The notes beneath the pieces are model-generated. The model saw only the letters and a list, made by a program, of their open reading frames with translations. It ran no database searches and was not told the origin of the DNA. The position numbers and the translations under genes were made by a program. Positions 1 to 64,000 of a stretch of 64,000 nucleotides of DNA are shown here, piece by piece. How positions within the stretch are numbered: the first letter of the stretch is position 1; each line of letters opens with the position of its first letter. The DNA is from Salipiger abyssi (GTDB lineage: Bacteria; Pseudomonadota; Alphaproteobacteria; Rhodobacterales; Rhodobacteraceae): NCBI RefSeq assembly GCF_017311415.1, contig NZ_JAEKIS010000011.1:1-64000 (forward strand), written 5' to 3'.

Positions 1-1
1 C

Positions 2-268
2 TCCTATGACGGTCTGGTCGAGGCCGGCTTCAAGCGCCATCACCGGATCAATCACGGCAAGGCTCAGTTCGCCAGAAACGGTGTCCATATCAACGGCATC
101 GAAAGCTTCTGGAGCTACGCCAAGCGCCGACATCAGAAATTCAACGGGCTACGAAAAACCAGCTTTCCCGTCTTTCTAAAGGAGACTGAATTCCGCTTCA
201 ACACACGCGATCAGAACCTCTATAAACTCCTGCTCAGATCGTGCAGAATAAATCCGCTCAGGCGCTGA
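2..268 (+). CDS. IS1595-family (ISXO2-like) transposase, C-terminal part
   Basis: This open frame enters from the left window edge and stops with TGA at 266-268, so only the last 88 residues are visible. They carry the H-x2-N-H and NGIESFWSYAKRR blocks, where the Glu fits the third acidic residue of the ISXO2-like DDE transposase domain of the IS1595 family. Just past the stop, GCTGGAATAGACCC (269-282) is a plausible right terminal inverted repeat, but the left end lies outside the window so it cannot be matched. The gene end is about 25 bp from the 3' end of tRNA-Pro. Whether the full element is intact cannot be told from here. Confidence 0.8.
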   Translation, partial: SYDGLVEAGFKRHHRINHGKAQFARNGVHINGIESFWSYAKRRHQKFNGLRKTSFPVFLKETEFRFNTRDQNLYKLLLRSCRINPLRR

Positions 269-294
269 GCTGGAATAGACCCTATTGAAAATAT

Positions 295-371
295 TGGTCG
301 GAGTGAGAGGATTCGAACCTCCGGCCCCTGCCTCCCGAAGACAGTGCTCTACCAGGCTGAGCTACACTCCG
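295..371 (-). tRNA. tRNA-Pro (anticodon CGG)
   Basis: Read on the minus strand the sequence folds as a cloverleaf: acceptor CGGAGTG/CACTCCG with discriminator A, a D-arm containing AGCCTGGTAGAG, anticodon stem CTGTC/GGCAG around the loop TTCGGGA (anticodon CGG), and a T-arm with GGTTCGAATCC. The 3' CCA is encoded (295-297 on the plus strand read TGG). The length with CCA is 77 nt. It is the only tRNA gene I see in the window. Confidence 0.95.
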
Positions 372-416
372 ACCGTGGCGGGCGGAATAGCTCAGGCGAG
401 ACGCTTTGGCAAGCGC

Positions 417-1397
417 TCATTCGACACTCTTTTCGCGCTTTCGCATGGTGCGCAGCAGAGGGCCGATGCGCAACGAGGTTCCGGTCTCGAACCGGGTGCG
501 CGTGCGCAGCACCGGGGTGTTCTCGGACACCCTCCCCCGCCCCTCGCGGAGCACGATATAGACGCCGGATCCAATGATCAGCACAGCCCCCGCCAGCGTC
601 ATCCGGTCGGGCCATTCGTCAAAGATCAGCGCGCCGTAGAGCGTTGCCCAGAGCAGCTGCGAATACTGCATCGGCGCCACCACCACCGCTTCGCCAGAAC
701 GATAAGCGGCAATGAGCACGAAGGAGCCGGTGAGTGCCAGCAACGCCATCACCCCCGCACCGCCCAGATGCGGCAGCGGCATCGCCCGATAAACGAAGGG
801 AAGCGCGCAGGCCATCAGGATGAAATTGGTGAGCATCGGGTAGAGCAGCAGCACGACGGAGCGCTCCTCCTGCCCGATCTTGCGCACCACGATGGAGGAG
901 AGCGCGCCGCAGCTTGCCGCCACCAGCGCCGCCGCGTGGCCCAGCGTCAGATCGGTACTGCCCGGGCGCAGCACCACAAGGACACCGGCGAGCCCCACCA
1001 GAACCGCAATCCAGCGGCGCAGGCGCACCCGCTCGCCAAGGATGGGAATCGCCAGAACGGTGATCAGCAGCGGCTGCGCGAAGATGATCGCATAGGTCTG
1101 CGCCAGCGGCAGCACCGAAAAGGCGTAGAAGGCGCAAAGCCCAGTGACCACCGCCGCCACGGTGCGCAGCGCCGTCCACCAGGGGTGGACCGGGCGCAGA
1201 TGGCCCGGCGTGGTGTCGCGGATCAGCATGAGGCTGACCAGCGGAAAGCTGAACAGCACCGAAAAGAACACGATCTGGAACGGGCTGTAATGCGCGCCCA
1301 ACAGTTTCACCACCACGTCATGGCCGGAAAAAACCGCGAAGGAGAGCAGCGCGAAGAGCGCGCCTTTGGCATTCTGTCCCATCCAGACCACAGCCAT
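417..1397 (-). CDS. EamA/DMT-family transporter
   Basis: The 326-residue protein is almost wholly hydrophobic, with about ten predicted membrane segments arranged as two EamA repeats, the pattern of inner-membrane drug/metabolite exporters. The first repeat ends around ILGERVRLRRW near residue 140 and the second around LIFDEWPDRMTL near residue 275, the typical positions of the EamA signature. The substrate cannot be read from the sequence. A second possible start, Met6 at 1382, cannot be excluded because neither start has a clear ribosome binding site. The gene is divergent from the Na/Pi symporter-like gene. Confidence 0.85.
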   Translation of the reverse strand: MAVVWMGQNAKGALFALLSFAVFSGHDVVVKLLGAHYSPFQIVFFSVLFSFPLVSLMLIRDTTPGHLRPVHPWWTALRTVAAVVTGLCAFYAFSVLPLAQTYAIIFAQPLLITVLAIPILGERVRLRRWIAVLVGLAGVLVVLRPGSTDLTLGHAAALVAASCGALSSIVVRKIGQEERSVVLLLYPMLTNFILMACALPFVYRAMPLPHLGGAGVMALLALTGSFVLIAAYRSGEAVVVAPMQYSQLLWATLYGALIFDEWPDRMTLAGAVLIIGSGVYIVLREGRGRVSENTPVLRTRTRFETGTSLRIGPLLRTMRKREKSVE

Positions 1398-1519
1398 CGA
1401 TTGTCAAACCCGAGGGAACCCTTGCACCGCGCGCCGCCCGCAACAAGAGCCATCGGTGCGCGGCGCGATGGCTTGCGGTGGATTTGTGCAGGTGCCATGG
1501 CTTCTGCGGGAGGCCGGAC

Positions 1520-3130
1520 ATGCAACTGGACATTCTGACGATCCTGGGCGGCATCGGGCTGTTCCTCTTCGGAATGCAGTCGATGACCGGCGCGCTGCGC
1601 GAGCTGGCGAGCCGGCAGATGCGCGCGTTTCTGTCGCGCTTCACCACCTCGCCGCTGACCGGCGCGCTGTCGGGCGCCGCCACCACCGCGGTGATCCAAT
1701 CGTCGAGCGCGACCATGGTGACCGTTATCGGTTTTGTCGGCGCCGGGCTGATGAGCTTTCCGCAGGCAGTCGGGGTGATCTACGGCGCCAATATCGGCAC
1801 CACGATGACCGGCTGGATCGTCGCGCTGCTAGGGCTCAAGCTGAAACTGGGCACCGTCGCCCTGCCCGGCCTGCTGGCCGGGGCGCTGGCCGCCACGCTT
1901 TCGCACGGCACCTTGGCCCGGGTCGGGCGGCTGCTGGCAGGGTTCAGCCTGGTCTTCATCGGTCTCGACATGATGCAGGAGGGCGCCGCCGGGTTCGAAG
2001 CCTGGCTCTCGCCCGACATCCTGCCGCCGGACAGCTGGGCCGGGCGCGCGCTGCTGCTGGTGCTGGGTGCCGGTGTCACCGTGGTGATCCAGTCCTCAAG
2101 CGCCGGGGTCGCGGCGACGCTGGTGCTGCTGAGCTCGGGCGCGATCACGCTCGGCCAGGGCGCCGCGCTGATCATCGGCATGGATGTGGGCACGACCTTC
2201 ACCGCGATCCTCGCGACGGTGGGCGGCTCACTCGACATGCGCCGCACCGCCATCGCGCATATGGCTTATAACGTTGTGACCGGCGCCGTGGCCTTTGCCT
2301 TGCTGGGTCTGATCGTGCCGCTTCTCGCGGGGCTGCTCGGCCCGCAGGAGCCCACTGCGCTCGTGGCATTTCACACGATCTTCAACGTCGCGGGGGTGGT
2401 CATCATGCTGCCGGTCACCGCGCCCTTCGCACGACTCATCGAGCGGCTGGTGCCCGGACGGGCCGCCGCCCTCACCGAAGCGCTGAACCGCAGGCTGCTC
2501 GACGATCCCAGCGCGGCAATGGACGCGGCGCGCGGCTGTGCGGGTCGGATCATGCGCGAGATGTTCGGCGCACTGGGACGCTGTCTGCGGCCCGGCGGCG
2601 GACGGATATCGGCAGATACCACGCGGCGGCTCGACTCTGCTCTGGACGAGCTGCATCTCTATCTGGCGCGTATCCAGATCCCCGCCGACGCGGTGCATCT
2701 GATGAACCGCTATTCGGCGCTGCTGCATCAATACGATCACCTGACCCGGCTCGCGCACCGACTGACGCAGGAAGAGGACATGCAGGGGTTGACCACGGAT
2801 ATCGGACTGCGCCGCCCCGCGCTGGCCTTTGGCGCCGCCATGCGGCGCGGGGCGCAGTCCGAGGGCGGGCTCACCGGGGCGGCGCTGGAGCGGCTGGAAC
2901 GGCTCATCGCCGGGCGCACGCAAAGGCTGCGGCGCTCGGCGCTGCTGCGCGAACATGCGGGGCTGGTGGGAGTGCGCGACGTATTCGAACTCACCGACGC
3001 GATGCGCTGGCTGGAGCGGACGGCGCATAACGCCGCGCGCTGCGTGCATTACGGCGAGCTGGCCGCGAGCGATACGCCAGACGTGCCGGTGTCGGAACGG
3101 ATGGCGCCGGTCGCGGCAGGAGAGGTGTGA
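1520..3130 (+). CDS. Na/Pi cotransporter family protein with PhoU-like C-terminus
   Basis: This 536-residue protein has the two QSSS repeats of the Na/Pi cotransporter (NptA/PNaS) fold, VIQSSSATM and VIQSSSAGV, each followed by a GANIGTT or GMDVGTT block in the membrane region (residues about 1-310). The C-terminal 220 residues are helical and PhoU-like. Expected role: sodium-coupled phosphate import or export at the inner membrane. I chose the ATG at 1520, preceded by GGGAGG, over an upstream in-frame start at 1478 that would add 14 unrelated residues. Its end is followed by a mirrored pair of palindromes shared with other gene ends in this window. Confidence 0.87.
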   Translation: MQLDILTILGGIGLFLFGMQSMTGALRELASRQMRAFLSRFTTSPLTGALSGAATTAVIQSSSATMVTVIGFVGAGLMSFPQAVGVIYGANIGTTMTGWIVALLGLKLKLGTVALPGLLAGALAATLSHGTLARVGRLLAGFSLVFIGLDMMQEGAAGFEAWLSPDILPPDSWAGRALLLVLGAGVTVVIQSSSAGVAATLVLLSSGAITLGQGAALIIGMDVGTTFTAILATVGGSLDMRRTAIAHMAYNVVTGAVAFALLGLIVPLLAGLLGPQEPTALVAFHTIFNVAGVVIMLPVTAPFARLIERLVPGRAAALTEALNRRLLDDPSAAMDAARGCAGRIMREMFGALGRCLRPGGGRISADTTRRLDSALDELHLYLARIQIPADAVHLMNRYSALLHQYDHLTRLAHRLTQEEDMQGLTTDIGLRRPALAFGAAMRRGAQSEGGLTGAALERLERLIAGRTQRLRRSALLREHAGLVGVRDVFELTDAMRWLERTAHNAARCVHYGELAASDTPDVPVSERMAPVAAGEV

Positions 3131-3140
3131 GAGCCGGTGC

Positions 3141-3205
3141 GGTGGGCAGATTGCCCACCCTACGGGATGGCGCACCGGGGCTGTAGGGTGGGCAATTTGC
3201 CCACC
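3141..3205. repeat. Mirrored pair of GGTGGGCA palindromes
   Basis: Two 19-bp palindromes, GGTGGGCA-N3-TGCCCACC at 3141-3159 and 3187-3205, lie in mirrored orientation: the first is followed by CTAC and the second preceded by GTAG. They fill the gap between convergent nptA-like and leuB genes. The same unit recurs at 40264-40328 and, diverged, at 60731-60940. They can form stable hairpins and may act as bidirectional terminators or REP-like elements. Confidence 0.85.
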
Positions 3206-3219
3206 GCAACGCGCCTATG

Positions 3220-4323
3220 TCAAAGGCTGGCGTCCAGCGCCGCGAGGATCGCGTCGCCCATGCCCGAGGTCGAGACCGGCGACACGCCTTCCTCGCCCAG
3301 CAGATCCGCCGTGCGCACGCCATCGGCCAGCACTTTGGAGACCGCGCTTTCCAGACGGTCGGCCTCGGCGCCCATGTCGAAGCTGTAGCGCAGCGCCATG
3401 GCAAAGCTCAGCACGCAGGCGATGGGGTTGGCCTTGCTCTGCCCCGCGATATCGGGCGCCGAGCCGTGCACCGGCTCATACATCGCCTTGGGACGGCCGT
3501 TCTCCATCGGCGCCCCCAGCGAGGCCGAGGGTAGCATTCCCAGCGAGCCGGTCAGCATCGCGGCGGCATCGGACAGCAGGTCGCCGAAGAGGTTGTCGGT
3601 CACGATCACGTCGAACTGCTTGGGCCAGCGACAGAGCTGCATGGCGCCGGCATCGGCATACATGTGGCTCAGCTCGACCTCGGGGTAGTCCTTGCCCACC
3701 TCGGTCACCACTTCGCGCCACAGAATCCCCGATTCCATGACATTGGCCTTTTCCATCGAACACAGCTTCTTGCCGCGCTTCATCGCCAGATCGAAGGCCG
3801 AACGGGCCACCCGGTCGATTTCCGACTCGGTGTAGCGCTGGGTGTTGATGCCGACGCGCTCGTTGCCCTCTTCGATGATGCCACGCGGCTCGCCGAAATA
3901 GATGCCGCTCGTCAGCTCGCGCACGATCATGATGTCGAGCCCGGCCACCACGTCCTTTTTCAGCGAGGAGAAATCCGCCAGCGCGTCGAAACACTGCGCC
4001 GGGCGCAGGTTGGCATAAAGATCCATCTCCTTGCGCAGACGCAGCAGGCCGCGCTCGGGCTTCACCGAGAAATCCAGAACGTCGTATTTCGGACCGCCCA
4101 CGGCGCCCAGCAGCACGGCGTCGACCGACTGCGCCTTCTCCATGGTCTCGTCGGTCAGCGGCGTGCCATGCGCGTCATAGGCCGCGCCGCCCACGAGATC
4201 CTCGCTCACGTCGAACGAAATACCGCGCTTGTCACCGTACCAGTCGATGATCCGGCGCACCTCGGCCATCACCTCGGGGCCGATGCCGTCGCCCGGCAGG
4301 ATCAGAAGCGAAGGGTTGCTCAT
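3220..4323 (-). CDS. leuB: 3-isopropylmalate dehydrogenase
   Basis: LeuB oxidises and decarboxylates 3-isopropylmalate to 2-oxoisocaproate with NAD+ in leucine synthesis (cytosol). The 367-residue protein opens with [14 protein letters not shown] and carries the isocitrate/isopropylmalate dehydrogenase signature around [19 protein letters not shown] and the [14 protein letters not shown] cofactor loop. I placed the start at 4323, behind GAGGAGAGG, not at 4383, which would add 20 non-homologous residues. leuC and leuD lie 5.6 kb away on the same strand, with opposite-strand genes between, so leuB must be transcribed separately. Confidence 0.96.
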
Positions 4324-4379
4324 GGGAATATCCTCTCCTCGGAAGTTCCCGCATGCGGTAGCCTCTGGGCTCGGAATGG

Positions 4380-5276
4380 TCAAGAAAACAGGGGCGCGAG
4401 GCCCTCTTCGAGCAGATCCCAGACCCTGCGGATGCGCGGCACCCGGCGGATCGCCTCATGCGCGGCCAGATAGACCGGCAGCGACGGGATCGGCAGATCG
4501 GGAAACAGCCGCATCAGCGACGGGTCGCGCGCCGCAAGGTTGCATTGCAGCACGCCGATGCCGCAACCAGCGCGCACCAGCTCGACTGTGGTGACGAAAT
4601 CGTCGCAACGGGTGGCGAACCAGTCGCGGGTCGCCGGCAAACCCATCTCGCGCATGGCGCGCAGCATCGTATCGCTGCGGTCCATGCCAACCAGATCGTG
4701 CCGCCACAGCGCATCCAGCGTTTCGGGCCGGCCCTCCCGGTCGAGATAGCCCTGCGCCGCGTAGAGTCCCAGCTCCAGATCGCCCAGGTGTTTCATCACG
4801 ATGTCGAGCTGATCGGGCCGGTACATGCGCAGCGCGATATCCGCCTCGCGATAGAGCAGGTTCTCGCTGTGGTCGCTGGGCACCAGGTCGAGCGAAATCT
4901 CCGGCTCCAGCGCCCGGATCCGCGCCAGCACCGGCGGAAGGTGATGATGCGCCGAAACCCCGCTGGCGGTGATCCGCACCGGCCCCGCAAGCCGCTCCGC
5001 CCGACCCGCCGCCGCGATGCCGAAGGCGCGCATCCCGTCGCGCATCGCCTGCGCATGGGGCAAGAGCTCCGCACCGGTTTCCGTCAGCCGCAGTCCGCGC
5101 GGCTGGCGGGTAAACAGCGTCACGTCCAGCGCCTCTTCGATCTGCCGCACCTGCCGCCCCAGCGTCGGCTGGCTGGCGCCAAGCCGCCGTGCCGCCGCCG
5201 ACAGCGAGCCGGTCTCGGCCACGGCGAGAAAGCTTTGCACCAAAGACCAGTCGAGATCTGTGAGCGGCTTATCCAT
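4380..5276 (-). CDS. LysR-family transcriptional regulator
   Basis: The 298-residue protein has an N-terminal winged helix-turn-helix of LysR type (residues about 8-67, including [28 protein letters not shown]) and a C-terminal substrate-binding-like effector domain from about residue 95. It is transcribed divergently from an NAD-dependent epimerase/reductase-like gene, the usual LysR arrangement, so that gene is the likeliest target. The effector is unknown. Its stop is 56 bp upstream of leuB on the same strand, but this regulator shows no sign of being a leucine regulator. Confidence 0.9.
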
Positions 5277-5303
5277 TCAAAAATGAATATCACATAGAGA
5301 AAA

Positions 5304-5322
5304 TTCGGCAATATCCTCCGAA
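5304..5322. promoter_or_regulatory. Candidate LysR operator
   Basis: The divergent gap holds the inverted repeat TTCGG-N9-CCGAA (5304-5322), the size and spacing of LysR T-N11-A sites. A second short inverted repeat, ATTCA-N4-TGAAT, overlaps the start of the regulator gene. The placement between the LysR gene and its divergent neighbour supports an operator; this is inference. Confidence 0.4.
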
Positions 5323-5369
5323 AACTGAATGCCAGATACTGCGCCAGTCTCGAAACACGGAGAAGAACC

Positions 5370-6284
5370 ATGACGGGCACTGTTCTGATTCTCGGCGGGC
5401 GCGGACGGTTCGGCCGCCACGCCGCCGAAGCGTTCTGGAATGCCGGCTGGCGGGTAACGCTGTTTCGGCGCGGCGGCGATCTGATCTCTGCCGCGCAGGG
5501 CACCGACCTGATCGTAAACGGCTGGAACCCGCCCTATCCCCGCTGGGCCGCCGACCTGCCCGGCCAGACCGAGCAGGTGATTGCCGCCGCGCGCGCCTCT
5601 GGCGCGACCATCCTCCAGGCCGCGAACCTCTATGTCTATGGCGCCGGGTCGCCCGAACTGCTGCGCGCCGACACCCCGCACAGGGCGCAGAACCCGCTCG
5701 GTCGCCTGCGGATCGAGACCGAGGCGCTGCTGCGCGACTCGGGCCTGCCGGTGATTCTGCTGCGTGCGGGCGATTTCCTCGACACCTGCGCCTCGGGCAA
5801 CTGGTTCGACCGGGTCATCGCCGCCTCGCTGGGGAATGACGTGCTGACCTATCCCGGCGACCCGGATGTAGCGCATGCCTGGGCCTTTCTGCCCGATCTG
5901 GCGCGCGCCGCCGTCCAGATCGCCGAGCGGCGCGAGCGTCTGCCGCGCTTTACCGACATGCCGTTTCCCGGCATGACGCTGAGCGGCGCCGAGATGGCCG
6001 CGCAGCTTTCGCAGATGCTGGGGCAAGAGCTGCGCGTGCGCCGCATGTCCTGGCTGCCGCTGCATCTGGCCCGCCCTGCCTGGCCGCTGGCGCGCCGGCT
6101 GCTCGAGATGCGCTATCTCTGGTCGATGCCGCACCGGCTCGACCCGGCGCCGTTCCGCGCGCTGTGCCCGGAGTTCCGCGACACCCCTGTGGAAGACGCG
6201 CTGCGGCTTGCGGTGGCCGGGCTCAGGGCAGATCCAGCGTCACGCGCACAAGCCGATGGCGCTGGCCGTCAACGGGCGGCCTGA
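5370..6284 (+). CDS. NAD-dependent epimerase/reductase-like protein
   Basis: The 304-residue protein begins with VLILGGRGRFGRHAAEAFWNAG, a Rossmann GGxGxxG dinucleotide-binding loop, and has the LQAANLYVYGAG strand and the ILLRAGDF stretch of extended short-chain dehydrogenases. The catalytic Tyr of classical YxxxK is not clearly present, so the reaction cannot be named. A ribosome binding site (GGAGAAG) precedes the ATG. Its last 62 bp overlap the 3' end of the convergent nuclease-like gene. Confidence 0.8.
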   Translation: MTGTVLILGGRGRFGRHAAEAFWNAGWRVTLFRRGGDLISAAQGTDLIVNGWNPPYPRWAADLPGQTEQVIAAARASGATILQAANLYVYGAGSPELLRADTPHRAQNPLGRLRIETEALLRDSGLPVILLRAGDFLDTCASGNWFDRVIAASLGNDVLTYPGDPDVAHAWAFLPDLARAAVQIAERRERLPRFTDMPFPGMTLSGAEMAAQLSQMLGQELRVRRMSWLPLHLARPAWPLARRLLEMRYLWSMPHRLDPAPFRALCPEFRDTPVEDALRLAVAGLRADPASRAQADGAGRQRAA

Positions 6285-7284
6285 CCTCCGCCCCGGCCAC
6301 CCGCAGATCCGCCGCCGGCAGGATATAGCTCACCCGCATCGGCCCCGTTTGCTCCCAATCAACCGTGGGCTTGCCCGACAGCGGGTCCTGCAACCGTGCA
6401 TCCCCCAGCATCGCGCGCATCGCCTCGTGGCGGCCATCGCCGCGCTCAGGGTCTAAATTGGCATTGCCGATCAACACGGGCTGCACCGGCGGCGCACCGA
6501 ACCCGCCGTCGAGATAGTGCCGCCAGAACGTCAGCTCATCGGCGTTGCGACGGCCGTTGCGATCCTCGGGACCGTCGAAGACCGGCGGGGTGGCATGCCA
6601 GGCCATCAGCGTGAGCGGCCCGCTGCCGGTGTCGACCTCCAGCGCCCAATGCGCCGATGAGGACAGCCGCTGGATCTGCGGCGCCGGATCCTCTGCGACG
6701 CGCAGGTTCCCCGGCAGGTCGCGCCAGAGCAGCGCGGTGAAGTCGCGCCGCAGCCGCACCGGGTGTCGCGACAGCAGCGCCATGCCGCCCTGCCCGCTGA
6801 AACGCCCATAGCCCTGCGCATCGCGCGGCCCGCCGAGCCGCCCGTCGCCATCGAGGTCCAGCCCCGTGCCCATGCCGGTATTGGGGCGTTGCTGGAACAG
6901 ATGCGGGTAATCCGCCCCGGCCTGCGCCAACCTATCGGCCAGCGCGCTCAGCGCCGCCCCGTCGTGATCGTAATCGATATCTGTGAGCAGCAGGATATCG
7001 GGGTCCGCCGCCACGATCTCGGCCACCACCGCATGGGCCTCGTCCCTCAGGAGATCGCGCAGCAGCAGCCCCGGCCCGTTGCGCGAAAGATCGGCATGCC
7101 AGGTGGCCAGCCGCACCGGCTCCGCCCTGGCGGGCAGCGCCATCGCGAGCAGCAAGAACAGGAACCTCAGACCGCCTGCAAATCCGCCTGAGCATAGGCG
7201 CGGCGGCGCTTTTCCTCGATCAGCTCGGCAATACGCATCAACGCCATACCCCGCATGATCAGACTTGCCGGAAGAAACGCCCAT
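6223..7284 (-). CDS. Endonuclease/exonuclease/phosphatase family protein, exported
   Basis: The reading frame contains an N-terminal hydrophobic stretch (LRFLFLLLAMALPARA, residues 39-54) that looks like a signal peptide, followed by EEP-superfamily features: LLTDIDYDHDG, the GGMALLSRHPV block, LMAWHATPP and the NANLDPERGDGRH block. It is probably a periplasmic nuclease or phosphodiesterase. The true start is unclear: the first 38 residues overlap the upstream membrane-protein gene in another frame, and there is no ATG before the signal peptide, so a CTG near 7170, a TTG near 7155 or the ATG at 7143 are options. It is probably translated from the same transcript as that upstream gene. Confidence 0.8.
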   Translation of the reverse strand: MGVSSGKSDHAGYGVDAYCRADRGKAPPRLCSGGFAGGLRFLFLLLAMALPARAEPVRLATWHADLSRNGPGLLLRDLLRDEAHAVVAEIVAADPDILLLTDIDYDHDGAALSALADRLAQAGADYPHLFQQRPNTGMGTGLDLDGDGRLGGPRDAQGYGRFSGQGGMALLSRHPVRLRRDFTALLWRDLPGNLRVAEDPAPQIQRLSSSAHWALEVDTGSGPLTLMAWHATPPVFDGPEDRNGRRNADELTFWRHYLDGGFGAPPVQPVLIGNANLDPERGDGRHEAMRAMLGDARLQDPLSGKPTVDWEQTGPMRVSYILPAADLRVAGAEVRPPVDGQRHRLVRVTLDLP

Positions 7285-7997
7285 GCACTCATCGTCCAGA
7301 TCAGGTTCTGCGGCTCGGTCAGCGAGATCGGGTCGATCAACGCCGAGGCCAGTTTCATCACCGCCGGGATCAGGAATGGCAGAAGAAACCCTAATGCAAT
7401 GTTAACGTGACCGTCACGCTTGAGCCTGTGCAGAACGTCGCCGCCAGCCGTCGGGTCGAAGAGCGGCAGGTTGACCCAGAAGTTAAAGGCGCCGTGGCGG
7501 ATCGGCCAGTGCAGCAGCCGCACCATGAGAAAGAACGCCGCCATGGTAATGAGCGAGATCAGATAGGACAGGCCGGCATGGCTGCGGATCAGGTCGAGCT
7601 GATGCGTGCTCATGTCTTCTTGCGCCACCAGCACCATCAGGCGCACCGGCGAATAGGGAAAGTCCAGCAGGCTGCCCACGGTCACACCGATTTGCTCCAA
7701 CACGATGCTGATGGGCGTCGGATACTGCTCGCCACGGCAGATCAGGGTCAGCACCAGCACTGTCGAGAACAGCGCCACAAAGCGCAGCCGGTTGAAGGGC
7801 GGCGCATCGCGGAATTCGATGATCGAAGGGTAATCGCCGATATATTCGACAAAGGTCAGCAGCGCGGCAACCAGCGCCAGCAGCGCGATCATCTGGGTGG
7901 TGTCGGCAGAAGTGCCGGGCAGAAACAGCGCGGGCATTGCAATAAGCAATGCCATCAATACGGCGCGCGTGCCGGCTTTCACCATCCGCTTGATCAC
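7167..7997 (-). CDS. Conserved polytopic membrane protein of unknown function
   Basis: The 276-residue product has about six hydrophobic segments, spread from AVLMALLIAMPALFL near the N-terminus to LIWTMSAWAFLPASLIM near the C-terminus, and a charged Ala/Gln/Arg-rich tail. I recognise no catalytic motif or named family. I favour a GTG start at 7997, spaced from GGGCAGG; ATG at 7985 is an alternative, and the longer frame to 8045 adds a non-hydrophobic leader. It overlaps and probably co-transcribes the exported nuclease-like gene downstream. Confidence 0.7.
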   Translation of the reverse strand: MIKRMVKAGTRAVLMALLIAMPALFLPGTSADTTQMIALLALVAALLTFVEYIGDYPSIIEFRDAPPFNRLRFVALFSTVLVLTLICRGEQYPTPISIVLEQIGVTVGSLLDFPYSPVRLMVLVAQEDMSTHQLDLIRSHAGLSYLISLITMAAFFLMVRLLHWPIRHGAFNFWVNLPLFDPTAGGDVLHRLKRDGHVNIALGFLLPFLIPAVMKLASALIDPISLTEPQNLIWTMSAWAFLPASLIMRGMALMRIAELIEEKRRRAYAQADLQAV

Positions 7998-8365
7998 TGA
8001 ACCTGCCCTTTCGGTCCGGCCGGGCCCGGTACATTGCCGCGCCACCGTTTACACCTGACCCCGCCTTTGTGGCGGTATGCCTCATTCTTGCCCAATTTCT
8101 GCCCACTTTCCCACGAGACGGCAAGGTTCAGTTAACAAAGACATCGGGAATCAGGCGCTTTCATGAAGAAAACGGTGCGTTTTTGCATCATTGCACAGGC
8201 GGCATTGCGTATCCGGCGGAAATGAACACAAAATATTGAAAAGTGAGGTGTCTTTACCCGCTTTCCATGAATTGCGCCGAGCTTTGACCTGCCGCAAGGC
8301 CGCCGGCGGCAAACAGGCGTTGAACCTGTCGCGGACGCACAGGTTTGGACAGGAGGGACTGACAG
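7998..8365. other. Divergent intergenic region before atoD
   Basis: This 368-bp gap separates the divergent membrane-protein and atoD genes and is clearly more AT-rich than its flanks between about 8120 and 8260. It holds a direct repeat TTGCA-N3-TTGCA (8183-8195) and the ribosome binding site AGGAGGG before atoD. I see no convincing gene, terminator or recognisable riboswitch; it most likely carries the two promoters. Confidence 0.6.
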
Positions 8366-9019
8366 ATGCATTTGGCGATTTCGCTAGAAGAGGTCGCGGA
8401 GATGATCCCGGACGGGGCCCGCGTGATGCTCTCGGGCTTCATGGGGGTCGGCACGCCGGACGGCATCGTCCGCGCGCTGGCAGAGGCCGGCAAGAAAGAC
8501 CTGACCGTGATCGTAAACGACGCTGCCCGCCCGCATTGCGGCGTGGGCCCCCTGGTCAAGGCCGGCTGCGTGAAGAAGTTCATCGGCAGCCATATCGGCG
8601 TGAACCCGGACGTGCAGGAGAAAATGCGCGCCGGAGAGCTCCAGGTCGAGCTTGTGCCGCAGGGCACCCTGGTCGAGCGCATCCGCGCCGGTGGCACGGG
8701 GCTTGGCGGGGTGCTCACGCCCACCGGGCTCGGCACGCTGATCGCCGAGGGCAAGCCCACGGTCGAGGTCGAGGGCAAGACCTATCTGCTGGAAACCCCG
8801 CTGCGCGCGGATTTCGCGCTGATCGCGGCGCGCAGCTGCGATTACGTGGGCAACCTGACCTACATGCTGACCGCGACGAATTTCAATCCGATCATGGCGC
8901 TCGCTGCCGATGTGGTGATCGCCGAGCCCGAGGAAATCGTGCCGGTGGGGGTGATCCCGCCGGATGCGGTCAAGACCCCGGGCGTGCTTGTGGACCATGT
9001 GATCAAGAGGGCCGCGTGA
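8366..9019 (+). CDS. atoD: 3-oxoacid/acetoacetate CoA-transferase subunit A
   Basis: Together with the next gene it should move CoA between an acyl-CoA donor and acetoacetate or another short oxoacid, so ketone bodies or short acids can enter acetyl-CoA metabolism. The 217-residue protein has the N-terminal VMLSGFMGVGTPDGIV glycine-rich CoA-transferase loop and a C-terminal block (GNLTYMLTATNFNPIMALA, then EPEEIVPVGVIPPDAV) very like AtoD. AGGAGGG lies just before the ATG. A TGATG overlap couples it to subunit B. The exact substrate is inferred only from similarity in character. Confidence 0.87.
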   Translation: MHLAISLEEVAEMIPDGARVMLSGFMGVGTPDGIVRALAEAGKKDLTVIVNDAARPHCGVGPLVKAGCVKKFIGSHIGVNPDVQEKMRAGELQVELVPQGTLVERIRAGGTGLGGVLTPTGLGTLIAEGKPTVEVEGKTYLLETPLRADFALIAARSCDYVGNLTYMLTATNFNPIMALAADVVIAEPEEIVPVGVIPPDAVKTPGVLVDHVIKRAA

Positions 9020-9708
9020 TGAAAGACCTGATCGACTTTACCAAGATGGACCCCAAGGAAATCATCGCCCGCCGCGTCGCAATGGAGATCAAGCCGAAGA
9101 CGCTGGTCAATCTCGGCATCGGCATCCCGACGCTGGTCTCGGATCATCTCGACGAGAGCATGGGGGTGTTCTTCCAGGCGGAAAACGGTGCCGTCGGCAT
9201 GGGCCACCGCCCGCCCGAGGGCATGACCGACCGCCACCTCACCGATGCCGGCGGCAGCTTCGTCTCCGCCGTGCCCGGCGCCTCGACCATCGATTCGGCG
9301 TTTTCCTTCGGCCTGATCCGCGGCGGCCATCTCGACCTGACGGTTCTGGGCGGCTTGCAGGTGGATGCGCAGGGGCATCTGGCGAACTGGATGATCCCCG
9401 GCAAGTTCGTGCCCGGCATGGGCGGCGCGATGGATCTGGTGACCGGAGCGAAGAAGGTCATCGTGGCGATGATCCACACCGCCAAGGGCCAGTCGAAGAT
9501 CGTGCAGACCTGCGACCTGCCGGTGACATCGCAGCGCCGGGTGAGCCTGATCGTCACCGAGCTCGCGGTGCTTGAGCCGCGCGACGACGGGCTGCACCTG
9601 CTGGAAACCGGCCCCGGCGTCAGCGTCGAGGAGGTGGTCGCCGCGACCGAGGCAAAGCTGGTGATCTCCGGCGACATCCCCGAGATGGATCTGTCGCAAA
9701 CCGTCTGA
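9019..9708 (+). CDS. atoA: 3-oxoacid/acetoacetate CoA-transferase subunit B
   Basis: The 229-residue beta subunit contains LVNLGIGIPTLV near residue 30 and the active-site block FFQAENGAVGMG near residue 55, where the Glu is the residue that forms the glutamyl-CoA intermediate in family I CoA-transferases. Its ATG overlaps the stop of atoD, giving the expected two-subunit operon. A strong hairpin cluster and a terminator follow. A thiolase that could act on acetoacetyl-CoA lies 4 kb away in a separate transcription unit. Confidence 0.9.
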   Translation: MKDLIDFTKMDPKEIIARRVAMEIKPKTLVNLGIGIPTLVSDHLDESMGVFFQAENGAVGMGHRPPEGMTDRHLTDAGGSFVSAVPGASTIDSAFSFGLIRGGHLDLTVLGGLQVDAQGHLANWMIPGKFVPGMGGAMDLVTGAKKVIVAMIHTAKGQSKIVQTCDLPVTSQRRVSLIVTELAVLEPRDDGLHLLETGPGVSVEEVVAATEAKLVISGDIPEMDLSQTV

Positions 9709-9712
9709 GCGG

Positions 9713-9836
9713 GTCGGATCGCCTGCGCGATCCGACCGGGCGGGGGCGCTGCCCCCGTCGCGGCAAGCCGCGACTCCCCCGGGATATTTCGGGCCAATGG
9801 AAGCACATGAGGTTTCCATTGGCTGAAAATATCCCC
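9713..9836. repeat. Composite hairpin element after atoA
   Basis: Four consecutive inverted repeats occur here: GTCGGATCGC-N4-GCGATCCGAC (9713-9736), CGGGGGC-N3-GCCCCCG (9741-9757), TCGCGGC-AA-GCCGCGA (9758-9773), and a long imperfect one in which GGGATATTTC and CCAATGGAA (9781-9802) pair with TTCCATTGG and GAAAATATCCC (9814-9835). The block GGGATATTTCGGGCCAATGG recurs at 41306-41325. It looks like a dispersed non-coding element. Confidence 0.8.
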
Positions 9837-9886
9837 GCCGGAGGCCGGCCGGACGGCGACGCGGGTGCGACACCCCAGAAAAAGGA

Positions 9887-9914
9887 AAAGGCGGAGACAT
9901 AAGCCTCCGCCTTT
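9887..9914. terminator. Bidirectional terminator between atoA and leuD
   Basis: A 10-bp stem AAAGGCGGAG/CTCCGCCTTT with an 8-nt loop lies between the convergent atoA and leuD genes, with A-rich and T-rich flanks, so it can end transcripts from either side. Confidence 0.75.
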
Positions 9915-9959
9915 CCATTAACGCCCCGGACGAGATCCGGAGGCCGGTCTCGTCTGGCA

Positions 9960-10565
9960 TCATACCCAGGGGCGGCTTTGCGCCACGGCGCCCTCGTAGC
10001 TGTCGATGGCGCCGACCTTTTCCATGGTCAGACCGACATCGTCGAGCCCTTCGAGCAGGCAATGCTTGCGGAACGGATCGATCTCGAAAGCGAATGCCTC
10101 GCCGTCCGAGGTGGTCACCACCTGGTTTTCCAGATCCACCGTCATCCGCGCGTTGGAGCCCTTTTCGGCATCCTTCATCAGCGCGTCCACCGCCTCCTGC
10201 GGCATGACGATGGGCAGCATGCCGTTCTTGAAGCAGTTGTTGTAGAAGATGTCGGCGAAGGAGGTCGAGATGACCACCTTGACGCCGAAATCCGCCAGCG
10301 CCCAGGGCGCGTGTTCCCGCGACGAGCCGCAGCCGAAATTGTCACCGGCAACCAGCACCTGCGCCTCGCGGTATTGCGGCTTGTTCAGCACGAAATCGGG
10401 ATTTTCCGACCCGTCATCTAGATAGCGCAGCGCCTCGAACGCATGCACCCCGAGCCCCGAGCGCTTGATCGTCTTCAGGAACTGCTTGGGAATGATCATG
10501 TCGGTGTCGATATTCACCAGCGGCATGGGCGCCGCGATCCCGGTCAGCTTTTCGAACTTTTCCAT
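9960..10565 (-). CDS. leuD: 3-isopropylmalate dehydratase small subunit
   Basis: LeuD pairs with LeuC to isomerise 2-isopropylmalate to 3-isopropylmalate in leucine synthesis. The 201-residue protein has the typical N-terminal [14 protein letters not shown] block (residues 18-31) and [15 protein letters not shown] (about residues 76-90), the swivelling-domain loop contacting substrate. Full length for the family. It follows leuC by 10 bp on the same strand, so the two are one operon. Confidence 0.97.
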
Positions 10566-10575
10566 GTTCTTCTCC

Positions 10576-12000
10576 TCAGGCCGAGACCGGCTCTTGCATC
10601 AGTTCGCGCACATCGGTCAGGTGCCCGGTGACCGCCGCCGCCGCCGCCATCGCCGGCGAGACCAGATGCGTGCGACCGCCCTTGCCCTGACGGCCCTCGA
10701 AATTGCGGTTCGAAGTGGCCGCGCAGCGCTCGCCCGGGGCGAGCTGGTCGGGGTTCATGGCCAGGCACATGGAGCAGCCCGCCATGCGCCATTCAAAACC
10801 GGCGTCGATGAAGATCTGCGCGATCCCCTCTTCCTCCGCCTGGGCGCGCACGAGGCCGGAGCCCGGCACCACCATGGCGCGGATGCCGTCCTTGATCTTG
10901 CGACCCTTCAGCACCTCGGCCGCGGCGCGCAGATCCTCGATCCGCCCGTTGGTGCAGGAGCCGATGAACACCGTGTCGATCTCGATCTCGGTGAGCGGCG
11001 TGCCTGCCTCGAGCCCCATATATTGCAGCGAGCGCTTGACCGCCTCGACCTTGCCGCCGGTGAAATCCTCGGGCGCGGGCACGGTGCCGGTGATCGGCAG
11101 CACGTCCTCGGGCGAGGTGCCCCAGGTGACCAGCGGCGCGATGTCCTCGCCGCGGATCGTGACGACCTTGTCCCAATGCGCGTCATCGTCGGAATAGAGC
11201 GTCTTCCACCAGGCGAGCGCCGCCTCGAACTGCGCCCCCTTGGGCGAATGCGGGCGGCCCTTGACGTATTCGAAGGTGGTCTCGTCCGGCGCGATCAGGC
11301 CGGCGCGGGCGCCGCCCTCGATGGCCATGTTGCAGACGGTCATCCGGCCTTCCATCGACAGCGAGCGGATCGCCTCGCCGCAATACTCGATGACATGGCC
11401 GGTGCCGCCGCCGGTGCCGGTATGGGCGATGACCGCGAGGGTCACGTCCTTGCCCGTCACGCCCGGTGCAAGCTTGCCGGTGATCTCGACCTTCATGTTC
11501 TTGGATTTCGACTGGATCAGCGTCTGCGTGGCAAGCACATGCTCGACCTCGGAGGTGCCGATGCCATGGGCCAGCGCGCCGAAGGCACCATGCGTCGCCG
11601 TGTGGCTGTCGCCGCAGACCACGGTCATGCCGGGCAGGGTCCAGCCCTGTTCAGGGCCGATGATGTGCACGATGCCCTGGCGGATATCGTCGACCGGGTA
11701 ATATACCAGTTCGAAATCCTTGGCGTTCTTGTCGAGCGCCGCGAGCTGGATGCGACTTTCCTCGTTCTTCTCGACGCCCTCGTTGCGGCCGGGCGTGGTC
11801 GAAACATTGTGGTCGGGCACGGCGATGGTGCGCTGCGGCGCGCGCACCTTGCGGCCCGCCATGCGCAGACCCTCGAAGGCCTGCGGGCTGGTCACCTCAT
11901 GCACGAGGTGACGGTCGATATAGAGAAGGCAGGTGCCGTCTTCGTCCTGCTGGACGACATGGGCGTCCCAGATCTTGTCGTAGAGTGTCTTGCCGGACAT
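10576..12000 (-). CDS. leuC: 3-isopropylmalate dehydratase large subunit
   Basis: The 474-residue protein is the [4Fe-4S] catalytic subunit of isopropylmalate isomerase. Cluster ligands are visible in [12 protein letters not shown] and the [11 protein letters not shown] block, and the aconitase-type [29 protein letters not shown] segment sits around residues 125-155. leuD follows after a 10-bp gap. The 277-bp upstream region to the divergent mscS-type gene shows no obvious leucine leader peptide or attenuator. Confidence 0.97.
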
Positions 12001-12277
12001 GGGTTCCTCTCCGGAATGGTATTGGCTTGGGGCTGGGCGCAGGTCATCTGTCCCGCGCCGGGGCAGGCTTGGACAGGCTTATAGCCGGGCGAGCACCGAG
12101 AAGGTGGCGCCGTAGAACCGTTCACGCAGTCGCGCGCGGTCGCCGAGGTCGAAAACCGGAGTCATGCGAGCGAGATACAGATTCTGCCCGCGCCGATCAA
12201 GAGGCAGCCGGTGCAAGGCACTTGTCCCGCGCCCGCCCCGATGCAACTCTATCCGGGATGAGCAAGGGCAGCGAGCA

Positions 12278-13621
12278 ATGAACCCCAACGAGGCAACTGG
12301 CTCCGGGCAGGCGCCGTTCGAGTCGCTTCAGGCCACCGCCCTGGCGCTGCTCGCGCAGGCCGAAGGCTTTCTGACGAGCTTCCTCAGGCCGTGGAATTTC
12401 TACCAGATCGGCATTGCGCTGATCGTGTTCCTGATCGCGCAGGTGCTGGCGCATTACCTGGCGCCCATGATGCGCGACTGGATGCGTGGCCGCGAGGGCT
12501 GGCCGACCTGGCGCATGCGCATCCTGATCGTGCTGCAACGGCGGCTCAGGATGATCTTTTTCGTTATCCTGATCTGGCATGTGATCGGGGTGATGCAACA
12601 GGTCACCTGGCCGTCGCGTTCCTATCTGCTGACCATTATCGCGCAGCTGGCCAGCGCCTGGCTGGGCATCGCCCTGGCGACCCGGCTGATCCGCAACCCG
12701 GCGCTGCGCACATTACTGCGCTATGGTGCCTGGGCCTGGGTCACGATCTCGATCCTCGGGCTCGGCGACGAGGTGCAGGCGCTGCTCGATAGCGTTGCCA
12801 TCGACCTCGGCGGCGCGCGGCTGTCGCTCTGGCTGTCCTTGCAGGCGGTGGTGCTGCTGATCGCACTGATCGCCATGGCGCGCTTCCTTGCCGGCGCCAG
12901 TGCGGCCAGCATCCGGCGGAACGAGAATATCAGCCCGTCGATGCAGGTGCTGGCGGTCAAGTTCCTCCAGGTGCTGCTCTACGGCGCGGCGTTCTTCCTG
13001 GCTCTCAAGCTGGTGGGGGTCGACCTGACCGGGCTCGCGGTGCTGTCGGGCGCCATCGGCGTCGGGCTCGGCTTCGGCCTCCAGAAGGTGGTGTCGAACC
13101 TGGTGAGCGGCGTCATCATCCTGCTCGACAAGTCGATCAAGCCGGGCGACGTGATCTCGCTGGGCGACACGTTCGGCTGGATCAACGCGCTTGGGGCGCG
13201 CTATGTCTCGATCACCACGCGGGACGGCAAGGAATACCTGATCCCCAACGAAGACCTGATCACCGGGCAGGTGGTGAACTGGTCGCATTCCAACGATTTC
13301 GTCCGGCTCGACATCTATTTTGGCACCGCCTATGGCGACGATCCGCACAAGGTGCGGCGCATTGCCATCGAGGCCGCCCAGAGCGTGACCCGGGTGCTGA
13401 GCGAAAAGCCCCCGGTCTGCCATATCGTCGGTTTCGGCGACAGTTCGGTGGATTACATCCTGCGCTTCTGGATCCGCGATCCCACCGGCGGGCTCACCAA
13501 TATCCGCGGCAATGTCTATCTCGCGCTCTGGGATGCCTTCCAGGAGCATGGCATCAGCATTCCCTTCCCGCAGCGCGAGGTGAGGATGCTGAACGAGGCG
13601 CCCTCCCGCGCGCTCGACTGA
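12278..13621 (+). CDS. Small-conductance mechanosensitive channel (MscS family)
   Basis: The 447-residue inner-membrane protein has several N-terminal membrane helices and then the MscS pore and beta domain, marked by GVGLGFGLQKVVSNLVSGVIILLDKSIKPGDVI (about residues 260-292; quoted here in parts: GLGFGLQKVVSNLVSG and LLDKSIKPGD). Expected role: releasing solutes on hypo-osmotic shock. The start at 12278 is the first ATG that begins sensible coding; the frame is open to 12164 but that leader overlaps presumed promoter sequence. It is larger than the minimal 286-residue MscS, having an extended N-terminal membrane region. Confidence 0.9.
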   Translation: MNPNEATGSGQAPFESLQATALALLAQAEGFLTSFLRPWNFYQIGIALIVFLIAQVLAHYLAPMMRDWMRGREGWPTWRMRILIVLQRRLRMIFFVILIWHVIGVMQQVTWPSRSYLLTIIAQLASAWLGIALATRLIRNPALRTLLRYGAWAWVTISILGLGDEVQALLDSVAIDLGGARLSLWLSLQAVVLLIALIAMARFLAGASAASIRRNENISPSMQVLAVKFLQVLLYGAAFFLALKLVGVDLTGLAVLSGAIGVGLGFGLQKVVSNLVSGVIILLDKSIKPGDVISLGDTFGWINALGARYVSITTRDGKEYLIPNEDLITGQVVNWSHSNDFVRLDIYFGTAYGDDPHKVRRIAIEAAQSVTRVLSEKPPVCHIVGFGDSSVDYILRFWIRDPTGGLTNIRGNVYLALWDAFQEHGISIPFPQREVRMLNEAPSRALD

Positions 13622-13715
13622 GCGCATCCCGGCGCGGTTGTGACGGGACGTTGCGGCTGACAAGGGCCGGACGGCTCCGCATAGTGCCGCCAGACACGGC
13701 AAGGGAGAGATCGCA

Positions 13716-14894
13716 ATGCCCGACGAGATCGTCATTCTGAGCGGCGCACGCACCGCCATCGGCACGTTCGGCGGGGCGCTCGCCGGCACGCCGCCCATCG
13801 AGCTGGCCACCGTCGCGGCCAAGGCCGCGCTGGCGCGGGCCGGCGTCGAGGGCGGGCAGCTCGGCCATGTGGTCTTTGGCCATATCATCAACACCGAGCC
13901 GCGCGACATGTATCTCAGCCGCGTGGCGGCGATGCAGGCGGGCGCGCCGGAGACGGTGCCGGCGATGAACGTCAACCGGCTCTGCGGCTCGGGCGCGCAG
14001 GCCATCGTCTCGGCGGCGCAGTCGCTGATGCTCGGGGACGCGGATTTCGCACTGGCAGGCGGCGCCGACTGCATGTCGCGCTCGCCCTTCATCGTGCCCG
14101 ATCAGCGCTGGGGCAAGAAGATGGGCGATATCCGTACCATCGACATGATGATCGGCACGCTGAACTGCCCCTTCGGCACCGGCCATATGGGCGTGACCGC
14201 CGAGAATGTCGCGAAGGAGCACGGCATCTCCCGCGAGGCGCAGGATGCCTTTGCCGCCGAGAGCCAGGCGCGCGCGGCCAGAGCCATCGCCGAGGGCTAT
14301 TTCAGGGAGCAGATCGTGCCGGTCGAGGTCAAGGCCCGGCGCGAGACGGTGGCCTTCGACACCGACGAGCATCCCAAGGCCACCACGCCCGAGGCGCTGG
14401 CGGGTCTGCGCCCGGCCTTCCAGAAGGACGGCACCGTGACGGCGGGCAACGCCAGCGGCATCAATGACGGCGGCGCCGCGCTGGTGCTGGCGCGCGCCGA
14501 GGTGGCGGAAAAGGCCGGGCTTACACCCCGGGCCCGCATTCTCGGCTATGCCCATTCCGGGGTGCGCCCCGAGGTGATGGGCATCGGCCCGATCCCGGCG
14601 GTCAAGACCCTGATGGAACGCACCGGGCTCTCGGTCGCGGATTTCGACGTGATCGAGTCGAACGAGGCGTTTGCGGCGCAGGCGCTGGCGGTGAATGCCG
14701 GGCTGGGGCTCGACGCGGCCAAGGTGAACCCCAATGGCGGCGCCATCGCGCTCGGCCACCCGGTGGGCGCGACCGGTGCGATCCTGACCGTCAAGGCGAT
14801 GTACGAACTGGAGCGGACCGGCGGCACAAAGGCGCTGATCACCATGTGCATCGGCGGCGGCCAGGGCATCGCGCTGGCGATTGAGCGGATCTGA
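13716..14894 (+). CDS. Acetyl-CoA acetyltransferase / beta-ketothiolase
   Basis: The 392-residue thiolase has the nucleophilic Cys90 in NRLCGSGAQAIVSAA, the histidine block NPNGGAIALGHPVGATGA near residue 347 and the second catalytic Cys in CIGGGQGIALAIER at the C-terminus. It condenses or cleaves 3-ketoacyl-CoA. GGGAGAG precedes the ATG. It stands alone on the plus strand, convergent with the CoxM-type gene; no phaB or phaC is in the window, so a role in polyhydroxybutyrate synthesis is only possible, and degradation of acids with the nearby acyl-CoA synthetase is equally likely. Confidence 0.93.
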   Translation: MPDEIVILSGARTAIGTFGGALAGTPPIELATVAAKAALARAGVEGGQLGHVVFGHIINTEPRDMYLSRVAAMQAGAPETVPAMNVNRLCGSGAQAIVSAAQSLMLGDADFALAGGADCMSRSPFIVPDQRWGKKMGDIRTIDMMIGTLNCPFGTGHMGVTAENVAKEHGISREAQDAFAAESQARAARAIAEGYFREQIVPVEVKARRETVAFDTDEHPKATTPEALAGLRPAFQKDGTVTAGNASGINDGGAALVLARAEVAEKAGLTPRARILGYAHSGVRPEVMGIGPIPAVKTLMERTGLSVADFDVIESNEAFAAQALAVNAGLGLDAAKVNPNGGAIALGHPVGATGAILTVKAMYELERTGGTKALITMCIGGGQGIALAIERI

Positions 14895-14947
14895 GGCAGA
14901 ACGCGCGGTCCCGGGAGCAGGGATCCCCTGCCCCGGCACCCGGCTGT

Positions 14948-15766
14948 TCAGCGCACGATAGCGGTTCCCGGATTTTCGACCGCATAGCGGGTCACCACGC
15001 CCACCAGATGCGCGCGATAGGCGCCGGAGCCATTGAGATCGGCGATCATGTCATCAGCCTCCGGCAGCAGCCCGTCGAGCGCGGACGCAGCAAATTCTCT
15101 CGCCAGCGCATCTTCCGCCGCGCTCCAGCGGAACACACCGTCATTGCCCGCGCCGGTGACCGCGACACGGACAGTGTCGCCGGTCCGGCTGACAAAGCTG
15201 CCCGCCACCGGATAACGCGAAGCCTGGCTGCACAGTTTGGCGTAACCGGCGCTGTCGGGGATCGGGAAGGAGAAATGCAGGATGATCTCGCCTTCCTCCA
15301 GCACCGTGCCGAACAGCCCGTCGAAGAATTGCTCTGCTGGAATCGTCCGCTGACTGGTCACCACATCGGCGCCCAGCGACAGCACCGCCGCGGGGTAATC
15401 CGCCGAGGGGTCGTTATTGGCGACCGAGCCGCCCATTGTGCCCACGTACCGCACTTGCGGGTCGGCAATGCTGCCCGCCAGCGCCGCCAGCGCCGGGATC
15501 GCGTCTTTCACCAGATCCGAGGTCGAGGTCTCGTAATGGGTGGTCGCGGCACCGATCAACAGCCGGTCGCCCTCGCGCCGGATCCCCTTGAGCTCGGGGA
15601 TCGCGCGCAGGTCGATCAGCACATCCGGCGCGGCCAGCCGGTTCTTCATCGTGGGGATCAGCGTATGCCCCCCCGAGACGAAACTGGGGCTGTCGAACTC
15701 GCCCCAGAGCGCGGCGGCCTCGTCCAGCGTTTTCGGGCGGCGATAGGTGAAGTCATACATATACAT
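14948..15766 (-). CDS. FAD-binding medium subunit of a CoxM/xanthine-dehydrogenase-type hydroxylase
   Basis: The 272-residue protein matches the FAD-binding medium subunit of molybdenum hydroxylases (CO dehydrogenase/xanthine dehydrogenase family). FAD loops are visible in FVSGGHTLIPTMKNRL (residues 31-46) and TMGGSVANNDPSADYP (about 110-125). It would pass electrons from the 2Fe-2S subunit to the acceptor. It is the last gene of a three-gene unit; the molybdopterin-binding large subunit that should complete the enzyme is not in the window. Confidence 0.9.
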   Translation of the reverse strand: MYMYDFTYRRPKTLDEAAALWGEFDSPSFVSGGHTLIPTMKNRLAAPDVLIDLRAIPELKGIRREGDRLLIGAATTHYETSTSDLVKDAIPALAALAGSIADPQVRYVGTMGGSVANNDPSADYPAAVLSLGADVVTSQRTIPAEQFFDGLFGTVLEEGEIILHFSFPIPDSAGYAKLCSQASRYPVAGSFVSRTGDTVRVAVTGAGNDGVFRWSAAEDALAREFAASALDGLLPEADDMIADLNGSGAYRAHLVGVVTRYAVENPGTAIVR

Positions 15767-15778
15767 CGCGGCGCCCCC

Positions 15779-16261
15779 TTATGCCTGCTGCTTCGCGCGG
15801 TATTTGCCGGCGGCATCCAGCACCGCCTTGACGATATTGGTATATCCGGTGCAGCGGCAGATATTGCCTTCGAGCTGCTCGCGCACAGTCTCCTCGTCGA
15901 GCGCCCCGCCATAGCGGCGGATCAGGTCAGTGCCGGCCATCACCATGCCCGGGGTGCAAAAGCCGCATTGCAGCCCATGATTGTCCTTGAACGCCTGTTG
16001 CAGATCCGACAGCGTGTCGCCCTCGGCCAGACCCTCGATGGTGGTGACCGCGCCGCCATCGGCGGCCACCGCAAGCACGGTGCAGGATTTCACCGCCCGC
16101 CCGTCGAGATGCACGGTGCAGGCGCCGCATTGCGTGGTGTCGCAGCCCACATGCGTGCCGGTCAGGCCCGCATGGTCGCGCAGGAAATGCACGAGCAGCG
16201 TCCGGTCCTCGACATCGTGGGTCTGCGGCGCGCCATTCACGGTGATGGTTACTTCGGTCAT
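15779..16261 (-). CDS. 2Fe-2S small subunit of a CoxS-type hydroxylase
   Basis: The 160-residue protein has two [2Fe-2S] sites: the plant-ferredoxin type GCDTTQCGACTVHLDGRAVKSC (about residues 40-61; quoted partly as GCDTTQCGACTV) and the all-alpha site CGFCTPGM with GNICRCTGYTNI near residues 97-140. It links the Mo-cofactor subunit to the FAD subunit. It lies 12 bp upstream of the CoxM-type gene and 22 bp downstream of the CoxG-type gene. Confidence 0.95.
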   Translation of the reverse strand: MTEVTITVNGAPQTHDVEDRTLLVHFLRDHAGLTGTHVGCDTTQCGACTVHLDGRAVKSCTVLAVAADGGAVTTIEGLAEGDTLSDLQQAFKDNHGLQCGFCTPGMVMAGTDLIRRYGGALDEETVREQLEGNICRCTGYTNIVKAVLDAAGKYRAKQQA

Positions 16262-16283
16262 GCCGGTCTCCTTGTCGCGGGGC

Positions 16284-16724
16284 TCAGGCCGAGGCCTTTT
16301 CTGCGAAACAGTCGAAAAACTGCGTGGCGAGCTTTTCCGAGGTCGATTTGATCAGCCGCGAGCCGAGCTGCGCCAGCTTGCCGCCGACCTTCGCGGTCAC
16401 ATCGTAACGCAGGATGGTCTCGTCGCCCTCCTCGCTCAGATATACGTCGGCCCCACCGCTTGCAAAGCCGGCAACGCCGCCCTTGCCCTCGCCGGTGATG
16501 GTGTAGCGCTCCGGCGGGGTGATATTGCTCAAAGTGACGGCACCTTTGAAGGTCGCCGAGACCGGGCCGATCTTGAGCTTCACCGTCGCGGCAAAGCCCT
16601 CCTCCGGGCTGCCCTCCAGCTCCTGACAGCCGGGGATGCAGTCGCGCAGCACATCGGGATCGTTCAGCATCTCCCAGACCGTCTCTCGCGGTGCGGGAAT
16701 TCGATATTCGCCGTTCAGATCCAT
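16284..16724 (-). CDS. CoxG-type SRPBCC (carbon monoxide dehydrogenase subunit G) family protein
   Basis: The 146-residue protein begins MDLNGEYRIPAPRETVWEML and has the IPGCQELEG and ITGEGKGGVAGFASG blocks typical of CoxG, an SRPBCC-fold protein that in CO oxidisers helps anchor CO dehydrogenase to the membrane. I chose the ATG at 16724, just behind GGGAGAA; the same frame is open far upstream without homologous content. It heads the CoxG-CoxS-CoxM transcription unit and is divergent from an acyl-CoA synthetase. Confidence 0.9.
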   Translation of the reverse strand: MDLNGEYRIPAPRETVWEMLNDPDVLRDCIPGCQELEGSPEEGFAATVKLKIGPVSATFKGAVTLSNITPPERYTITGEGKGGVAGFASGGADVYLSEEGDETILRYDVTAKVGGKLAQLGSRLIKSTSEKLATQFFDCFAEKASA

Positions 16725-16785
16725 TCTGTTCTCCCTTGGCAGTTCCGGCCTTTCGCGCGCCACGAGGGCGCGCTGGGAAATGTCT

Positions 16786-16798
16786 ATGCAATATGCAT
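16786..16798. promoter_or_regulatory. Perfect palindrome in the coxG/acyl-CoA synthetase divergent region
   Basis: ATGCA-ATA-TGCAT lies in the 271-bp divergent gap, 62 bp before the CoxG-type start, in an AT-rich patch. The ATGCA/TGCAT half-sites resemble GntR-family (FCD type) operators, but no regulator gene is adjacent, so the binding protein is unknown. Confidence 0.45.
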
Positions 16799-16995
16799 GC
16801 CATACCCCCCCTATTGTTCTGGCAATTTGCGCCCCGACCGGCGCCGCGCCCCGGGCTGGCACGGCAATTGCGCAGGTCCGGGCTGCAATACGGATGTCTC
16901 GGCACCTCCGTGAAGCGGCGGGCTGCCCCGCCCTCCGGGCGCGCCGTGTCGACCATGAAGCCGCCAGATCGTATGAAACCGGAAAGAACACAGAG

Positions 16996-19125
16996 ATGAA
17001 CACCATGGACAGCCAGCCTTTCGACTATGACGGGATCACCGTGCCGCCGCTGGACAAGATCTTTCGCGCCGAAAGCGTGGCTATCGTCGGCGCCTCGCCG
17101 AAGCCCGGCGCGCGCAACCGGATCGTCAAGGTCCTGATCAAGCACGGTTTTACCGGTCGCATCTATCCGGTCTCTCCCAGCGCCGACGAGGTCGAGGGGC
17201 ACAAGGCCTACAAGACCCTGGCCGATCTGCCCGAAGTGCCCGACGTGGCGCTGATCATCACCCCGGCGGCGACCGTGCCCGGGCTCATCGGGGAATGCGG
17301 CGAAAAGGGCATCACCTGCGCCATCGTCTACAGCGCCGGGTTCGAAGAGATCGAGTCGGGCAAGGAGCTTGCGGTGCAGCTCAAGGCGGCGGCGCGCAAA
17401 CATAACGTGCATGTGCTGGGGCCGAACGGTCAGGGCGTCTGGTCGATCAAGGCGAACACCATGCTGACCTTTGGCGCCGCCGCCTTCGGGCTCGACACGC
17501 TGCGCCACTCGCCCATCGCCATCGTCAGCCAGTCGGGCGCGTTGGCTGGCGCCATCGGCAATTACCTGCAACGCAATGGGCTCGGCTGCTCCTATATCGT
17601 CAGCGTCGGCAACGAGACCTGCATGGATGCGCTCGACGCGCTGGCCTGGGTCATCGAGCAGGACGACGTGCGCGTCGTGGCGCTCTATCTCGAAGGGCTC
17701 GACAACGCGGCGCGGCTCATTCCCATCGCTGCGCGGGCGCGCGAAAAGGGCGTGCAGATCGTCACGCTCAAGGCCGGGCGCTCGGCCTTCGGACAAGAGG
17801 CCACCGCCTCGCATACCGGCAAGATCGCCTCGCCCTACGGCATCTACACGGACGTGCTGGACCAGGCCGGTATCATCATGGTCGAGAGCCTCGGCGAGGC
17901 CATGGCGGCGGTCGAGGTGCTGTCCTTCATGCCCGACCCGCGCGTCTCCGGCGACCCGCTGGGCGGCATCTCGGTGATGAGCTCCTCGGGCGGTGCCGGC
18001 GCGCTGCTGGCCGATCACAGCGATGAGCGCGGGCTGCCGATGGCGACCTTCAGCGACGACGCGGCGGCGAAGCTGGAGACGATCCTGCCGGAATTCGCCC
18101 GCAAGGCGAACCCGGTGGATCTCACCGGCCAGATCCGCTCCTTCCCCAATCTCTTCCGCGACACGCTGGCGGTGCTCAACGACGATCCGCGCACCGAGGC
18201 CATCGTGGTACAATTCGCCTCCTCGGGACTGCGCGACCTGATCGACAACGGCGACGATTTCAAGGCGGCGGCCAAGACCAGCGGCCTGCCAATCGTCATC
18301 ACCTTTGCACAGGAAAAGGTCGACCCGGCGGTCAAGGAAGAGTTCATGAATGCGGGCATCCTGCTCTCGGACGACCCGGCCAACACCATGCGGGCGCTGC
18401 GCTGGCTTTACGACCGCAGCCGGTTCAAGGCGATCCAGGTCGCGCATCGTGACACCGCCCTGCCCGAGCTGACGCCGCCGCAGAGCTGGGAGGAGATGAT
18501 GGATTTCCTCGAAGGCGCCCATGTGACGCCCGCCCCCTGGCGCATCATCGAGGCGAACGAGAGCGCGGCAGAGGCCTGCGCCGGGCTAAGCTATCCGCTG
18601 GTGGTCAAGGTGCTGCCCGATGCCGCCGAGCACAAGACCGAGCTGGGTCTGGTCAAGCTCAAGGTGATGACGCCCGAGGATGTCGATGCCCATGCCGCCG
18701 AGTTCCGCAGGATCCTGAACAAGCCCGATCTGCCGGTGCTGGTGCAGGAGATGGTGACGGACGGGGTCGAGGTGGTGCTCTCCTGTCTCGGCAACACCGA
18801 TTTCGGGCCGGTCCTGTCGATCGGCTCGGGCGGCGTGGCGATCGAGCTGTATCGCGACGTGACCTATCTGTCGCTGCCGGTGACGCCGGAGCAGGTCGAG
18901 GCGAGCCTGAAGAAGCTCAAGCTCTGGACCCTGCTGCAAGGTTTCCGCGGTGCGCCCAAGGCCGATATCGACGCGCTAGTGAAAGCGGCGGTGGGTTTCG
19001 GCGACATGATCCTGCGCACCCCGGCGCTGGCCGAGGCCGAGGTCAACCCGGTGCTGGTGCGCCCCGAGGGCCAGGGGTTGGTGGCGGTCGATTTCCTCGG
19101 CACCACGCGCGACGGGACGGCATAA
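16996..19125 (+). CDS. NDP-forming acetate/acyl-CoA synthetase (acetate--CoA ligase family)
   Basis: The 709-residue fusion has an N-terminal CoA-binding and succinyl-CoA-ligase-like region (SVAIVGASPKPGARNRIVKVLIKHG near residue 25, and HVLGPNGQGVWS) and a C-terminal ATP-grasp domain from about residue 505 (YPLVVKVLPDAAEHKTELGLV; quoted in part). The pair forms an acyl-CoA from a free acid with ADP and phosphate as products. The catalytic phosphohistidine probably lies in the TASHTGKIASP block. It is divergent from the CoxG/S/M genes, suggesting one pathway that oxidises and activates an organic acid; the substrate is unknown. Confidence 0.88.
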   Translation: MNTMDSQPFDYDGITVPPLDKIFRAESVAIVGASPKPGARNRIVKVLIKHGFTGRIYPVSPSADEVEGHKAYKTLADLPEVPDVALIITPAATVPGLIGECGEKGITCAIVYSAGFEEIESGKELAVQLKAAARKHNVHVLGPNGQGVWSIKANTMLTFGAAAFGLDTLRHSPIAIVSQSGALAGAIGNYLQRNGLGCSYIVSVGNETCMDALDALAWVIEQDDVRVVALYLEGLDNAARLIPIAARAREKGVQIVTLKAGRSAFGQEATASHTGKIASPYGIYTDVLDQAGIIMVESLGEAMAAVEVLSFMPDPRVSGDPLGGISVMSSSGGAGALLADHSDERGLPMATFSDDAAAKLETILPEFARKANPVDLTGQIRSFPNLFRDTLAVLNDDPRTEAIVVQFASSGLRDLIDNGDDFKAAAKTSGLPIVITFAQEKVDPAVKEEFMNAGILLSDDPANTMRALRWLYDRSRFKAIQVAHRDTALPELTPPQSWEEMMDFLEGAHVTPAPWRIIEANESAAEACAGLSYPLVVKVLPDAAEHKTELGLVKLKVMTPEDVDAHAAEFRRILNKPDLPVLVQEMVTDGVEVVLSCLGNTDFGPVLSIGSGGVAIELYRDVTYLSLPVTPEQVEASLKKLKLWTLLQGFRGAPKADIDALVKAAVGFGDMILRTPALAEAEVNPVLVRPEGQGLVAVDFLGTTRDGTA

Positions 19126-19168
19126 ACGCAAGACGCGGCGCCCCAGAGGCCTTATGCCCAAAATCGGC

Positions 19169-19200
19169 AACGGCGGGCGACTAGGCCCGCCGTTCTTTGT
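19169..19200 (+). terminator. Rho-independent terminator
   Basis: A 10-bp stem AACGGCGGGC/GCCCGCCGTT (19169-19194) with a 6-nt loop is followed by CTTTGTTT. It lies 44 bp after the acyl-CoA synthetase and just before the convergent pbpC. Confidence 0.85.
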
Positions 19201-19240
19201 TTGAAAGCCCCGTTCATAGGCACAGGAACGGCGAAGGGTC

Positions 19241-21262
19241 TCAGCGAAGCTCGATCGACACCCGCCCGGCCTGCCCCTCCGCGTCGATCACCGACAGCGT
19301 GGTGAAGCCCGGCCCCGAGACCGGCGCCAGCAGCGCCTCGCCGCGCAGCCTTGTGGCGACCACCTCGCCATCGGCGAGCAGCGTATAGGGCGGCACCCCG
19401 CCACGCAGCTTCACCGGCACGCCGCGCGGATCGGCGGCGAGCCGGGCACCCTCGGGTGGAAAGATCAGGCGCAGCCGGGGCGCCTCTGCCACCCCGTCAC
19501 CGAAGCGTTGCAGATGCGGCGGCAGCGCGGCATTGCCCACCAGCAGCGTGTCCGGCGGCGGCGCGGGCAGCGGCACCGGCTCGGCGCGGGCACGCCCCAG
19601 CGCCTCAAAGAGCAGCGGCGCCGCGAGATCGCCGCCGAACGCCCCCGGCACCGGCGTGCCGTCGGGTCGGCCGATCCAGACACCGGCCACATAGCGCCCG
19701 TCAAACCCCAGCGCCCAGGCATCGCGGTGCCCGTAAGAGGTGCCGGTCTTGTAGGCCACGCGGCCAGGCGGGCCGGCCTGCGGCGGCGGCGCCAGCCCGG
19801 CGAGGATATGCCCCACCTGCCAGGCGGCGCGTGGGCTCATCAGCCGCGCACCCTCGGCCTCGCGCTCCTCCGCCCGCCAGCGCAACGCCCGCGCTTCGCC
19901 GCCATTGGCCAGCCCCGCGTAAAGCGTCACCATGTCCCAGAGCGACAGCCCGACGCCGCCGAGGCTCACCGCCAGCCCCGGCGCGCCGCCCTCGGGCAAC
20001 TCGGGGTGCAGGCCCGCCGTCTCAAGCGCCGCCATCAGATGCGCCGGCCCCATCGCCTCGGTCAGCCGCACCACGGGGATGTTGAGCGAGAGTTGCAGCG
20101 CCCGCGACACCCGCAGCTCCCCCCGGAAGCGCCCGTCGAAATTCTGCGGCGCGTAGCTGCCGAACCGCACCGGCGTGTCGGAGATCAGCGTCTCGGGATG
20201 CGCCAGCCCGCGGTCGAAGGCCAGCCCGTAGACCAGCGGCTTCAGCGTCGAGCCCGGCGAGCGCAAAGCCTGCGTCATGTCGACAAAGCCCTGCCCCTCA
20301 CCGGCGGAATAGTCGGGCGAGCCGATGCTGGCCAGCACCTCGCCGCTCTGGTGATCGGCGACGATCAGCGCCATGGAGAGCCGCCCGTCGCGCCCGGCCA
20401 TATAGGTGCGTGCCAGCGCCTCCAGACGGCTTTGCAGCCCCCGGTCGAGCGTCAGATCGTGCCGCCCCGGCCCCTGCGCCACGGCCCTGTCGGCCAAATG
20501 CGGCGCAAGTAGCGGAAAGGCGCGGCGGCCCTGCGGAGCCGGGTCGCGCAGCGAGACACGCGCGGTCTCGGCGTCGATCACCCCCGCGCCCGCCATGCGC
20601 GCCAGCACCCGGTCGCGCGCCGCCCGCGCGGCCTCCGGATGCCGGTCCGGGCGGCGCGATTCCGGCGCCTGCGGCAATGCCACAAGCAGCGCCGCCTCGG
20701 CGGGGGTGAGCCGCGCCGGCTCCTTGCCGAGCCAGGCCAGCGACGCAGCGCGCAGCCCTTCGACATTGCCGCCATAGGGCGCAAGCTCAAGATAAAGCTG
20801 AAGGATCTGCGCTTTCGACAGCCGCCGCTCCAGCGCCAGCGCCAGCCGGACCTGCCGCAACTTGCCGCGCCAGGCGCCGGTGCTGCCGTCCTCCAGCAGC
20901 CGCGCCACCTGCATTGTCAGGGTCGAGGCGCCCGACACGATGCGCCCGGCGCGCAGCCCCTGCCAGGCAGCGCGCGCCGTGGCGATGGCATCGACACCAG
21001 AATGCTCAAAGAACCGCTTGTCCTCATAGGCAACCAGCATGTCGAGAAACAGCGGATCGACCTGATCCAGCGACAGCGCCATGCGCCAGAGCCCGTCCTC
21101 CACCGTATAGGCCCGCAGCAAATGGCCGTCGCGGTCGCGCACCTCGGGCGCGGTGGCGTGGATCAGCACCGGGATCTCGGTGCGCGCGATCCAGGTCTCG
21201 GTGGCGTCCCGCGCGAGCGCCACGGACCAGAGCAGCAGGACGAGGGCGAGAAGCCTAGACAT
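19241..21262 (-). CDS. pbpC: Penicillin-binding protein 1C
   Basis: The 673-residue bifunctional peptidoglycan synthase has an N-terminal signal/anchor segment, a GT51 glycosyltransferase domain (EDKRFFEHSGVD near residue 80, with SGASTLTMQVARLLE), and a transpeptidase domain with the SxxK serine in SPGSTLKPLVYGLAF, an SLN motif in QLSLNIPVV and KTGTSYGHRDAW. The last 90 residues fit the PBP1C C-terminal domain. Its start overlaps the end of the preceding glycolipid-binding-like gene by 8 bp. PBP1C is normally paired with an alpha-2-macroglobulin, here two genes upstream. Confidence 0.95.
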   Translation of the reverse strand: MSRLLALVLLLWSVALARDATETWIARTEIPVLIHATAPEVRDRDGHLLRAYTVEDGLWRMALSLDQVDPLFLDMLVAYEDKRFFEHSGVDAIATARAAWQGLRAGRIVSGASTLTMQVARLLEDGSTGAWRGKLRQVRLALALERRLSKAQILQLYLELAPYGGNVEGLRAASLAWLGKEPARLTPAEAALLVALPQAPESRRPDRHPEAARAARDRVLARMAGAGVIDAETARVSLRDPAPQGRRAFPLLAPHLADRAVAQGPGRHDLTLDRGLQSRLEALARTYMAGRDGRLSMALIVADHQSGEVLASIGSPDYSAGEGQGFVDMTQALRSPGSTLKPLVYGLAFDRGLAHPETLISDTPVRFGSYAPQNFDGRFRGELRVSRALQLSLNIPVVRLTEAMGPAHLMAALETAGLHPELPEGGAPGLAVSLGGVGLSLWDMVTLYAGLANGGEARALRWRAEEREAEGARLMSPRAAWQVGHILAGLAPPPQAGPPGRVAYKTGTSYGHRDAWALGFDGRYVAGVWIGRPDGTPVPGAFGGDLAAPLLFEALGRARAEPVPLPAPPPDTLLVGNAALPPHLQRFGDGVAEAPRLRLIFPPEGARLAADPRGVPVKLRGGVPPYTLLADGEVVATRLRGEALLAPVSGPGFTTLSVIDAEGQAGRVSIELR

Positions 21263-21806
21263 CCGCCTCCCACAGCCCCGGATATGTGGTCACGAAGCCT
21301 GTCGCATCCACCGCGAGCTGCGTCGCAAAGCCGGTCTGTTCTGCGCTGTAGGCGACGAGATTGCCGCGCTCGCGAATATAGCTCTGATCGAGCGGCGACA
21401 GCGCCGGCCCAGGCAGGCGCAGCCAGGCGGACCGGGTGGTGAGCCGCCCGACATCCGGCAGCCGGCGCAGCGGCATCAGGTTGGTGGCGGGGGTAAAGGC
21501 GAAATCCACGTCCTCGCAGCCCGCGAGATCCGGCTGCGGATCGCCGTTTAGCATCCAGTCGCCGTGCTCGTTGATAAGCCGCAGCGCCAGATCGCCGCCG
21601 CCATGGGTGCCGGTCACATCGGCGCTGAGGGTGCGCCAGTCAGCCCCGATGCGCACCACGTAATCCAGCGCCGCCCAGCCGGCGCCGTCGCGGAACCGGG
21701 CGTGGCCCACCAGCATGTAGCCGCCATCGAGATTCGCCAGCCGGCACTTGTCTTCGCCGTCGCGGTCAAGCGCGCGCCAGCGGATCGTCGCAATCGTTTC
21801 GGTCAT
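21255..21806 (-). CDS. Putative glycolipid-binding domain protein (PF06475-like)
   Basis: The 183-residue protein has no signal peptide or membrane segment. It shows the pattern of the putative glycolipid-binding family: ATIRWRALDRDGEDKCRL at the N-terminus, LDYVVRIGADWRTLSADV in the middle, WMLNGDPQPDLAGCEDVDFAFTPATNLMPLRRLP (about residues 83-116; quoted partly as DVDFAFTPATNLMPLRRL) and a C-terminal Tyr-rich strand. The family's biochemical role is not established. It is sandwiched between alpha-2-macroglobulin and pbpC with overlaps on both sides (ATGA at 21803-21806, 8 bp at 21255-21262), so it is translated with them. Confidence 0.75.
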   Translation of the reverse strand: MTETIATIRWRALDRDGEDKCRLANLDGGYMLVGHARFRDGAGWAALDYVVRIGADWRTLSADVTGTHGGGDLALRLINEHGDWMLNGDPQPDLAGCEDVDFAFTPATNLMPLRRLPDVGRLTTRSAWLRLPGPALSPLDQSYIRERGNLVAYSAEQTGFATQLAVDATGFVTTYPGLWEADV

Positions 21807-24800
21807 TCGATCTCCATGCTGCCAGAGGCGGTGGTGGCGCGGTATTCCGGCCGGTACATATCCTCGACCAGCGCCGCCGGGTGGTGGAAGCTGCCGGGCG
21901 AGACCGCGCGCACGATATAGGCCAGCCGGATCGGCGCGTTGCCGTTCTGGTCGACCGCCGCAAGGAACCGGTCGCTGCGGAACTCCGCATGCTGCGTTTC
22001 GGCGGGCTCCAGCCAGTCGAGACCCCGGATATCGCCCGCCCGGATCAGGTTGGGATTGTCGATCTCGAACCCGGCAGGCAGCGGATCGTCGATCATCAGC
22101 CGGGCATTGGTGTCCTCAGCCGGGCGGATCGTCAGCACCGCCACGAGCCGGTCGCCCTGCCGCACCGGGCCGGAGAGCGCTCTGCCCTCCATAGAGAAAT
22201 ATTCCCGAGATAGGGAATAGCCATAACCGCCCGCCTCGGTCTCGCCCTCGGGCACACCCAGCGCGGTGAGCGTGAGCGGGGTCGGACCGCTGCCGGTATT
22301 GGCGATCTGCATCGGTTCGAGCGCCTCGCCCGCGATGCGCCGCAGGAAGGGGCCGGAAACCGGGGTGCCGTCCAACGCGATGCCGGCGGCGGTGGGATCG
22401 TCCACCAGCGCATGCGCCGCGAGCAGTGCCCAGGCCTGTTCCTGCGTCGACATCGGGCGTTGTGTGGCGGCGATGCGGGTGACCAGCGCCTCGCGATCCA
22501 CCGCCGCGCTGCGCGCCGTCGCCGCCAGCGACAGCACCCCCGCCGCGTCGCGCAGCGCCGAGCCGTAATCGGCGCGCCAGAGCTGGCCCTCATTGCCCTG
22601 CCCGGCGAGCCGCGCGGCGGCCTTGGCAAACATCCGGTCGGCGCGGGTCTGGTCGCCATAGCTGGCCAGCGCTGCCCCGAGCTGCGCCTGCGCCAGCGGC
22701 GTGGCGAAGGCATCGGCGCGCTGATCGGCATAGTAGCGCAGATCGCCGATGGCCGCCTGCCCCTCGCGCGCCAGCACCATCAGCGCATAGGCGATATCCT
22801 CGCCGCCCTCTTCGAAATCCGGCGCATAGGCGATGCGGTTGCGGAGATTGTCGAGCGCGGCGTTCAGCGCGGTCTCCGGTACCTCCTGCCCCTCGGCCCG
22901 GGCGCGGGTGAGGAAGTCGCTGACATAGGCATCGAGCCAGAAATCCCCCGACCCCGCCTGCCAGAGCCCGAACGCGCCGTTCGCCGCCTGCCGGGTCAGC
23001 AGTTTGGTGATCGCCTGACTGACGCGCCTGTCGATCTGCGCCTTGCCGCCGAGCCCCAGCGGCTCGGTCACCGCGCTCATGTAGAGCAGCGGCAGGGCCT
23101 GCGAGGTCACCTGTTCGGTGCAGCCATAGGGGTAACGGTCGAGCGAGGCGAGCAGTCCCGGCGCATCGAACCGCGCCAGCGGGCCGGCGGAGACGATCAC
23201 CTCGGCACCGTCGTGGCGCAGACCGGTCAGGGCGCCGCCGTCGAGGGTAAAGCTTTGCCCCGGATCGAGCAGGATACGCCGCGTGCGCCCCACGGAGGGA
23301 TCGTTGGCCCGGATGCCCAGTGTCAGCCTCTTGATGAGGCGTTTGCCGTCGGGGGTGGTCAGTGCCAGCGTCAACGCATGATCGCCGGGATTGCCGGCGG
23401 TTATCGGCACGCTCAGCCGCTGCGTCTCGCCCTCGCCCAGCGTCACCGAGGCCGGCACGGCGCCGGCATCCAGCGTCAGCCCTGTCGCACCGATCTCCAG
23501 CCCCATCTCGCCGGTGGCGCCGGTTGCATGGGTGATCTCCAGCAGCATCCGCGTGCTGTCGCCGGGCGCCAGAAAGCGCGGCAGCGAGGCCGTCATCACC
23601 ACCGGGTCGCGCACCAGAACGTCCTGCTCGGCCTGCCCCACCGCCGTGTCGCTCCAGGCCACCGCCATGAGCCGCACGGTGCCGTTGAAATCGGCCATGT
23701 CGAAACGGACCTCGGCGCGCCCGTCCGGACCCACCGTCGCCGGGCCGGAGAACAGCGCCACCAGCTCCTCTGTCGGCGGCGGCGATTGCATCCGCAGCGA
23801 GGCACCGGCATCGCCGCCGGAACGGATCGTGCCCATGGCGCCGTTCATCCCGTCGATGAGCCGGCCATAGATATCGCGGATCTCCACCCCCAGCCGGCGC
23901 TGGCCGAAATAATGCGCCGAAGGGTCGGGGCTGTCGAAGCCCGTCAGGTTGAGAATGCCCAGATCGACGGCGGCCACGGTGACATGGGCGGTGTCGCCCT
24001 CGGCCACGCCCTCCACCGTGACGGCGGCGGTCAGCGGCCCGCGCGGGGCGCTTTCCTCCGGCGCGTCAAAGCGCACATCGAGCTGCCGCGTCCCCGGGTC
24101 GATGCCCGCATGGGCGAGCCCGAGGCTGCGCGCCGGGTTCTGCCCGGCGGCCACATCCATGGGCCGGATCACCTGCGCCGTGACATAGGCGCCGGCGCCC
24201 CATTCCTCTGTCACCGGCAGGTCGATCACGGTCTCGCCCTCGGAGACCTCGACCGCTCGCATGGCGATCACCCGGTCGGCCAGCACCGTCACCAGCGCCT
24301 TGCCCGCATAGCGCGGCACGATGCGCAGATGCGCGGTCTCGCCCGGCGCATAGGCCGGCTTGTCGAGCGACAGCTCCAGCGTGTCGGGCGTGTCGAGCGC
24401 CCCGGCGGCAGCATACCAGCCGGCGCTGAACCCGACCGAAGAGCCGACATAACCGCCGCCCGTACGCTCCACCACCAGCTCGTATTCACCCCAGTCGAGA
24501 CCGGCGGCCACACGCAGCGGCTCTGCGCCCAGCGTGGCGCTGCCGCTGGTCACGGTGGTTCGCGTGGTCACCGGCTCCCAGTTCCAGTTGCCGTAGAGCT
24601 GATACCACTGGTAGCGCGTGGTCACGCGGTTGATCCGCCATTCCACGTCCATCGGCACCGGCGACAGATCCGGCCCCACCGCTTGCAGCAGAAAGCTTGC
24701 CTCGCCCCCCTCCGGCAGGGTGCCGTCGAATTCCGGGCGAATGCCGATCATCGGCCCGCCGGGCGCCATGGGTCGCGTGATCGTGCGCTCCACCGGGCGG

Positions 24801-27226
24801 CCAGAGCCCTCGGCAACGCGCAGGGTCACGCGCGCCTCCTGCGGCTGGCCGGTCGCGGCGTCGGGCAATGGCAGGGCGAGCTGCGCAAGGCCCTGCGCGT
24901 CGGTGCGCAGATCGGCGGGGAAGCTGCGTGTCTGCGGGTTGGCGCCCTCGTCATGGCGCCCGAAACGATAGCCCGGCAGCGCGTCGAGCGTGGTTTTCGG
25001 CGACAGCGTCAGCTCGCCCTCAATGGGCAGATCGGCGCCCGGCGCACCGAAGAGATAGCGCGCCTCGACATCCAGCATCGGCGGGGCATCGCGGCGGATC
25101 GGGGCGTCGGGTAGCGCAAGGTCGACATCGATGCGCTCGGGCACGAAGTCCTCGACCAGCAGCGTCTGGCTGACCAGCGCCGGCGCCTCCGGATCGGCAA
25201 AAAGCGCCAGCCGCCAGGTGCCGCGTGGCACCGAGGGCGCCAGCGGCAGGGTGAAGACATGGCCGCCATCGACCCCATCCGCAGACACAAGCCGCGTATG
25301 TTCCACCCCGTCTGGACGGGTCAGCACAGCGGTCAGCGGCACATCGCCCACCGCCCGCACCTGCCGGTCGCGCAGCAGGGCTGTGGCGTGGATCGTCTCG
25401 CCGGCGCGATAGGCGCCCCGGTCGGTGGTCAGGAAGGCATCTAGCGGCCCGCCCGGCTCGCGCCCCTCGACGCCACGGTCGGAAAGATCGAAGGCCGGAT
25501 CGGTGAGCGAGAGAAAGGCGATATCCTCCTCGCCGCGCGCGGCGGTGACCAGCGCCGGCTCGGCGCCACCGGTGCCGCGCGTGAGCCCGGCCGGGAACTG
25601 CGCCACGCCCTGCGCATCGGTGGTGACGGTGCCCAGCGGACGGTTGGCGCGCGACAGCAGCGTGACCTCCAGCCCCTCCAGCGGCGCGGCATCGGACAGC
25701 GCGCGGGCAAAGACCGTCAGCCCGTCGCTGCCGGCCAGCGTGGTCAGTCCGATATCGGACAGCACGAACCACTGCGTCGCGCCGGAGATGTCGTCGCGCT
25801 CGGCCCCGGGCACCGAGGCGCTCAGCGCATAGATTCCCGCCGGCAGATCGCCCACCACCTCGCCCATCGGCAGCCGCGTGGTGATATCGGCGTTCAGCCG
25901 GTCCTCCACCTCGCATTTGCCGGTCCAGATCTCCTCGGCCAGCTCATCGGCAAAGCGCTGCTCCTGCCAGCGCGACAGGGGCCGTCCGAAATAGCTGTCC
26001 TGAATGGCGCGGATCAGGTTGCGGTCGGAGACCCGGCGCAGCGTCAGGTCCAGCTCCGAGAGGTTCACCGTCTCGACCGGCAGCCCGGCATCGGCGCTTT
26101 TCGGCAGCACATAGGCACGGCCCGGAAAGCTGACGCTGGGCGCGCGGTCGCGCACATAGGCGGTGATCGGCACATCGCGCAGCAGCGCCTCACCCTCGGC
26201 GGAGGGCAGCCCGGCGCGGAAGGTCAGCGCATAGCGCGCGCCATGCGCCACCCCGGTGACGCAGACGCGGCGGTCGTCCGAAGTGACCGCGAGTTTCGGG
26301 TCGGGCAGCCGGACATATTGCGTGTAATCCTGCCCGGCGCGGATCAGCGGCTCCGAGAACTCGGCGCAGATGCGCGGCGCGGCGCTGTCGGCCTCGACCG
26401 TATGCTCGACGATGCGGAAGCCATATTGCGCAATCGCCCGGTCGAGCGCCCGGTCGATATCGTCGCGCGGACCGAAGCTTTGCGCCAGCCGCAGCGCCGG
26501 AATCATCAGCCGCCCGCGCCCGGCCTCTTCCAGCGCTTCGGAAAGTTGCAGCATCGCCGTGGCGCGCTGCGGCGCGGGGCCTGCGCGCAGATAGCCGTTG
26601 ACCGCCGCCAGCGCGGCGCGGCGGGTGAGCGCCGAGCGGTTGTTGCTGTTGCGCGCCGTGGCCCGGGCCAGCGCCAGCCGCCCGTAATCCAGCCAGAGAT
26701 CGGCGGCATCGCTCTGCGCCAGCGCCGCGCCGGTCCAGTTCAGCGCGGCGGAGAGGTTGCCCTGCGCCTCGGCATCGCGCGCCGCATCGAGCAGCGCCTG
26801 CACCGACCACTTGCCACCCGCGTGACGCATCCCCAGCGCCGCCGCCTCGGCGCGGGCCTCGTCGAGATCACCCTCGCCCAGAAACGCCAGATCGGCCCGC
26901 CGCGCCTGCGCCTGCGCGACCACCCCGGGATCGGCGGCAACCACCTGTGCCGAAACCGCGCCGTCGAAGGGTCGCCGCTCGGTGATGCCCGATTTCGGAA
27001 AACAGACGCTTGCGGCGGTGTTGTAGGTGAAGGCACCACAATCCCGGTCGTTGAGGCAGAGATTTTGGCAGGCCTCCAGCGAGCTGTCATAGAGCGCCTG
27101 GAGGTCGGAGCCGTAAAAATCCATGTCGCGGCTGACGACAAGCCGGCGCTCTGGCATCGCGTCCTGGGCGAGGCTGGCGCCAGCGGCGCAAAGCCCCACC
27201 AGCAGGGCCATCAGAAAACGGCGCAT
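21803..27226 (-). CDS. Bacterial alpha-2-macroglobulin with N-terminal PAN domain
   Basis: The 1807-residue protein has a signal peptide (MRRFLMALLVGLCAAGASLA) with no lipobox, so it is probably soluble in the periplasm, unlike lipoprotein YfhM of E. coli. Residues about 28-81 form a Cys-rich PAN/apple-like domain. Then come many MG-type beta domains and, at Cys1369, the thioester motif CTEQ (in YPYGCTEQVTSQ) inside the complement-like helical domain. Proteases cleaving the bait region should be trapped covalently, protecting the wall-repair enzyme PBP1C encoded in the same operon. An ATGA overlap couples it to the next gene. Confidence 0.92.
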   Translation of the reverse strand: MRRFLMALLVGLCAAGASLAQDAMPERRLVVSRDMDFYGSDLQALYDSSLEACQNLCLNDRDCGAFTYNTAASVCFPKSGITERRPFDGAVSAQVVAADPGVVAQAQARRADLAFLGEGDLDEARAEAAALGMRHAGGKWSVQALLDAARDAEAQGNLSAALNWTGAALAQSDAADLWLDYGRLALARATARNSNNRSALTRRAALAAVNGYLRAGPAPQRATAMLQLSEALEEAGRGRLMIPALRLAQSFGPRDDIDRALDRAIAQYGFRIVEHTVEADSAAPRICAEFSEPLIRAGQDYTQYVRLPDPKLAVTSDDRRVCVTGVAHGARYALTFRAGLPSAEGEALLRDVPITAYVRDRAPSVSFPGRAYVLPKSADAGLPVETVNLSELDLTLRRVSDRNLIRAIQDSYFGRPLSRWQEQRFADELAEEIWTGKCEVEDRLNADITTRLPMGEVVGDLPAGIYALSASVPGAERDDISGATQWFVLSDIGLTTLAGSDGLTVFARALSDAAPLEGLEVTLLSRANRPLGTVTTDAQGVAQFPAGLTRGTGGAEPALVTAARGEEDIAFLSLTDPAFDLSDRGVEGREPGGPLDAFLTTDRGAYRAGETIHATALLRDRQVRAVGDVPLTAVLTRPDGVEHTRLVSADGVDGGHVFTLPLAPSVPRGTWRLALFADPEAPALVSQTLLVEDFVPERIDVDLALPDAPIRRDAPPMLDVEARYLFGAPGADLPIEGELTLSPKTTLDALPGYRFGRHDEGANPQTRSFPADLRTDAQGLAQLALPLPDAATGQPQEARVTLRVAEGSGRPVERTITRPMAPGGPMIGIRPEFDGTLPEGGEASFLLQAVGPDLSPVPMDVEWRINRVTTRYQWYQLYGNWNWEPVTTRTTVTSGSATLGAEPLRVAAGLDWGEYELVVERTGGGYVGSSVGFSAGWYAAAGALDTPDTLELSLDKPAYAPGETAHLRIVPRYAGKALVTVLADRVIAMRAVEVSEGETVIDLPVTEEWGAGAYVTAQVIRPMDVAAGQNPARSLGLAHAGIDPGTRQLDVRFDAPEESAPRGPLTAAVTVEGVAEGDTAHVTVAAVDLGILNLTGFDSPDPSAHYFGQRRLGVEIRDIYGRLIDGMNGAMGTIRSGGDAGASLRMQSPPPTEELVALFSGPATVGPDGRAEVRFDMADFNGTVRLMAVAWSDTAVGQAEQDVLVRDPVVMTASLPRFLAPGDSTRMLLEITHATGATGEMGLEIGATGLTLDAGAVPASVTLGEGETQRLSVPITAGNPGDHALTLALTTPDGKRLIKRLTLGIRANDPSVGRTRRILLDPGQSFTLDGGALTGLRHDGAEVIVSAGPLARFDAPGLLASLDRYPYGCTEQVTSQALPLLYMSAVTEPLGLGGKAQIDRRVSQAITKLLTRQAANGAFGLWQAGSGDFWLDAYVSDFLTRARAEGQEVPETALNAALDNLRNRIAYAPDFEEGGEDIAYALMVLAREGQAAIGDLRYYADQRADAFATPLAQAQLGAALASYGDQTRADRMFAKAAARLAGQGNEGQLWRADYGSALRDAAGVLSLAATARSAAVDREALVTRIAATQRPMSTQEQAWALLAAHALVDDPTAAGIALDGTPVSGPFLRRIAGEALEPMQIANTGSGPTPLTLTALGVPEGETEAGGYGYSLSREYFSMEGRALSGPVRQGDRLVAVLTIRPAEDTNARLMIDDPLPAGFEIDNPNLIRAGDIRGLDWLEPAETQHAEFRSDRFLAAVDQNGNAPIRLAYIVRAVSPGSFHHPAALVEDMYRPEYRATTASGSMEIE

Positions 27227-27362
27227 CCTGCAAACTCCTCCTGAACAACGATCTTATCGTGCCCCTCGCGATCCCGGAAGGCAACGATTCCCCGGTGCGG
27301 CCTTAAGGCGATCTTCACCAAGCCCGGCCCATTCTGCCCTCGATCAAGGAGGCGACGAGGGC

Positions 27363-29978
27363 ATGAGTCTCACGGCACGGCTGGCCGAGGAGCGCCGCGC
27401 GCGGCTGGCGGCGGAACGCCTGCTTGAACTCAAGCAGGCGGAGCTCTTTGCCGCCAATCGCAAGCTCGACAAGCACGCCCGCGCGCTCAGCCACGAGATA
27501 CATGAGACCCGCGCGCAGATGACCGAAGTGCGCACCGAGAACCGGCTGGTGAAGTCGCAGCTGGGCCAAGCGCATGAAAAGATCGAGCTGGTCGAGGGGC
27601 AGCTTTGGAAAGCACTCCAGACCATGCGCGACGGCTTTGCCATGTTCGGCGCGGAGCGGATGATGGAACTCGCCAACCCCGCCTATCTCGCCCCGTTCGA
27701 GGGGCTCGACACGATCGGCCCCGGCGCCAGCTATCGCCATGTGCTGGAAATGATGGTGGAGGAGGGGATCGTCGATCTTCAGGGCGAGCGCAGCCGCGTC
27801 TGGCGCGACCGCATGCTCGCACGCTGGGATCAGAATCCGATCCCGTCGGAGACGATCCGGCTCTGGTCCGGGCAGTTCATCAAGCTTCAGGACAGGCACA
27901 TGCCGGATGGCGGCATCGTCTCGCTCGGTGTCGACATCACCGAGCTGATGCGCATGTGGTCTGCCATCGAGGAGCTGCCCGACGGCTTCGTGATCTACGA
28001 TCCCGAGGACCGGCTGCTGATGTGCAACGCCCCCTATCGCCGGATCTACGACAAGAGCGCCCCGGCCATACGGCCCGGCGCCAGCTTTGAGGATATCCTG
28101 CGTTACGGGCTCGATCACGGCCAATATGCCGAAGCCGTGGGCCGCGAGGAGGAGTGGATCGAAGAGCGGCTGTCGGCGCATCGCGATGCTGTGCAGGAGC
28201 TGGAGCAGCAGCTCGCCGATGGGCGCTGGCTGCGCATCTACGAACGCCCGCTCTCGGATGGCGGCCGCGTCGGGCTACGCATCGACATTTCCGACATCAA
28301 GCAGACCCAGCACGAATTGCAGGAGGCGATGCAGCGCGCCGAGGCTGCGAGCCGCGCCAAATCCTCCTTTCTCGCCAATATGAGCCATGAGATCCGCACG
28401 CCGATGAACGGCGTGGTCGGCATGGCCGATCTGCTGCGCGAATCCGATCTCAGCGAGGAACAGAAGCTCTATGTCGACACGATCCGCAGCTCGGGCGAGG
28501 CGCTGCTGGTGATCATCAACGACATTCTCGACTATTCCAAGATCGAGGCCGACAAGCTGGAGCTGAAACCCGAACCCTTCGATCTCGAACGCGCGGTGCA
28601 TGAGGTGATGCTGCTGTTGCAGCCGGCGGCGCGCGAAAAGGGGCTCGATCTGCTGGTCGATTACGATCTGTTCCTGCCCACCCATTTTGTCGGCGATCCC
28701 GGGCGCATGCGGCAGATCCTCACCAATCTGGTGGGCAATGCGGTGAAATTCACTGTCGAGGGGCATGTGCTCGTCCGGGTGACCGGCACCACCGGCGACG
28801 ACGGCATCGCCGCCGTGCATGTCACCGTCGAGGATACCGGCGTCGGCATCCCCGAGGACAAGCGCGACCATGTCTTCGGCGAGTTCAACCAGGCCGAGGA
28901 CGACCGCAACCGGCAGTTCGAGGGCACCGGGCTGGGGCTCGCCATCACCCGCCGGCTGGTCGGGCTGATGGGCGGCGAGGTCTGGCTGGACTCAGAGCCG
29001 GGCCGGGGCTCGTGTTTCGGCTTCCGCATCGCGCTCCAGGCCGAAGATCCGGCACAGCCAGAGGCGGTGGCGCTGCCCGAGGGGCTGAAGCGCGTGCTGC
29101 TGGTGGACGATCACGCGTTGAACCGCGCGATCCTGACGCAGCAGCTCGAACGGCTGGGCCTCGCGGTCGATCACTGCAAGACCGGCAACGAGGCGCTCGA
29201 CCGCATGGCCGTGCCGCCGGATCTGGTCATCGCCGAGCAGGATCTGCCCGACATGACCGGCGGCGATCTGGCCCGGGCGCTGACCCGGCTGCGCGCGGGC
29301 CAGCCGGTGATCCTGCTCTCAGCCGAGCCGCAGCCACCGGGCGGCAGCGAAACCCTGCGCCATGTGCATATGGTCCTGCCGAAGCCTGCCCCGCGCCGCA
29401 ACCTCTTTGCCGCGCTGGAAACCGTGACCATGCCGGAGGCCGGGACCGCACCGGTGCAGGGGCCTCCCCCGCCGCCCGACATCGCGACGCAACCGCCGCC
29501 CGACGCAGCACCTGCGGATGCGCCGCCGGGGCGTGCGCTCGACGTACTGCTGGCCGAGGACAACCGCACCAATCAGCTGGTCTTTCGCAAGATGGCGGCA
29601 CGGCTCGCCACGCCGCTCACCCTGCGCATCGCGGCGAACGGGTTCGAGGTGGTGCAGGCCTATCGCAAGCGGCGCCCGGATCTGATCTTCATGGATATTT
29701 CCATGCCCCGGATGGACGGCAAGGAGGCCACGCGCGAGATCCGCGCGCTGGAGCCCGAGGGCGCCCGCGTCCCGATCATCGCGGTGACCGCGCATGCCAT
29801 GGAAAGCGATCGCGAGGCGATCCTCGCGGCGGGGCTCGACGATTACCTCACCAAACCGCTGCGCAAGGCAGAGCTGGCGCGGCTGGTGGAGAAATGGGGC
29901 GCTCTGCCCGATCAGGCGTCGGCGGCGCGGACAAACACCGGCTTGTCCGCGGTCGAGAGCGTCTCGGACCAGGCATAG
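27363..29978 (+). CDS. Hybrid sensor histidine kinase with two PAS and two receiver domains
   Basis: The 871-residue cytosolic protein has an N-terminal coiled coil (1-80), two PAS-like domains (about 83-200 and 205-330), HisKA with His342 in ANMSHEIRTPMNG, an HATPase domain (EDTGVGIPEDKRD, GTGLGLAITRRLV), and two receivers. In receiver 1 (about 577-690) the phospho-acceptor position is Glu625 (VIAEQDLP) instead of Asp. Receiver 2 has Asp778 in IFMDISMPRMDG. A perfect AAGGAGG precedes the ATG. No membrane segment is seen, so it senses an internal signal. Its 3' end overlaps yaaA by 67 bp, convergent. Confidence 0.93.
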   Translation: MSLTARLAEERRARLAAERLLELKQAELFAANRKLDKHARALSHEIHETRAQMTEVRTENRLVKSQLGQAHEKIELVEGQLWKALQTMRDGFAMFGAERMMELANPAYLAPFEGLDTIGPGASYRHVLEMMVEEGIVDLQGERSRVWRDRMLARWDQNPIPSETIRLWSGQFIKLQDRHMPDGGIVSLGVDITELMRMWSAIEELPDGFVIYDPEDRLLMCNAPYRRIYDKSAPAIRPGASFEDILRYGLDHGQYAEAVGREEEWIEERLSAHRDAVQELEQQLADGRWLRIYERPLSDGGRVGLRIDISDIKQTQHELQEAMQRAEAASRAKSSFLANMSHEIRTPMNGVVGMADLLRESDLSEEQKLYVDTIRSSGEALLVIINDILDYSKIEADKLELKPEPFDLERAVHEVMLLLQPAAREKGLDLLVDYDLFLPTHFVGDPGRMRQILTNLVGNAVKFTVEGHVLVRVTGTTGDDGIAAVHVTVEDTGVGIPEDKRDHVFGEFNQAEDDRNRQFEGTGLGLAITRRLVGLMGGEVWLDSEPGRGSCFGFRIALQAEDPAQPEAVALPEGLKRVLLVDDHALNRAILTQQLERLGLAVDHCKTGNEALDRMAVPPDLVIAEQDLPDMTGGDLARALTRLRAGQPVILLSAEPQPPGGSETLRHVHMVLPKPAPRRNLFAALETVTMPEAGTAPVQGPPPPPDIATQPPPDAAPADAPPGRALDVLLAEDNRTNQLVFRKMAARLATPLTLRIAANGFEVVQAYRKRRPDLIFMDISMPRMDGKEATREIRALEPEGARVPIIAVTAHAMESDREAILAAGLDDYLTKPLRKAELARLVEKWGALPDQASAARTNTGLSAVESVSDQA

Positions 29979-30682
29979 CCGCCGGCGTCGAAATCGCGCA
30001 GCGCGTCGGGGTCGGTCAGCCGGCGCTGCACGATGAAGCGCGCCATCGCGCCGCGGGCGCGCTTGGCATAGAAGCTGACGATCTTCGGCGTGCCGTTCTT
30101 GTCTTCCATGAATTGCGGGGTGATCACCCGCAGCTTCAGCGCCTTTTCATCCACCGCGCCGAAATATTCCTGGCTGGCGCAGTTCACCAGCACATCGGTG
30201 CCGGCGGCCTCGGCCTCTTCGTTCAGCGCGTTGGCGATCTTGTCACCCCAGTAATCGTAGAGCGAGCCGCCGCGCCGGGTCTTCAGCCGCGAACCCATTT
30301 CCAGCCGGTATTGCTGAATGCCGTCGAGCGGGCGCAGCACGCCGTAGAGCCCCGAGAGGATGCGCAGGTGATCCTGCGCCCAGGCCATCTCCTCGGCATC
30401 GAGCGAGGCGGCCTCCAGCCCCTGATAGGTGTCGCCGGCAAAGCCCAGCGCGGCGGGGCGCAGGGTATCGGCCTCGGGCGTCTCGGAGAAATCGCGGAAG
30501 CGGTCGCGGTTGAGCTTTGCCAGATCGTCGGAAAGCTTCATCAGCGATTTCAGCTCGCCCAGCGTCAGATTGCGCGCCGTCTTGGCGAGCTTGACCGCCT
30601 CCTCCGCAAAGCGCGGCTCGGTCATCCCGACATCGCGTTCCGACCAGTCCAGCCGCTTGGCCGGAGACACCACCACCAGCAT
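29912..30682 (-). CDS. yaaA: Peroxide stress protein YaaA
   Basis: The 256-residue protein starts MLVVVSPAKRLDW and has the YxGLxA-type and FYAKRARGAMARFI blocks of the YaaA/DUF328 family. In E. coli YaaA lowers free intracellular iron during peroxide stress and so limits Fenton damage. Its 3' end overlaps the end of the convergent histidine kinase gene. oxyR lies far away at 50.3-51.2 kb and I see no clear OxyR site here. Confidence 0.94.
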   Translation of the reverse strand: MLVVVSPAKRLDWSERDVGMTEPRFAEEAVKLAKTARNLTLGELKSLMKLSDDLAKLNRDRFRDFSETPEADTLRPAALGFAGDTYQGLEAASLDAEEMAWAQDHLRILSGLYGVLRPLDGIQQYRLEMGSRLKTRRGGSLYDYWGDKIANALNEEAEAAGTDVLVNCASQEYFGAVDEKALKLRVITPQFMEDKNGTPKIVSFYAKRARGAMARFIVQRRLTDPDALRDFDAGGYAWSETLSTADKPVFVRAADA

Positions 30683-30742
30683 CGCATATCCCCCTTGGTT
30701 GCACCGGATGACATTCCGCCTTTGGAATGCCTTTCGCCCGAT

Positions 30743-32797
30743 CTAGCCCGCCTCGCTCAGAACGTCCAGAAACGCGGCGCCGAACCGGTCGAAACGGCGC
30801 TCGCCCAGCAGCCGCGCCATCTCGTCGGGCTGGCCGGGCCGCATCTGCGCCACCTTAGCCAGCAGCGAGGCGGAACAGGAGAGCGGTTTCTCGGTCCCGT
30901 CCGCACCGCGCGCCAGATCCGCCTGCACCGTCATCAGCGCATCGTAGGTCGAGCCCGCCTCACGCCCTGCCAGCTTGCGCCGGGTCGGGTGCATCTCCTC
31001 CTCCGCGCCGGTGATCACCGAGAGGAACTCGGCGCCATAGCGTTCGAGCTTCTTGGCCCCCACCCCGTTGATCCGCGCCATGTCGTCGAGCGTGGCGGGT
31101 CGGCCCTCGGCCATCTCGATCAGGGTGCGGTCTGGGAAGATCATGTAGGCGGGCAGCGAGGCCGCCTCGGCCAGCGCGCGGCGTTTCGCCTTGAGCGCCG
31201 AAAGCAGCGGCGCGTCCTCTTCATTGACCAGAGTCTTGACCTGCGGGCGGCGCTCGGCGGCGCGGTCGATCACATCGCGGCGAAGCTGGATCGTCTGCTC
31301 GCCGCGCAGGATCGGCAGGGCCTCGTCGGTCATCACCAGCGCGCCGTGGCGTTCGGGATCGGGACGCACGAGATCGCGCCCCATCATCTGCCGGAACACC
31401 GCCTGCCACTGGCCCTTTTTCAGATCGCGGCCCACGCCGAATGTGGGCAGCTGATCGTGCCGGCGCTGGCGCACCTTGTCGGTCTCATTGCCGATCAGGA
31501 TGTCGATGAGATGGCCCGCGCCGAAATTCTCCCCCGTCCGCAGCGCCGCCGACAATGCCTTGCGCACCGCCTCGGTGCCGTCGAACACCTCCGGCGGCTT
31601 GTCGCAGAGATCGCAATTGCCGCAGGGCTCGGAGGCCTCGCCGAAATAGCGCAGGAGCTGCTGGCGCCGGCAGCCCAGCGCCTCGGCCAGCCCCAGAAGC
31701 GCGTTGAGCCTTGCGTGATCCGCCGACCGGCGTTCCGGCGGCGCCATGCCCTCGTCGATCTGGGCGCGGCGCAAGCGGATATCGTCGGCGCCGTAGAGCG
31801 TCATGGTCTCGGCGGGGGCACCGTCGCGCCCGGCGCGGCCGATCTCCTGATAATAGGCCTCGATGCTTTTCGGCAGATCCGCATGGGCGACCCAGCGGAT
31901 ATCGGGCTTGTCGACGCCCATGCCGAAGGCAACCGTCGCCACCACGATCAACCCGTCCTCCTTGGCAAAGCGCTCCTCGACGGCGCGGCGGGCCTCCGCC
32001 TCCATGCCGCCGTGGTAGAAACAGGCGCTGTGCCCGTCTTCGCGCAGCGCCTGGGCGATGCCCTCGGTCTTGGCGCGGGTGCCGCAATAGACGATGCCCG
32101 AACGGCCCTTGCGCGCGGCGGCAAAGCGCAGGATCTGCGTGCGCGGGCTGTCCTTGGGCTTGAAGGCGAGATGGATATTGGGCCGGTCGAAGCCGCGCAG
32201 GAAGGTCTGCGGCGCCTCCCCGTCAAACAGCCGCTGGACGATCTCGCCCTGCGTCTCCTGATCGGCGGTGGCGGTGAAGGCGGCAAGCGGCACGCCCAGG
32301 GCACGGCGCAGCTCGCCGATGCGCAGGTAATCCGGGCGGAAATCATGGCCCCACTGGCTGACGCAATGCGCCTCGTCCACGGCGATGAGGCTTACCCCCG
32401 CCTGAGCCAGCATGCGCTGCGCGCCGCCCGAGGCGAGCCGCTCCGGCGCCAGGTAGAGCAGCTTGAGCGTGCCCTCCGACAGCATGTCCCAGACCGCATC
32501 GGTCTCTTCCTGGGTATTGCCCGAGGTCAGCGCCCCGGCGGCCACCCCGGCCTCGCGCAGCGCACGGACCTGGTCGCGCATCAGCGCAATCAGCGGCGAG
32601 ATCACCACGGTGACCCCGCCCCGCATCAGCGCGGGAAGCTGGTAGCACAGCGACTTGCCGCCGCCGGTGGGTATGATGGCCAGCACATTGTCGCCCCGCG
32701 CCACGGCATCGACGATCTCGCCCTGACCGGGACGGAAGGCGTCGAAGCCGAAGACTTCTTTCAGCAGCGCCTCACCGGGCACAGTATCGCGGGGCAT
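30743..32797 (-). CDS. recQ: ATP-dependent DNA helicase RecQ
   Basis: The 684-residue helicase has Walker A PTGGGKSLCYQLP, the DEAHCVSQWGHDFRPDY block, helicase motifs IV-VI (QEIGRAGRDGAPAE), a zinc-binding Cys cluster in the RecQ-C-terminal region (CRRQQLLRYFGEASEPCGNCDLC; quoted partly as EPCGNCDLC) and one HRDC domain in the last 120 residues. It unwinds DNA 3' to 5' in RecF-pathway repair. It has the full RecQ domain set. Confidence 0.97.
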   Translation of the reverse strand: MPRDTVPGEALLKEVFGFDAFRPGQGEIVDAVARGDNVLAIIPTGGGKSLCYQLPALMRGGVTVVISPLIALMRDQVRALREAGVAAGALTSGNTQEETDAVWDMLSEGTLKLLYLAPERLASGGAQRMLAQAGVSLIAVDEAHCVSQWGHDFRPDYLRIGELRRALGVPLAAFTATADQETQGEIVQRLFDGEAPQTFLRGFDRPNIHLAFKPKDSPRTQILRFAAARKGRSGIVYCGTRAKTEGIAQALREDGHSACFYHGGMEAEARRAVEERFAKEDGLIVVATVAFGMGVDKPDIRWVAHADLPKSIEAYYQEIGRAGRDGAPAETMTLYGADDIRLRRAQIDEGMAPPERRSADHARLNALLGLAEALGCRRQQLLRYFGEASEPCGNCDLCDKPPEVFDGTEAVRKALSAALRTGENFGAGHLIDILIGNETDKVRQRRHDQLPTFGVGRDLKKGQWQAVFRQMMGRDLVRPDPERHGALVMTDEALPILRGEQTIQLRRDVIDRAAERRPQVKTLVNEEDAPLLSALKAKRRALAEAASLPAYMIFPDRTLIEMAEGRPATLDDMARINGVGAKKLERYGAEFLSVITGAEEEMHPTRRKLAGREAGSTYDALMTVQADLARGADGTEKPLSCSASLLAKVAQMRPGQPDEMARLLGERRFDRFGAAFLDVLSEAG

Positions 32798-32888
32798 GGG
32801 AGTACCTGCGGAATTATCGCTAAATCTGCTCTATTCCGCACAGTCTCATACTAAGAATTGGTGAACAAGGCCGCTTGGCCCGGAAATA

Positions 32889-33173
32889 TCACCCGAAGAG
32901 CAGCGTCGGCAGAATATAGTCGCGCAGCGAGATCACGATGATGAACACCACCAGCGGCGCCAGATCCAGCGGATGCGTGTCGGGCAGGATGCGGCGGATC
33001 GGCTGATAGATCGGCTCCAGCAGGCGATTGAGCCCGGTCCAGATCTGGCCGACGATGGGCTGCCGCAGGTTCAGCACGTTGAAATTGATGAGCCAACTCA
33101 TGATGATATGCACAATCATAATGAAGAAGATCACATCGAGGACCAGCTTCAGCGGGCCGTAAACTGCCATCAT
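32889..33173 (-). CDS. YggT-family membrane protein
   Basis: The 94-residue protein has two hydrophobic segments (LDVIFFIMIVHIIMSWLI and APLVVFIIVISL) linked by the QIWTGLNRLLEPIYQPIRRILP stretch typical of the YggT family (partly quoted as LLEPIYQPIRRILP). The molecular function is not settled; the family is linked to osmotic tolerance and cell-division gene clusters. The Met-Met start at 33173 is preceded by AAAGGAAAC; a longer frame upstream has no family content. Confidence 0.9.
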   Translation of the reverse strand: MMAVYGPLKLVLDVIFFIMIVHIIMSWLINFNVLNLRQPIVGQIWTGLNRLLEPIYQPIRRILPDTHPLDLAPLVVFIIVISLRDYILPTLLFG

Positions 33174-33303
33174 CGGTATCGGTTTCCTTTGTCTGACCGC
33201 GCTCACAGGTAAGCATCCCGGACGTCGAGGGCAAGAGTGCCGCGAGGTCTTGGTTGACGCTGCGGCGCCGCATGCGCTTCTTGGCCGCAAAAGGAGGCGC
33301 CCA

Positions 33304-33840
33304 ATGTTCCCATTCATCCGCATGGCCAAGGAAATCTGGCTCACCCGCAAGCAGCCGCCGCTCGCCCATGACGGCGTGCATGTGTCGCACCACATGTGCT
33401 GGCCCTGGGATCTGGATATGTGGAACGAGCTCAACAACGGTCGCACGCTGACGCTGCTGGATCTCGGGCGGTTCCCGCTGGCGATGCGCACCGGGCTGAT
33501 CGGAGCGCTGAGGCGCGAGCGCTGGCGGCTGACCATGGCCGGCGTGGTGGTGCGCTATCGCCGGCGCATCCAGACCTTCGAGCGGGTCGAGATGCATTCT
33601 CGGCTGATCGGCTGGGACCGGCGGTTTCTCTATATCGAGCAGAGCCTGTGGAAAGCGGACGGGGACTGCGCCACCCATGCGGTCTATCGCGCCGCCGTCA
33701 CCGACCGCAACGGCATCGTCGGCACCGACCGGGTGACGGTGGCCATGGGCATAGACGCCGCCGCGCCGGAGCTGCCGGTCTGGGTGCAGCACTGGCTGCG
33801 CGCCGAGGACGAACGCCCCTGGCCGCCGGAGCGCGGCTGA
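33304..33840 (+). CDS. Acyl-CoA thioesterase-like protein (THEM6/4HBT type)
   Basis: The 178-residue protein has the block WPWDLDMWNELNNGRTL followed by LLDLGRFPLAMR, the active-site region of hot-dog-fold thioesterases of the THEM6-like group, and later the VHSRLIGWDRRFLYIEQ-like strand. It probably hydrolyses a thioester such as an acyl-CoA. AAAGGAGG 6-7 bp before the ATG fixes the start at 33304. It is followed by a transporter gene with its own start after a 104-bp gap. Confidence 0.85.
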   Translation: MFPFIRMAKEIWLTRKQPPLAHDGVHVSHHMCWPWDLDMWNELNNGRTLTLLDLGRFPLAMRTGLIGALRRERWRLTMAGVVVRYRRRIQTFERVEMHSRLIGWDRRFLYIEQSLWKADGDCATHAVYRAAVTDRNGIVGTDRVTVAMGIDAAAPELPVWVQHWLRAEDERPWPPERG

Positions 33841-33944
33841 GGCAAAGGCAGGCCGCGCGCGGCACGGGCCTCCCGCGAGACGCATTTCGGCTTGCCAGCC
33901 CTAGCCCCCCTCTGTTCTATCGCGCCGGAACACGAGGGGATATC

Positions 33945-35315
33945 ATGGCCAGGCAGACTTCGCGCCGTCGCATCTGGGGATGGATGTTCTTCGACTGGGC
34001 GCAGCAACCCTATGCGACGCTGGGCCTGACCTTCATCTTCAGCCCCTATTTCGCCGCCGTGGCCGCCGAGTATTACCTCGGCACCGGCATGGGCGAGGAC
34101 GCCGCCAAAGCACAGGCACAGGGGCTGTGGTCCTCGGCGCAGACGGTCTCCGGACTGTTCATCGCCTTTTCCGCGCCGCTTCTGGGTGCCTGGGCCGATG
34201 CCTCGGGGCGCAAGATGCCCTGGTTCTGGGGCTTTACCGCGCTGGCGGTGATCTGCGCGGCAGCGCTCTGGGGGCTGCTGCCCGACGGGACCGGGCTGAT
34301 GATGGCGCTCATCGCCTTCTGGGTCGGCTTCACCGCCAGCGAATCCGCCTTCAACCTCAACAACGCCACCCTGCCCAGCCTCGGCACGCCCGATGAGGTG
34401 GGCCGCATCAGCGGCAGCGCCTCGGCCTTCGGCTATTGGGGCGGCGTGGTGGCGCTCTTCGTGATGCTGCTGTTCTTTGCCGAGACCGAGAACGGCACTA
34501 CGCTGGTCGGACTGGCCCCGGCCTTTGGCCTCGACCCCGAAACGCGCGAGGGCACGCGCTTTGTCGGCCCGTTCATCGCGCTGTGGTTCGCGCTCTTCAT
34601 GGTGCCGTTCTTCCTGTGGAACCGCGACCCCGGCGCGCTGCGGCAGGAGCGCCCGGGCGGCGGCCAGATCCTGCGCGGGCTGCGCACCAGCCTGCGCGAC
34701 ATGGCCGAGCGGCCCTCCTATCGCAGCTTCCTGCTGGCCTCGATGTTCTACCGCGACTCACTCGCGGCGCTTTATGCCTATGGCGGCATCTATGCGCGGC
34801 TGGTGCTGGGATGGGAGATCACCCAGATCGGCGTCTTCGGCATCATCGCTGCCATCGCGGCGGCGCTGCTCTCCTGGGCGGGCGGGCACGCCGATCAGCG
34901 GCTGGGGCCGAAACCGGTGATCACCATCTGCGTCTGGCTGCTGATCGCGGTGGGCATCGTCATTATCGGCATGTCGCGCGACCATATCCTCTGGATCTCC
35001 CTGCCCGAAGGCTCGACCCTGCCCGATATCGTCTTCTATATCTGCGGCGCGATCATCGGCGGCGCGGGCGGCGCGCTTTATTCCGCCTCACGCTCGATGA
35101 TGGTGCGCCACACCGACCGCGCCCGCGCGGCGGAGGCGTTCGGCCTCTTCGCGCTGACCGGCAAGGCCACCGCCTTCCTCGCACCCGCACTGATCACTTT
35201 TTTCACGCTCTGGACGCAAAGCAATCAGCTGGGCTTTCTACCGGTGATCCTGCTTTTCCTGATGGGGCTGGTTCTGCTACGCTGGGTGCAACCAGACGGA
35301 GACAGAGCAGCATGA
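33945..35315 (+). CDS. MFS transporter of the Atg22/UMF1 type
   Basis: The 456-residue protein has about eleven or twelve membrane segments. The N-terminus (WGWMFFDWAQQPYATLGLTF) and the NNATLPSLGTPDEVGRISG loop are characteristic of the UMF1/vacuole-effluxer Atg22-like subgroup of major facilitators. The substrate is unknown; amino-acid efflux is the usual guess. Its stop overlaps the mepA start (ATGA), so the two are co-translated. Confidence 0.88.
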   Translation: MARQTSRRRIWGWMFFDWAQQPYATLGLTFIFSPYFAAVAAEYYLGTGMGEDAAKAQAQGLWSSAQTVSGLFIAFSAPLLGAWADASGRKMPWFWGFTALAVICAAALWGLLPDGTGLMMALIAFWVGFTASESAFNLNNATLPSLGTPDEVGRISGSASAFGYWGGVVALFVMLLFFAETENGTTLVGLAPAFGLDPETREGTRFVGPFIALWFALFMVPFFLWNRDPGALRQERPGGGQILRGLRTSLRDMAERPSYRSFLLASMFYRDSLAALYAYGGIYARLVLGWEITQIGVFGIIAAIAAALLSWAGGHADQRLGPKPVITICVWLLIAVGIVIIGMSRDHILWISLPEGSTLPDIVFYICGAIIGGAGGALYSASRSMMVRHTDRARAAEAFGLFALTGKATAFLAPALITFFTLWTQSNQLGFLPVILLFLMGLVLLRWVQPDGDRAA

Positions 35316-36235
35316 TCCGCACCCTGATCGCCCTCGCCCTGGCCGCAACGGTTCTCACCGGATGCGGCGGAGACAGGCCCGCGCCCGCCCCGAAACAGCA
35401 GACAGAGCTGCCGCGCGTCACCGGCGTGCTCTCGACCAAGAACGCCAAGGCGCTCTTCGGCGCCGAGGATCGCGGCTCGCCGCAACAGTCGGCCCCCTTT
35501 GGCAGCTATGCCAAGGGCTGCCTCGCCGGCGCCGCGCAGTTGCCCGAGACCGGGCCGACCTGGCAGGCGATGCGGCTGTCGCGCAACCGCAACTGGGGCC
35601 ATCCGGAGCTCATCGGTTTCGTGCAGGACCTGTCGCGCAAGGCCGCCGCCCAGCCGGGCTGGAACGGGCTCTATGTGGGCGATATCAGCCAGCCGCGCGG
35701 CGGGCCGATGACTTCGGGCCATGCCAGCCATCAGATCGGGCTGGATGCGGATATCTGGATGCGCCCCGCCGACAACCTGCATCTGAGCCGCGACGCGCGC
35801 GAGAACATCTCGTCGATTTCGATGCGGCGCAGCTCTGGCGCCTTTACCAACAACAACTGGACCCGCGCCCATCACGAGATTCTCAAGGCCGCCGCGCAGG
35901 ATCCGCGCGTCGCCCGGATTTTTGTCTTCCCCGGCGCCAAGGTTCAGATGTGCAACGACGAAAAGGGCGATCGCGCCTGGCTGCGCAAGATCCGGCCCTG
36001 GTGGGGGCATCACTATCACTTCCATGTGCGCCTCTCCTGCCCGAAAGGCGCGAGCGGCTGCGTGAACCAGACCCCGCCCCCCGCCGGTGACGGCTGCGCC
36101 GATGCGCAGGCCTGGGTGAACAACATCCTGAACCCGCCGCCGCCCGATCCGAACGCGCCGAAACCCAAGCCCAAGCGCGAACTCACCATGGGAGACCTCC
36201 CCGCCCAATGCGCCTCCGTGCTCGCGGCGCGCTAG
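35312..36235 (+). CDS. mepA: Penicillin-insensitive murein endopeptidase
   Basis: The 307-residue lipoprotein has a lipobox (VLTGC, acylated Cys about residue 19) and a metal-binding LAS-type peptidase centre: HASHQIGLDADIW and the HHYHFHVRL block near residues 232-240. It cleaves D-Ala-mDAP crosslinks in peptidoglycan. GAACTCAGCA-like spacing and the ATGA overlap with the upstream MFS gene mark the start. Its last 28 bp overlap the next gene, so the three form one operon. Confidence 0.92.
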   Translation: MIRTLIALALAATVLTGCGGDRPAPAPKQQTELPRVTGVLSTKNAKALFGAEDRGSPQQSAPFGSYAKGCLAGAAQLPETGPTWQAMRLSRNRNWGHPELIGFVQDLSRKAAAQPGWNGLYVGDISQPRGGPMTSGHASHQIGLDADIWMRPADNLHLSRDARENISSISMRRSSGAFTNNNWTRAHHEILKAAAQDPRVARIFVFPGAKVQMCNDEKGDRAWLRKIRPWWGHHYHFHVRLSCPKGASGCVNQTPPPAGDGCADAQAWVNNILNPPPPDPNAPKPKPKRELTMGDLPAQCASVLAAR

Positions 36236-37119
36236 GCGCCGCCCTGGCCGGATGCCTTGCGCTTGCCGCCGCCGCCAGCGGCGGCGAGGCGGAGTTTTCC
36301 GGCAGTTTCACCTGGAGATCGGACGATCCCGCCTTTGGCGGGTTCTCGGGGCTTGAGGTCTCGGAGGACGGCACGCGTTTCACCGCGATCAGCGACCGCA
36401 CCATGATCGTGTCCGGTCGGCTGCTGCGCCGCGATGGGGAGATCGTCGGGGTGGAGGCGGGCCCGATCGAGCGCCTGCTCGACGCGCAAGGCAAGATTCA
36501 GGCGAAAGCACAGGGCGATTCCGAAGGGCTCGCGATCCGCGCCGACGGGCGGCGTTTCGTGTCTTTCGAGGGGATCGGCAGGGTCTGGGCCTATGTCACG
36601 CTCGACAAGGCCGCGCGCCTGCCGATCCCCGACGCCTTCAAGTCGCTGCAAAGCAATTCCGGGCTGGAGGCGCTGGCGATCGACGCGGACGGCCGGCTCT
36701 ATACTTTGCCCGAACGCTCCGGCGCGCTGACCCGCCCCTTTCCGGTCTGGCGCTATGACAACGGCACCTGGACCCAGCCTTTCGACATCCCGCGCCGCGG
36801 CGGCTTTCTCGCCGTCGGCGCCGATATCGGGCCGGACGGGCGGTTCTACCTGCTCGAACGCGAGTTCACCGGCTTCGGCTTCCGCAGCCGGGTGCGCCGC
36901 TTCGACATGTCGGAGACCGCGCTCAGCGGCGAAAAGACGCTGTTCGAAAGCCCGCTGCTGCGGCACGACAACCTCGAAGGGCTGGCGGTCTGGCAGGATC
37001 CGCAGGGCAATATCCGGCTCACGATGATCTCCGACGACAATTTCAACGCCCTTCAGCGCACCCAGTTCGTCGAATACACGGTGCCGGAATCGCTTGCGTC
37101 AAAGCCCGCCAGACCTTAA
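36208..37119 (+). CDS. Phytase-fold esterase-like protein
   Basis: The 303-residue protein has an N-terminal signal-like segment (GAALAGCLALAAAASG) and repeated beta-propeller strands with GFSGLEVSEDGTRF, DSEGLAIRADGRRFVSFE and NLEGLAVW, the pattern of the 'esterase-like activity of phytase' family. Probably periplasmic. The substrate is unknown. It begins 28 bp inside mepA, so translation is coupled. Confidence 0.85.
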   Translation: MRLRARGALGAALAGCLALAAAASGGEAEFSGSFTWRSDDPAFGGFSGLEVSEDGTRFTAISDRTMIVSGRLLRRDGEIVGVEAGPIERLLDAQGKIQAKAQGDSEGLAIRADGRRFVSFEGIGRVWAYVTLDKAARLPIPDAFKSLQSNSGLEALAIDADGRLYTLPERSGALTRPFPVWRYDNGTWTQPFDIPRRGGFLAVGADIGPDGRFYLLEREFTGFGFRSRVRRFDMSETALSGEKTLFESPLLRHDNLEGLAVWQDPQGNIRLTMISDDNFNALQRTQFVEYTVPESLASKPARP

Positions 37120-37183
37120 ACGGGCGCGTCCGCCGTCCGGGCGGGCCAAGTCCCCGCAACCTTGTCAAAACGGGTCGAGATCC

Positions 37184-37825
37184 ATGACGCGCAGACATCT
37201 TCCCGGCATTATAGCCATGGCCGCCATCGTGCTGGCCTCCAATATCCTGGTGCAGTTCCTGTTCGGCCAGTGGCTGACCTGGGGCGCCTTCACCTATCCC
37301 CTCGCCTTTCTCGTCACCGATGTGATGAACCGCCTCTACGGCGCGCAGGCCGCGCGCAAGGTGGTCTTTGCCGGCTTTGTCGTCGGCGTCATCTGCTCGC
37401 TGATCGGCACGCAGATCATGCTGGAGGGCGATGGCTACACCTATCCGGCGGTCACCCTGCGCATCGCGCTCGGCTCAGGCCTCGCTTTCCTGGTGGCGCA
37501 GCTGATGGATGTGGCGATCTTCGACCGCTTGCGCAACGGCGCCTGGTGGCGCGCACCGCTGGCCTCGACGCTGGTGGGCAGCTCGCTCGACACCGCGATC
37601 TTCTTCACCATCGCCTTCTCCGGCGCGCTGAGCTTTATCGAGCCCGCCAACGATGTGAGCTGGGCCGGCGAGACGCTGCCGCTGCTGGGCTCGGGCCCGC
37701 CGGTACCGCTCTGGGTGTCGCTGGGCGTGGCCGACTGGCTGGTTAAGCTGACGCTCGCCATCATCGCGCTGATCCCCTTCCGTTTGATCGTTTCGAAGGC
37801 AGTTTCTGCACGGTCTTTTGCCTGA
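37184..37825 (+). CDS. VUT/queuosine-precursor transporter-like membrane protein
   Basis: The 213-residue protein has six hydrophobic segments and the sequence LTWGAFTYPLAFLVTDVMNRLYG typical of the YhhQ/VUT family (partly quoted as TYPLAFLVTDVMNRLYG), whose E. coli member imports queuosine precursors used in tRNA modification. I placed the start at the ATG at 37184, after a leaderless-looking gap. A short inverted repeat GCAAAA-N4-TTTTGC follows the stop. Confidence 0.88.
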   Translation: MTRRHLPGIIAMAAIVLASNILVQFLFGQWLTWGAFTYPLAFLVTDVMNRLYGAQAARKVVFAGFVVGVICSLIGTQIMLEGDGYTYPAVTLRIALGSGLAFLVAQLMDVAIFDRLRNGAWWRAPLASTLVGSSLDTAIFFTIAFSGALSFIEPANDVSWAGETLPLLGSGPPVPLWVSLGVADWLVKLTLAIIALIPFRLIVSKAVSARSFA

Positions 37826-37906
37826 GCTGCAAAAAACGTTTTGCGAAAGCGGTCGTCCATGGCACGCTAGTCTTGCGTTTTTCAACAGCTGAAAGGAGGT
37901 GATCCA

Positions 37907-37963
37907 GTGTCTAGAGAAACATTGGAGAGAGGTGTCGGAACAGTTCGGAGGGCAGAACGCTAG
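37907..37963 (+). CDS. 18-codon micro-ORF with near-perfect ribosome binding site
   Basis: GTG at 37907 starts an 18-residue frame rich in Arg and Glu, ending TAG. It is preceded by AAAGGAGGTGATCC, complementary over 14 nt to the conserved 16S rRNA 3' end, at ideal spacing. The peptide has no recognisable family. It may be a leader peptide whose translation status controls the RNA downstream, or a ribosome-binding decoy. Confidence 0.5.
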   Translation: MSRETLERGVGTVRRAER

Positions 37964-38031
37964 GGCAGCCCCTGGCGTAAAGGAAACCCGAATTGGCATT
38001 GCCTAACCGGCACGCCTCCTTGACGTCTCGA

Positions 38032-38070
38032 ATGGGTCGCCCGACAGGCAGGGCGGCCCATTTCTGTTTT
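38032..38070 (+). terminator. Rho-independent terminator before arfB
   Basis: An 11-bp stem ATGGGTCGCCC/GGGCGGCCCAT (one G-U pair) with an 8-nt loop is followed by TTCTGTTTT. It lies 69 bp after the micro-ORF stop and 26 bp before the arfB start. Confidence 0.85.
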
Positions 38071-38083
38071 GCACACAACCCCC

Positions 38084-38089
38084 TATAAC
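38084..38089 (+). promoter_or_regulatory. Candidate -10 element for arfB
   Basis: TATAAC ends 6 bp before the arfB ATG, with no ribosome binding site between, so a transcript from it would be leaderless. A convincing -35 is lacking (TTTCTG at 38061-38066 is the best at 17-bp spacing). Confidence 0.35.
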
Positions 38090-38095
38090 GCAGCC

Positions 38096-38515
38096 ATGTT
38101 GCAGATCACCGACCGCATCCAGATCGAAGACTGGGAAATCACCGAACAGTTCATCCGTGCCTCCGGGCCGGGCGGGCAGAACGTGAACAAGGTCTCCTCC
38201 GCCGTGGAGCTGCGCTTCGAGGCGGAGCGCTCTCCCAACCTGCCCGCGCCGGTAAAGACGCGGCTGCGCAAGCTCGCGGGGCGGCGCTGGACCAAGGAGG
38301 GGGCGCTGGTGCTTCAGGTCGACGAGACCCGCAGCCAGGCCCGCAATCGCGAAATCGCCCGCGAGCGGCTGGCCGAGCTGATTCGCAAGGCGCTGGAAAA
38401 GCCCCGGCGCCGCATCCCGACCAAGCCGACGCTGGGCTCGAAACGGCGGCGGCTGGAAGGCAAGAAGGCGCGCGGCGAGGTCAAGGCGCTGCGCGGCAAG
38501 GTCGATCCCGACTGA
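38096..38515 (+). CDS. arfB: Alternative ribosome-rescue factor (release-factor-like, ArfB/YaeJ)
   Basis: The 139-residue protein has the catalytic GGQ of release factors in SGPGGQNVNK near residue 25 and a basic C-terminal tail (TLGSKRRRLEGKKARGEVKALRG; partly quoted as LGSKRRRLEGKKARGEV) that in ArfB enters the empty mRNA channel of a stalled ribosome. It hydrolyses peptidyl-tRNA without a stop codon. Start at the ATG of MLQITDR. No ribosome binding site is visible upstream, and the micro-ORF/terminator unit precedes it by 26 bp. Confidence 0.94.
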   Translation: MLQITDRIQIEDWEITEQFIRASGPGGQNVNKVSSAVELRFEAERSPNLPAPVKTRLRKLAGRRWTKEGALVLQVDETRSQARNREIARERLAELIRKALEKPRRRIPTKPTLGSKRRRLEGKKARGEVKALRGKVDPD

Positions 38516-38572
38516 CCGGGGGCATAAGCCCGAAGGCGCGCGCGGCCCGGACACAGGCCGCGACAGGCGCCG

Positions 38573-39103
38573 TCAGTTGGAGCAGCGTTTCTCCGCATCC
38601 TCGACCGCGGCGGTAAAGCCCAGCAGCGAGAACGTGTCCTGGGTCTGCGTCCCGCGCGAGGAGCGCGCCGTCAGCACCGCATCGGCGCCACGCTTCATCG
38701 CGGTGATGATCTTGGCGTCTTCCTGCGGGGTCGCCGGCCAGGCCCATTCGCCCTCGGTATAGAGCTCGAATTCAGAGCCGCTGATATTGACGTTCACCGT
38801 CGACCCGCCGGCAAAGGGGTAGCCGCCGGTAAAGGCCACCTGCCCCGTCACATTCGCGCCCGGGCGGTAGAACACCATCAGCAGGATATCGCCGCGCCGC
38901 ACCGATACGACGCGCCCGTCCTTGGTGTTGACGCTTTCCTTGTAAGTGGTGACGGCCCAGCATTCGCGCGGGTCGTTGCCTTCGAACACGGACCAGTCGG
39001 TGATCGCGTTGACCCGGTTCTGGCTCTCTTCCTGGGCCAGCGCCGATGTCGCCGCCAGTGCCAGAAAGGCGCCGCTCAGAACTCCACCGAGAAATGACTT
39101 CAT
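38573..39103 (-). CDS. Invasion-associated locus B (IalB) family protein
   Basis: The 176-residue protein has a signal peptide (MKSFLGGVLSGAFLALAATSALA) and a mature domain with WSVFEGNDPRECWAVT near residue 40 and a final Cys, fitting the IalB family of small periplasmic proteins. Its biochemical role is unknown. I chose the start at 39103 instead of 39133; the first ten residues of the longer frame lack character. It is convergent with arfB. Confidence 0.82.
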   Translation of the reverse strand: MKSFLGGVLSGAFLALAATSALAQEESQNRVNAITDWSVFEGNDPRECWAVTTYKESVNTKDGRVVSVRRGDILLMVFYRPGANVTGQVAFTGGYPFAGGSTVNVNISGSEFELYTEGEWAWPATPQEDAKIITAMKRGADAVLTARSSRGTQTQDTFSLLGFTAAVEDAEKRCSN

Positions 39104-39273
39104 ACGTGCAGCCTCCAGCTGTCCTTGCCTCAATGCGTGCGGTCAGCGCCTTACCTGTTTCGGCTATTTCGGCAGCGCAACCATTTTCTACTCGACGGCG
39201 CGAGGATAGCCTGAAAAATACGGTGTCATAAACCCCCCGTTGGCAAGATATCGCTTAGTTGTGAGGTCACCCC

Positions 39274-40263
39274 ATGGCTGCCGCCGCTGAACCTATGGTT
39301 GAAATCCACCGCGGACCGCTGGCGGAAAGCCTGCATGCCGGCCACGCGGTCATCTGCGACGAAACCGGGCATATCGTGCAGGCCTGGGGCGATCCGGGTG
39401 CGCTCATCCTGCCGCGAAGCTCGGCGAAGATGATTCAGGCGCTGCCGCTGGTCGCCTCCGGCGCGGCAGAGGCGCAGGGGCTGACCGTGCCGCAGCTCGC
39501 GCTGGCCTGCGCCTCGCATCAGGGCGCGCCGGTCCATGTCGCGGCGGTAAACGCCTGGCTCGCCGATCTCGGGCTCACCGACGACGATCTGCGCTGCGGA
39601 CCTGAGCCGTCGCGCGACAAGGCGCTGCGCTTTGCAATGATCCGCGACGGGCAGAGCCCCTGTCAGGTGCACAACAACTGCTCGGGAAAGCATGCGGGCT
39701 TTCTGACCCTGACCCGGCATCTGGGCGCGGGGCCGGACTATGTGGATCCCGACCATCCGGTGCAAAAGGCGGTGAAAGAGGCCTTCGAGACCGTGACCGG
39801 GCAGGACAGCCCCGGCTTTGGCATCGACGGTTGCTCGGCGCCGAATTTCGCCACCACCATGCACGCCATGGCGCGTGCCATGGCCTGGTATGCCGGGGCG
39901 GCGAAACGCGACGACACGCTCAGCCGGGCCGCCGCGCGGCTGGTGGAGGCGATGATGGCCTATCCAGAGCTGGTCGCGGGCGAGGGCCGCGCCTGCACCC
40001 TGCTGATGCGCGCCGCAAAGGAGCCGGTGGCGATCAAGACCGGGGCGGAGGGCTATTTCATCGCCATCCTGCCGCAGCGCGGGCTGGGCGTTGCGCTCAA
40101 GATCGCCGACGGCGCCACCCGCGCCTCCGAGGCGGCCTTTGCCGCGATCATGGTAAAGCTCGGTGTGCTGGACCCGGCGCATCCAGACGTGAAGCGCTTT
40201 CTGAACCCCGAGATCCGCAACAAGCGCGGCATCGTCACCGGTGAGATCCGCGCGGTGCTGTAG
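39274..40263 (+). CDS. L-asparaginase II family protein
   Basis: The 329-residue protein shows the hallmark blocks of the type II bacterial asparaginase family related to rhizobial AnsA (PF06089-like): HAVICDETGHIVQAWGD near residue 24, LPRSSAKMIQALPLV, the HNNCSGKHAGFL block near residue 132, and GIDGCSAPNF. It should hydrolyse L-asparagine to aspartate and ammonia. Its stop codon TAG lies inside a palindromic repeat element, which is followed by serB on the other strand. Confidence 0.9.
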   Translation: MAAAAEPMVEIHRGPLAESLHAGHAVICDETGHIVQAWGDPGALILPRSSAKMIQALPLVASGAAEAQGLTVPQLALACASHQGAPVHVAAVNAWLADLGLTDDDLRCGPEPSRDKALRFAMIRDGQSPCQVHNNCSGKHAGFLTLTRHLGAGPDYVDPDHPVQKAVKEAFETVTGQDSPGFGIDGCSAPNFATTMHAMARAMAWYAGAAKRDDTLSRAAARLVEAMMAYPELVAGEGRACTLLMRAAKEPVAIKTGAEGYFIAILPQRGLGVALKIADGATRASEAAFAAIMVKLGVLDPAHPDVKRFLNPEIRNKRGIVTGEIRAVL

Positions 40264-40331
40264 GGTGGGCAATCTGCCCACCGTGTGCCTGCGCTAACCT
40301 CGGGAAACGGTGGGCAGGATTGCCCACCCTA
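40261..40331. repeat. Mirrored pair of GGTGGGCA palindromes
   Basis: Palindromes GGTGGGCA-N3-TGCCCACC (40264-40282) and GGTGGGCA-N4-TGCCCACC (40309-40328) face each other between convergent asparaginase and serB. Each outer flank is TAGG or CCTA, and these TAG triplets are the stop codons of the asparaginase gene (40261-40263) and serB (40329-40331). It is the same unit as at 3141-3205. Confidence 0.9.
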
Positions 40332-41192
40332 CGCGAAATCGCTCTGAGCATAGCCCTGGAGATAGAGCAGCGCGGTCAGGTCGCCGTGGTTCACCCGCAG
40401 ATCGCATTGCGCCTGCACCGAGGGTTTGGCGTGCAGCGCCACGCCAAAACCGGCACGACCCAGCATGCCCAGATCGTTGGCGCCGTCGCCCACCGCCAGC
40501 ACATCCGCCTCGGAAAGACCCAGCCGCGCAGTGATCTCTTCCAGCGCCTGCACCTTGGCCTCGCGCCCGAGGATCGGACGGGCCACATCGCCGGAAAGCC
40601 TGCCACCCTCGGTCAGCAGCGTATTGGCGCGGTTCTCGTCGAACCCCACCAGCGCCGCCACACGCGCGGTAAAGGCGGTGAACCCGCCCGAGACCAGCGC
40701 GGTATAGGCGCCCTGCGCCTTCATCGTCGCGACCAGCGTCTTGCCGCCGGGCATCAGCGTGATGCGGGCGTCCAGCACCTTGTCGATGACGCTTTCCGGC
40801 AGATCCTTCAGCAGCGCCACACGCTCGGTCAGCGCGCCCTCGAAATCCAGCTCGCCGTTCATCGCCCGCGCGGTGATCTCCTTCACATGCGCGCCGACGC
40901 CGGCCTCTTCGGCCAGCTCGTCGATGCATTCCTGCTGGATCATGGTCGAATCCATATCCGCCAGCAGCATCTTCTTGCGGCGCCCTTCAGCGGGCAAAAG
41001 GTTCAGGTCGGCCTGATCGGCGATGGAGCCGCGCAGCTCTTCGAGATTGGCGGGCGGCGTCTCCAGCGGAAATTCCGCCGCCTCACCGCGCGCCAGCCAG
41101 ACCGCCTCGCCGCCGCCCAAAGCGTTGCGCAGCGCCGAGACCAAGGCCGGGTCGAGAGCGCCCGGGCGGGCGATGAGCGAAACGATATACAT
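40329..41192 (-). CDS. serB: Phosphoserine phosphatase
   Basis: The 287-residue protein has the HAD phosphatase nucleophile motif in LLADMDSTMIQQECIDELAE near residue 85, TALVSGGFTAF for motif II and VLAVGDGANDLGMLGRAGFG for motifs III/IV. It makes L-serine from phosphoserine. Residues 1-75 form an ACT-like N-terminus. I chose the ATG at 41192 (MYIVSLIARPG); the longer frame to 41366 crosses a repeat element. Its stop codon lies inside the mirrored palindrome pair. Confidence 0.94.
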   Translation of the reverse strand: MYIVSLIARPGALDPALVSALRNALGGGEAVWLARGEAAEFPLETPPANLEELRGSIADQADLNLLPAEGRRKKMLLADMDSTMIQQECIDELAEEAGVGAHVKEITARAMNGELDFEGALTERVALLKDLPESVIDKVLDARITLMPGGKTLVATMKAQGAYTALVSGGFTAFTARVAALVGFDENRANTLLTEGGRLSGDVARPILGREAKVQALEEITARLGLSEADVLAVGDGANDLGMLGRAGFGVALHAKPSVQAQCDLRVNHGDLTALLYLQGYAQSDFA

Positions 41193-41278
41193 GGGCAGGG
41201 CCTCCGGATCCGATGCGAGGCGCTTCTGGCACGGGGACGCGGCTTTGGCCAGCCCTGCGCAGCCTGGCGAGGGCGGGA

Positions 41279-41327
41279 GCGAGGGGCCAGCCCCTCGCGC
41301 ACCCCGGGATATTTCGGGCCAATGGAA
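41279..41327. repeat. Dispersed hairpin-repeat element, second copy
   Basis: GCGAGGGG-N4-CCCCTCGC (41279-41298) is followed by GGGATATTTCGGGCCAATGG (41306-41325) then AA, matching the element after atoA at 9781-9802. It lies between serB and the convergent MotB-like gene. Confidence 0.8.
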
Positions 41328-41406
41328 ACAACCGGGGTCGTCCGAGGGGCGGCTTGTTGTCCGCATCCTGCCCTGCGAAGCATCGTAGGGGGATTCCCCT
41401 GCCGGA

Positions 41407-43269
41407 TCAGCGCTCGGTGAGTTTCAGCTCGATCCGGCGGTTCTGCGCCCGCGCCTCGGGTGTGTCGGCGGGGTTGATCGGCTGGTACTGGCCGAAGCCG
41501 TTGGCCGAGAGCCGCTCGGGCGGGATGCCGAGGAAGTTCACCAGATAGCGCACCACCGAGAGCGCCCGCGCCTGGCTCAGCTCCCAGTTATCGGCAAAGG
41601 CCGCGCCAGGACGCAGCGGGATATTGTCGGTATGGCCGTCGACCCGCAGCACCCAGTCGATACCCTCGGGAATGTCGTCCATCACCCGGCGCAGGATGCC
41701 GGCGATCTTGGCGATCTCGCGCTCGCCCGCCGTGGACAGCTCCGCCTCGCCCTGAGCAAAGAGCACCTCGGAGGAGAAGACAAAGCGGTCGCCCTCGATC
41801 CGGATGCCCTCCTGCGCGCCGATCACGTCGCGCAGCCGGCCGAAGAATTCCGAGCGGTAGCGCTCCAGGTCCTTGGCCTGTTCCTCCAGCCGCTTGCGCT
41901 CCGCTTCTTCGAGCTGGCGCCGGCGGCGTTCCTCGGCGGCAACCCGGGCCAGTGCCGCGTTCAGCTCGGAGCCGAGATTTTGCAGCTGCACCTGCGCCTC
42001 GGCATCGCGCTCGCGGGCATCGTCGAGCAGCGCCTGCAAGTCGCCAAGCTGGTTGCGCAGCGCAGCGACCTGCTGGTTGAGCAGCTCCGTCTCGCGTTCC
42101 GCCGCCCCGGCGCGCTGTTCTGTGTCGTCAAGCTCGGAACGCGCCTGCGCCAGAAGCGCCGCGCGCTGCTCGGCATCCGAGAGACTGGCCTCCGCCTCGG
42201 CTTCTGCGGCGGCGCGTGCCGCGACGGCGGCGGCCAGCCGTTCGCGCAGATCTTCGGCGGAGCTTTCCGCCGCGCCCTGCGCCTCCAGCGCTGCCGCGAG
42301 CCGCGCCTGCAAGCCCTCGGCATCGCCCGCCTCTTCGCGCGCCGCCGCCAGCGCCTGCTCGGTCTCGTCCTGACGCAGCAGCGCGGCGGCCAGCCGGGCG
42401 TCGAGATCCTCCTCCGCCGCGCGCGCGGCGGCGAGCAGGGTCAGCGTCTCCTCGGCCTTCTGGCGCTGCTCTTCCAGCGCCATGCTTATCGCCGTCAGCT
42501 CGGCATCGGCGTTTTCCAGACGCTTGCGCAGGGCCGCCGCCGCCTCGGCCTCGGCCAGCCGCTGCGCCTCTTCCGCGCTCAGCGCCTGTTGCAGCTCGTC
42601 CACCTGCGCAGAAAGCCCGCCCATGGCGCTGTCCTGCTCGGCAGCTTCCGCCCGCAGATCGGCGACCAGCGCCTCCAGCGCCTCGCGCCGGGCGGCGGCG
42701 AGGCGGGCGGTCTCTGCCTGCGCATCCACCTCCTGCCGCGCCGAGGCCAGCGCCAGGTTCAACGCGTCGCGTTCCGAGACCAGCGACTCGCGCGCCGCTT
42801 CCAGCTCTTCCTGCGTGGCGGTCAGCTCCGCCACCTCGCCCAGCGCCGCGTCACGCTCGGACAGCAGCGCCGCGACCTGATCCTCGAAAGAGGCGATGCG
42901 CGCCTCTGCCGCCGACAGTTCATCGGCCTGCCGGTCGCGCGTCGCGGTGAGCGAGGCGATGATGCTCTGCTGCTCCAGAAGCCGCGTCTCGGCATCGCTG
43001 AGCGTGGTTTCCAGCTCGCCCAGCCGGTTGGTCAGCCGCGTGTTGGTGCGCTCCTGAAGGCCCAGCTTTTCCGCCAGTTCCGCCACCTCGGAGGAGAGCC
43101 GCCCCAGCTCGCTTTCCTGCCCGGTGATCGTGTCGCGCAGCACCGACTGGATCACCATGAAGATGGTCAGCACGAACATCAGCACCAGCAGCAGCCCGGT
43201 CATCGCGTCGACGAAGCCGGGCCAGATATTGGCCTGGAACCGTGCCCCCGTGCGCCGCGACAGCGCCAT
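41407..43269 (-). CDS. MotB-like OmpA-domain protein with long coiled coil
   Basis: The 620-residue protein has a single N-terminal membrane segment with a conserved Asp (Asp21 in PGFVDAMTGLLLVLMFVL), as in proton-binding MotB/ZorB/ExbD helices, then about 400 residues of Ala/Glu/Arg-rich coiled coil (about 60-470) and a C-terminal OmpA peptidoglycan-binding domain (DGHTDNIPLRPG, and NGFGQYQPI). It is encoded 3 bp after the MotA/ExbB-like gene. The two probably form an ion-driven motor linked to the wall; its task is unknown. Confidence 0.85.
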   Translation of the reverse strand: MALSRRTGARFQANIWPGFVDAMTGLLLVLMFVLTIFMVIQSVLRDTITGQESELGRLSSEVAELAEKLGLQERTNTRLTNRLGELETTLSDAETRLLEQQSIIASLTATRDRQADELSAAEARIASFEDQVAALLSERDAALGEVAELTATQEELEAARESLVSERDALNLALASARQEVDAQAETARLAAARREALEALVADLRAEAAEQDSAMGGLSAQVDELQQALSAEEAQRLAEAEAAAALRKRLENADAELTAISMALEEQRQKAEETLTLLAAARAAEEDLDARLAAALLRQDETEQALAAAREEAGDAEGLQARLAAALEAQGAAESSAEDLRERLAAAVAARAAAEAEAEASLSDAEQRAALLAQARSELDDTEQRAGAAERETELLNQQVAALRNQLGDLQALLDDARERDAEAQVQLQNLGSELNAALARVAAEERRRRQLEEAERKRLEEQAKDLERYRSEFFGRLRDVIGAQEGIRIEGDRFVFSSEVLFAQGEAELSTAGEREIAKIAGILRRVMDDIPEGIDWVLRVDGHTDNIPLRPGAAFADNWELSQARALSVVRYLVNFLGIPPERLSANGFGQYQPINPADTPEARAQNRRIELKLTER

Positions 43270-43272
43270 GGA

Positions 43273-44514
43273 TCAGGTCTCGCCCTTGCCGCCGGCGCCG
43301 GTCGGGCGCATCGGGCGGATGGTCACCGATTGCGGCTGCGGCTGGCTGGCGATCTTGCCCAGCGTGCGGTTCAGCGCGGTCAGGTCGGTGCGCAGCTCGG
43401 CCATGCTTTCCTGCCGTCCGGCAGAGACCTCTTCCAGCAGCCGCAGCATCTGCACGTCGATCGAGCGCAGCCGCATGCGGCTTTCGGCGTCGAGCCCCTC
43501 GGCGGTCTCGCGCTCGGCCAGCACCTCGGCCAGCCGTTCCTGCCCTTCGGCGATGCGTGCCAGCGAGTTGGCCGAGGGTGCCGTGGCCTCCAGCCGTTCG
43601 GTCATGCGCTCGACCGAATCCGCAAGCTGGCCCAGCCGCGCGTCGACCTCGTTCTGGCCCTCCTGCGCGCGGGCGAACATCAGCGTCAGCCGCTCCATCT
43701 GGTCGGTCATCTGGTCGAGCACCTGCGCCACCAGCCCGGTTTCGCCACCGCTCTCGCCATCGCCGGAAAAGCTCAGCTTGGTGATCGAGCTGAGCCATTC
43801 CTCGAGCTCGCGGTAAAAGCGGTTCTGGCCGTGGCCGGCGAAAAGCTCCAGCAGCCCGACGATCAGCGACCCGGTGAGGCCCAGCAGCGAGGAAGCAAAG
43901 GCGACGCCCATGCCGCCGAGCTGGCTTTCGAGCCCGCTCATCAGCCGTGAAAAGGTCTGCATGTTGCTCTCGCCCTCGGCGGGGGCGAGGCTGCGGATCG
44001 TGTCGACCAGCGCGGGCACGGTGGTGGCCAGCCCGTAGAACGTACCGAGCAGGCCGAGAAAGATCAGCAGCGAGACCAGATAGCGGGTGATCTCGCGCGC
44101 CTCGTCGATCCGCGTGGCGACGGAATCGAGGATCGAGCGGGTCGAGGTGGTGGTGATCTGCATGCGCCGGTCACGGCGGCGCAGCATGGTGGCCAGCGGC
44201 GCCAGCAGGCGTGGCGGCCGGGCGCCGGCATCGCGGTCGGAGGTGAACTGCTCGATCCAGCGCACCGACTGGATGAGCTGCGCCACCTGCCAGAAACAGG
44301 CCAGCACGCCCAGCACGAAGACAAAGAGGATGAAGCCGTTGAGATAGGGGTTTGCCTGAAACACCGGCAGCACCCTCGGCAGGGCGAGAAACCCGCCTGC
44401 GCCGCACAGGCCGAGTACCACCAGCATCAGGGCGATCTGGCGGAAGGGCTGACTGAAATGCGGCTCTGCCTCGAGGTCGGGCTTGTCCATCATGGACCCT
44501 GACGGGTTATTCAC
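43273..44514 (-). CDS. MotA/ExbB/TolQ-like proton channel protein
   Basis: The 413-residue protein has four hydrophobic segments (about 26-47, 58-80, 143-165 and 195-215), the last two like the MotA/TolQ/ExbB channel helices, and a 180-residue soluble C-terminal tail with many charged residues. The partner is the downstream MotB-like gene. I list the start as GTG at 44514; the ATG pair at 44490/44493 is an alternative start, since neither has a strong ribosome binding site. Confidence 0.82.
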   Translation of the reverse strand: MNNPSGSMMDKPDLEAEPHFSQPFRQIALMLVVLGLCGAGGFLALPRVLPVFQANPYLNGFILFVFVLGVLACFWQVAQLIQSVRWIEQFTSDRDAGARPPRLLAPLATMLRRRDRRMQITTTSTRSILDSVATRIDEAREITRYLVSLLIFLGLLGTFYGLATTVPALVDTIRSLAPAEGESNMQTFSRLMSGLESQLGGMGVAFASSLLGLTGSLIVGLLELFAGHGQNRFYRELEEWLSSITKLSFSGDGESGGETGLVAQVLDQMTDQMERLTLMFARAQEGQNEVDARLGQLADSVERMTERLEATAPSANSLARIAEGQERLAEVLAERETAEGLDAESRMRLRSIDVQMLRLLEEVSAGRQESMAELRTDLTALNRTLGKIASQPQPQSVTIRPMRPTGAGGKGET

Positions 44515-44543
44515 GTTGCCCCGACCCTATTGCGGCAAGTGTT

Positions 44544-45086
44544 TCAAGCCAAGCGGTTATCCACAAGTTGCCGCACACGATCCCGCAACCAGTGCAGTTC
44601 CGCATCGGGTATGCCCAATTCGTCGAGATGCGTGGCGGTGTTGTAGAGATATTCGGTGTTCGGACCGCGCCCGCCCACGGCGGTGGCGATGATCCCCGCC
44701 TGCTCCTCCAGCGGCAGCCCGCCGCAATACTGGACGTGATTGGCGTCGATCACATAGGTCACCGCCTCGATCCGCCGCCCGTCGCGCAGATCGACGGGCA
44801 GCACCTTCTCCAGATAGGCCGCCGAGACCAGCTCGCGCTCGCGCAGATAGGCCAGCGTCTCCTCTTCGGTGCCCTCGGCGGCGCGCAGCGCCAGCCCCTC
44901 GCAAAGCGCGCCGGGCTGTTCGTCGAGCGCCAGCACGAGGCCCGGAACCTCTTCGCTGCCGCGGTGGTGGATCGAGCGCATGCAGAAGCTGCGGCGATAA
45001 TCGGGCAGGCTGGCATGCGCCTGCTCCGCCACCTCGAAGCCGGGATTCCACAAGAGCGAGCCGTAGCCGAAGACCCATAGCGCCAT
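44544..45086 (-). CDS. chaC: Gamma-glutamylcyclotransferase (ChaC-like)
   Basis: The 180-residue protein starts MALWVFGYGSLLWNPGF, the family's YGSL substrate loop near residue 8, and has the SFCMRSIHHRGSEEVPGLVLAL stretch of ChaC proteins (partly quoted as SIHHRGSEEVPGLVL) with an acidic cluster before the C-terminus. ChaC cleaves glutathione to 5-oxoproline and Cys-Gly. AAAGGAAAGG fixes the start at 45086. It is divergent from the DUF2125 gene. Confidence 0.9.
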   Translation of the reverse strand: MALWVFGYGSLLWNPGFEVAEQAHASLPDYRRSFCMRSIHHRGSEEVPGLVLALDEQPGALCEGLALRAAEGTEEETLAYLRERELVSAAYLEKVLPVDLRDGRRIEAVTYVIDANHVQYCGGLPLEEQAGIIATAVGGRGPNTEYLYNTATHLDELGIPDAELHWLRDRVRQLVDNRLA

Positions 45087-45154
45087 GGTTCTGGTCCTTT
45101 CCTTTGCCGGGCTGTAAACACCATCCGGAGAGACCGTTAAAGGGGGGCTTACCG

Positions 45155-46105
45155 GTGAAGCGTCTGACACTTCTGGTGATCGCTGCGGCGCTGGCCTGGT
45201 CGGCCTACTGGGGCTGGTCGGCCTGGGCGCAGCGGCAGGCCATCAAGGCCTGGTTCGAGGACCGGCGCGCCGAGGGCTGGGAAGCCTCTTACGACGATCT
45301 TTCGATCCAGGGTTTCCCCAACCGGCTCGACACCAGTTTCACCGGCCTGCTGCTGGCCGATCCCGACAGCAACACCGTCTGGGAGGCGCCGTTTCTGCAA
45401 GTCTTGCAGGTGGTCTATTCCCGCGATCATGTGATCGTCGCCTTCCCCGAGAGCCAGCGCATAAGCCATGATGGCAATGCCTACGAGATCACCGCGCAGG
45501 GGCTCCGGGCGAGCCTCGTGCGCGACGGGGGCGAGCTGCTGCGCGCCAATGCCGAGGCCGAGGTGCTGAACGTCTCGGGCGAGGCACCGCTGGCGCTCTC
45601 CGGCCTCACCGCCGCCATCTCGCGGCTGGAGGAGTCCGACAGCCGTTATCGCATCGCGGTCAATGCCGAGGGCATCGCCACCGGCGGCGCGGCGCTGCCC
45701 GGCGGCAGCGAGGACGGGCTGCGGCTCGACAGCACGGTGACGCTGGAGGCGCCGCTGCGGCTGGAAGACTATACCGAGGCGCGCCCGACCCGCATCGAGA
45801 TCGCCCGCGCCGAGCTCGGCAAGGACGCGCTGCGCCTCTCCGCCGCCGGCGCCGCGGATGTGGACCGCAGCGGGCGGCTGGACGGCGAGCTGTCGCTGCG
45901 GGTCGAGAACATGGACGAGGCCATCGCGGCAGAGCGCGCCGCCGGTCGGGTGCCGCCGGAAATCCTGACGCTGATCGAGGGCGCGGCGGACCTCCTGTCC
46001 GGGCTTTCGGGGCGCGACGACCGGATCGACCTGACCTTCGAGTTTCGCGAGGGCAAGACCTGGCTGGGCTTCCTGCCGCTGGGCCCGGCGCCGAAGCTGC
46101 GCTGA
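45155..46105 (+). CDS. DUF2125-family protein, exported or membrane-anchored
   Basis: The 316-residue protein begins with a GTG start, VKRLTLLVIAAALAWSAYWGWSAWA, an N-terminal signal/anchor segment, followed by a beta-rich region that fits DUF2125 (GWEASYDDLSIQGFPNRLDTS near residue 42; partly quoted). A strong AAAGGGGGG is upstream. The function is not known; I did not find a catalytic motif. Confidence 0.85.
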   Translation: MKRLTLLVIAAALAWSAYWGWSAWAQRQAIKAWFEDRRAEGWEASYDDLSIQGFPNRLDTSFTGLLLADPDSNTVWEAPFLQVLQVVYSRDHVIVAFPESQRISHDGNAYEITAQGLRASLVRDGGELLRANAEAEVLNVSGEAPLALSGLTAAISRLEESDSRYRIAVNAEGIATGGAALPGGSEDGLRLDSTVTLEAPLRLEDYTEARPTRIEIARAELGKDALRLSAAGAADVDRSGRLDGELSLRVENMDEAIAAERAAGRVPPEILTLIEGAADLLSGLSGRDDRIDLTFEFREGKTWLGFLPLGPAPKLR

Positions 46106-46118
46106 GCCCGCCGGCGGG

Positions 46119-46589
46119 TCAGTCGTAGACAGCGGTGCGGGCGTTGATCTCGTTATGCAGGGTCACGACCTCTTCGGGCCATGTGCTCTTGATATAGGCG
46201 AGCGTGTCGAGAATCTCGGCCTCGCTCAGGATATCGCCATAGCCGATCATATTGGATTTGTAGCTACCGCCGACCAGCGCTTCGGTGCCGTGGGTAACGA
46301 TTTCCAGAAGCTGCGCGTCGGGGTGATGCCAGGTATGGCCGGTCGGATCGTGCGGCGGCGCGGGCAGGTAGCCGTCGGCGTCGCGCTCTTTCCAGTCCGG
46401 CTCGCCTTGGAGCTGCGCGCCGTGGCAGGAGGCGCAATTCTCGGCATAGAGCCGCGCGCCGTTTTCGACCCGCGCCGCATCCTCATAGGGCAAAAGCCCC
46501 GGGTCGGGCGCCGCCGTCATCTGCGCAAGCGCCCAACCGCCGCCGCCCAGCAGCACAACCGTTCCGAACGCCACACCGATCCTGTTCAT
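46119..46589 (-). CDS. c-type cytochrome
   Basis: The 156-residue protein has an N-terminal membrane/signal segment and a single haem site CASCH (residues 52-56, after YAEN), with a plausible axial Met in SNMIGYGD near residue 113. It carries electrons in the periplasm. AAGGAGG at ideal spacing from 46589 decides the start over Met codons at 46595 and 46640. The electron partner cannot be read from context; it is convergent with the DUF2125 gene. Confidence 0.9.
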   Translation of the reverse strand: MNRIGVAFGTVVLLGGGGWALAQMTAAPDPGLLPYEDAARVENGARLYAENCASCHGAQLQGEPDWKERDADGYLPAPPHDPTGHTWHHPDAQLLEIVTHGTEALVGGSYKSNMIGYGDILSEAEILDTLAYIKSTWPEEVVTLHNEINARTAVYD

Positions 46590-46660
46590 CGCCATCCTCC
46601 TTGCCACGCGCAGTATTCGCGCGCGGCGACCCGCGATCAATTCACGCTCGCGTCAGGAGC

Positions 46661-47503
46661 CTAGCCCACCGGGATATTGTCGATGAGGCGCACGCCGCCG
46701 ATCCATGCCGCCGCCAGCAGCCGCGCCGGGCGCTCGGCCTTGGGCAGAGGCGCCAGCCCCTCCGCCGCGCGCAGTTCCAGATATTCGACCTCGTCGAACC
46801 CCGCCGCGACGATCTCGGCCTTGGCGAGCGGTCGCAGCGTGGCGATCTCGGCGCCAGCCATGAGCTTGTCGGCCATGCCCCGCATCGCGCGGTTCAGCGC
46901 CGGCGCCGCCGCGCGCGCCTCGGGCGGCAGCAGCAGGTTGCGCGAGCTGAGCGCCAGCCCGTCCGCCTCGCGCACGGTGGGGCAGCCGATCACCTCGACG
47001 GGAATGTCGAGATCGGTGGCCATGCGGGTGACCACCTGCAATTGCTGATAATCCTTCTCACCGAAATAGGCCCGGTCGGCCCCGGTCTGGAGGAAGAGCT
47101 TTGACACCACCGTGGTCACGCCGTCGAAATGCCCGGGACGGTGCGCGCCGCAAAGCCCCTCGGTCAGCCCCGCGACAGAGACCGTGGTGGCAAAGCCCTC
47201 GGGATAGATCTGGTCGGGATCGGGCACATAGATCACGTCGACGCCGAAGGGCGCGAGCTTTTCCGCGTCCTGCTCTTCGGTGCGGGGATAGTTCTCCAGA
47301 TCCGAGGCGCTGTTGAACTGGCGCGGATTGACAAAGATCGTCACGATCACCCGGTCGCAGGCGGCTTTGGCGGCTTCGACAAGGCTCAGATGCCCGGCAT
47401 GCAGCGCGCCCATCGTGGGCACCACGCCAACCACCTCGCCCGCGCGTTTCCAGCCCGACACACGCTCGCGCAGCGCCGCTTTCCGGCGCAGGATATCGGT
47501 CAT
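46661..47503 (-). CDS. panC: Pantoate--beta-alanine ligase
   Basis: The 280-residue enzyme joins pantoate and beta-alanine with ATP, giving pantothenate for CoA. It has the nucleotide-binding [14 protein letters not shown] block near residue 30 and VNPRQFN, and the SSRNLLL motif for substrate. It overlaps the panB stop by 4 bp (ATGA), so the two form an operon with panB first. Confidence 0.96.
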
Positions 47504-48333
47504 TTCTTTTGCTCCGGCAGGGTATCGGCAAAGACATGTTCGGGCGCGGGAAAGCGCCGCTCGCGAACCTCCGTCGCGTAATCGGCAATCGCCGCCTCGG
47601 CCTGCTCTCCCAGCGTCGCGTAGCGCTTGACGAATTTCGGCTTGAACGCGGTAAAGAGCCCCAGCATGTCGTCGACCACGAGGATCTGGCCGTCACAACC
47701 CGCCGAAGCGCCGATGCCGATGGTGGGGATCGGGATCGCCCCGGTCACCCGGTCGGCCAGCGTCTCGGGCACCTTTTCCAGCACCACCGCAAAGGCGCCG
47801 GCCTCGGCCACCGCCTCCGCATCGGCGAGCAGACGGTCGGCGGCAGCGCCCCGTCCCTGCACCTTGTAGCCGCCCAGCGTGTTGATCGACTGCGGCGTCA
47901 GCCCGATATGCGCCATCACCGGCACGCCGCGCGCCACCAGAAAGGCAATCGTCTCGGCCATGGTGACACCGCCTTCGAGCTTCACCGCCCCAGCGCCGGT
48001 CTCGGCCATCAGCCGGGCGGCGTTGCGATAGGCCTGCGCCGGGCTCTCCTCGTAGGAGGCAAAGGGCATGTCGACCACCATCATCGCCCGGCTCAGCCCG
48101 CGTTTCACCGCCTGGCCGTGCAGGATCATCATCTCCATGGTGACGCCGAGGGTCGATTCCAGCCCGTGCAGCACCATGCCGACGGAATCGCCGACCAGCA
48201 CGAAATCGCAATGCGCATCCATCAGCTGCGCCATGGGGGTGGTGTAGGCGGTCAGGCTGACCAGCGGCTCGCCGCCCTTGCGGGCGCGAATGTCGTCCGG
48301 CAGCGGCGCGGTCTTGCGCGCGGTTGCGCTCAT
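47500..48333 (-). CDS. panB: 3-methyl-2-oxobutanoate hydroxymethyltransferase
   Basis: The 277-residue enzyme adds a hydroxymethyl group from methylene-THF to 2-oxoisovalerate in pantothenate synthesis. [27 protein letters not shown] and VKLEGG are typical PanB blocks. GGAGGAGGA precedes the ATG at 48333. It overlaps panC by 4 bp. The upstream frame to 48618 is open but lacks homologous content. Confidence 0.96.
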
Positions 48334-48481
48334 GGGATCCTCCTCCTGGGCACCAAGGCTGGGGCGGTCTAGCAGCCGGGCCCCTGCAAATCCAGCCCGT
48401 ATCGGCTTGAACCGTCCGGGAAATTGGGCACACTTCCGCAATCCCCGGGCCAATTGCCCGCCCCCCGGAATGGAGTGCCCC

Positions 48482-49954
48482 ATGCCCCGTCTCGCCCCCG
48501 CTCTCGCCGCGCTGATCCTTTCCGCACAGGCGGCGCTCGCCCAGCAGAGCGACCTGACCATCGCCCTCCAGCTCGAACCGCCGCATCTCGATCCGACCTC
48601 CGCCGCCGCCGGCGCCATCGACAGCGTGCTTTATTCCAACGTCTTCGAGGGGCTGACGAAATTCACCGAGACCGGTGCCATCGTGCACGGGCTGGCGGAA
48701 AGCTGGGAGATTTCCGAGGACGGCACCGTCTACACCTTCCATCTGCACGAGGGTGTGACCTTTCACGACGGCAGTACGATGGACGCGGAGGATGTGAAGT
48801 TCAGCCTCGACCGCGCCCGCGCCGAGGACAGCCTGAACGCGCAAAAGGCCCTGTTCGCCGGTATTTCCGAGGTCACCGCGCCCGATCCGCTGACCGTACA
48901 GGTGACGCTCGCCGAGCCCGATGGCAATTTCCTCTTCAACATGGCCTGGGGCGACGCGGTGATCGTGGCGCCCGAAAGCATCGAGGGCATCGCGCAGCAG
49001 CCCGTGGGCACCGGCCCCTTCGCCTTCGACCGCTGGGTGAGCGGCGACCGGATCGAGCTCAGCCGCAATGCCGGGTACTGGGGCGAGGCGCCGGCGCTCG
49101 AACATGTCACCTTCCGCTTCATCTCCGACCCGACGGCGGCCTTCGCGGCGATGATGGCGCAGGATATCGACGCTTTCGCCGGTTTCCCCGCGCCCGAGAA
49201 CCTGCCGATGTTCGAGGCCGATCCGCGCTTTCAGGTGCTGGTGGGATCGACCGAGGGCGAAACCATCCTCGCCATGAACAACAAGAACGGCCCGCTGGCG
49301 GAGAAGCCCGTGCGCGAGGCCATCGCCCATGCCATCGACCGGCAGGCGATCATCGACGGCGCCATGTTCGGCCAGGGCACGCCGATCGGCACGCATTTCG
49401 CGCCGCACAATCCCGATTACGTCGATCTGACCGGGCTCTCGGACTATAATCCCGAAAAAGCCAGGACGCTGCTCGCAGATGCCGGCTATCCGGACGGCTT
49501 CACCACCACGCTGAAACTGCCGCCGCCCTCCTATGCCCGGCGCGGCGGCGAGATCGTGGCGGCGCAGCTGCGCGAGATCGGCATCGAAACGCAGATCACC
49601 AATCTGGAATGGGCGCAGTGGCTGGAAGAAGTCTTTCGCGGCAAGGATTTCGGCCTGACCATCGTCAGCCATACCGAACCGCTCGACATCGGCATCTATG
49701 CCCGGCCCGACTACTATTTCCAGTATGACAACCCGGAGCTTCAGAAGCTGATGGCCACGCTCGCGGCGACCTCGGATCCGGCGGCGCGGTCGGAGATGCT
49801 GAAACAGGCGCAGACCGTGATCGCCGAGGATTACGTCAACGGCTATCTCTTCCAGCTCGCCTACCCCACAGTGGCGGATGCGCGGCTCGAAGGGCTGTGG
49901 CAGAACCAGCCGACCCAGGCCACCGATCTGAGCGCGGTGCGCTGGAGCGAATAG
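48482..49954 (+). CDS. ABC transporter substrate-binding protein (SBP_bac_5 type)
   Basis: The 490-residue protein has a signal peptide ([16 protein letters not shown]) and the family-5 substrate-binding pattern: [17 protein letters not shown] after the signal and [23 protein letters not shown] near residue 75. It would bind peptides, nickel or similar solutes in the periplasm. No permease or ATPase gene adjoins it, so the transporter it serves lies elsewhere or is shared. A divergent gap separates it from panB. Confidence 0.9.
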
Positions 49955-49960
49955 CCCGCG

Positions 49961-50254
49961 CTACTCCGCGACCATAAGGCGCTGCGCCCGGGCGGGCACC
50001 GTCTCGACAAAGGCAAGACAGGCGCAGCGCAGCAGCGAGGTGAAGTTTTCCGGCTCGCCGCGCTGCTCCAGCACCTCCGCATGCAGGGTCGACAGGAAGG
50101 CGGGCGTGCTGACGCCCTCGCGCGCGGCGATTTCGTCGAGGATGGCCCAGAAGGCGTTTTCCAGCCGGATGCTGGTGCTCTGACCGTTCAGCCGCAGCCG
50201 CCGCGTCTCCGAGGCGTAGCGCTGCGGATCCTGCCCCGCAAAGACCTGACACAT
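49961..50254 (-). CDS. Ribbon-helix-helix domain protein (RHH_4-like)
   Basis: The 97-residue protein has the sequence TSIRLENAFWAILDEIAAREG near residue 30, which fits the RHH_4 beta-strand plus helix pair that binds DNA as a dimer. It is a small probable regulator with an unknown target. I chose the ATG at 50254; a GTG at 50278 would add eight residues. It is convergent with the solute-binding gene. Confidence 0.8.
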   Translation of the reverse strand: MCQVFAGQDPQRYASETRRLRLNGQSTSIRLENAFWAILDEIAAREGVSTPAFLSTLHAEVLEQRGEPENFTSLLRCACLAFVETVPARAQRLMVAE

Positions 50255-50316
50255 GGGCCTGCCCCTCTTCTGCACCACCGGGCGCTCAGCTTAGGAACAA
50301 AGCCGGCGCCTGTCCA

Positions 50317-51249
50317 TCAGGCCGGCGCCGGGTTCGGCAGGCGCCCGGCCTCGGCGGCCATCATGAGCCCGCATTCGCGCACCACCCCGGCGATCTCGGT
50401 CAGCCGCTCGGCCAGCGGCGAGCTGTTGCGCCAGACCATGCCCACGGTGCGCGCCGGCTGCGCGCCGACAAAGCGCGAGACGGAAACGGCGGTGGCGCGG
50501 GTCTCGACCGGAACCGCCATTTCCGGGATCAGCGTCACCCCGATCCCCGCCGCCACCATCTGCACCAGCGTCGACAGCGAACTGCCGTCCAGCATCTCAC
50601 GCGGGAGCGCCGACTGCACCTTGCAGAACGAAAGCGCCTGATCGCGGAAGCAGTGCCCCTCCTCCAGCAACAACAGCCGCATCTCGCGCAGTTTCTCGCG
50701 CGAGGGAACCGGGCTGCCGGCATCCTCGCTCGGGCGGATCAGCACGAAATCCTCGTTGAAGAGCGCCACCTCGGTCAGCGAGGGTTCCGAGACCGGCAGC
50801 GCGACGATGGCCGCATCCAGCCGGCCCTCGGACAGCTCCGCGATCAGCCGGCTGGTCAGCGTCTCGCGCATATGGATGTCGAGCCCGGGATAAAGCTCGC
50901 TCAGACGCCGGATCAGCGAGGGCAGCAGATAGGGGGCGATGGTGGGAATGACACCGATGCGCAGCCGCCCGACGAAATGGTCCTTGGAGGCGCGGGCGAG
51001 ATCGCCCAGCTCGTCGAGCGCGCGCAGGATCTCGCGCGCACGGGGGGCGAATTCCTCGCCGACATGGGTCAGCCGCACCTGCCGCGGGCCGCGCTCGAAG
51101 AGCGTCACACCCAGCTCGGCCTCCAGCTCCTTGATCTGGAGCGAGAGCGCCGGCTGGGTGATCGAGCAGGCCGAGGCGGCCCGGCCGAAATGCTTGTGCA
51201 GCGCCAGCGCGTCGAAATAACGAAGCTGTTTCAGGGTGAGGTTTGCCAT
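50317..51249 (-). CDS. oxyR: Hydrogen-peroxide-sensing LysR regulator OxyR
   Basis: The 310-residue protein has a LysR-type HTH (LKQLRYFDALALHKHFGRAASACSITQPALSLQIKELE; partly quoted as SITQPALSLQIKELE) and both redox cysteines, Cys200 and Cys209, in EEGHCFRDQALSFC with the exact nine-residue spacing of E. coli Cys199/208. Peroxide oxidises them to a disulfide that activates the protein. No katG is adjacent; the divergent neighbour is an uncharacterised gene. Confidence 0.92.
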   Translation of the reverse strand: MANLTLKQLRYFDALALHKHFGRAASACSITQPALSLQIKELEAELGVTLFERGPRQVRLTHVGEEFAPRAREILRALDELGDLARASKDHFVGRLRIGVIPTIAPYLLPSLIRRLSELYPGLDIHMRETLTSRLIAELSEGRLDAAIVALPVSEPSLTEVALFNEDFVLIRPSEDAGSPVPSREKLREMRLLLLEEGHCFRDQALSFCKVQSALPREMLDGSSLSTLVQMVAAGIGVTLIPEMAVPVETRATAVSVSRFVGAQPARTVGMVWRNSSPLAERLTEIAGVVRECGLMMAAEAGRLPNPAPA

Positions 51250-51373
51250 TTGGGAAACTTATCAGAGCGGTGTGAGTCACGAAATAGGCCGCATGGATCG
51301 GCTTTGCCAGAGGGCCCGCCCAATACCCTCGCACGCCCCCTCGCCCAGGGCGTCGCCGCGCCGCTCCGGCGCT

Positions 51374-51404
51374 CTGCAAAACATCCGATTTTGCAGTGCA
51401 GCAA
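51374..51404. promoter_or_regulatory. Overlapping inverted repeats upstream of the uncharacterised gene
   Basis: CTGCAAAA-N7-TTTTGCAG (51374-51396) overlaps TTGC-N6-GCAA (51391-51404) in the 249-bp region between divergent oxyR and the hypothetical gene. The TGCA-rich second half resembles operators such as those of PhaR in related bacteria, but the binding protein is unknown. Confidence 0.4.
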
Positions 51405-51498
51405 GGCCCGCAGCGCCTCCGGCAACCCGGCTGACACGCAAAATGACATAGGCAAAAGGTTTGTCGTCTGGTAATCTTTTAGGCAGGGAGGAAGACAA

Positions 51499-51975
51499 TT
51501 GGACATTTTTTCGAAGCGTGACGGACCGCGCTCAGAGGATGTGCGCGCAAAGCGCATGATCGCTGAAAATTCGCAGGTCATCCGAAAGCTCGCCGATCAG
51601 ATCAGCGGCGGCGGCTATACCGCCATGCAGCAACAGAAGGCGCAAAAACCGCCGCAGCCCAAAGGGTTGATCATCCACGACCTGGGCGGCGCGCGCGATG
51701 CCTCCGACCCGGAACCCTATGTGAAGGTCAGCCTCAACAATCGGGTGGTTCTGGCGGACAAGCGCAGCGGCCGGCAGCTACACCTTCTGGGGGAGATTCG
51801 CGGCAGCTTTCCCGCCCCCCGTTTCGTGCTCGCCACCGCCGAAAACGGCTTCTTCTCGCCGCTGCCCGAAGAGGTTTCCGGCGCGCTTGCCGAGCTCGAC
51901 GGCACCCAGATCACGCGCGATTTCGGCGAAAAACAGCTTGCCGCTGGCATCGCGCAGCATCTCGGCCTGAGCTGA
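51499..51975 (+). CDS. Conserved protein of unknown function
   Basis: The 158-residue protein starts with TTG (the AGGGAGGAAG site and 8-bp spacing support it) and has no signal peptide or membrane segment. It is acidic-basic mixed, Gln-rich around residues 40-52, with a compact beta-rich second half. I recognise no family. It is the neighbour of oxyR in divergent orientation, so peroxide control is possible but not shown. Confidence 0.75.
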   Translation: MDIFSKRDGPRSEDVRAKRMIAENSQVIRKLADQISGGGYTAMQQQKAQKPPQPKGLIIHDLGGARDASDPEPYVKVSLNNRVVLADKRSGRQLHLLGEIRGSFPAPRFVLATAENGFFSPLPEEVSGALAELDGTQITRDFGEKQLAAGIAQHLGLS

Positions 51976-52006
51976 GACGGCCTCCGGGCCGCCCGGCCCG
52001 GGCGCC

Positions 52007-54073
52007 ATGACATCCGTGACAGAGCAAGTTTTGGATTCCGAGCTACGTATGGGCCGCACAAGCTATTTCCAACGTCATCATAAACCCGGGGGCTCACCGT
52101 CCCCCGATCCCGCCATTGCGGAGTATCGCGAGGATCAGACCCGGCAGGCCTGGGAAGACATCGTCAGCGGTCAGGCGCTGGCCGATCCCGAAGTCTCGCC
52201 GGTGCGCAGCGAGATCGCGCAGTCCTGGCAGCGCAGCCTGAATCTCGGCGTCGATGCCAAGAAACAGCACTCGCGCAAGATCGAGGCCGAGGACGATCTG
52301 CACAGGCTGCGCCGCCGCAACGCCTGCCTGCGCCGCGCGGCGCGGGCCGCCTTTGCCCGGCTCGCCCCGCATCTGGCCGAGGCCAATGCAATCCTGATCC
52401 TGACCGACAAGGAGGGGGTGATCATCGACGCCATCGGCGATCACTCGGTGCTCGACGAGGGGCAGGAAATCCATCTCGAAATCGGCGGGATCTGGAACGA
52501 GGACGCCATCGGCACCAACGGCATCGGCACCGCGCTCAAGACCGGCAAGCCGACCTATGTGCACGCCGCCGAGCATTTCTGCCAGGGCGTGCAGAGCTGG
52601 ACCTGCGCCGGCGTGCCGATCTTCGATCCGTTCGACCGGTCGGTGATCGGGGTGGTGGATCTCTCCGGCCCGCCCGCGATCTTTCGCCGCCACAATATCG
52701 CGCTGGTGGTCGCCGCCGCGCGCGAGATCGAGATCGCGCTCGCCGAGCAGCAGCGCGAGGAGCGCACGGTGCTGCTCGAGGCGTTTCTGAATTCGGATGT
52801 CAGCCGTCCGGGCAACGGCGTGCTGCTGCTCGACAAGGTCGGGCGCATTCTCTACCGGCGCGGGCTCGACGCGCGGCTGCACCTGCCCCGCCCGGAGCTG
52901 GCGGTGGGCAAGCAGCTTCTGACGCTGAGCGCCAGCATGAGCGACGGCGATATCGCCGCCGCGCTGCCGCCGGAAATCGAGGCGGACGGGATCGAGCGGC
53001 TGGAATACGAGGGCCGGCTGCGCGGCGCGGCGCTGTTCCTCAAGCCCAGCCCCAGCCCGCGCGTCCGGCAGGAGGAGACGGTGCGCATCACCCCAAGGCC
53101 GAACGTGCAGGAGGACGAGATCGTCATCGTCGGCAACGCGCCCAAGATGCTGGAATCCATCGAGCTTGCCGAGCGCGCCGCCGCCGCCGGGGTCACGGTG
53201 CTGATCCAGGGCGAGACCGGCACCGGCAAGGAGCTTTTCGCGCGGCTGGTTCACAGCCGCCTGACACGCAAGGATGCCGCCTATGTGACGGTGAACTGCG
53301 CCGCGATCTCCAAGGAGCTGATCGGCGCCGAGCTCTTCGGCCATGTGGAGGGCGCTTTTACCGGCGCGCTGCGCGGCGGCAAGGCGGGCAAGTTCGAACA
53401 GGCCGATGGCGGCGTGCTCTGCCTCGACGAGATCGGCGACATGCCGCTGGAATTGCAGCCCTATCTGCTGCGCGCGCTGGAGCAGAGGGCGGTCTACCGG
53501 ATCGGCGACAGCGCCAGACGTCCGGTCAATGTGCAGCTCGTTGCGATGACCAACCGCAACCTGCGCGACGATGTGGAGACCGGTCGCTTCCGCCGCGATC
53601 TGTTCTATCGCATCGGCATCGTCGCCATCGAGGTGCCGCCCCTGCGCGAGCGCGGCACCGATGTGCTGGCGCTGCTGGAACATTTCAACCTCGCCTTCGG
53701 ACAGCGCTTCGACAACGCGCCGCTGCGCTTCTCGCCGCGGGTGCTCGACCGGCTGCAACGCTATCGCTGGCCGGGAAATGTGCGCGAGCTGCGCAATCTG
53801 GTGGAACGGCTGCACCTGCTGAAGACCACCGGCGAGGTCGGGCTGACGAACCTGCCGGGCGAGATCCTGGAAACGCCGGACGGGCTGGGCTTTTCGGTCT
53901 CGGGTTTCGACAGCGGCGACAGCGCGGTCAATCTGGAGAATGTCGAGGCCATGGCCATCCGCCGCGCTATGTCCTCCGAAAAGGGCAATCTCACCCGCGT
54001 CGCCGCGCGGCTCGGGATCTCGCGCCCGACGCTCTACCGCAAGATCAAGCAATACGGCATCCCGCGCGACTGA
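52007..54073 (+). CDS. Sigma-54-dependent activator (AcoR-like)
   Basis: The 688-residue protein has an N-terminal GAF-like domain (about residues 85-220), an AAA+ domain (about 345-575) with GETGTGKE, the sigma-54 contact loop GAFTGA (in VEGAFTGALRGG) and GGVLCLDEIGDM, and a Fis-type HTH at the C-terminus (ARLGISRPTLYRKIKQ). It opens sigma-54 promoters. I see no -24/-12 promoter or target operon beside it. Start at 52007; 52049 is an alternative. Confidence 0.92.
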   Translation: MTSVTEQVLDSELRMGRTSYFQRHHKPGGSPSPDPAIAEYREDQTRQAWEDIVSGQALADPEVSPVRSEIAQSWQRSLNLGVDAKKQHSRKIEAEDDLHRLRRRNACLRRAARAAFARLAPHLAEANAILILTDKEGVIIDAIGDHSVLDEGQEIHLEIGGIWNEDAIGTNGIGTALKTGKPTYVHAAEHFCQGVQSWTCAGVPIFDPFDRSVIGVVDLSGPPAIFRRHNIALVVAAAREIEIALAEQQREERTVLLEAFLNSDVSRPGNGVLLLDKVGRILYRRGLDARLHLPRPELAVGKQLLTLSASMSDGDIAAALPPEIEADGIERLEYEGRLRGAALFLKPSPSPRVRQEETVRITPRPNVQEDEIVIVGNAPKMLESIELAERAAAAGVTVLIQGETGTGKELFARLVHSRLTRKDAAYVTVNCAAISKELIGAELFGHVEGAFTGALRGGKAGKFEQADGGVLCLDEIGDMPLELQPYLLRALEQRAVYRIGDSARRPVNVQLVAMTNRNLRDDVETGRFRRDLFYRIGIVAIEVPPLRERGTDVLALLEHFNLAFGQRFDNAPLRFSPRVLDRLQRYRWPGNVRELRNLVERLHLLKTTGEVGLTNLPGEILETPDGLGFSVSGFDSGDSAVNLENVEAMAIRRAMSSEKGNLTRVAARLGISRPTLYRKIKQYGIPRD

Positions 54074-54151
54074 TCCCCGTCATCGCGCCGCGCCGCACCA
54101 CTGGACCTGAGCGCCTCTTGGCCTTACCTGTTGGCACAACAGGAGACCGTC

Positions 54152-55102
54152 ATGACCAAGCCCCCGCTCACCCTTCACCTTGCCGCGCCGCGCGGGTTCT
54201 GCGCCGGCGTCGACCGGGCGATCAAGATCGTCGAGATGGCGCTCGAGAAATGGGGCGCCCCGGTCTATGTGCGACACGAGATCGTACATAACAAATTCGT
54301 CGTCGACGGGCTGCGCGACAAGGGCGCGGTCTTTGTCGAGGAGCTGGAGGAATGCCCGCTCGACCGACCGGTGATCTTTTCCGCCCATGGCGTGCCAAAG
54401 GCGGTGCCCGACGAGGCGGCGCGGCGCGAGATGGTCTATGTGGATGCCACCTGCCCGCTGGTCTCCAAGGTCCATATCGAGGCGGCGCGGCATCACGAGA
54501 ACGGCTTGCAGATGATCATGATCGGCCATGCCGGCCATCCCGAGACCATCGGCACCATGGGCCAGCTCCCCGAGGGCGAGGTGCTGCTGGTCGAGACCGT
54601 GGCCGATGTGGCGCAGGTCGAGGTGCGCGATCCGGGGCGGCTGGCCTTCGTCACCCAGACCACGCTCTCGGTCGATGACACGGTCGACATCGTCGCGGCG
54701 CTGAAGGCGCGCTTTCCGCAGATTATCGGCCCGCACAAGGAAGACATCTGCTACGCCACCACCAACCGGCAGGAAGCGGTCAAGGCCATCGCACCGGACT
54801 GCGACGCGCTGCTTGTGGTGGGGGCGCCCAACTCGTCGAATTCGAAACGGTTGGTCGAGGTCGCCCGCAAGGCCGGCTGCGCCTATGCCCAGCTTGTGCA
54901 GCGCGCCGACAATATCGACTGGCGCGCGCTCGACGGTATCCGTTCGGTCGGCGTGACCGCCGGCGCCTCGGCCCCCGAGGTGCTGATCGACGAGGTGATC
55001 GACGCGTTCCGGGAGCGCTACGACGTGGAGGTGAGACTGGTGGAAACCGCACAGGAAAACGTGGAATTCAAGGTGCCGCGCGTGCTGAGGGTTCCGGCAT
55101 GA
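54152..55102 (+). CDS. ispH: 4-hydroxy-3-methylbut-2-enyl diphosphate reductase
   Basis: The 316-residue [4Fe-4S] enzyme makes isopentenyl and dimethylallyl diphosphate in the MEP pathway. The three cluster cysteines are visible in [23 protein letters not shown] and [20 protein letters not shown] precedes the ATG at 54152, rather than 54131. Its stop overlaps the next gene's start (ATGA) and starts a tightly packed operon. Confidence 0.97.
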
Positions 55103-55713
55103 TCTCGGCGCAGTTCCTGCTGACCGCGCTGGTCGTGGTGCTCGCCCCCGGCGCGGGCGTGGTCTACACGCTGGCCATCGGGCTGGGTCAGGGCCGCCGC
55201 GCCGCGATCTGGGCGGCGCTCGGCTGCACCTTCGGCATCGTGCCGCATCTGCTGGCGGCGATGCTGGGGCTGGCGGCGCTGCTGCACACCTCCGCGCTGC
55301 TCTTCACCACCGTGAAGCTCGCCGGCGCCGCCTATCTGCTCTGGCTGGCGTTTCAGGCGCTGCGCTCCACCGGGGCGCTGGCGGTCACCGCCTCGCAACG
55401 GGCCGAGACCGGCCCCCGCACCGCCAAGCGCGGCGCGCTGCTCAATATCCTCAACCCCAAGCTGTCGCTGTTCTTTCTCGCGCTGCTGCCGCCCTTCCTG
55501 TCGGGCAACCCGGCCAGCGCCAATGCCGAGATGCTGCTGCTGGGCGGCGTCTTCATGGCGATGACCTTTGCGGTCTTCGTGCTTTACGGGCTCTTCGCCG
55601 CCCGCGCCCGCGACTGGCTGCTCGGCAGCGAGCGTGCCATGCGCTGGCTCAACCGGTCCTTTGCGGCGATCTTCGCACTGCTCGCCGGGCGCCTCGCGAT
55701 GGAGCGCGCATGA
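55099..55713 (+). CDS. LysE-family translocator
   Basis: The 204-residue protein has about six hydrophobic segments and the N-terminal [27 protein letters not shown] stretch with a Pro-Gly typical of the LysE/RhtB amino-acid exporter family (partly quoted as [19 protein letters not shown]). The substrate is unknown. It overlaps both its upstream (ispH) and downstream neighbours by 4 bp. Confidence 0.88.
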
Positions 55714-56165
55714 CCGCCCCGATCCCGCGCAGCGCGCTGCTCCTCGCCATTGCGGGGCTGCTGCCGTTTCTCTGGGGCGTCGTAACCCTGCTGGTCGACC
55801 CGCTCTACGACATCGCCTACCGCAATCTCGGCGGTCGCTTCGTCGCGCCCTATGTGCAGCTGAATTACGGTCAGGTCATCCTCGCCTTCATGTCCGGCGT
55901 GCTCTGGGGCTTTGCCACCAGGGCGCGCGCCGAACAGGCGGCGATCTGCTACGCGCTCTCGGTCATCCCGGCGCTCTGGGCATTCTTCATGGCCGGCGGC
56001 GGACCGGTCTCGGCGGCGATGAACCTGATCTTCGGCTATCTCGGCCTGCTGGCGCTCGACTGGCAGTTCTGGCGCTGGGGGCTGGCCCCCGGCTGGTGGA
56101 TGCGGCTGCGCCTGCCGATGACGCTGGCGGTCATCGCCTGCCTGCTCGTGGGGGTGTTCCGGTGA
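55710..56165 (+). CDS. DUF3429-family membrane protein
   Basis: The 151-residue protein has about five hydrophobic segments and the DUF3429 pattern AILALMS-like GQVILAFMSGVLWGFATRA and the C-terminal LLALDWQFWRWGLAPGWW block. No function is established. It overlaps LysE by 4 bp and the methyltransferase by 4 bp. Confidence 0.85.
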   Translation: MTAPIPRSALLLAIAGLLPFLWGVVTLLVDPLYDIAYRNLGGRFVAPYVQLNYGQVILAFMSGVLWGFATRARAEQAAICYALSVIPALWAFFMAGGGPVSAAMNLIFGYLGLLALDWQFWRWGLAPGWWMRLRLPMTLAVIACLLVGVFR

Positions 56166-56749
56166 GCGACGACGAGACCCTGCGCGTCTACGAGACCCGC
56201 GCCGCCGATTACGCCGATATGGCCCGGCAAGAGCCCTATCCGACGCTCCGCGCCTTCGCCGCCGCCCTGCCCGAGGCCGCGCATGTGCTGGATTTCGGCT
56301 GCGGCCCGGGGCTCGACGCGGCGCATATGGCGGCGCAGGGCTGCACCGTCGAGGCGCTCGACGCCTCCGCCGAGATGGTCCGCCTCGCCGCCGCCCGCCC
56401 CGGCGTGTCGGCACGGCAGGGCAGTTTCGACGATCTGACGGCAGAGACCACCTATGACGGCATCTGGGCCAGCTTCAGCCTGCTGCACGCGCCCCGCGCC
56501 GACATGCCCCGCCACCTCGCCGCCATCGCCCAGGCGCTGAAACCCGGCGGGCTGCTCGGGCTCACGCTCAAGGAAGGCACGGGCGAGAAACGCGACCGAC
56601 TCGGACGGTTCTACACCTATTACACCGAGGCCGAGCTGCGCGCTCTGCTCGCCGCTGCCGGGCTCACCGTCACGCAGGTGACGCGCGGCTCCGGAACCGG
56701 GCTTGACGGCACCGCCTCGGACTGGATAAGCGTCACCGCCTATGCCTGA
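56162..56749 (+). CDS. SAM-dependent methyltransferase
   Basis: The 195-residue protein starts with GTG and has the class I AdoMet-binding loop [19 protein letters not shown] (residues about 43-61) and [26 protein letters not shown] (partly quoted as [11 protein letters not shown]). The substrate is unknown. GTGA overlaps the DUF3429 stop; its 3' end overlaps rnhA by 8 bp. Confidence 0.9.
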
Positions 56750-57206
56750 GCTTTATGCCTATACCGACGGAGCCTGCTCCGGAAATCCCGGCCCCGGTGG
56801 CTGGGGCGCCCTGCTGCGCGCCATGGATGGCGACAGCATCGTCAAGGAGCGCGAGCTCAAGGGCGGCGAGGCCGAGACCACCAACAACCGGATGGAGCTT
56901 CTGGCGGCGATCAACGCGCTGGAATCGCTGTCGCGCCCCTCGACCATCACCGTGATCACCGACAGCGCCTATGTGAAGAACGGCGTCACCGGCTGGATCC
57001 ACGGCTGGAAGCGCAACGGCTGGAAGACGGCCGCCAAGAAACCGGTGAAGAATGCCGAGCTCTGGCAGCGGCTCGACGAGGCGCAGAAACGCCATTCGGT
57101 GACCTGGGAATGGGTCAAGGGCCATGCCGGCCACCCGGAGAACGAACGCGCCGACGAGCTGGCCCGCGCCGGCATGGCGCCCTTCAAGCCGGGCAACGGA
57201 AAGTGA
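56742..57206 (+). CDS. rnhA: Ribonuclease HI
   Basis: The 154-residue enzyme cleaves RNA in RNA-DNA hybrids. The four catalytic acidic residues are visible: Asp9 in [16 protein letters not shown], Glu in NNRMEL, Asp in TDSAYV and Asp in NERADELA. It starts 8 bp inside the methyltransferase gene. Confidence 0.97.
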
Positions 57207-57219
57207 CGCGGGGGGCGCC

Positions 57220-57840
57220 ATGACCCCGCTCGACCTGCTCGATTACGCCTCCGTCCTGATATTCGCCCTGACCGGCGCGCTGGTGGCCAGCCGCGCGCAG
57301 CTCGATATCGTCGGCTTTGCCTTTCTCGCCTGCCTTACCGCGCTCGGCGGCGGCACGCTGCGCGACCTGCTGCTGGGTCGCGAGATCCTGTGGATCGCCG
57401 ACCCGGCCTATCTGGCGGTGGCCTGCGGCGCGGCCACCCTGGTCTTCTTCACCGCGCATCTCTTGGAAAGCCGCTACCGCGCGCTGCTCTGGCTCGACGC
57501 CGCGGCGCTTTCCGTGGCAGTCGCCGCCGGGGCCGGCATCGCCCTGCGCGACGGCGCCGGCGCGCCGGTGGTGCTGGTCATGGGGGTGATGACCGGCTGC
57601 ATGGGCGGGCTGATGCGCGACGTGGTGGCCAATGAGGTGCCGCTATTGCTGAAACAGGGCGAGCCCTACGCCACCTGCGCGCTCGGCGGCGCCGGCGCCC
57701 TGCTCGCCGCCCATGGCTCGGGGATGGAGCCCGGCCCGGCGGCGCTGATCGGCGCCATCCTCACCTTCGTGCTGCGCGGCGGCACCATCGCTTTCGGCTG
57801 GCACCTGCCCGTCTACAAGAGCCGCCCGCCCCGGCAATAA
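57220..57840 (+). CDS. TRIC-type trimeric intracellular cation channel family protein
   Basis: The 206-residue membrane protein has six to seven hydrophobic segments and the two-fold GGxxRD motif of bacterial TRIC/YadS-like channels: GGGTLRDLLLG near residue 43 and GGLMRDVVANE near residue 127. It may conduct K+. It is the last gene of the ispH run, 13 bp after rnhA. Confidence 0.88.
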   Translation: MTPLDLLDYASVLIFALTGALVASRAQLDIVGFAFLACLTALGGGTLRDLLLGREILWIADPAYLAVACGAATLVFFTAHLLESRYRALLWLDAAALSVAVAAGAGIALRDGAGAPVVLVMGVMTGCMGGLMRDVVANEVPLLLKQGEPYATCALGGAGALLAAHGSGMEPGPAALIGAILTFVLRGGTIAFGWHLPVYKSRPPRQ

Positions 57841-57915
57841 CCGGCGCGGGCGCTTTCATCTTTCCGGCAAATACTCACCGGCGCGCAGCGCGCGCCCGGC
57901 AACGCAAACCGCCCC

Positions 57916-59094
57916 TCACTGAAGATCGGCAAAGGCCTTTTGCAGCCGTGCGCCCGCCTCCTCGACCCGCGCCCGCGGCGTCGCGAAGTTGAAGCGCAGG
58001 AAGCTCTCGCCGCCCTGCCCGAAGGCCGGACCCTGGTTCGCCGCGATCCGCGCCTCCGTCTCGACCCGTGCCGTGAACTCCTCGGCGCTCATGCCGGTGC
58101 CGGCGAAATCCACCCAGGCGAGATAGGTCGCCTCCAGCGGCATGGAGCGCAGCCCCGGGATCGCGTTTACCATCTCGTCGAAAACCCGCCGGTTGCCGTC
58201 GAGATAGGCGGTCAGCTCGTCGACCCAGGCGGCGCCTTCGGGCGAATAGGCCGCCGTCGCCATGTGCAGGCCGAAGGAATTGGGCGAGATCCCCAGCCCC
58301 CCCATGCGCTCGGCAAAGCGCGCGCGCAGATCCGGGTCGGCGATGATGACATTGCCGGTATGGGCGCCCGCGATATTGAAGGTCTTGGTGCTGGCGGTCA
58401 TCATCACCAGACGCTCGCTCACGCCGTCATCCGCCAGCGCCATGGGCAGGTGTTTCTGCCCGGGCATCACCAGATCGTGGTGGATCTCGTCCGAGACCAG
58501 AATGAGGTCGTGCCGCTTGGCGAACTCGGCCACGCCCTTGAGCTCGGCCCGGCTCCAGACCCGGCCACCGGGGTTGTGCGGCGAGCAGAGGACGACCAGA
58601 CGCTCCTTGCCGGTCATCATCGCGTCATAGGCGTCGAAATCCATCTCGTAACGTCCGTCGCGCAGCACCAGCGGGCATTCGACCACCTCGCGCCCCGCCG
58701 AGCGGATGACCCGGTGAAAGGCATGATAGACCGGCGTAAACAGCACCACCCCGTCGCCCGGCGCGGTATAGGCGTCGATGCAGAGCCCGGTGCCGTTCAC
58801 CAGCCCGTGGGTGGTGAAGACCGAGGCCGGGTCGACCTCCCAGCCGTGGCGTTCCTTCATCCACCAGCCGATCGCGTCGAGATAGGCGACATCATCGCCG
58901 AAATAGCCATAGACGCCGTGATCGAGCATCTTTTGCAGCGCCTCCTGCACGCAGGCGGGCGGGCGGAAATCCATATCGGCCACCCACATCGGCAACCCGC
59001 CATCCGGCGAGACGCCGAACAGCGACTCCATCTTGTCCCATTTTGCGGAATGGGTGCCGATGCGGTCGATCACCTCGTCGAAGCGGCTGGTCAT
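57916..59094 (-). CDS. PatB/MalY-type PLP-dependent C-S lyase (aminotransferase class I fold)
   Basis: The 392-residue PLP enzyme has the substrate-binding LPMWVADMDFRPP near residue 35, LVLCSPHNPGGRVWSR, SDEIHHDLV and the PLP lysine in ASTKTFNIAGAHTGN near residue 230, a signature of cystathionine beta-lyase-like PatB/MalY. It should cleave the C-S bond of cystathionine or related thioethers. GAGAGGA precedes the ATG at 59094. It is divergent from the deformylase genes. Confidence 0.92.
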   Translation of the reverse strand: MTSRFDEVIDRIGTHSAKWDKMESLFGVSPDGGLPMWVADMDFRPPACVQEALQKMLDHGVYGYFGDDVAYLDAIGWWMKERHGWEVDPASVFTTHGLVNGTGLCIDAYTAPGDGVVLFTPVYHAFHRVIRSAGREVVECPLVLRDGRYEMDFDAYDAMMTGKERLVVLCSPHNPGGRVWSRAELKGVAEFAKRHDLILVSDEIHHDLVMPGQKHLPMALADDGVSERLVMMTASTKTFNIAGAHTGNVIIADPDLRARFAERMGGLGISPNSFGLHMATAAYSPEGAAWVDELTAYLDGNRRVFDEMVNAIPGLRSMPLEATYLAWVDFAGTGMSAEEFTARVETEARIAANQGPAFGQGGESFLRFNFATPRARVEEAGARLQKAFADLQ

Positions 59095-59191
59095 GGGGGC
59101 GCGTCCTCTCAACTGTTTGCGCGCGAACGCTAGCGCGCCGGGCGGCGAGCGCAACCCCCACCTGCTTGCGCAAAGCGGCGCATATGCCTAG

Positions 59192-59722
59192 ATGATGCGC
59201 ATGAAGCGGCCCATTCTCATCCACCCCGATCCCCGGCTGAAAAAGCTCTGCGATCCCGTCCCCGATCTGTCGGACGATCTGCGCGTGCTGGCCGACGACA
59301 TGCTGGAAACCATGTACGAGGCGCCCGGCATCGGGCTCGCGGCGCCGCAGATCGGCGTGCTGTCGCGGCTCATCGTGCTGGACTGCGCCAAACCCGACAA
59401 TGGCGAGGATCCGCGCCCGCTGGTGATGTTCAACCCGCGCGTGCTGGCCAGCTCGGACGAGCGCAATGTCTACGAAGAGGGCTGCCTGTCGATCCCCGAT
59501 CAATATGCCGAGGTCGAGCGCCCGAAGGTTGTCGATGTGGAATGGCTCGACCGTGACGGAAAGCTGCATACCGAGACATTCGACGGGCTCTGGGCGACCT
59601 GCGTGCAGCACGAGATCGACCACCTCGATGGCAAGCTCTTCATCGACTATCTCAAACCGCTCAAGCGTCAGATGATCACCCGCAAGATGGTCAAGCTGAA
59701 GCGCGAGCGCGCCCGCGCATGA
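59192..59722 (+). CDS. def: Peptide deformylase (active)
   Basis: The 176-residue enzyme removes the formyl group from new polypeptides. All three metal motifs are intact: GIGLAAPQIG, EEGCLSIP (Cys98) and QHEIDHLDG (His140, Glu141, His144). ATG starts at 59192, 59195 and 59201 are all possible. Two paralogues follow at 13 bp and then with a 4-bp overlap. Confidence 0.96.
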   Translation: MMRMKRPILIHPDPRLKKLCDPVPDLSDDLRVLADDMLETMYEAPGIGLAAPQIGVLSRLIVLDCAKPDNGEDPRPLVMFNPRVLASSDERNVYEEGCLSIPDQYAEVERPKVVDVEWLDRDGKLHTETFDGLWATCVQHEIDHLDGKLFIDYLKPLKRQMITRKMVKLKRERARA

Positions 59723-59735
59723 AGGTGGCCGTCTG

Positions 59736-60233
59736 ATGGCCCTGCGCGACATCCTGCTCTGGCCCGATCCCCGGCTGAAACAGCCCTGTGCCGAGGTCGC
59801 CGACCCGGCCTCGCTCGGCGATCTGATCACCGACATGTTCGAGACCATGTATGCCGCCCCCGGGCGCGGGCTGGCGGCGCCGCAGGTCGGGGTGCTGAGC
59901 CGGGTCTTTGTCATGGATGCGGGCTGGAAGGACGGAGACATGACGCCGCTCGCACTGATCAACCCGCATATTCTCGAGGTGTCGGGCGAGACCGAAGCCG
60001 GCGACGAAGGTTGTCTCTCGATCCCCGGCGTCACCGCACGGGTCGCCCGCGCGACGCGCGTGCGGATGGGCTTCACCGACCTGACGGGCGCCGCGCAGGA
60101 GCGGGTCTTCGAAGGCGCCGAGGCGGTGATCTCGCAGCATGAATACGACCATCTCGACGGGCTGGTGCATTTCGACCGGCTCGACCCGGAGGCGGCGGCG
60201 CGGCTGATGCGCGATTACGAGGCGCAGCGATGA
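59736..60233 (+). CDS. def: Second peptide deformylase (probably active)
   Basis: The 165-residue paralogue keeps the catalytic motifs GRGLAAPQVG, DEGCLSIP (Cys93) and QHEYDHLDG (His135, Glu136, His139), so it should still bind metal and deformylate. It is 13 bp after the first def and overlaps the third by 4 bp (ATGA). Confidence 0.9.
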   Translation: MALRDILLWPDPRLKQPCAEVADPASLGDLITDMFETMYAAPGRGLAAPQVGVLSRVFVMDAGWKDGDMTPLALINPHILEVSGETEAGDEGCLSIPGVTARVARATRVRMGFTDLTGAAQERVFEGAEAVISQHEYDHLDGLVHFDRLDPEAAARLMRDYEAQR

Positions 60234-60724
60234 GCGTGCGCCCCTGCCTGCCCTGGCCCGACAAGCGCCTGCGCAGCCCTGCCGCGCCGGTCGAGGCGAT
60301 CACCGACGAGGTGCGCGCGGTCTGGCAGGACATGATCGACACGATGGAGGCGATGCCCGGCGTCGGCATGGGCGCGCCGCAGATCGGCGTGATGCTGCGG
60401 CTGGCTGTGGTCGATGCCTCCGAGGAGCGCGGCCAGGCGGTGCGCATGGCCAATCCCGAGATCCTGCACGCCTCGATCAAACTGCGCGCCCATGACGAGG
60501 CCAGCCCCAACCTGCCAGGCGTCTGGGCCAGGATCGAGCGCCCGCGCGCGGTGACGGTGCGATTCATGAATGCCGAGGGCGAGATCGAAGAGCGCGATTT
60601 CGTCGGGCTCTGGGCGACCTCGGTGCAGCATCAGATCGACCACCTGAACGGGCGTATGTATTTCGATCACCTGAGCAAGACCAAGCGCGACATGCTGCTG
60701 CGCCGGGCGAAAAAGGCGCGGTAA
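60230..60724 (+). CDS. Third deformylase paralogue, catalytic residues lost
   Basis: The 164-residue protein keeps the deformylase fold pattern (GVGMGAPQIG, WATSVQHQIDHLNGRMY) but the metal-ligand Cys is Ser92 (DEASPNLPG in place of EGCLSIP) and the catalytic Glu is Gln135 (HQIDH). Reading the codons directly confirms both changes (AGC and CAG). It should not deformylate; it may bind N-terminal formyl-Met or the other deformylases. No fmt gene follows here. Confidence 0.9.
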   Translation: MSVRPCLPWPDKRLRSPAAPVEAITDEVRAVWQDMIDTMEAMPGVGMGAPQIGVMLRLAVVDASEERGQAVRMANPEILHASIKLRAHDEASPNLPGVWARIERPRAVTVRFMNAEGEIEERDFVGLWATSVQHQIDHLNGRMYFDHLSKTKRDMLLRRAKKAR

Positions 60725-60730
60725 GGGGGG

Positions 60731-60940
60731 TGGTGGGCAGATTGCCCATCCTAAGGTGGAGCGTTGCGCGGGCGCGGGACAAGGCCGAAGGCCGCCTCTC
60801 ACACATCGCTAAGCGATGTGTTGCCGGCAGGCGTTTGCAAGCAAACGCCGAGAGGCGCGCCATCGCCGGCCCGTCCCCACGGGCTGGCGATGGCGCGGCT
60901 TGTTCCGGTTTGGCACGCGTAGAGTGGGCAACCTGCCCAC
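60731..60940. repeat. Composite hairpin element bounded by GGTGGGCA-type palindromes
   Basis: The outer palindromes match those at 3141-3205 and 40261-40331, but here they are 175 bp apart with five nested or serial hairpins between. It follows the deformylase triplet and may be its terminator as well as a dispersed element. Confidence 0.75.
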
Positions 60941-60994
60941 CACACACCCGCCCCTTCCCCACACACTCCGAATCCGGAATACTCGCACCATCCG

Positions 60995-61023
60995 TTCCGG
61001 CTTTACATATTCCAAATTATACA
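60995..61023 (+). promoter_or_regulatory. Candidate promoter of the RND efflux operon
   Basis: TTCCGG (60995-61000) and TATACA (61018-61023) are 17 bp apart, and a direct repeat ACATAT (61005-61010 and 61021-61026) straddles the -10, possibly an operator. Assignment is by eye. Confidence 0.4.
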
Positions 61024-61079
61024 TATGAATGCCGAATTGAGTCGCGGGCCTTCCCGCCCGCCGAACAGAAGAGGTTCCG

Positions 61080-62048
61080 ATGCGCGCCCTGATCGTTCTT
61101 TGCGCCACGCTCTTCGCCTCGGCCCTCTCCGCCGAGACGCTTGAGATCTCCCCGCAACCCGTCACCATGTGGAAATCCGTCTTCGGGCAGATCGAATCCC
61201 GCGTGCAGATCCCCGCCCGAGCGCGCATCGGCGGCACCATCGAGGAACTGACGGTCACCGAAGGCGACCGCGTCGAGGCCGGCCAGCAGCTCGCCCGGAT
61301 CGAGGATGACAAGCTGCAATTCCAGATCGACTCGCTCGACGCCCAGCTCGAAGCGGCGCGCGCCCAGCTCACCACGGCGCAATCGGAGCTGACCCGGGGC
61401 AACGCGCTGCTCGAGCGCGGCGTGATCACGACGCAGACCCATGAGCAATTGCAGACCAATGTGGATGTGATCACATCGAACATCTCCAACCTTCAGGCGC
61501 AAAGGCTGGTGGTCGAGCAACAGATCTCCGAGGGCGCGGTGCTGGCGCCGGCCGCGGGCATCGTGCTCTCGGTGCCGCTGTCGCGCGGTTCGGTGGTGAC
61601 CATGGGCGAGAGCGTGGCCGAGATCGGCGGCGGCGGCACCTTCCTGCGGCTCAGCGTGCCCGAGCGCCATGCCGGCGATCTTGCCGAGGGCGACGAGATC
61701 GTCATCACCGGCGCCGACGGCACGCGCACCGGGCGGCTGGTCAAGCTCTACCCGCTGATCCAGGGCGGGCGCTTGCAGGCGGATGTGGAGGTCGAGGGGC
61801 TCGACGCGCGCTTTGTCGGGCGGCGTGTGCCAGTGCGGCTGCCGGTCGGCACGCGCGAGGCGCTGCTGGTGCCCGAGCAGGCGCTGACCCGCGCCGGCGG
61901 GCTCGATTTCGTGACCGTCGAAACCCCGGACGGCACGCTCGCGCGTGTCGTTGTGCCCGGCGAGACCGTCGAGAAGGACGGCAGGCCGTTCCGCGAGATC
62001 CTCACCGGGCTGCGCGCCGGTGATAGCGTGGTGACGCGCGATGAGTGA
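61080..62048 (+). CDS. RND efflux periplasmic adaptor (HlyD/MFP family)
   Basis: The 322-residue protein has a signal peptide (MRALIVLCATLFASALSA), a split biotinyl-lipoyl-like domain (GTIEELTVTEGDRVEAGQQLARIED near residue 51), a coiled-coil hairpin (LDAQLEAARAQLTTAQSEL, residues 84-104) and a membrane-proximal beta region. It links an inner-membrane RND pump to an outer-membrane channel. Its stop overlaps the pump gene's start (62041-62048). Confidence 0.92.
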   Translation: MRALIVLCATLFASALSAETLEISPQPVTMWKSVFGQIESRVQIPARARIGGTIEELTVTEGDRVEAGQQLARIEDDKLQFQIDSLDAQLEAARAQLTTAQSELTRGNALLERGVITTQTHEQLQTNVDVITSNISNLQAQRLVVEQQISEGAVLAPAAGIVLSVPLSRGSVVTMGESVAEIGGGGTFLRLSVPERHAGDLAEGDEIVITGADGTRTGRLVKLYPLIQGGRLQADVEVEGLDARFVGRRVPVRLPVGTREALLVPEQALTRAGGLDFVTVETPDGTLARVVVPGETVEKDGRPFREILTGLRAGDSVVTRDE

Positions 62049-64000
62049 GCAGGACGACACCCCCGAAGGCGCGCTCGGGCTTGCCGGGCGGCTGACCCGC
62101 GCCTTCATCCGTTCGCCGCTGACGCCGCTCTTCCTGCTCGCTTCGCTGGCGGTGGGGATGATCGCGCTGGTCTCGCTGCCGCGCGAGGAAGAGCCGCAGA
62201 TCTCGGTGCCGCTGGTCGATATCCATGTGCAGGCCGCAGGGCTGCGCGCCGAGGACGCGGTGAAGCTGATCACCGAACCGCTGGAGACCATCGTCAAGGG
62301 CATCGACCAGGTCGAGCATGTCTATTCCGACACCCGCGACGATCAGGCCATGGTCACCGCGCGCTTCGAGGTCGGGGTCAGCGCCGATACCGCCATCCTG
62401 CGGGTGCGCGACAAGATCATGGCCAATCTCGACCGCATCCCCGTGGGCATTCCCGAGCCGCTGGTGGTGGGCCGCGGCATCAACGATGTGGCCATCGTCA
62501 CGCTGACCTTTTCGCCGCAGCCCGGAGAGGACACGGTCACCGCCACCGATCTCACCCGCATCGCCCGCGAGGTCGAGGTGCGGCTGGCGCGCACGCCGGA
62601 TGTGGGTCTGACCTATGTGATCGGCGCCACCGAGGAGGCGCTGCGCGTCGCGCCCGACCCGGAGCGACTGGCGCTTTACGGCGTGACGCTGCAACAGCTT
62701 GCCGGCAAAATCGAGGGCGCCAACACCGCTTCCCCCGCCGGCACGCTGCGCGAGGGCGGCCAGCAGGTCGGGCTGGTGATCGGCAAGACCCTCACCACGC
62801 CGGAAGAGATCGGCAATCTGGAGCTGACCGCGCGCGACGGGCGCACGATCTATGTCCGCGATGTCGCCGATGTGGCGCTGGTCGGCGATCTTGATGAGCA
62901 GCATGTGGCGACGCTCACCCGCGAGGATGGCGAGATCCGCCGCATGCCCGCCGTGTCGCTGGCCGTGGCCAAGCGCGCGGGGTCGAACGCCGTGGTGGTG
63001 GCGGAGAGCATCCTGCATCAGGTCGAGGAGATGGAGGGCAGCATCATCCCCGCTTCCGTGCATGTGGAGGTGACCCGCGATTACGGCGAAACCGCCGACG
63101 AAAAGGCCAACGAGCTGCTCTTTCACCTCGGGCTGGCCACGCTCTCCATCGTGGCGCTGGTGCTGGTCACCATCGGCTGGCGCGAGGCGGTGGTGGTCGC
63201 CATCGTCATCCCCGTCACCATCCTGCTCACGCTCTTTGCGGCGAATTTCATGGGCTACACGCTGAACCGCGTGTCGCTCTTCGCGCTGATCTTCTCCATC
63301 GGGATCCTCGTGGACGACGCCATCGTGGTGATCGAGAACATCGCCCGGCACTGGGCCATGCACCCGGGCAAATCCCGCGCCACGGCGGCGATCGAGGCGG
63401 TGGCCGAGGTCGGCAACCCGACCATCGTCGCGACGCTGACCGTGGTGGTGGCGCTGCTGCCCATGCTCTTTGTGAGCGGGCTCATGGGCCCCTATATGTC
63501 GCCGATCCCGGCAAACGCCTCGGCCGCGATGATCTTTTCCTTCTTTGTCGCGGTGATCATCACGCCGTGGCTGATGCTCAAGGTAGCCGGCAAGGCGCCC
63601 TTGTCCGGCCATGGCGAGGGCGCAGCGCACAAGCAGTTCAGCCCGATGGGCCGCTTCTACGCCCGCTTCGCCCGCCCGATCATGGCGCGCAAATCGGTGT
63701 CGTGGATCTTTCTGCTGGTGGTGATCGTGCTCAGCTTCGGCTCGCTCGCCGCGCTCTATACCAAGGATGTGACGGTCAAGCTGCTGCCCTTCGACAACAA
63801 GTCCGAGCTCTCGGTCATGGTCGACCTGCCCGAAGGCTCATCGGTCGAGGCGACCGACGCGGTGGCGCAGCAGGCCGCCCGCATCGCCATGGAGCTGCCC
63901 GAGGTCGTCTCGGCCCAGACCCATGCGGGCGCGGCCTCGGCCTTCAACTTCAACGGGCTGGTACGACATTACTACCTGCGTCAGGGGCCGGAGATGGGCG
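62041..64000 (+). CDS. RND-family efflux permease, 5' part
   Basis: The gene starts at ATG 62041 and runs off the window after 653 codons. It has an N-terminal membrane helix (FLLASLAVGMIALVSLP), the periplasmic porter domain and repeated hydrophobic helices with GILVDDAIVVIENIARH near residue 420, a signature of AcrB/CzcA-type pumps. Together with the adaptor it should export drugs or other solutes; the specificity is unknown. Confidence 0.94.
   Translation, partial: MSEQDDTPEGALGLAGRLTRAFIRSPLTPLFLLASLAVGMIALVSLPREEEPQISVPLVDIHVQAAGLRAEDAVKLITEPLETIVKGIDQVEHVYSDTRDDQAMVTARFEVGVSADTAILRVRDKIMANLDRIPVGIPEPLVVGRGINDVAIVTLTFSPQPGEDTVTATDLTRIAREVEVRLARTPDVGLTYVIGATEEALRVAPDPERLALYGVTLQQLAGKIEGANTASPAGTLREGGQQVGLVIGKTLTTPEEIGNLELTARDGRTIYVRDVADVALVGDLDEQHVATLTREDGEIRRMPAVSLAVAKRAGSNAVVVAESILHQVEEMEGSIIPASVHVEVTRDYGETADEKANELLFHLGLATLSIVALVLVTIGWREAVVVAIVIPVTILLTLFAANFMGYTLNRVSLFALIFSIGILVDDAIVVIENIARHWAMHPGKSRATAAIEAVAEVGNPTIVATLTVVVALLPMLFVSGLMGPYMSPIPANASAAMIFSFFVAVIITPWLMLKVAGKAPLSGHGEGAAHKQFSPMGRFYARFARPIMARKSVSWIFLLVVIVLSFGSLAALYTKDVTVKLLPFDNKSELSVMVDLPEGSSVEATDAVAQQAARIAMELPEVVSAQTHAGAASAFNFNGLVRHYYLRQGPEMG

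Follow-up and report, generated by a model that had tools for sequence, protein, structure and literature searches.

Does the short open reading frame that precedes arfB in Salipiger abyssi, behind an unusually long complement to 16S rRNA, belong to a leader of that gene, to a small mRNA or to an RNA with a role of its own? The original prediction, drawn from the letters of the window (the whole stretch of 64,000 nucleotides analysed here), had placed a 16S complement, an 18-codon frame, a CCTCC segment able to pair with the complement and a terminator at this site, and had envisaged either a ribosome-sensing leader in a control circuit for arfB or an independent small RNA. Direct reading of the S. 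abyssi stretch bore out the complement: AAAGGAGGTGATCC is present at 37892-37905, and the match to the reverse-complemented 3' end of the 16S rRNA of the organism itself (16S sequence taken from L002) is 17 nt long, GAAAGGAGGTGATCCAG, at 37891-37907 on the plus strand. This segment is referred to below as the extended Shine-Dalgarno sequence (SD). The exact 14-mer AAAGGAGGTGATCC has two copies in the 5.2 Mb assembly, the present site and the 16S gene. The 11-nt core AGGAGGTGATC was found at 25 genomic places; the 8 that we inspected all lay within long open frames, measuring 308-818 codons from stop to stop.

A DNA search of nearly one genome per genus identified a homologue in 237 of 295 Rhodobacteraceae genomes, and the family search returned one place per genome, one genome having two. 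Conservation beyond the close species, on which the original prediction depended, was therefore found, and it reached across the class (see below). A second set of genomes was drawn from the order, all of them labelled Rhodobacteraceae, and searched for a pattern made of the 16S complement, the start codon and an inner GGAG. AAGGAGGTGNTCNARTG followed by GGAG was detected in 157 of 196 genomes and the reversed-pattern control in none. We aligned 130 Rhodobacteraceae copies, the better-scoring part of the 237 matches (30 obtained by the family search and 100 fetched), and refined the position of each by the best SD fit. Counting G-U pairs, 117 of the 130 copies contained a run of at least 15 nt complementary to 16S and 116 a run of at least 17, and with strict Watson-Crick pairing the run was at least 15 in 84 copies and just 11 in 31; these counts are biased towards SD conservation by the choice of better-scoring matches and by the use of the best SD fit to refine each position.

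The mini-ORF (37907-37963, plus strand; VSRETLERGVGTVRRAER) reads GTG TCT AGA ... CGC TAG, its GTG start sitting at the end of the 17-nt 16S complement and its TAG stop closing a frame of 18 codons. This length, already part of the original prediction, was retained in 123 of the 130 Rhodobacteraceae copies, the remaining seven having 17-24 codons. The start was GTG in 127 copies and TTG in 3; four copies had lost one base between the SD and the start and kept the 18-codon frame all the same (three with TTG, one with GTG). The second codon was TCN in 116 of the 123 frames, with all four third bases represented. All three stop types were used among the 123 frames (TAG 57, TGA 41, TAA 25), and on a tree of VUT, the protein encoded next to the RNA, built for the 116 copies of the 130 that combined an 18-codon frame with a usable VUT sequence, we counted about 48 changes of stop type (31 at the second base and 36 at the third). 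TGG occurred in none of these 116 copies, the expectation being 18.7 if the two bases evolved independently at the fitted rates, and none of 5000 simulations gave zero TGG. These results provide strong comparative evidence that a ribosome has to stop at the end of the mini-ORF, and the frame of the Rhodobacteraceae RNA looks translated.

Several features inside and around the frame were followed separately. An overlapping internal GTG frame, located after the GGAG in the +1 frame, was rejected as a conserved element because its lengths were scattered from 1 to 97 codons and because the TAA of a downstream CTAAC motif occurred in each of the three registers with respect to it (38, 46 and 29 copies). 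The inner TTGGAG at 37922-37927 had GAG in all 123 Rhodobacteraceae homologues, TTGGA forming an arm of the start hairpin described below, and ACA was likewise found at codon 12 (37940-37942) in 123 of 123. The last G of TTGGAG and the codon-12 ACA are not accounted for by the helices that we tested.

The encoded peptide gave a different picture from the frame ends. Using 90 of the 123 Rhodobacteraceae copies, dN/dS was 0.83 for codons 2-18 (0.75 and 0.69 in the two false frames) and 0.63 for codons 2-14 (0.61 and 0.83 in the false frames), giving no clear sign of protein-level selection on the Rhodobacteraceae peptide. Peptides were constant within clades of the class, with MSHGSA.. in sphingomonad-type loci and VSHCH..TWI.AS in others, and the 14 codons VSxTKRCHLAGIAR were nearly invariant in 12 of 12 Bradyrhizobium-type loci. 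Compared by eye, peptides from different clades and orders were unlike each other, the SD being alike. The comparison suggests that evolution preserved the ends of the frame and not the peptide, so that being translated would itself matter. In the consensus fold of Bradyrhizobium-type loci (including L163, L173, L177, L181, L199, L219 and L224), a TCACCT within the frame pairs with the SD.

In S. abyssi, arfB starts at 38096 and its product matches Pfam RF-1. The gene was found downstream on the same strand in 107 of the 130 Rhodobacteraceae copies, at 178-295 nt after the SD in 98 of them, and was undetected within the fetched stretch in the other 23; a cis-acting leader or attenuator is expected always to lie upstream of the gene it controls. 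The VUT gene was located upstream in 124 of the 130 copies. Since this second neighbour is equally steady, plain synteny explains the proximity of arfB. Among 206 class loci carrying the SD motif, 14 had arfB downstream, all of Rhodobacteraceae type as judged by title, family label or peptide, and none of the loci outside this type did. The arfB control circuit of the original prediction did not survive this comparison, and a leader of arfB was rejected as the main reading. L091 and L169 were the two loci of the 206 outside the Rhodobacteraceae type that had arfB nearby at all, upstream and divergent, some 84-585 nt before the SD.

The limits of the transcript are consistent with an RNA of its own. 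A sigma-70 consensus scan of 37780-38120 detected no promoter-like site, the S. abyssi copy having TTGCG in place of TTGAC, so the promoter assignment rests on the relatives. Among these, 89 of 130 had TTGAC in the 90 nt before the SD, with 68 of the sites at -47 to -49, and a single one of the 130 had it in a control stretch; a hexamer of the form.A...T followed 14-20 nt after TTGAC in 83 of 130, most commonly as CAGGCT, CACCTT or CACGCT. The corresponding putative promoter in S. abyssi consists of TTGCGA (37841-37846), a spacer of 16 nt and CACGCT (37863-37868), all on the plus strand. Downstream, the terminator scan found an intrinsic-terminator-like hairpin at 38030-38063 (shuffles of the region average 0.6 such hairpins), which with its T-rich tail occupies 38030-38070 on the plus strand. 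In alignment A1, a covariance alignment of 65 of the 130 family copies, this terminator stem accounts for most two-sided changes. The RNA thus likely has its own promoter and terminator, the transcript probably beginning near 37875-37880 and ending near 38070 (about 190 bases). It appears to be an RNA gene in its own right rather than a leader of arfB, which lends support to the independent small RNA of the original prediction.

The predicted RNA is more stably folded than shuffled sequences. Its minimum-energy fold had -81.3 kcal/mol, compared with -63.3 for shuffles (standard deviation 4.9; z -3.65), and pairs AAGGAGGT (37893-37900, plus strand) within the SD with GCCTCCTT (38014-38021, plus strand). 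The second arm mimics the 16S anti-SD and belongs to CGCCTCCTT (38013-38021), the end of a conserved segment. This tail mimic is CACCUCC in most relatives and CGCCUCC in the S. abyssi copy. It overlaps a conserved 3' element, CCTAACCGGCACGCCTCC (38002-38019, plus strand), marked by CTAAC; 114 of 130 relatives have this motif 70-200 nt downstream of the SD, against 2 of 130 for a control stretch. The SD/CCTCC self-pairing of the original prediction held up as a possibility throughout the family: all 7 of 7 pairs could form after the stop in 123 of the 130 Rhodobacteraceae copies, against 30 of 130 for a control stretch 200 nt further on. The consensus fold of the 65 aligned copies likewise paired the SD with the 3' CACCUCC, with 0-6 of 65 sequences breaking any given pair. 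Covariation of the SD/anti-SD helix and the terminator was the check suggested with the original prediction. Two-sided changes lay mostly in the terminator stem; the masking helix showed one-sided changes alone (G-U, U-G) and no two-sided covariation in the 65 copies of A1, because the SD is invariant.

Comparison of masking duplex energies with shuffled sequences indicated that this pairing is not shared by all clades. The mean z was -1.56 for 60 Rhodobacteraceae copies (18 of 60 at 5% or better) and -0.63 for SHC-type loci (8 of 57), and in the sphingomonad-type loci the duplex was no better than shuffles (mean z -0.15, 0 of 33 at 5%). The sphingomonad-type loci thereby rule out masking of the SD as a class-wide principle; it is clade-specific.

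Other helices were assessed by comparing the pairs formed within each copy with those formed after swapping segments between copies. Helix P3 joins AGTTCGG (37942-37948, codons 12-14 of the mini-ORF) with CCGAATT (37988-37994, after the stop), both on the plus strand. Across 123 copies with 49 segment types it formed a mean of 6.37 pairs in its own combinations and 5.52 in swapped ones (standard deviation 0.065), and a control segment showed no covariation in the same test (5.55 vs 5.58). As P3 bridges the stop codon, a ribosome reading to the stop must open it. A further helix between the end of the ORF and the segment after the stop was slightly above its swaps (5.21 vs 4.95, highest swap 5.16). 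Helix P2, GTGTCGG with CCGGCAC, was discarded (own 5.51, swapped 5.55, no covariation). Around the start codon, the predicted fold contains a hairpin (37903-37910 with 37919-37926, plus strand) whose consensus pairs were held in most of the 65 sequences, two-sided changes being nearly absent. Pairing of the start region with the terminator side was evident in SHC-type loci (own 7.53, swapped 6.49, standard deviation 0.14), hardly above swaps in the sphingomonad type (7.09 vs 6.79) and absent from the SS group (6.17 vs 6.60).

The one informative Rfam match of the RNA region was RF01867, CC2171, described as a Caulobacter sRNA. The match covers 37883-38060 on the plus strand and the full length of the model (1-159 of 159) with 40.6 bits and an E-value of 2.2e-7 in 341 nt, the gathering score of 75 not being reached by the S. 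abyssi copy. The sole Rfam match of the 64,000-nt window at its gathering score was a tRNA at 298-371 on the minus strand. In a class sample of 289 genomes, RF01867 was found at an E-value of 1e-3 or better in 61 and above the cut-off in 9. The motif alone was found in 62 of the same genomes, 48 being shared with RF01867 and 75 forming the union. The one match among 14 control genomes for RF01867 was Caulobacter vibrioides. In a phylum sample, counting table entries by motif match alone, the motif occurred in 8 of 213 genomes outside the class compared with 49 of 86 within it.

A GTDB scan with the SD motif gave at least 119 loci, with 80 titles among the matches listed; these named Rhodobacteraceae, Sphingomonadales, Hyphomicrobiales, Caulobacterales and Rhodospirillales, and some read 'Proteobacteria bacterium'. 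Judged by their names, the other titles are alphaproteobacterial. Loci with the same SD and mini-ORF thus appear to occur in at least five alphaproteobacterial orders. Seven of 15 GTDB-scan loci tested (L136, L152, L170, L178, L187, L192 and L209) passed the RF01867 cut-off, and all seven had the same long SD and a mini-ORF of 21-25 codons; having been pre-selected by the SD motif, they reveal an overlap of the two sets and do not describe every RF01867 member. The S. abyssi copy, 40.6 bits against 75, differs from CC2171 in the peptide, the start-region pairing and the position of the anti-SD mimic.

Removal of duplicates and cut-off stretches reduced the 206 class loci with the motif to 184. 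In these motif-selected loci the frames had 14-39 codons, apart from two of 57 and 59, and the 16S-complement runs of the class groups, themselves picked by motif, were mostly 15-18. Frame length was clade-specific: 31 of the 33 sphingomonad-type loci had 18 codons, all 12 Bradyrhizobium-type loci had 14 and the 57 SHC-type loci had 19-27. The two exceptions, L084 and L194, were placed in the group 'other'; there the same long SD precedes frames of 57 and 59 codons that resemble signal peptides by eye, with no mini-ORF. No complete frame was found behind the SD motif of L134. Pelagibacterium luteolum has an FMN riboswitch (L195:5129-5280) about 260 nt past the SD of the RNA.

We propose that the transcript (about 37880-38070) is a ribosome-docked, sRNA-like RNA, the Rhodobacteraceae form of the alphaproteobacterial CC2171-related RNA, switched by docking and translation, a reading to which we give roughly even chances. 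Comparison of sequences supports its components, namely the extreme SD, the obligate start and stop, the structure that reading would disrupt and, in this family, a tail mimic able to hide the SD; the switch itself and its targets are put forward more tentatively. The near-full-length SD, with up to 17 pairs to the 16S 3' end, would recruit 30S subunits to the 18-codon mini-ORF, and what comparison suggests has been preserved is a ribosome starting and stopping at fixed places, whichever peptide results. In the ribosome-free state, the SD would pair with the downstream mimic of the 16S tail and the ORF would pair across its own stop. Docking of a 30S subunit may outcompete the short internal helix; from the geometry, docking and translation should break the masking helix and P3. 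Since the frame looks translated and a helix straddles its stop, translation should remodel the RNA, and it may keep it open. Opening would expose the 3' arm CCUAACCGGC...CCUCC, a candidate for pairing with the SDs of other mRNAs, and the action or stability of the RNA would then follow the number of free ribosomes. A bolder extension, which we regard as doubtful, is a ribosome-gated riboregulator conserved in Alphaproteobacteria at large and equipped with the near-perfect 16S-tail complement and, in several clades, with its mimic. Free 30S subunits would displace the mimic, translation of a mini-ORF whose own sequence is immaterial would hold the structure open, and the CCUCC arm, once released, would repress SDs on other mRNAs.

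The conserved frame, start and stop, together with peptides that stay constant inside clades such as the Bradyrhizobium type, could be those of a plain small mRNA whose peptide is the product and whose long SD merely gives a high yield. We consider this unlikely: dN/dS over codons 2-18 did not fall below that of either other frame and over codons 2-14 lay between the false frames, peptides of different orders were unlike despite a like SD, and a number of conserved codons lie in segments that pair in the RNA. Somewhat harder to credit is a decoy that would capture small subunits in a duplex of 14-17 bp and so reduce initiation at other sites, with the ORF and stop needed just to release them. 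The long complement in nearly all family copies, reaching the start codon, would suit such a role, but it would require RNA levels comparable with those of ribosomes, self-pairing can mask the SD in several clades, and the conservation of both start and stop points to translation, not parking.

Two further readings are weak. That the RNA is a leader or attenuator of arfB appears very unlikely; the downstream position of the gene in most family copies speaks for it, and against it stand the terminator-like hairpin between the two, the family copies without a detected arfB and the distribution among the class loci. Less credible still is an antisense RNA directed at the 16S 3' end, non-coding and serving maturation or protection, with an incidental frame. 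The complement does cover the 16S tail, but the start codon, the fixed length and stop changes that avoid TGG would be left unexplained. The ribosome-docked RNA remains our preferred reading.

Staphylococcus aureus belongs to a different phylum from the alphaproteobacteria. It too has small ORFs with extended SDs, which, to judge from the abstract of that report, are not one orthologous RNA (PMC13009471). The listings and excerpts consulted on CC2171/RF01867 contained no account of a frame or a 16S complement for the family. In the Rfam outputs seen, CC2171 is typed as an sRNA gene and no frame is mentioned; it is listed among tabulated Mesorhizobium sRNAs (PMC5596092) and is also tabulated in the Rfam 15 paper (PMC11701678). 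Profiling in Caulobacter found two predicted ncRNAs to be actually translated, unnamed in the text consulted (PMC4117421), and CC2171 may be one of them. In S. meliloti, 33% of 54 new small frames lay on annotated sRNAs (PMC10117765). Translation of this RNA may therefore have been recorded in existing data and passed over.

The Sinorhizobium dual-function sRNA and leader rnTrpL resembles the present RNA as a short RNA with a small translated frame, translation being predicted here; according to the part of the report consulted, it is leaderless and derives from the trpE attenuator (PMC10117765), unlike the extreme SD and apparently stand-alone gene described here. The frame of a dual-function sRNA is translated, and the evolution of the start and stop suggests the same for the mini-ORF. 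CCUCC-type arms that could pair with SDs are also a feature of the anti-SD sRNAs with CCUCCUCCC loops (RFMSmelA075 and R. sphaeroides RS0680a; PMC3927594) and of SisA-D of Caulobacter (PMC12559287), as far as the excerpts consulted describe them. On direct reading, CCTCCTCCC was absent from 37880-38070, so no CCUCCUCCC hairpin loop was present; unlike in those sRNAs, the arm here can pair with its own SD and adjoins a mini-ORF. With anti-SD arms reported in these alphaproteobacterial sRNAs, a CCUCC arm acting in trans is reasonable, not proven.

Collectively, the data suggest that what has been catalogued as a Caulobacter sRNA family is an RNA that is translated from an almost maximal SD and is distributed over several alphaproteobacterial orders. 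With its frame ends fixed, its peptide near neutral and a helix spanning the stop, it bears an evolutionary signature that distinguishes a signal given by translation from a peptide product. If the proposed gate is true, the RNA would be a direct sensor of ribosome availability. If the riboregulator is also true, it would act as a global gauge in which spare ribosome capacity leads to lower initiation, translation being the input and no peptide signal being involved.
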